A program made the translations under genes and the position numbers. Positions 1-21,052 of a stretch of 21,052 bases of DNA are shown here, one piece after another; position 1 is the stretch's first letter; every line of letters begins with the position of its first letter. The DNA is from a virus: the IMG/VR virus record IMGVR_UViG_3300006753_000100, positions 1 through 21,052 of that record. One strand, given 5' to 3'. The notes below the pieces were generated by a model. It was not told where the DNA came from and did not search any database. It worked only from the letters and a program-made list of their open reading frames with translations.

Positions 1-26
1 AAGATGAAAATACCAAGGAGGGTTTA

Positions 27-224
27 ATGGCTGTTCAAGTAAAAAAGTGGTATATGTCCAAGACGATATGGCTGAATATGCTGGCTATAGCGGTAACGGT
101 GGTACAGGCCTTACAGGGTCAGCCGTGGTTGCCGGTTGAGACACAGGTGCTTATACTCGCTGTGCTTAATGCTCTTGTTCGTTTTGTTACTAATACCTCA
201 ATTACAGGAAAGTTGGCTAAGTAA
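27..224 (+). CDS. Small two-helix membrane protein, holin-like
   Basis: A 65-residue protein with two hydrophobic stretches, about residues 13-29 and 41-54, joined by a short Gly/Pro/Gln turn, and a basic N-terminus (KVKK-like). The pattern SKTIWLN...LNALVRFVTNTSI is one I recall from small phage membrane proteins usually labelled holin. If so, it would sit in the host inner membrane and form lesions that time lysis, but no endolysin gene is visible to support this. The start is preceded by a strong AAGGAGGG site at 15-22. The ATG overlaps a TAA at 25-27 that closes a frame open to the window's left edge, so an upstream gene may end there. It ends in a TAATG overlap with the terminase gene. 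A non-lytic small membrane protein is the alternative. Confidence 0.6.
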   Translation: MAVQVKKWYMSKTIWLNMLAIAVTVVQALQGQPWLPVETQVLILAVLNALVRFVTNTSITGKLAK

Positions 225-1576
225 TGCCTGCAACCACAAAGACCAAATCACATAAAGAGATTCCGGTAAATATTGATGCCTTTGCCCGGATGACGCCAGA
301 GCAAAAGAAGGACTTGTTCGAAAAGCTGACGCCGAAAGAGAAAGGGGCGTTGCTTTATAAATGGGAGTTCTTTGCCAGAGAGAAACAACTGCCGCCTGCC
401 GCCGACTGGCATATCTGGCTTATACTCTCAGGCCGTGGCTTTGGCAAGACCAGGGTTGGCACCGAAATGGTACGCAAGTGGGCAGAGCTGGGTTACTCGC
501 CGATTGCGCTGGTAGGGCAGACAAAAGCGGATGTCAGGGATACTATTATTGAGGTAGGAGACAGTTCTATCTTAAAAGTATCTCCGCCCTGGTTCACGCC
601 GCAGTATGAGCCGTCAAAGAGGCGCCTGACATGGCCTAACGGTGTGCAGGGCATTATATATAGTGGTGATGAGCCTGACCAGTTAAGGGGTCCGCAGCAT
701 GCCAAGGCTTATGTGGATGAATTAGCCAAGTTCCAGTATGCGCAAGAGACATGGGATAACTTGATGTTCGGACTCAGAACCGGCGATAAACCGCAAGTGG
801 TGGTAACTACTACGCCAAGGCCGGTACAATTACTGCTGGATCTGATGAAAGACCCTAATGTAACGGTTACAACGGGGCATACCCTTGAAAATCAAGATAA
901 CCTGGCACCTGAATTTCTTGATTATGTTATGCAGCGGTACCAGGGGACAAAACTGGGTCGACAGGAACTTGCCGGTGAGGTATTATCTTCAACAGAGGGG
1001 CTTGTTTATGATGCTTTTAAACCAGAAATGTGTATTATCCCAAGATTCGCAATCCGCCCCGAGTGGCCAAGATATTTTGGAATGGACTTCGGAAGGGTCA
1101 ATACAGCGGCGGTATGGTACGCCATGGAACCGGCAACCGGCTTTTTATATCTCTATCGGACTTATCTCAGGAAAGCCAGTGTTGTGGAACACGCTGGCAG
1201 GTTTCGCGAAATGAGCCAAGGTGAGATAATGAGGCGCCGGGTAGGCGGTAATCACCAGGAACAGGAAGCCAGGGACGGTTATACCATTGCTGGCTGGCCG
1301 GTGCTGGAGCCAAAGATAAGCAATGATCGGTGGGAGAGAATACGCCGGGTTAATTCACTGCATGCGCAGAGTAAGGTATACGCCTTTTCTGACTTGAATG
1401 ACTATATAGACGAAAAACTGACTTTTTCCTACGAAGTCAATAAAGAGGACTCTATAACCGATAAGATACATAACGAGTCGGCATATCATTTAATGAGTGC
1501 TGAAAGTTATCTGTTATCAGAATTCAAGCCTGATATGGGCAACAATAACGTGATAGAACCTGTCTGGTACTATTAG
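224..1576 (+). CDS. terL: Terminase large subunit (TerL), ATPase plus nuclease
   Basis: The DNA-packaging motor, an N-terminal ATPase and C-terminal RNase H-like nuclease that docks on the portal. Walker A is SGRGFGKT at residues 69-76. Walker B is AYVDEL at 162-167, with D165 and catalytic E166. The coupling motif VVVTTTPRP is at 192-200. The nuclease domain opens at FGMDFG (D288). Downstream, AGWPVLEP (356-363) and FSDLNDYIDEK (388-398) are segments I recall from one TerL branch in environmental phages. The 450-residue length is normal. Near the end HLMSAESYL has Ser425 where relatives I recall carry Asp. The start overlaps the upstream stop (TAATG), with only a weak AGGAAAG nearby, so coupling is likely. 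No small terminase gene is visible; it may lie to the left. Confidence 0.95.
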   Translation: MPATTKTKSHKEIPVNIDAFARMTPEQKKDLFEKLTPKEKGALLYKWEFFAREKQLPPAADWHIWLILSGRGFGKTRVGTEMVRKWAELGYSPIALVGQTKADVRDTIIEVGDSSILKVSPPWFTPQYEPSKRRLTWPNGVQGIIYSGDEPDQLRGPQHAKAYVDELAKFQYAQETWDNLMFGLRTGDKPQVVVTTTPRPVQLLLDLMKDPNVTVTTGHTLENQDNLAPEFLDYVMQRYQGTKLGRQELAGEVLSSTEGLVYDAFKPEMCIIPRFAIRPEWPRYFGMDFGRVNTAAVWYAMEPATGFLYLYRTYLRKASVVEHAGRFREMSQGEIMRRRVGGNHQEQEARDGYTIAGWPVLEPKISNDRWERIRRVNSLHAQSKVYAFSDLNDYIDEKLTFSYEVNKEDSITDKIHNESAYHLMSAESYLLSEFKPDMGNNNVIEPVWYY

Positions 1577-1588
1577 GGGGTAACGGTT

Positions 1589-3268
1589 ATGGCTATGAAC
1601 GAAGCAGAAGCCTTACAGGCTATAAAAGATAAAGAAATAGAGTTCGGTAAACTATACGAGCGTATGGACAAGGACGCTGACCTTGCCAAAAGGAAAAAGT
1701 ATGTAATGGTAGATGACCAGGGCAAGAGAATACCGAACTGCGATCATGTAACATTGCCGAAAGCCGCTATCTTCTCCAATCGCGCCAACGCTATTACCAC
1801 AGCAGCTAACCAGCAGATTATAGTTTCCGGGGCAGGGCTGAAAGATGACAAGACTTCCAAGATAGAAACATTCTACCGAAACTGCTACACCATTGCCGAT
1901 GACCTGCTTAGGCTGCGTAACATGCCTCCGGCTTTTACCTTTCACTCGCATAACGTCAATACCAGGGGCAGGATAGGGCAGAGAGTTATTGTAGAGATAG
2001 ATGAGGAAGGTAAATTGAAGGTAGATATAGTGCCGATGGACTACAGGTTTGCCTCTTATGACTTTGATGACACCGGTCTTGCGTGGCACTCTTATAAAAC
2101 TACCAGAAGCCGGTCTGCAATAGAAGCTACTTACGAAATAGGGGTAAAAGGAAAAACAGGGGAAGTGCGGGATTACTGGAGCAGGGAAGCAAATTATGTT
2201 TATGTCGATGGTGAGGTTGTGCTATCAGAGGCAAACCTCAATGATGAAGTACCGGTAGCCATGTCTTATTCTCCGGCCGGGCTGATGTTCCTTGACGATG
2301 ACGTTGAAGAAAACAGGGGGGAGTCGATATTTTGGCTAAACCGCAATATGTACGCTGAGGCCAACAAGATTATCTCCGTGATTCAGACATTAAACTCAGG
2401 TGCCTTGTTCCCTCCACTGCAAAAGGAATACGAAGAAATACCGAATGAGAAACCGCCATCACCGCTTGGTGGATCTAGAACCATTGTGCCGGTAAAGAAG
2501 GGGGAGATGTACCACCCCATGCCGAGGGAAGATGTATACCAAGCGACAAAGATGGCATGGTCTATTGTCGACTCCCATATCCAGCAAGGCAGTTTCTCCA
2601 CTATTGAGTTCGGCACACTACAGTTTCCATTATCAGCCGTAGCACTGGAGAATTTAGCTGAAGGGAGGGAACTCGTATTGGCCCCGGGGTTGCAATCACT
2701 ATCCGAAATGTATTTAGAAACTTGCAATAAGATAAAGAGACAGTTTGTTAAACTGGGTAAGACAGTAGAACTAAAAGGCAAGGGCAAGAGCGCTTCATAC
2801 TCTCCGTCTGATATTGATATTGATTGCGATATATCGTTCCGTTACTTTACCGGTTCAAGAAAGTATGCGCTGGCTGGGATTTCAGAGGCTCAGGCAATCG
2901 GCAGCCTGGTAAGTGATGACTACAAGAGACGTGAACTGATTAAGATTGAGAACCCGGACGAGGAAGCGTCCAAACTGGATGCTCAAACCGCCGAAGAAAT
3001 GCATCCGGAACTTAAGATCTACAACCAGATTAAAGGCTTTATAGATGGGGAACGGTGGGCCGAGGCTTGGATGGCTTATCTGAAACTGCAAAAGATAATG
3101 CTGGCCGAATACGCGCCGCAGGAAACTCAGGCACCTAAAGAGAAACAACCGCAAGGAGGGCAAATCCCGTTATTCTCAGGCTCTCCGAGTAAGGTGAGCG
3201 GAAGACAGCCCGGAGGTATCGCCCCCAATCAAGAAGCAAATAACGCTGAAAGCATGGCGGTGGAATAA
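1589..3268 (+). CDS. Portal protein
   Basis: A 559-residue protein directly after TerL, of the size and position of a phage portal, the dodecameric ring at the capsid vertex through which DNA passes. An N-terminal helical and beta region includes a DYRFASYDFDDTGLAW segment typical of portal wings. A long helix follows at about residues 243-275 (RGESIFWLNRNMYAEANK onward), then a second helical segment rich in Ala/Leu around VALENLAEGREL. The C-terminus (about 515-559) is Gln/Pro/Gly-rich and probably disordered. The start has a TAGGGGG element 8 bases upstream at 1574-1580; an in-frame ATG at 1595 is a weaker alternative. No fusion to a MuF or protease domain is seen. The assignment rests on position and fold-level resemblance, not on a diagnostic catalytic motif. 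Confidence 0.85.
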   Translation: MAMNEAEALQAIKDKEIEFGKLYERMDKDADLAKRKKYVMVDDQGKRIPNCDHVTLPKAAIFSNRANAITTAANQQIIVSGAGLKDDKTSKIETFYRNCYTIADDLLRLRNMPPAFTFHSHNVNTRGRIGQRVIVEIDEEGKLKVDIVPMDYRFASYDFDDTGLAWHSYKTTRSRSAIEATYEIGVKGKTGEVRDYWSREANYVYVDGEVVLSEANLNDEVPVAMSYSPAGLMFLDDDVEENRGESIFWLNRNMYAEANKIISVIQTLNSGALFPPLQKEYEEIPNEKPPSPLGGSRTIVPVKKGEMYHPMPREDVYQATKMAWSIVDSHIQQGSFSTIEFGTLQFPLSAVALENLAEGRELVLAPGLQSLSEMYLETCNKIKRQFVKLGKTVELKGKGKSASYSPSDIDIDCDISFRYFTGSRKYALAGISEAQAIGSLVSDDYKRRELIKIENPDEEASKLDAQTAEEMHPELKIYNQIKGFIDGERWAEAWMAYLKLQKIMLAEYAPQETQAPKEKQPQGGQIPLFSGSPSKVSGRQPGGIAPNQEANNAESMAVE

Positions 3269-3270
3269 TA

Positions 3271-3459
3271 ATGATAAAAAAACTAACCTTGAAAGAAGTC
3301 GATAACTGGATTACCCAGGTAAACGCACTGCGAGGGCAAGATAATGCAGTGCTGAAAAGGCCACCCGATATAGCCAAGATACTTATGGAGGGACGGGTCC
3401 CAAGCAAAACGCCGACTATGAGACGCACTATTGGGGAAAGTAAAAACCAAGAGGAATAG
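3271..3459 (+). CDS. Small hypothetical protein between portal and giant gene
   Basis: A 62-residue basic, probably helical protein that I do not recognise. It begins 2 bases after the portal stop, has only a weak GGTGGA upstream, and ends 5 bases before the giant gene, so it is probably translated by coupling. The N-terminal half has an alternating hydrophobic/charged pattern (LKEVDNWITQVNALRG), and the C-terminal half is basic and Pro-rich. The tight packing supports a real gene. It could be a portal- or head-associated accessory protein, but nothing in the sequence shows this. Confidence 0.6.
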   Translation: MIKKLTLKEVDNWITQVNALRGQDNAVLKRPPDIAKILMEGRVPSKTPTMRRTIGESKNQEE

Positions 3460-3464
3460 AGGTA

Positions 3465-6400
3465 ATGCCAAAAATCCAAATCGGTGGGACGAGACGTAGG
3501 AAAAAGTCAAGAGACTTAGATGCCCTCAGGAAATGGGAAACAGATGCTGAAGCAGCTTTAGAATGGATAGCGGAAGAGGCTGCCTCGTTCCGTAGGGAAG
3601 CGGAAGAAGATACGCTCACGAATCTTCTGGCTAAACATTTTGAAGCAACAGAAGATAAGCCTTTTACCTTAGATACTGAACAGGCACGGGCGTATGGTTT
3701 TAAAATACCTGATACATGGAAGGTCAAAGCTTACGGAGAACTAACCGATAAGGGAGGAGGGTCCAGTCAAGTATCTGCCAGGTTCAGCGAAATAACCCCT
3801 ACCGGTTGGGAGATAGATGCGGATTTAAACGTGTTATCTCCTAGTGGGGAGCAGTACAACTTGGAAGATATTAAGACATGGGAAGATGCGGATAAAACCG
3901 CCACAGGACTCCTGGGAAGATACTGGAGACAGTGGGAAAACGAATGGAAGGGGATGGCTCCGCCGTCTGAAGAGAAACAACCCTATCTTTGGAGGGAATG
4001 GATTAAAACAGAAACTGATGCAATACCCGATGCAATATCCGAAGAGACAGTTGATATGGCGAGGGCGGAACCCACTGGTATTATATGGGATTCTGAAAAG
4101 GAATTGTATGTTCCTGCTACACTGGACTTACAGGTAACAAGGGATTTCTATACACGATTTCCTGAGTTGTTACCTGAAGGAATATCACCCGCATTAACCT
4201 TTGATGAATTCGATGCTTTAATAGCAGAGCAATCTTTAAAAATGGAACAATTTAATGAATCCATGCTGGCAGTATTTCCCGAACTGCTCTCTTCGATACC
4301 GAAAGACCAGCATGATAATATTACTTCTGCTTTTGTCAATGAAGTAATCGTAAATCCCGAAGTTCAGGATATATTTACTAACACAGTCTTAGAAATAGGC
4401 AGAACCGCAGAGACAGAACTATTATTAAAAACCTTTAATCTCTCCGATTCCGATATTGATGAGTTCTTCGGTATTCCGAGCGATGCTGAAATAATAGAAA
4501 CTCCACAATCTGTTGTTCGCCCTGAGCCTGAATGGGAGAACGCACTAACCGGGGAAATTATTACTCAGTCGGAAATAGATAAGCGGTTCCCTAAAGGTAG
4601 CGAGATAGGGCTGGATGAGTGGAGGTTGACTGCTGAGACAGGGCGTAATTATTGGAATGTATTTAAGATATTCGGTGAAGGACTAACTAAATTACCGAAA
4701 CAGTTGGCGGCATCGGTAGCAACGGCAGTTCAAAGTTTTGGTGGGGCAAGTGTTGTAAACAAAGATTGGGCTGACAATCTAGTTAAGGAAGCCAACACTG
4801 ACCTTAATAAATTTGTTCAAGATACGATAGACCAATATGGTGGCATGAGGTTACCAATCAATGTAGATGATATAGCTATGCTACCGCAAAACATGGCCTT
4901 CTCACTAACATCTATGGGTGCAGGTTTGGTTACAGGTGGACCTATTGCTCTTTTACCTGTTCCTTACGCAAGGGCGGCAGCATGGGGCGTTGGTTCGATA
5001 GCATCAGGAGCAGCAGCCTTCAATATGGCATCTTACCAGATTATGCAGCAGTACCTTGAATTAAAGAATGAGGAAATGAAGGGAACTGCCGACCGGGAAC
5101 TAACACTCGAAGAAGAAAATACGCTGAAGCGAGACTTTGCCGGGTTAGCTACCAAGTATGGATTATGGGAAGCTGTACCTGAAGCTATCAGCAACTTGGC
5201 CTTTGCTAAGTTATTGACCTTGCCACTTGGTAAAATGATAGGCAAAAATATGGCCTCTCAGGTTTTACAAAAGGTGGCTGGCATGTATGGACAGGAATTG
5301 CTCACTGAGACTATAACTCAGAAAGGGCAATCTGCTGTCGAAATTGAAGCAGGGCTAAGAGAAGGGGAGATAACCTGGGTGGAAGCCTTCAAGGAAATAG
5401 CACCGCAGACATTCTTGTTGACTACTGTGCTTGGTGGCGCCGGCAGCATAAGTGTAGCGGCAGTCAGCAGGATAAAGAAGTCGCTGAAACAAGAAATTAG
5501 TGAGGAACCATTATTTAAGGAAATAAACAATAACATAACTGAGGATGTATTCGCCGAAGTAGAGGCTCATGCGGCAGAAGTTGAGGTAGCTGCTGAACCT
5601 ATCGTAACTCCCACTGAGCCAGGTGTTACACCCACCCCACCTAAAGGGGTAGAGGGTGAAGCGTTCTTGTACCATGTTACTCCTACTGAATATGTAGAGG
5701 GCATAAAAGAGCATGGGCTTGTTCCTATGGCTAGACCCTCAAACTGGGTGAAAGCTGGCGATAAAACCCGATATGGCAAAGGGGAGATTTATACATTTGA
5801 AAACCAAACTGATGCCGCTCGTTTCGCTGCTAGTATGGATTGGGAAGTTAATGGCGAGATGGGAAGTGGGAAGATTTCCATAGTTCGTTTGAAAAGAACT
5901 GGAGATTGGACAATAGATACAAATGACCCAATAATGCAAGCTGGGCGTAAAGGTAACTGGCTTAAAACTATGATAGGAGTTAAAGCGGAAGATATTGATG
6001 TTAGTGTTCCGCTTACAAATGAAGTAACCAAGCAATTAACTAGATTAGATCCAGAGGTCAACCTTTTTGGAATCCCCACCCCAGAGGTTACACCCACCCC
6101 CCAGTCTGTAACACCTGAAGCTGATGAAATCTCACAAGTTACGCAAACTGATAGGGCTGCTGGAGCGGTAGGGGCAAAGGCAATTACTCCGAGACATGTC
6201 GGACAAACATCATCCAAGGGCGAAACTATCCTTGACTTTGGGTCAGGTAAAGTACCTATTCATACTGACGTTTTAAGGGAACAGGGATTTAATGTTACAC
6301 CTTACGATATAGGCAAGAATGTAGTTGAGGGCGTTCACGATGTAAATGCTCTCACCAAAACCTACGACACAGTATTTGCCAGTAATGTTATAAATGTTGC

Positions 6401-9400
6401 ACCATCGAAGGCTTTTCTAAGGAAGACTTTGGGTGAAATAAGTGGTTCAGTTAAAGAGGGTGGTAGGGCAGTCTTTAATTATCCAGTAGACCCTCGTAAA
6501 TTAAAACTATCCAATGCTGAAATGGAAGCGATAATTAAAGAGTTTTTCCCCAGTGTTACTAAAGTTGGAGGAACAGCCCAAGCACCTATATGGGAAGCCT
6601 CGGGGGTAACCCCTACGCCTGTTACAGAGCCTGTGGTAGCCCCTGAAGTAACCCCATCTGTGGAAGCCGCCCCCGCACAGCCTGTAGCCGAAGCAGGGGA
6701 GCCATCAACTCTAGACCCTTCTGCCCTACAGGATATACAGCCGTTTAGTGTGGAGGAAATACAGGCTACATTCAATGTGGATGCCGATGTGGCTGTGGCT
6801 ATAGATTTCATAGCAAGAGAAGCAGCCCTTGACTTGAGTAAGGTGAAGTTATCCTCTCAACCGACACGGGCAGAGGATGCATTATGGCAGTTAGCCCCGA
6901 AGTACCAAGCGATGCTAGAGGCTAACAGAGCCAACGAACCGATTGTGCAGGAGGCACTGGCTACTCAGAAACTAATGGATAATGAGCCGACTCTCTGGAA
7001 ACTAAACCCGACAAAGAGGTGGTTTGAAGCCAACGCTGAATATGTATACTCCGTAGACCCAGACCTGCTGTGCCAGCGTTCAGAGGGGACAGATGCCGCC
7101 GTGCATTACTTAAAACAGCTTCTAGGACAAAGATATACCAAGGATATGGGCTGGGAAGTGATAACCCGTGCCAATGAACAGGATTTGCAGACCCCTTGCC
7201 CACAGTGCTTCGTGTTTTCAGGCAGAACGAAGACGGGTACATCGCACCAAAAGAAGTACCTCGTGGGTCTTGGGGGGTACTCTGGGGAAATAATACGCCT
7301 AGACCAGACCACTATTGACAGGTTAGGGGATGAGGGATGGAACCTACTCCGCCATTTTAGTTCCGCTGACTTCAAGGTGGAGCATACCGCTGGCATGGTG
7401 ATGGAGTTTATGGATGCGGCAAATCGGGGGTTGGCAGTAGGGGGGTACAGTAAACAGGGAGATGTTGCCCGCATATTCGGGGACGCCAACTTCTATGTCA
7501 ATTTGAGCGTTGGGCGTAACATACAAATAGGGATGGATATGAACGAAGCTATTGCCCTTCGGAACAAGTATGATTCCGTCGGGATAATCTATGTTCCGTT
7601 CCACAACGATGAGATGTTAGAGGCTCTGAGGAATTCTAATGTAGACCATGTTATCGGCTGGCATACCTCTGGTCAGCAAATTAAGGAACTTGCGACAAAG
7701 GTCTCGGGAAAGATAGTTAATTATCAAACAGAGAGACTACCTGCACTGAAGGGAGACCCTCGGCAGAAGGGGGCTCCGCCCCACCTCAGGGTCAAGGTGT
7801 CAGAGGCAAAAGGAGATGTCGAGACTTATGTTCGGCTGACTGAAGAGAGGGGGCTGGTAAAGCCTTACAACACGATATACGACCTGCTGGGAGACAATGA
7901 GAAGCACCTCTATATGAAACTGGTGGGGGTCGAGTACGGTAAGTTCGGGCAACAGATGCCGTTTAAGCTACCTGACCCGTCCAAGGTGAATTTTGATTTC
8001 ATCCCTGAGGCAATAAAGAACCGTAAGGTATCCCTTGCTGCTACTGATTCTGATTTTATCAAAATAGCCAAACAGATGGTATCCGAGGTGCAGGCAGGCA
8101 CTTTCACTCGTGGCGATGCCACTCCATTAGTAGAGCAGGGTAGCTTAGTATTACAGCAGGACACCAGAGGCTCTACAGAGTTCCTGAAGGACGGGACTGC
8201 CATTATCAGGGGGTTGGAGAGTGCTGATGTATCCACGGGCATCCACGAAATAGCCCATGTTATCAGGAGGCAGTTAGTAAACAGGGATGTACCCGCAACG
8301 GGGCGTAAACTGACTACCGAACAGATAGAGTTAGTGGAGAAATGGGCTGGGGCTAAGAATGGGAAATGGACAACCACCGCTGAAGAGAAGTTTGCCAAGG
8401 GATTTGAGAGATATCTCCGTGACGGAAAAGCCCCTAATAAAAAATTGGAAGCTGTATTCGCCCAGTTTAAGCAGTGGCTGACAAGTATCTACAGAAATCT
8501 TCGCAAGTCAAAGATGGACATCAAGATATCAACGGAAATGAGGCAAGTATTCGATAAAATACTTGGGGCAGAAGCAGTCACACAACCTGCTGAAGTGGTA
8601 GCACCAGAAAGAGAGATTGTTGCTGAAGGTGGTGTTCCTGTTAGTCCTGATGCACTTGTACCTCAAGGGGTAGTTGATAACATAGGAGTAATAAAAGACA
8701 TAGGCATAAAGGAGAAAGGAAGAACCTCACGCAAAGTCTTTGAAAGGATGGGATTGCCAGTGCTTGCTAGAAGTCTACAAGTGGCTGAGGTGCTTGTGCT
8801 GGAAGAAAAAATACAAGGAAGCAAAGAGTTGAGAAAAATCTTCGGATCTATTGATAAGAAAAAGTGGTCAATTATATTCCGAAAGGCAGACAGTGGAGAA
8901 AGTTTGACTGGTCTTTTATGGGAAGAGAAAAGGGCAGTCAATCATGTTCGTAAGTGGGCTGATGTTTGGGCTGATAGAAAGAACTTACCGCGGGAAAAGC
9001 GCATTAAGAATTATATTCCGCATCTGTTTGAACAAGAAATGATTGACCAACTGAAAAGGGGTGAGGATATTGCCCCTGAATTAGCCCTCATGTTAGAGGA
9101 AAGAACAAAGAGTGGCATAACAGACCCATTTTTGAAGAAACGGTTGGGTGCAGTTGGTTTTATCGAAGATCCGGTTAGGGCTATGGAAGCCTATGAAGCT
9201 GCTGCATTAAGGGTAATATACTATGAGCCGTTACTACAGAAGATTAGTGCTATTGCCAACGACTCCAAGCAACCAAAATCGGTACGCGATTGGTTGAAGG
9301 AATACTCAAGGCGGCTAACAGATGAACCATCTACGATGGATAAAGAGAGCAATACTACGATATTGGAAGGTGCTGAAATTATCAGAAAGCTACCAGGCAT

Positions 9401-12400
9401 CGGTTCTTGGCTTGCTGATAGAATGAGTCAGGGAAATCCAATGGCAGCATTATCAAATAATTTAGCAGGACTCTATTATTTTCTCTGGATGGGAGGAAAG
9501 CCTACTACTGCAATTAGAAACTTGTCTCAGCATATATTGATAATGGGAGAAGTTGGCCCAAAATACTTTGCAGAAGGTATAGCACTTCGTTTTACAGAAG
9601 AAGGCAGGAAGGCAGTTAACGAAAAATCATATACGTGGAGAGGTCGTAAATCTGCTAAGTCTGCTGCTACAGTTCCGGGGTTTGAAGATTCTATGATACG
9701 GGGGAAGACTAAAAAGGTTGTAGATGCAGCCTTATATGCCTTTAACAAAGCAGATGAGCAGAATGTAAAGAACGGCTTCTTATCTGGGTATGCAGAGGCA
9801 AAGGACTTACTTACTAAGGCGAATAATGAGTTGCCCGAAGGGGATAGATTATCTCAAGAAGAACTCTATGATTATCTAGTATGGAGGGGAGATGAGGTAG
9901 CCAATGATACTCAATACCTCTACACAAAACTTAATGCCATGTCCGTAAGCCGTAGCGGGTTGGGCAAAGTTTTCTCCATTCTAACAACGTGGACATCGAA
10001 CTGGTTAGAGTTAATGATTAAGTGGGTATCCAAAAGGCCATCCATTGCTTACCAACAGTTTGAAAAGAGAACTGGCGGGAAGGTGGCAGTTAAGAACTGG
10101 TCATCAACCTACAAGTCAATTATATTGTATATGGTTATACTTGGTCTTACGTATGCGCTGAAAGAGAGAGAGAGGATAAAGGCATGGGAATATACGGGGA
10201 TAACTTCACTCAGGTATCTTGCGGATATAGCAGGTGGCGATTTCCCAGGACTTGAAATCCCAGGCGCGGTAGCCAATATTGTTGCGGGTATCACCACTGA
10301 TGATTCACGAAGATTAAAAACGGGTTGGGACTCGTTAATGAGAACCCTCCACCCCAGTGTTATTCAACAGATAACTAAGGTGACTAGCGGTGAACGTGAT
10401 TGGCTGACATTGCTCTTTTATCTTGAGGGTAAGGATTTCTACATTAAGCAATTAGAGAACAAGTGGGAGAAGGGTTGGGAAGAATATGAGTCTCTGGGAT
10501 TACCTGAAGATACTAGCAGTATGACAGATGAGGAAATAGCAAAATTTGGGAGAATAGCATCGAAAGAAAGGAATAAATATCGGAAAGCCAATCCCCAGAT
10601 AGAAGCTCAGATGTTCGTTGCCAGTAAGTTCACTACCCTTTCATCTGATGAAGCAAGGGCTGAAGTCCTGAGAATCATCGAAAAGAATGAACTTGATACC
10701 GAACTGATAGACGGTTATGAAAAAGTCTTTGGTGTTGATACTAATAAGAAGTTTATCAAGGTAAAGAAGTCACTCGGGACTGTGGAGTTGGAGGATACTG
10801 GCGAGCAGAAGTTAAAGGAGAACGGTGAACTGGATTACTACACTACCTCTAACTTCGCCTCATATGTTAATGAACAGGAGAATATTGTCGGTCGGTACAA
10901 GATAGAAAAAGATGGCAATCTGTTGGCGGTTGAATATCTTAAAGCAAAAGACTCGTTTGTTCAGTTTGATAACCTCACTACAGGTGATGCAAGGACTTTA
11001 TTCAGGCAACAGTTCCCTGATGTTGAGGCTCAATTATATTTGTGGGGCAGGATAGCATCATTCAAGAATCCGAATAGCGCCACAATACTCTTAGGTTTAA
11101 TGGAGAAATATAATATACCGCCGGAGTCTATTCCTGCATTTCTTGATAAACCTGAGAGGTATGACGAAATATTCTCTAAGAAGTTTGAAATACAGCAAAA
11201 ATCATTTGAATTAGATGCGGAGTACGAGGGTTTTGGTTTAGAAACCTCACCTAACTATATCAGTCGTGATGAGACAATCAGGGTAGATGGAGAGGAAGTC
11301 AGTAGTCGCAAGTATGCCAGGGCGCAGTTTAAGGAGGAACATCTTGATTGGTGGGCTGACCAGAAGCGCATTGAGGCTATAGACAATGAAGTGCCTGACA
11401 AGTTGGATGGGATGAACGGGATAGATGCTTGGGCTGAAAGATGCACAAATGCCATTGAATATGGTGTGAATAGCCCACAGGACAAAGTATGGTATCTTGA
11501 CCATCCTGAAACTTACAAGTGGGCAATAGAAAATAACTTGCGCGAAGATACTATCCGTGATTGGAATGAACCAGTGTTGCGGATTGATAATGAATTTGCC
11601 GAGCAGGATGATGTTTATGATGAGATAGACTCTGATGCCGTTAATCCCAAAACAAGACTCTCCTTGAGACTTGAGTACCTTCTTGAAAATGAAGAATACC
11701 GCAAGGCAAGGCGTAGAAGGGACGCGCTTAAGTGGGATGGCGCTGATAAGGAAATCATTAGTTCTCATGTAGAGTATGGCGAGAGATTCCTGAATGACGA
11801 TACTGGTTCTAGTTCTGCTGCTAAATTATGGAGAAGCAATAACACAGCATACGAAACTTTTAGAACTGGCATCCCAGAGGGTGATCCAGGACATCTGAAG
11901 GAACTAGATTTAGAGAATCGTCCTGTATGGCAGATTGATGTTGGCTACGCCAAAGAGGAGGCCGAGTATGAAGCTATAGACCCTGATACCAGAAACCCAT
12001 CAACAGGGGTGTTACACCGAACTGAGTGGCTACAGAAGCCAGAGAATGATGAGTACCGCAAAGCTAGGCACCGGCGTAAGGGCTATAAACTTAATAACAG
12101 CAAGACTGGCTACGAATTTCCAGATACACTGGTAGAAGATTATGTATCCTTCATGGAACTTGGTGCCAAAGGCAAGCGTCAAGAGCGAATGTTACTTGAA
12201 GGTTATGACGCTGCGACTGGCACATACTCTCCATTTGCTCAGGCACTCTACGATGTTGGCAAAAAATCTGACTTGCCATTACCAGGAGAGGTCCCGGCAG
12301 TGCAATACGATGACATCTACGACCGGTATCCTGAGCGGTTTGATAGACTTGAGGGTGCTGGTAATTCCGAATCTATCTATTTCATAGAACAAGGTGATAA

Positions 12401-12962
12401 AGACCCGAGAACTGGTAGAACTCCGAGGGAACAGACAGTCCATGACTTACGCTTTAATAGGGACGGTAAACTCTCAAACTTGGGTATAGCTGAGATACGC
12501 AGGGATGGTTATGCCATATTTATGCCTGAAGAATATATTGAGCGATATGTCGATTGGGGCATACTAGAAAAAGAGGGTACACCTGATGACTGGCCAACCA
12601 CAAGGAATAACGAGCCACACATATGGTACGAAGATGATTGGTATTATATTGAGCATCCGAAGTTCTATGAAGTTCTCAAAGGGGTAATGCGTAAAGATGA
12701 TGCTAACTGGCACATGGATAGGGATAAGGAATACTGGAGTGAAATACCAAGTAGAGAAGTCTTTGACCTCTATGTGCAGTACGAGAAACTATCAACCGGC
12801 AAACTGCGTGAGGACTTCAGGTTTGAGCATAGAGACTTGGAAGCATGGGGGCAGAAAAAGTTTGGCTGGGAATCCATCACCGAAAAAAGAAGAAGGGCAA
12901 CGCTTTCGCCTTCAGAGAGGACTGAGGAGTGGGTAAGACGCATGGAGGGACTGTTAGAATAG
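3465..12962 (+). CDS. Giant multidomain polyvalent virion-type protein (3165 aa)
   Basis: One uninterrupted 9.5-kb frame. In order: an unrecognised charged N-terminus (1-330); a region with membrane-like segments (about 471-527, 564-595 and 648-670); an ADP-ribosyltransferase-like domain (734-853); a class I methyltransferase (905-1046); a Cys-motif domain (about 1085-1545); a zincin-like metallopeptidase domain (1560-1702); a long helical region with NYIPHLF (1849-1855) and a hydrophobic helix (2218-2232); and an acidic repetitive C-terminus (2340-3165). Pro-rich linkers sit at about 712-730, 868-885, 1045-1085 and 1703-1735. The build matches 'polyvalent' phage proteins, which are packaged in virions and injected with the genome. 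The start has GAGGAA 8 bases upstream. It follows the portal and precedes the scaffold and coat genes, the usual place for head-associated proteins. Individual domain activities are untested inferences. Confidence 0.85.
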   Translation: MPKIQIGGTRRRKKSRDLDALRKWETDAEAALEWIAEEAASFRREAEEDTLTNLLAKHFEATEDKPFTLDTEQARAYGFKIPDTWKVKAYGELTDKGGGSSQVSARFSEITPTGWEIDADLNVLSPSGEQYNLEDIKTWEDADKTATGLLGRYWRQWENEWKGMAPPSEEKQPYLWREWIKTETDAIPDAISEETVDMARAEPTGIIWDSEKELYVPATLDLQVTRDFYTRFPELLPEGISPALTFDEFDALIAEQSLKMEQFNESMLAVFPELLSSIPKDQHDNITSAFVNEVIVNPEVQDIFTNTVLEIGRTAETELLLKTFNLSDSDIDEFFGIPSDAEIIETPQSVVRPEPEWENALTGEIITQSEIDKRFPKGSEIGLDEWRLTAETGRNYWNVFKIFGEGLTKLPKQLAASVATAVQSFGGASVVNKDWADNLVKEANTDLNKFVQDTIDQYGGMRLPINVDDIAMLPQNMAFSLTSMGAGLVTGGPIALLPVPYARAAAWGVGSIASGAAAFNMASYQIMQQYLELKNEEMKGTADRELTLEEENTLKRDFAGLATKYGLWEAVPEAISNLAFAKLLTLPLGKMIGKNMASQVLQKVAGMYGQELLTETITQKGQSAVEIEAGLREGEITWVEAFKEIAPQTFLLTTVLGGAGSISVAAVSRIKKSLKQEISEEPLFKEINNNITEDVFAEVEAHAAEVEVAAEPIVTPTEPGVTPTPPKGVEGEAFLYHVTPTEYVEGIKEHGLVPMARPSNWVKAGDKTRYGKGEIYTFENQTDAARFAASMDWEVNGEMGSGKISIVRLKRTGDWTIDTNDPIMQAGRKGNWLKTMIGVKAEDIDVSVPLTNEVTKQLTRLDPEVNLFGIPTPEVTPTPQSVTPEADEISQVTQTDRAAGAVGAKAITPRHVGQTSSKGETILDFGSGKVPIHTDVLREQGFNVTPYDIGKNVVEGVHDVNALTKTYDTVFASNVINVAPSKAFLRKTLGEISGSVKEGGRAVFNYPVDPRKLKLSNAEMEAIIKEFFPSVTKVGGTAQAPIWEASGVTPTPVTEPVVAPEVTPSVEAAPAQPVAEAGEPSTLDPSALQDIQPFSVEEIQATFNVDADVAVAIDFIAREAALDLSKVKLSSQPTRAEDALWQLAPKYQAMLEANRANEPIVQEALATQKLMDNEPTLWKLNPTKRWFEANAEYVYSVDPDLLCQRSEGTDAAVHYLKQLLGQRYTKDMGWEVITRANEQDLQTPCPQCFVFSGRTKTGTSHQKKYLVGLGGYSGEIIRLDQTTIDRLGDEGWNLLRHFSSADFKVEHTAGMVMEFMDAANRGLAVGGYSKQGDVARIFGDANFYVNLSVGRNIQIGMDMNEAIALRNKYDSVGIIYVPFHNDEMLEALRNSNVDHVIGWHTSGQQIKELATKVSGKIVNYQTERLPALKGDPRQKGAPPHLRVKVSEAKGDVETYVRLTEERGLVKPYNTIYDLLGDNEKHLYMKLVGVEYGKFGQQMPFKLPDPSKVNFDFIPEAIKNRKVSLAATDSDFIKIAKQMVSEVQAGTFTRGDATPLVEQGSLVLQQDTRGSTEFLKDGTAIIRGLESADVSTGIHEIAHVIRRQLVNRDVPATGRKLTTEQIELVEKWAGAKNGKWTTTAEEKFAKGFERYLRDGKAPNKKLEAVFAQFKQWLTSIYRNLRKSKMDIKISTEMRQVFDKILGAEAVTQPAEVVAPEREIVAEGGVPVSPDALVPQGVVDNIGVIKDIGIKEKGRTSRKVFERMGLPVLARSLQVAEVLVLEEKIQGSKELRKIFGSIDKKKWSIIFRKADSGESLTGLLWEEKRAVNHVRKWADVWADRKNLPREKRIKNYIPHLFEQEMIDQLKRGEDIAPELALMLEERTKSGITDPFLKKRLGAVGFIEDPVRAMEAYEAAALRVIYYEPLLQKISAIANDSKQPKSVRDWLKEYSRRLTDEPSTMDKESNTTILEGAEIIRKLPGIGSWLADRMSQGNPMAALSNNLAGLYYFLWMGGKPTTAIRNLSQHILIMGEVGPKYFAEGIALRFTEEGRKAVNEKSYTWRGRKSAKSAATVPGFEDSMIRGKTKKVVDAALYAFNKADEQNVKNGFLSGYAEAKDLLTKANNELPEGDRLSQEELYDYLVWRGDEVANDTQYLYTKLNAMSVSRSGLGKVFSILTTWTSNWLELMIKWVSKRPSIAYQQFEKRTGGKVAVKNWSSTYKSIILYMVILGLTYALKERERIKAWEYTGITSLRYLADIAGGDFPGLEIPGAVANIVAGITTDDSRRLKTGWDSLMRTLHPSVIQQITKVTSGERDWLTLLFYLEGKDFYIKQLENKWEKGWEEYESLGLPEDTSSMTDEEIAKFGRIASKERNKYRKANPQIEAQMFVASKFTTLSSDEARAEVLRIIEKNELDTELIDGYEKVFGVDTNKKFIKVKKSLGTVELEDTGEQKLKENGELDYYTTSNFASYVNEQENIVGRYKIEKDGNLLAVEYLKAKDSFVQFDNLTTGDARTLFRQQFPDVEAQLYLWGRIASFKNPNSATILLGLMEKYNIPPESIPAFLDKPERYDEIFSKKFEIQQKSFELDAEYEGFGLETSPNYISRDETIRVDGEEVSSRKYARAQFKEEHLDWWADQKRIEAIDNEVPDKLDGMNGIDAWAERCTNAIEYGVNSPQDKVWYLDHPETYKWAIENNLREDTIRDWNEPVLRIDNEFAEQDDVYDEIDSDAVNPKTRLSLRLEYLLENEEYRKARRRRDALKWDGADKEIISSHVEYGERFLNDDTGSSSAAKLWRSNNTAYETFRTGIPEGDPGHLKELDLENRPVWQIDVGYAKEEAEYEAIDPDTRNPSTGVLHRTEWLQKPENDEYRKARHRRKGYKLNNSKTGYEFPDTLVEDYVSFMELGAKGKRQERMLLEGYDAATGTYSPFAQALYDVGKKSDLPLPGEVPAVQYDDIYDRYPERFDRLEGAGNSESIYFIEQGDKDPRTGRTPREQTVHDLRFNRDGKLSNLGIAEIRRDGYAIFMPEEYIERYVDWGILEKEGTPDDWPTTRNNEPHIWYEDDWYYIEHPKFYEVLKGVMRKDDANWHMDRDKEYWSEIPSREVFDLYVQYEKLSTGKLREDFRFEHRDLEAWGQKKFGWESITEKRRRATLSPSERTEEWVRRMEGLLE
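4875..5475 (+). other. Membrane-interacting region of the giant protein
   Basis: Codons about 471-670 of the giant protein contain three low-charge, Gly/Ala/Leu-rich stretches: a long one around GAGLVTGGPIALLPVPYARA and the following GSIASGAAAF, one around NLAFAKLLTLPLG, and one around TFLLTTVLGGAGSISVAAV. Such segments in internal virion proteins are thought to insert into the host membrane during genome ejection. A translocation role is an inference; the stretches could also pack as a soluble helical core. Confidence 0.45.
5625..5638 (+). repeat. 14-bp direct repeat in VTPTP linker, copy 1
   Basis: GTTACACCCACCCC, encoding VTPTP in the linker just before the ADP-ribosyltransferase-like domain. 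It is identical to the copy at 6087-6100 after that domain. A weaker relative (GTAACCCCTACGCC) lies at 6606-6619 after the methyltransferase. Confidence 0.8.
5664..6023 (+). other. ADP-ribosyltransferase-like domain of the giant protein
   Basis: Codons about 734-853. The opening FLYHVTPTEYVEGIKEHGL (H737) followed by a Pro and an LxP-like turn is the signature style of ADP-ribosyltransferase/KptA-like folds. A second element, IYTFENQTDAARF (Y776), fits the conserved aromatic strand and helix, and KISIVRLKR fits the next core strand. Phage ADP-ribosyltransferases modify host proteins such as RNA polymerase early in infection, so an injected effector is a reasonable idea. The third catalytic residue (often Glu) was not located with certainty. 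The domain is flanked by VTPTP linkers on both sides, as expected of an independent module. Confidence 0.5.
6087..6100 (+). repeat. 14-bp direct repeat in VTPTP linker, copy 2
   Basis: Second exact copy of GTTACACCCACCCC. It lies in the linker between the ADP-ribosyltransferase-like and methyltransferase domains, in the same codon phase as copy 1, so recombination between the copies would delete the first domain cleanly in frame. Confidence 0.8.
6177..6602 (+). other. Class I SAM-dependent methyltransferase-like domain of the giant protein
   Basis: Codons about 905-1046. Motif I is ILDFGSGK (922-929; D924, G926, G928), which would bind S-adenosylmethionine. An acidic residue ends strand 2 in TPYDI (D948). 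The strand-4 region is YDTVFASNVINVAPS (967-981), and KEGGRAVFNYP fits the strand-5 area. Similar 'NVLNV' methyltransferases are a recurrent module in large phage polyvalent proteins, as I recall. The substrate (DNA, RNA or protein) cannot be read from the sequence; the NVINV segment is not a DPPY/NPPF-type DNA N-methyltransferase motif IV. Confidence 0.65.
6717..8099 (+). other. Cysteine-motif domain of unknown function in the giant protein
   Basis: Codons about 1085-1545. It contains LCQRSEG (C1203) and TPCPQCFVFSGR (C1245, C1248), three cysteines that could hold a metal or Fe-S centre. These are followed by FMDAANRGLAVGGYSK, RIFGDANFYVNLSV, EAIALRNKYDSVGIIYVPFH and VDHVIGWHTSG (H1395, H1400). 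I recall this combination (Cys triad, then 'LRxKY..vGtI.v', then 'id.VIp.H.Sg') from uncharacterised segments of very large ORFs in gut and environmental phages. It does not contain a CxxxCxxC radical-SAM motif, so I do not assign an enzyme class. Confidence 0.5.
8142..8570 (+). other. Zincin-like metallopeptidase domain of the giant protein
   Basis: Codons about 1560-1702. The zinc-binding HExxH is HEIAH at 1594-1598, with E1595 as candidate catalytic base. It is preceded by ADVSTGI, a context I recall from phage polyvalent proteins. A downstream helix AEEKFAKGFERYL supplies E1640 or E1641 as a third ligand of gluzincin type. This is followed by KQWLTSIYRNLR, the usual end of this domain. 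It might process virion proteins or the giant protein itself, or cleave a host target; none of these is shown by the sequence. Confidence 0.65.
10482..12950 (+). other. Repetitive acidic C-terminal region of the giant protein
   Basis: Codons about 2340-3160, Glu/Asp/Arg/Tyr/Trp-rich. Two copies of an 'NP/FPxxEAQ...' helix unit occur: NPQIEAQMFVASKFTTLSS (from about 2373) and FPDVEAQLYLWGRIASF (from about 2514). A second unit occurs at YDEIDSDAVNPKTRLSLRLE (about 2719) and again at YEAIDPDTRNPSTGVLHRTE (about 2836). Both copies continue into a near-identical EYRKAR(R/H)RR stretch. A related EIPSREVFDLYVQYEKL unit is near 3098 and resembles EFPDTLVEDYVSFMEL near 2885. The region is probably a helical solenoid-like extension with a structural or packaging role. 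Confidence 0.55.
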
Positions 12963-12989
12963 TCAATTACAAAATAGAAGGAGGTTACA

Positions 12990-13688
12990 ATGACGGACGG
13001 AACTACTAACCAGATGGACACTTCGGGCAAGCAGAAACTTACTGCAATACCGGATACTTCTGATGGGGTGCAGGGAACTTCAGGAGACAAGACTTATACA
13101 GAGTTAGAAGTCAAGAAAATGATGAGTGACAAACTTGCTCAAGTTGGCAGGGAGGCTAAAACATTAGAAACACAGAAAGCTGAACTGGAACAGCGAGAGG
13201 GGGAACTTGCTCAATGGCGCAGGGAAAAGGACGAGGCAGAATACGAGGCTGCTAGAGGTGACCCTGACGCTCTCAATATCTATCAGCGAAAAAAGGATAT
13301 GGAAAAGCGCGAAAACGCATTGTCTAAAAGAGAGATCGCGGTAGAGCGCGAGAAACTGGAACACCAGATAGAGATTGAGAGTGCAAGGGAATACGTTAAG
13401 GAAAAGGTAATCTTTGATATAGCAGAGAAGTATGGCGTAGATGCCGATGTGCTTAATGACTTAGACCTGCCGCCCGACAAATTGGAGAAGGTAGCTGCTA
13501 AGATGACTAATACAGAACTAACCGGGATAGACAGGGCAACAACCGCTCCAAAAACTAAACGAGACTCTGGTATGACGATTGGTGGCAGAACCTCATTTAG
13601 CCGAGAGCAAATCAGAAACCATGAATTCTTCATAGCAAACAAAGAGGCGATCCTTGAGGCTCAGAGGCTTGGCAGAATCACTAATTAA
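12990..13688 (+). CDS. Capsid scaffold-like protein
   Basis: A 232-residue, highly charged protein immediately upstream of the coat gene. Residues about 37-140 are predicted-looking coiled coil (Glu/Lys/Arg/Gln-rich, e.g. LETQKAELEQREGEL and KREIAVEREKLEHQ). The N-terminus (1-35) is Gly/Ser/Thr/Asp-rich and probably disordered. The C-terminal segment FIANKEAILEAQRLGRI ends in a helix-plus-GRI pattern I recall from phage scaffold-like proteins. It would chaperone coat assembly into the procapsid and then leave. The start is firm: AAGGAGG lies just upstream of the ATG. Position and composition support the call; there is no catalytic motif, so it is not a protease-scaffold fusion. Confidence 0.75.
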   Translation: MTDGTTNQMDTSGKQKLTAIPDTSDGVQGTSGDKTYTELEVKKMMSDKLAQVGREAKTLETQKAELEQREGELAQWRREKDEAEYEAARGDPDALNIYQRKKDMEKRENALSKREIAVEREKLEHQIEIESAREYVKEKVIFDIAEKYGVDADVLNDLDLPPDKLEKVAAKMTNTELTGIDRATTAPKTKRDSGMTIGGRTSFSREQIRNHEFFIANKEAILEAQRLGRITN

Positions 13689-13704
13689 ATAAAGGAGAAA
13701 GAAT

Positions 13705-14562
13705 ATGGCTTTATCAGCTAGAGTTCCAAGCGGTGCAGATACCGCTGGTTTTGTACCGGAAATTTGGTCTAATCTGGTACTTGAAGCAGTGCATAACCAA
13801 CTAGTATGTTGGGGAGCAATAGACGGCCGATGGCAGTCTGACCTAAAGAAGGGCGATACCGTAAATATCGGTATTGTTAACACCGTTGCGGCTTCGGAAG
13901 TTGTGGTAGGCACTAAAGCCACGTCACTTGACCCGGCTACTGGCACTAAAGTGCCGCTAATTGTCAACCAGTGGTGGCAGGCGCCTGTCGATGTCGACTA
14001 TATGACTATCCGGCAATCGCAAGTAGATTGGGCGGCACAAGCACAAAGAGAAGCAGCCTACGCGGTAGGCAAGAAAATGGATACTACCATTGCAACCTTG
14101 TTTAGCACGCTTGGCGGTAGTACTTATCCTAACTCTGATGGTGCAACGCTGGATGATGACACGCTGTTATCACTAGTGCAAACACTGGACGAGGCAGATG
14201 TGCCACGAGATGGGCAGAGATTCCTAATCATTGATCCTTCAGCTCTTGTTGACATACTAAAAATAGATAAGTTCATCGCAGCTCAGTATGTCAATATCGG
14301 TGCCGTAACCAACGGTATTGTCGGCACAACCCCGGTCTATGCTTGCCAAGTGCGTATTACCAACAATTTGGTAGCCGCAACTACTGGTAGCTATGGTGTG
14401 ATGATGCACCGCTACGCTATCGCTGGTGCTGCTCAGATGGAACCGTCCTGGGTCAAAGAATACGAGGACTTGCATCTGCGGCGATATCAGTCTGAAGCGC
14501 TCTGGGGCGTCAAGGAAGTCCGAGATACCTTCGGCAAAGCATTTTACACAAGGAGTGCGTGA
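13705..14562 (+). CDS. Major capsid protein (HK97-fold-like)
   Basis: A 285-residue protein directly after the scaffold gene, with the build of a small HK97-fold coat. It has an N-terminal arm ending in VPEIWSNLVLEAVHNQLV, then KKGDTVNIGIV (E-loop/P-domain start), then VDYMTIRQSQVDWAAQ before the long spine helix (YAVGKKMDTTIATLF). The A-domain contains LDEADVPRDGQRFLIIDPSAL, split here as LDEADVPRDG and RFLIIDPSAL. NGIVGTTPVYACQ follows, a segment that in relatives reads like 'G.i.G..vy.sn'. I recall this arrangement from many phage coats. The start has AAAGGAG 7-8 bases upstream. The stop TGA (14560-14562) overlaps the next ATG. No separate maturation protease gene is adjacent. Confidence 0.9.
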   Translation: MALSARVPSGADTAGFVPEIWSNLVLEAVHNQLVCWGAIDGRWQSDLKKGDTVNIGIVNTVAASEVVVGTKATSLDPATGTKVPLIVNQWWQAPVDVDYMTIRQSQVDWAAQAQREAAYAVGKKMDTTIATLFSTLGGSTYPNSDGATLDDDTLLSLVQTLDEADVPRDGQRFLIIDPSALVDILKIDKFIAAQYVNIGAVTNGIVGTTPVYACQVRITNNLVAATTGSYGVMMHRYAIAGAAQMEPSWVKEYEDLHLRRYQSEALWGVKEVRDTFGKAFYTRSA

Positions 14563-14795
14563 TGCCAATATACGGTTATATCTGCGATACTTGCAATACT
14601 GGTGATGAGATTTATGCTCCAATGGCTCATACCGCACCTTTATGTTGCGGTGTTCCTATGCGGAGACTCTTTGATACCAGATACTTAGTTAAGATGAAGT
14701 ATCCCATGTGGGTTGACCGTATGGACGAGATTCACAAAAAGCAACAGTCCCGAGGAGAACGCCTGAGAATGGTACACCCTGCCGAGGTTCTGTAA
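14562..14795 (+). CDS. FmdB-like zinc-ribbon protein
   Basis: A 77-residue protein starting MPIYGYICDTC, the hallmark of FmdB-family zinc ribbons. C8 and C11 form the first knuckle and C28-C29-G the second; the usual CxxC is compressed to CC, a form that also occurs in phage copies as I recall. It continues MRRLF and then a basic helix. I chose the ATG at 14562, which overlaps the coat stop (TGATG) and has AGGAG 6 bases upstream. The GTG at 14559 would be too close to that site. The role in phages is unknown: it may bind nucleic acid or regulate late expression. Linkage to the coat gene suggests co-expression with it. Confidence 0.7.
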   Translation: MPIYGYICDTCNTGDEIYAPMAHTAPLCCGVPMRRLFDTRYLVKMKYPMWVDRMDEIHKKQQSRGERLRMVHPAEVL

Positions 14796-14813
14796 GCGAA
14801 TAAGTAAGCGTAG

Positions 14814-14858
14814 GAGAGAAAAGAACTCCGCTCCAATGCGCTATAAAAGATAAGGAGC
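14814..14858 (+). promoter_or_regulatory. Leader with possible SD-masking stem
   Basis: In the 69-bp gap before 14865, GCTCC (14830-14834) can pair with GGAGC (14854-14858), which contains most of the AAGGAG ribosome site of the next gene. An upstream GGAG (14814-14817) can pair instead with CTCC at 14826-14829 or 14831-14834. The competing stems are only 4-5 bp, so this is weak evidence for translational control. Confidence 0.25.
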
Positions 14859-14864
14859 AATAAT

Positions 14865-15593
14865 ATGCCGCAACAAGAAAAAATATATAGGGATCTAGAG
14901 TTTAGAGGAGTTGCCAATAATACCAATAACATCGTTGGCAATATCAATCCTGACAAGAAGTATGTTTCCTACGACTTCACCGAGTTGGCGCTTGATACGA
15001 CTGAAAACTATACTCAGAATATTGACACTACTTCAGCGATAGCATTAGCCAGCGGAGGTGTGACCCTTACCACGGCTGTTACCGACAACAAGGTCTGTAC
15101 ACAAGCCCACGGTGGCATCTGGTGGTATCCAGCCAAAAACCCGGTAACTGAAATGAGGTTCCAACTTGATGTAGTTACTACGGTAGCTATATTCTCCGGT
15201 TTTTCAGATGCGGTTACTGAGGGTGCTGGTACGATGCCATTTGCCCTGTCTGTTGCAACTCTAACTGATACCTGTAGCAATGGTGCCGGGTTTCTCTTCG
15301 ATACAGACCAGACAGCCGACTATTGGAACTGTGTTAATACAAAGGCTGGCACCCAGGCTTTCACGCAGTTAGCCTCAACCTATGTTCCAGCAGCTAACAC
15401 CGATATAGTACTCAGGACGGTGTTAGATTCTGACGGCAATGCCAATTTCTACTATAACGGACAGCATGTCCACTACAAGGCCAGTGCCGTTACTGCCAAC
15501 GTCCCGTACGTTCCGTTCTTCGGCATCAAGAATATGAGCGCTGCTGCTCATGTAGCCACTTTGAAATATGTCCGTTGTTGGCAGGACATGTAA
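14865..15593 (+). CDS. Lectin-like beta-sandwich virion protein
   Basis: A 242-residue, Thr/Ala/Asn-rich protein. After a short N-terminal tail, alternating strands run to the end. Segments such as MRFQLDVVTTVAIFSGFSD, AGFLFDTDQTADYWNCVN and GNANFYYNGQHVHY fit a concanavalin/jelly-roll-like virion protein of the kind I recall in tailed phages (strand, 'F.D', 'gFlfD', 'fy.nG..V'). Its place two genes after the coat suggests an abundant capsid decoration or head-fibre protein. The start has AAGGAG 7 bases upstream (14852-14857). No enzymatic motif is seen. A tail or adsorption role is the alternative. Confidence 0.6.
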   Translation: MPQQEKIYRDLEFRGVANNTNNIVGNINPDKKYVSYDFTELALDTTENYTQNIDTTSAIALASGGVTLTTAVTDNKVCTQAHGGIWWYPAKNPVTEMRFQLDVVTTVAIFSGFSDAVTEGAGTMPFALSVATLTDTCSNGAGFLFDTDQTADYWNCVNTKAGTQAFTQLASTYVPAANTDIVLRTVLDSDGNANFYYNGQHVHYKASAVTANVPYVPFFGIKNMSAAAHVATLKYVRCWQDM

Positions 15594-15605
15594 TCTAGTT
15601 AACCA

Positions 15606-15637
15606 ATGGGGGGTGGGCTTAATAACCCACTCCCCAT
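15606..15637 (+). promoter_or_regulatory. 12-bp stem-loop after the beta-sandwich gene
   Basis: ATGGGGGGTGGG (15606-15617) pairs with CCCACTCCCCAT (15626-15637) over 12 bp with one G-T wobble, leaving an 8-base loop CTTAATAA. It lies 12 bases past a stop codon and 16 bases before the next start. No T-run follows on either strand, so it is not a canonical intrinsic terminator. It could instead stabilise the upstream mRNA's 3' end or attenuate transcription. Confidence 0.6.
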
Positions 15638-15653
15638 AACATGGAGGTAGTTT

Positions 15654-15890
15654 ATGAGAGATAGAAATATAATAGAGACTTCTCCCATGCCATATGATAA
15701 ACTGATATTAGAGGTGTTATTGGACATACGCAGTCTGCTGGCGATGGAGTTACCAGTGGTAGAGCCTATAGTTACGGTAGCGCCATATGCTTCCGAACCG
15801 GAAGGTACCAGTAATAAGCCATCTAGTCCAAAGGCAATAACAAAACGAAAACGAATAAAAAAGAATACGCCAACTCTGGTGTGTGTGTAA
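15654..15890 (+). CDS. Small hypothetical protein with basic tail
   Basis: A 78-residue protein I do not recognise. An N-terminal helix-like region (YDKLILEVLLDIRSLLAMEL) is followed by a Pro/Val/Ser linker and a strongly basic stretch (TKRKRIKKN). The layout suggests an oligomerising helix plus a nucleic-acid- or surface-binding tail. The start is clear, with GGAGGT 5 bases upstream just after the stem-loop. The stop TAA abuts the AAGGAG of the next gene. Confidence 0.65.
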   Translation: MRDRNIIETSPMPYDKLILEVLLDIRSLLAMELPVVEPIVTVAPYASEPEGTSNKPSSPKAITKRKRIKKNTPTLVCV

Positions 15891-15902
15891 AAGGAGTTAA
15901 AT

Positions 15903-16295
15903 ATGTCTATAGTAGGTAGCCCAAAAACAGCGACCATTGATATTGATCGAGATGCTGAGTTTTCAGGAGATGATGTAGACCAGTACTCAAGTCTTGTGGA
16001 CTTGGGGCGAGAATACGACAAGTTAATCATCACATTGCCAACATTAACTAGTTCGGCAGTGAATATCTATGTCCAGAATAATGCGTTAATAGATACGGTG
16101 CCAACGGTGCTTCATCACGGATGGGCCACTGGCGATGCCGCGACATGGCTGACAGCCGCATGGCAGATAACAGCCGGGGCTGGTGGGCTAACCATTGTCT
16201 GCGATTGCCTTGGCGGTACGAGGTATATCAGAATCCGTTGTACGAGCAACCAAGGGGCAGATAGGGCAATTACGGTAAGAGGAGCTAGCAACTAA
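15903..16295 (+). CDS. Small beta-rich virion protein, probable decoration
   Basis: A 130-residue protein with predominantly beta pattern. The opening TIDIDRDAEFSGDD, followed by SLVDLGREYDKLIITLP and ending GTRYIRIRCTSNQGADRAITVRG, resembles small phage structural proteins I recall ('idLg..Y..l.v.iP' then 'iri......fkvrG'). A capsid decoration or head-associated trimer is the likely role, inferred from position and fold pattern. The start has AAGGAG 6 bases upstream. The stop overlaps the next start (TAATG at 16293-16297). Confidence 0.6.
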   Translation: MSIVGSPKTATIDIDRDAEFSGDDVDQYSSLVDLGREYDKLIITLPTLTSSAVNIYVQNNALIDTVPTVLHHGWATGDAATWLTAAWQITAGAGGLTIVCDCLGGTRYIRIRCTSNQGADRAITVRGASN

Positions 16296-16477
16296 TGCCC
16301 ACAGCAGTAGATGGCTTAACTAAAAGCAGTTCACCAGACCAGATTAAGAAAGCTATCAGCCAGTGTATATCTACTGAGATAGGTGCTGGCAGGGAAAGAG
16401 ATCAAGCGGTAGCTATGTGCTATTCTACGGCTCGCAAGAAAACTGGCAGGGGAAACTTGTTGAGCGCTAAGAAGTGA
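16295..16477 (+). CDS. Stand-alone CxxxE...QAVAMC-type small protein
   Basis: A 60-residue basic protein. Residues about 18-50 hold ISQCISTEIGAGRERDQAVA followed by MCYSTARKKTG. That helix-turn-helix-like block ('C......G...dQAvAiC...a..') is one I recall within or appended to various phage structural and head proteins. Here it is almost the whole protein. Two Cys flank the block, so a disulphide or metal link is possible. It is coupled to the upstream gene by TAATG, with GAGGAG about 10 bases upstream, and precedes the adaptor gene by 8 bases. The function is unknown. Confidence 0.65.
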   Translation: MPTAVDGLTKSSSPDQIKKAISQCISTEIGAGRERDQAVAMCYSTARKKTGRGNLLSAKK

Positions 16478-16485
16478 GGTAAGAT

Positions 16486-17343
16486 ATGGCAAGATATATA
16501 AGCGGCATACGCCAGACAGTGCGCCAGATACTTCGGGATGAGTTTGTAGCAGGCACTGCGCAAGATTGGAAAGATGACGAGATAAATATTCACATCGGAC
16601 AGTGCCTTGATAAGATATCCCAAGTATCCCCATGTCCAGATATTGTAGTGCAGAATACCCTTGAGGCATCCAGGATACTCGATATCAGCGGTATCTCAGG
16701 GCTTGTAGCGCCGATAGAAACATTGGAGTATCCGGTAGGTTCTAATCCCCGGTCTCTTATTAATGCTTTGCGGGTAGATAGCGATACCATCGAAATGGAT
16801 ATTGAAGCCTCACCACCAGCCGGGACCAGCGGTACCCTGACCGGGACAGTAACATTTGCCGATGGTTCTCTGGCAGTTACCGGCTCAAGCACGGCCTTCT
16901 CTACAGAACTGGAATCTAACAGTATGCTGCAGACCTCAAGCGGTTCACGCTGGTATAGGGTAGCCACAATAGCCAGTGACACAGCATTGACACTAGCCGA
17001 ACCATGCCGAACTGCGGATACTGGTGCTGACACGGCATCGTCTACGAAATACAAGACCAAGGTGGTATTCCTGTATTGCTCTAAACTGCATACCCTTTCT
17101 GAGAATGAGTCTACTCTTAATGCAGACCAGGAGAATGTGTTGATAGACGGCACTGTAGCATATACAGCTTTGGCATACTCTGGAGACATGCGCTCATACA
17201 TCAATAAGGTTAATTACGGTGGTTCGCCAGAGGTTGCTATTTCCAGATACATAACTGTGGCAGACAGGTACATGATATTTTACCGCCGAGGATTGTTGAG
17301 CATTACCAGCGGCAAGGTGTGGCAGGAACGCTCCAGGGCATAG
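16486..17343 (+). CDS. Head-tail adaptor-like protein with beta insertion
   Basis: A 285-residue protein. The N-terminus (IRQTVRQILRDEF, DWKDDEINIHIGQCLDKIS) has the helical pattern of phage adaptor/connector proteins that dock under the portal. The C-terminal part (LHTLSENESTL...VAYTALAYSGDM) also fits ('Ls....tl...~il.g..a.a..y'). Between them, residues about 113-175 form a beta segment (VTGSSTAFSTELESNSML, RVATIASDTALTLAEP) of a type common in tail and neck proteins ('VtGsGT.F...l..gd.i...V..I.SDt.LTL'). The start has GAGGT 5 bases upstream. It is the only neck-type gene in the window and marks the move from head to tail/adsorption genes. Confidence 0.6.
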   Translation: MARYISGIRQTVRQILRDEFVAGTAQDWKDDEINIHIGQCLDKISQVSPCPDIVVQNTLEASRILDISGISGLVAPIETLEYPVGSNPRSLINALRVDSDTIEMDIEASPPAGTSGTLTGTVTFADGSLAVTGSSTAFSTELESNSMLQTSSGSRWYRVATIASDTALTLAEPCRTADTGADTASSTKYKTKVVFLYCSKLHTLSENESTLNADQENVLIDGTVAYTALAYSGDMRSYINKVNYGGSPEVAISRYITVADRYMIFYRRGLLSITSGKVWQERSRA

Positions 17344-17352
17344 AGGTGTAAT

Positions 17353-17376
17353 ATGGCAAATGAACTAAGAAGTTAA
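17353..17376 (+). CDS. Seven-codon ORF (possible leader or remnant)
   Basis: ATG plus six codons (MANELRS) then TAA, with GAGGTG just upstream. It lies alone in the 67-bp gap between the adaptor gene and the next structural gene. It could be a leader peptide or the stub of a decayed gene, but it is too short to be sure. Confidence 0.2.
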   Translation: MANELRS

Positions 17377-17410
17377 ATATATCTGTATCGAACTATAGGA
17401 GGGATCTAAA

Positions 17411-17836
17411 ATGGCAGCAAGCGCTTGGGCTTTTACAAACGGAGGCAGGACATGCCTACTTGATGGGACTTTTGATATAGACACTGATACCTATAAGATG
17501 GCTTTATTCCTTTCTTCTTCCAACTTGGGAGCAAGCAGTACAACTTTTGCAGGGTTAACCAATGAACACGCCGGTGCCAATGGTTATACTGGCGGAGGGG
17601 CATCAGTAACACTGACGTTATCTGGCACTACTACAGTTACTGTAGATATCAGCAGTGATCCAACTTGGACGGCTAGTGGCGGCAGTATTGTGGCGAGGTT
17701 TGCCGTTATCTATGAAGTAGGCGGTAAAATAGTGTGTTACTGCACACTAGATAGCGCGCCAGCCGATGTTACAGTTACTACTGGCAATATATTGACTGTA
17801 GCGGCTCACGCATCTGGCGTATTTACACTAGCCTAA
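17411..17836 (+). CDS. Phage minor structural protein (tail/decoration-like)
   Basis: A 141-residue beta-rich protein. The series 'G.fDidTDTYKMALFLSSS', 'AGLTNEHAGANGYTGGG' and 'DPTWTASGGSIVARFAVIYE' is a recognisable phage structural pattern: cargo strands, then NE-A-G-GYT-GG, then WTAs...AR.aviY. It is usually annotated as a minor tail or virion protein of unknown detail. The start is well set by AGGAGGG about 7 bases upstream. No collagen-like or receptor-binding motif is seen. Confidence 0.7.
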   Translation: MAASAWAFTNGGRTCLLDGTFDIDTDTYKMALFLSSSNLGASSTTFAGLTNEHAGANGYTGGGASVTLTLSGTTTVTVDISSDPTWTASGGSIVARFAVIYEVGGKIVCYCTLDSAPADVTVTTGNILTVAAHASGVFTLA

Positions 17837-17864
17837 AATAAATAAGTATAAGGAGAATACCACA

Positions 17865-18107
17865 GTGGCTGATTATAATAAGATGAATGTTGACCAGTTA
17901 ATAAAGGCAAGCCTTGAACTTAAAATTAAGATGGCCAAGTTGCGTGATGAACGGAAGTTAATTATCGAGCATATCAAGAAATGCAATATAGAGTATAATG
18001 TAGACCAGGTATTATCCCGGTTTGATAGCAATGAGAGGGAAGTCTTACGGCAAAAGGTAACCACTGTAACTCCGGGGCCTGCGATACTTAAGGCCGAAGG
18101 AGGGTAA
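17865..18107 (+). CDS. Small coiled-coil hypothetical protein, GTG start
   Basis: An 80-residue, Lys/Glu/Ile-rich, mainly helical protein (LELKIKMAKLRDERKLIIEH) with a Pro/Gly tail. I chose the GTG at 17865 because AAGGAG (17850-17855) lies 9 bases upstream; the first ATG (17883) has no such site. It is probably a small oligomer in the structural operon; the function is unrecognised. It ends 3 bases before the next gene, and its last codons contain that gene's AAGGAGGG. Confidence 0.6.
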   Translation: MADYNKMNVDQLIKASLELKIKMAKLRDERKLIIEHIKKCNIEYNVDQVLSRFDSNEREVLRQKVTTVTPGPAILKAEGG

Positions 18108-18110
18108 AAC

Positions 18111-18680
18111 ATGGCTGATTCCAAACTCAGCGCACTATCTGAACTGGCAGCCGCACCAGCCTCTGACGATGAGGTATATATCAGAGATGTCTCAGAGGCA
18201 GCGGCAAACGAGTCCAAGCGGATTACAATAGCCAATCTTCACAGTTTGGGAGAAAATATTGGGATTATACTTGATGCTGCCCTGAGTGTTGATGGCAAGT
18301 ATTCTGGTATAGTTGAGGATGGCACGGCAGGAACCACACTTGCTTTTGGAGATTTGGTTTACCTAGCCGTAGCTGATAGCAGGTGGGAGTTAACTGATGC
18401 TGATGCCGTTGCAACTGCTGTTGGTAAAATAGGAATATGCGTTTTGGCTGCTGGCAGTGACGGAAACGCTACCAGGGTACTTCTATTCGGTAAAGTCAGG
18501 GCTGACGCAGCATTTCCAGCTCTCACGGTTGGAGCGCCAACCCATGTCGGGACTACTGCCGGAGACATACAGGTAGCTGCCCCTTCTGGTACTGGTGATG
18601 TAGTTAGGATTATCGGCTATGGGAATACAGCCGACGAACTTTACTTTTGCCCAGACAATACTTATGTAGAGTTAGCATAA
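18111..18680 (+). CDS. Virion decoration/fibre-type protein
   Basis: A 189-residue protein. It opens SKLSALSELAAAPASDDEVY and RITIANLH, the 'K.S.L...~.~~d.~~i.d.....~~i.~~~l' start I recall from phage fibre/virion proteins. The second half (LAFGDLVYLAV, GKIGICVLAAG, VLLFGKVRA, PTHVGTTAGDIQVAAPSG, RIIGYG) is a beta-barrel-like module found in many phage surface proteins. A capsid decoration or tail-fibre base role is likely. The start is firm with AAGGAGGG 6 bases upstream. The stop overlaps the next ATG (TAATG at 18678-18682). Confidence 0.65.
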   Translation: MADSKLSALSELAAAPASDDEVYIRDVSEAAANESKRITIANLHSLGENIGIILDAALSVDGKYSGIVEDGTAGTTLAFGDLVYLAVADSRWELTDADAVATAVGKIGICVLAAGSDGNATRVLLFGKVRADAAFPALTVGAPTHVGTTAGDIQVAAPSGTGDVVRIIGYGNTADELYFCPDNTYVELA

Positions 18681-19357
18681 TGGCAATTGAGGATTTCACT
18701 ACTTACACAGAGGTTGATACTCAGGGTTGGTTGACGGTAGCATCAAATAAAATTGAGGGAACCGATGTCAACCGAAATGTAGATGCTTATGTGTACAAGG
18801 ATTATACAGCGGATTTCTTTAATGCCCTTGATATACTTTTTGAAATACAGATAGAGGATACTTCGGAATTAGAAGCCAGGGGCGGGCCAGCTATTTCTGA
18901 CACCATTGGGTCTGTGAATGACTTTGCCAGTACTGACATAAGTATAGCGGCTCGTGTGCTAACGGCTGGGCCGGCTTACCAAATAGAATTAGCAAGGGGA
19001 AACTATTTAGCTAAAGATACTTTTACTGGTGCAGCTAATACGCTATACTATTGCACTTTAAGCAGGGCAGCAGGCAATGATACGGTAACTTTAAAGATAT
19101 ACTCTGATTCACCAAGGACTAATTTACTAGATACCCTCACAGTCGCAGGATTTGGAGTAGCGAAATGGAGATACAGCTATGGGTTCGTCAATGTTAATTC
19201 GGGACCTACCAATAGGGCATTTGACGGGTTCGTTCAGGACATGGACTTGCAAACGGGCTGGACAGGCGGGAATGTTATAGGGGTAGCCAATGCCAGCATA
19301 GCCAAGATAAACGGAGTAGCTATGGCAGCTATTGGAAAAGTTAATGGAGTAGCTTAA
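18680..19357 (+). CDS. Lectin-like structural protein with NGVA repeat tail
   Basis: A 225-residue beta-rich protein of jelly-roll/concanavalin style (DILFEIQIEDTSELE, AYQIELARG, FDGFVQDMDL). It ends in a short repeat, IAKINGVAMAAIGKVNGVA, a tail I recall at the end of phage fibre proteins, perhaps for trimerisation. I chose the ATG at 18680, overlapping the preceding stop, rather than the in-frame ATG at 18647 inside the previous gene. It is probably a fibre or adsorption component. Confidence 0.65.
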   Translation: MAIEDFTTYTEVDTQGWLTVASNKIEGTDVNRNVDAYVYKDYTADFFNALDILFEIQIEDTSELEARGGPAISDTIGSVNDFASTDISIAARVLTAGPAYQIELARGNYLAKDTFTGAANTLYYCTLSRAAGNDTVTLKIYSDSPRTNLLDTLTVAGFGVAKWRYSYGFVNVNSGPTNRAFDGFVQDMDLQTGWTGGNVIGVANASIAKINGVAMAAIGKVNGVA

Positions 19358-19429
19358 ATGACATCAAGGTTTGAGGGGCAACAGAGTTATAGCCATGCAT
19401 CAAGTAAACGAATGGTAGTGACGATATAA
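19358..19429 (+). CDS. Micro-ORF fitted exactly between two structural genes
   Basis: A 23-codon frame (begins MTSRFEGQQSYS) whose ATG directly follows the stop of the upstream gene and whose TAA ends one base before the next ATG. A GGAG lies 8 bases upstream. The downstream gene at 19431 lacks a good ribosome site of its own, so this micro-ORF could carry ribosomes to it. The peptide is unrecognised and the fit may be chance. Confidence 0.35.
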   Translation: MTSRFEGQQSYSHASSKRMVVTI

Positions 19430-19430
19430 T

Positions 19431-19937
19431 ATGGCAGATGTAAACAGGTTATTACTAGAATCAGGCGATTTACTTTTACTAGAGGACGGCACAGACCGCT
19501 TACTTTTAGAGTTAGACTTAAGTATTACGGTTACTCCCTCCACTCTATCCTTAACCGCTGCGAGTTTCGCCCCTGTTCTGTCGGAGGCTATCACACCGGC
19601 TACGCTAGCCCTCTCCACTGTTACCTATAGCCCTGTTGCCGGTGCGCCATCGACAGCTACGCCTGGTACTTTGGCTCTCTCTACCGTTAGTTATGCCCCA
19701 ACTCTAAAAGAAACTGTAACTCCATCCACCTTAACACTTACTACCACCGGGTATGCGCCAATAGCAGCATTTAAAATAGTCGCTACACCTACTACGCTGG
19801 CACTGGCATTTACTCTTTACGCTCCAGATTATTCAGCCACAGGCAAACTTAAGATATCTTATATTATTGTGTGCCAGCACAGGGATGTTCATACTATTAC
19901 CAGCCAGTATCGGGATATTCACACGATTACTGCATAA
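19431..19937 (+). CDS. Repeat-rich virion-type protein
   Basis: A 168-residue protein. The N-terminus has three LLLE units (NRLLLESGDLLLLEDG, DRLLLE), a pattern I recall in phage proteins. Residues 34-132 hold five 15-residue repeats of the form VTPxTLxLTxxxYAP. The C-terminus holds QHRDVHTITS and QYRDIHTITA, two 10-residue repeats whose third copy continues past the TAA stop. It is probably an elongated beta-fibre or stalk. No strong ribosome site is seen upstream of the ATG; the gene may be coupled to the micro-ORF before it. Confidence 0.65.
   Translation: MADVNRLLLESGDLLLLEDGTDRLLLELDLSITVTPSTLSLTAASFAPVLSEAITPATLALSTVTYSPVAGAPSTATPGTLALSTVSYAPTLKETVTPSTLTLTTTGYAPIAAFKIVATPTTLALAFTLYAPDYSATGKLKISYIIVCQHRDVHTITSQYRDIHTITA
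19530..19826 (+). repeat. Five imperfect 15-codon tandem repeats
   Basis: Codons 34-48, 54-68, 76-90, 96-110 and 118-132 of the gene at 19431 each encode (V/I/A)TPxTLxLxxxxYxP (Phe for Tyr in the first copy). Start-to-start distances are 20, 22, 20 and 22 codons, so the ancestral unit may be a 42-codon pair. Confidence 0.75.
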
Positions 19938-19964
19938 GGACGAGACATAAGTACCATCACAACC
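19875..19964 (+). repeat. Three 30-bp tandem repeats running across a stop codon
   Basis: Copy 1 (19875-19904) and copy 2 (19905-19934) encode QHRDVHTITS and QYRDIHTITA. Copy 3 (19935-19964) begins with the gene's TAA where the others have CAG, then reads GRDISTITT in the same frame. The intergenic segment is therefore the repeat continued. Confidence 0.7.
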
Positions 19965-19974
19965 GGAGGATAAT

Positions 19975-20289
19975 ATGGCTATAAAGGTACAGACGGAGTT
20001 TCTAAACGCTACTACTATAAGAATTGTAAGTTATGTGTACGACACTGCTGACGCCTTGGCTGATGCTACCGGGTTAACCATCGATATATATGATCCCGAT
20101 GGTACGCAACAGGCAACAGCCCAAGCTATGACTAATCAATCTACCGGTATCTACGATTACTATTACCATAAAGGGGCTGGTGAGGCTGCTATGGATTCAG
20201 GCAGGTGGCGGGGCAAGGTGCTGGTAGTCGATGGCGCCGGGGGGAGTGCTATATATTCTGAGGGTACATTCTCGTTCAAGGTCATATAG
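19975..20289 (+). CDS. Small beta-sandwich virion protein
   Basis: A 104-residue protein with an Ig-like strand pattern. TIRIVSYVYD, LTIDIYDPDGT, MTNQSTGIYDYYYH, GRWRGKVLVVDG and YSEGTFSFKV follow the 'v.iyDPdGt...gvYdY.yh...G.WrG.v.v.DG...~~eg.F.V' layout I recall in small phage structural proteins. It is probably an accessory fibre or baseplate component. The start has CGGAGGA 4 bases upstream, located in the last repeat copy after the preceding stop. Confidence 0.6.
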   Translation: MAIKVQTEFLNATTIRIVSYVYDTADALADATGLTIDIYDPDGTQQATAQAMTNQSTGIYDYYYHKGAGEAAMDSGRWRGKVLVVDGAGGSAIYSEGTFSFKVI

Positions 20290-20302
20290 ATTAACAAATC
20301 AT

Positions 20303-21052
20303 ATGCAGGGGGATAGTCTCATTAGAAGTTTAGATAGCGATTTAACAGCAGCCCAGAAGAAAATGTCTGCCTCTCCTGTCCTGTCATGTGTTTTTACAGG
20401 CGGCAGCAACCCTACTTATACCACTACCAGGATATTGAAGGCCGACCATACGGAGGAACATAGTTCTCATCGGCTGGAGTTGACGCTACAAGATTCTGAC
20501 GGCGTAATCACCGATCTTGATATGATAGGCTGGAAAGTAGTGCCGTCTTGGGGGATGTCCACGGCTTCCGGGGACAAGACATCAGCTACCGCTCCGTTAT
20601 GGGTGCGAAACCAGAGGCTACAGTCATCTCAAGGCCGTAATCTGGCTACTATTAGCGCTATCGGTATCCCTGATAGGCTGGCTGAAGATAAAGCCAGTGA
20701 CGATTATAACCATGATGCATCATCACCAAAGACAGTTAAGGAGTTGGTAACTGAAGTAGCCAGTGGCGTAGCTGTGGCAGAAAATACCGAGATATCCAAT
20801 CTTACTACTGATAGCAATATAGGGCTTACCTCGGTAGAAAACTTGGACGGGGCTGGCCAGAGTTTTGATATAGCCGATACAGGCAACAGCGATGATGATG
20901 ATTTTTATATTGTATCCGCCTCGTTCAAGCTAAAGAAAACAGGTACTCCTTCTGGTAATGTCACTTTCCGTATCGATGATTGGAACGGCGCTTCTATAGC
21001 TACCGGGGAGCTTGGCGAAGCCGCCGCACTAACTAATTCCCCTGCCTGGTAT
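20303..21052 (+). CDS. Structural protein, 3' end outside the window (partial)
   Basis: A frame open for 250 codons to the right edge. The start (MQGDSLIRSLDSDLTAAQKK) and the continuation TRILKADHTEEHSSHRLELT, LQDSDGVITDLDMIGWKVV resemble the N-terminus of phage tail-hub or baseplate-type proteins I recall ('D..L..aQ.....P...v', 'Y..~ri....HtEe~~...~l.L.NsDg.l~.ldl~G'). A later part (FYIVSASFKLKKTGTPSGNV) reads like a carbohydrate-binding or beta-sandwich segment. The upstream ribosome site is poor; the in-frame ATG at 20363 is an alternative. The end is unknown. Confidence 0.6.
   Translation, partial: MQGDSLIRSLDSDLTAAQKKMSASPVLSCVFTGGSNPTYTTTRILKADHTEEHSSHRLELTLQDSDGVITDLDMIGWKVVPSWGMSTASGDKTSATAPLWVRNQRLQSSQGRNLATISAIGIPDRLAEDKASDDYNHDASSPKTVKELVTEVASGVAVAENTEISNLTTDSNIGLTSVENLDGAGQSFDIADTGNSDDDDFYIVSASFKLKKTGTPSGNVTFRIDDWNGASIATGELGEAAALTNSPAWY

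Follow-up and report, generated by a model that had tools for sequence, protein, structure and literature searches.

Extension of the coat protein of phage Q-beta is stop-codon readthrough in phages, and takes place at a UGA codon. The locus described here shares with it in-frame coding sequence after a stop, but the stop is UAA, and the observed pattern can be explained by a recent nonsense change. Nonsense truncation of a terminal repeat in a phage gene offers a second comparison, with an in-frame stop and a conserved coding remnant that stays in frame until a second stop, where the gene is expected to end; here, in contrast, the collections searched yielded no intact allele, and we infer the change from internal repeats and from the gene-end architecture of relatives. 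The proteins encoded at viral loci L076, L043, L044, L037, L039, L038, L083 and L084 have the same central ~21-aa repeats, a variable tail that often holds short tandem repeats, and a stop abutting the next gene, but their C-terminal repeats are unrelated to RDIHTIT and none has a stop inside its terminal repeat. Tail-fibre-like phage decapeptides (..SDVTTVAGI..), recovered in a two-copy pattern scan, also have a period of 10 residues and the pattern D[VI]xT[VI], whereas they carry S for R before the D and form longer internal arrays that are not C-terminal, a likeness of pattern only.

The window analysed, meaning the whole stretch of 21,052 nucleotides from a single uncultivated viral record, places the gene of interest in a fragment of a tailed-phage genome that also encodes terminase and a major head protein. 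The 168-aa protein runs from N-terminal LLLE-type repeats through five ~21-aa TPxTLxLTxxxYAPV-type repeats to C-terminal decapeptide repeats, and neither Pfam nor PHROGs gave a match for it. The gene end and the junction with its neighbour comprise the following features.

19431 to 19937, plus strand: modular repeat-protein gene as now read, 168 aa.
19875 to 19904, plus strand: decapeptide copy 1, QHRDVHTITS, seen in the sequence and by Tandem Repeats Finder.
19905 to 19934, plus strand: decapeptide copy 2, QYRDIHTITA, identical to copy 1 at 20 of 30 nt (Tandem Repeats Finder).
19935 to 19937, plus strand: first TAA, a putative derived premature stop, judged by the repeat register and the stop position in relatives.
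19938 to 19970, plus strand: GRDISTITTGG, what is left of copy 3, in frame with the gene and presumably untranslated now; 6 residues kept, 0 of 10 third positions as in copy 2.
19965 to 19969, plus strand: GGAGG, serving the next gene as Shine-Dalgarno site and coding as well for what was probably the C-terminal Gly-Gly of the longer protein; read from the sequence, with the same arrangement in L076, L040 and L042.
19971 to 19973, plus strand: second TAA, probably the ancestral stop; it matches the stop position in 12 relatives, and 1 nt separates it from the next ATG.
19975 to 20289, plus strand: next gene, 104 aa, of no confident family, weakly similar to the gene after the L076 repeat gene.

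On re-reading the window, the letters and coordinates that a first-pass annotation had given for the copies, both TAA codons, the extension and the next ATG were all correct. The 168-aa protein is repetitive at its N terminus as well (19431-19511; NRLLLESGDLLLLEDGTDRLLLELD), and the L043 relative begins with a segment that resembles it (MADRYLLEGSAVDGYLLEDATGILLLE).

We put at roughly two in three (0.66) the probability that this repeat protein of a tailed phage was shortened by a nonsense substitution at 19935, with the ancestral stop at 19971. The original C terminus would have held at least three decapeptides and ended in ...GRDISTITTGG at the TAA at 19971, its final Gly-Gly codons doing double duty as the next gene's ribosome-binding site. 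Copies 1 and 2 both open with Gln, so by register copy 3 probably began with a Gln codon too, and one substitution there would then have produced the TAA at 19935. The protein would now be 12 residues shorter, with two repeats left and one repeat and the Gly-Gly end lost, and the remnant would stay as a 37-nt gap. Its DNA may persist partly because the Shine-Dalgarno site of the next gene lies within it, and perhaps also because little time has elapsed. Since no homologue with these decapeptides was found, we can only infer the ancestral codon and the polarity of the change, and the direction and identity of the substitution, its recency and its tolerance are likewise deductions. The first-pass annotation had proposed a CAA-to-TAA change; its nonsense component gains support from the mark of translation in copy 3 and from the stops that abut the next start in 12 relatives, and Gln fits the register, whereas the ancestral codon itself appears in no homologue found.

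The evidence for past translation comes from how copy 3 differs from its neighbours. At the nucleotide level copies 1 and 2 agree at 20 of 30 positions and copy 3 agrees with either at 14 of 30, and Tandem Repeats Finder called a DNA repeat at 19873-19930, which corresponds to copies 1 and 2 only. The earlier description of a 30-bp tandem repeat with a third copy thus holds for the first two copies, whereas the third is recognisable only as protein. When copies 2 and 3 were compared by codon position, 6 of 10 first, 8 of 10 second and none of the 10 third positions were identical, and the six residues they share (R, D, I, T, I, T) are encoded by codon pairs whose only difference is the third base. 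Given 14 matches in 30, the lack of any third-position agreement has a hypergeometric p of ~3e-4, and the survival of at least 6 residues through 16 random substitutions in 30 nt a p of ~5e-5. We also scored every other position of the window, on both strands, against copies 1 and 2; the in-register 9-residue BLOSUM score of copy 3 (27) was reached by 1 of 41,916 other positions and frames. The likeness of copy 3 to copies 1 and 2 exceeds chance. As six residues were kept while all third positions differ, the best reading of the sequence after the first TAA is that it evolved as coding in this frame, copy 3 having been translated while it diverged. Intact repeat pairs in relatives show synonymous divergence too, less extreme and with more codons shared than between copies 2 and 3.

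The second line of evidence is the position of the stop in related genes. To fetch the relatives' loci from viral contigs we used the gene at 17411 as query and, in a later round, a small alignment. Central ~21-residue repeats of the form TPxTLxLTxTxYAPV are common to other viral contigs at about 40-57% identity; the 168-aa protein, which carries the tandem TP.TL.L.....YAP repeat, matched fetched loci with tblastn E values to about 1e-20 or lower and with up to 57% identity (tblastn; alignment A3). The N-terminal domains of these relatives differ, and so do their tails. In 12 of them (L036-L040, L042-L044, L076, L080, L083 and L084), some of which are close to each other, the stop falls within 4 nt of the next start on either side (-4 to +4), while L035, L046, L053 and L054 have no such arrangement with the starts listed. 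An abutting stop is common in this repeat-protein group and not defining by itself. The repeat genes of L076, L040 and L042 close with GGA GGG and a stop, with an ATG within a few bases, such that the Gly-Gly end doubles as the Shine-Dalgarno sequence.

The window junction at the second TAA reads GGA GGA TAA T ATG, and the distance to the next start is 37 nt from the first TAA versus 1 nt from the second. With 5 nt between it and the ATG at 19975, the GGAGG at 19965-19969 makes a good Shine-Dalgarno site. It had earlier been placed in the repeat extension, where it does lie, specifically in the pair of Gly codons located after the 30 nt of copy 3. Because the stops of the relatives adjoin the next start and because the Gly-Gly/Shine-Dalgarno ends are parallel, the second TAA was probably the original stop of the repeat gene, a reading drawn from the similar gene ends and not from an orthologue that shares the decapeptides. 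The first-pass annotation had held that homologues with unrelated sequence after the stop would mark the match as chance; this case did not arise, most relatives having no gap sequence there.

Short C-terminal tandem repeats, with best periods mostly of 9-12, occur in several relatives, so proteins of this type usually, though not universally, have a repeat at or close to the end of the gene. They reached p values of 0.007 or less (1000 shuffles) in L076, L043, L042, L040, L044, L080, L083 and L039, with a period of 10 in L076 (SSVFSTGLEI/TSTFSTGLTI) and L044, 9 in L043 (YPDRSQNQ type) and 12 in L040 and L042; no C-terminal short repeat stood out in L038, L084, L036 or L035. The repeat sequences are unrelated from phage to phage. 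At L043 (4267-4875) the related protein ends in five tandem nonapeptides of the YPDRSQNQ type, whose synonymous codons have diverged.

The alternative that survives best, unlikely in our view but to be taken seriously, is that the TAA arose as an error of sequencing or assembly, or that the metagenome consensus has picked up a minority or strain variant, with most of the population encoding the full three-repeat protein. Apart from the TAA, which is one base away from the codon expected by register, the gene is open; the conserved residues of the remnant show no decay, as expected were the stop absent from most genomes, and the window is a single record. Single-base errors, on the other hand, are uncommon in short-read consensus sequence. 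Homologues were sought at several levels. The genome contigs, scanned with the gene at 17411, gave no relative; direct scans of the viral contigs returned no relative of the 168-aa protein or of the next gene, and a direct scan of named phages none of the 168-aa protein. No close relative at the site of the first TAA, let alone one with an intact allele, was found in the viral contigs or phages, and the CAA/CAG comparison proposed earlier found no homologue displaying that codon in these searches. Protein scans and DNA pattern scans recovered no homologue with RDIHTIT-type decapeptides. A two-copy [RS]D[IV]xT[IV] DNA pattern with 30-nt spacing hit 15 viral contigs with tail-fibre-like SDVTTVAG repeats that are not relatives, and none of the genome contigs; the one-copy pattern QxRDIxTIT hit portal-like proteins only, which we judged to be chance, and a pattern for copy 3 itself had no match. 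Literature searches covering premature stops in terminal repeats and the extension of phage tail proteins returned nothing bearing on the case.

It is improbable that copy 3 is a non-coding duplicate copied beyond an old stop, or a chance likeness, kept only for the ribosome-binding site. Its identity of only 14 of 30 nt to the other copies and the lack of a homologue with the copy translated are in accordance with such an origin, but an untranslated copy would not be expected to keep six residues with every third position changed (p ~3e-4 and ~5e-5, as above), and a match as good as the in-register one is rare in the rest of the window (1/41,916).

Programmed or leaky readthrough of the UAA, as suggested in the first-pass annotation, would give a minor extended isoform with 12 residues and one repeat more and would keep copy 3 under selection; we consider it very unlikely. 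In its favour, the second stop ends the extension right where the next gene begins, and copy 3 has been kept as protein despite its complete third-position divergence from copy 2. This conservation, however, is expected equally under readthrough and under a recent stop, and thus does not separate them. Against readthrough, a comparative study of stop codons in bacteria cites evidence that it is least at UAA (PMC5289835). The UAA is followed by G, which is not a leaky context, and we found no stimulatory or otherwise unusual RNA structure, as folding of the 90 nt from the stop was no stronger than that of shuffled sequences (z = +0.67). No relative examined has a stop inside its terminal repeat, and no tRNA gene, including a suppressor, is encoded in the window, a fragment of a genome that may carry one elsewhere. 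With TAA an ordinary stop elsewhere in the window, the suggestion gained no positive support. Low-level readthrough giving two forms, with two or three terminal decapeptides, and a stop maintained as dose control, is slightly more doubtful again. The predicted structure of the read-through form had a mean pLDDT of 50, and below 50 throughout the C terminus, a confidence too low for use.

Reassignment of TAA to an amino acid, with the gene running on, can practically be dismissed: PMC9523058 describes stop reassignment in phages for TAG (genetic code 15), whereas here several window genes end in TAA, one with an overlapping start (18678-18680), the second TAA would be passed too, and no suppressor tRNA was found in the window.

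A stop that cuts off a terminal repeat is nothing unusual; it would be an ordinary trace of phage gene decay, and no new mechanism is indicated. If the nonsense truncation at 19935 is right, the locus would be a snapshot of phage repeat proteins losing terminal repeats by point mutation, which they could regain in the same way, and of DNA that stays after the loss of a repeat because the ribosome site of the next gene is within it. It would also illustrate that internal repeats together with gene-end architecture can expose a premature stop without a close homologue.

Several features of the surrounding cluster were also observed. The upstream gene (18680-19357) ends in a short repeat as well (19285-19357), closing with ASIAKINGVAMAAIGKVNGVA before its stop, so two genes of the cluster have C-terminal short repeats. 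A 23-codon open reading frame (19358-19429; MTSRFEGQQSYSHASSKRMVVTI) fills the space between the 18680 and 19431 genes, and its TAA lies 1 nt before the next ATG; this junction, ATAATATGGC, is the same as that before 19975. Upstream of the head genes, a single open reading frame of 3165 codons (3465-12962) occupies nearly half of the window.
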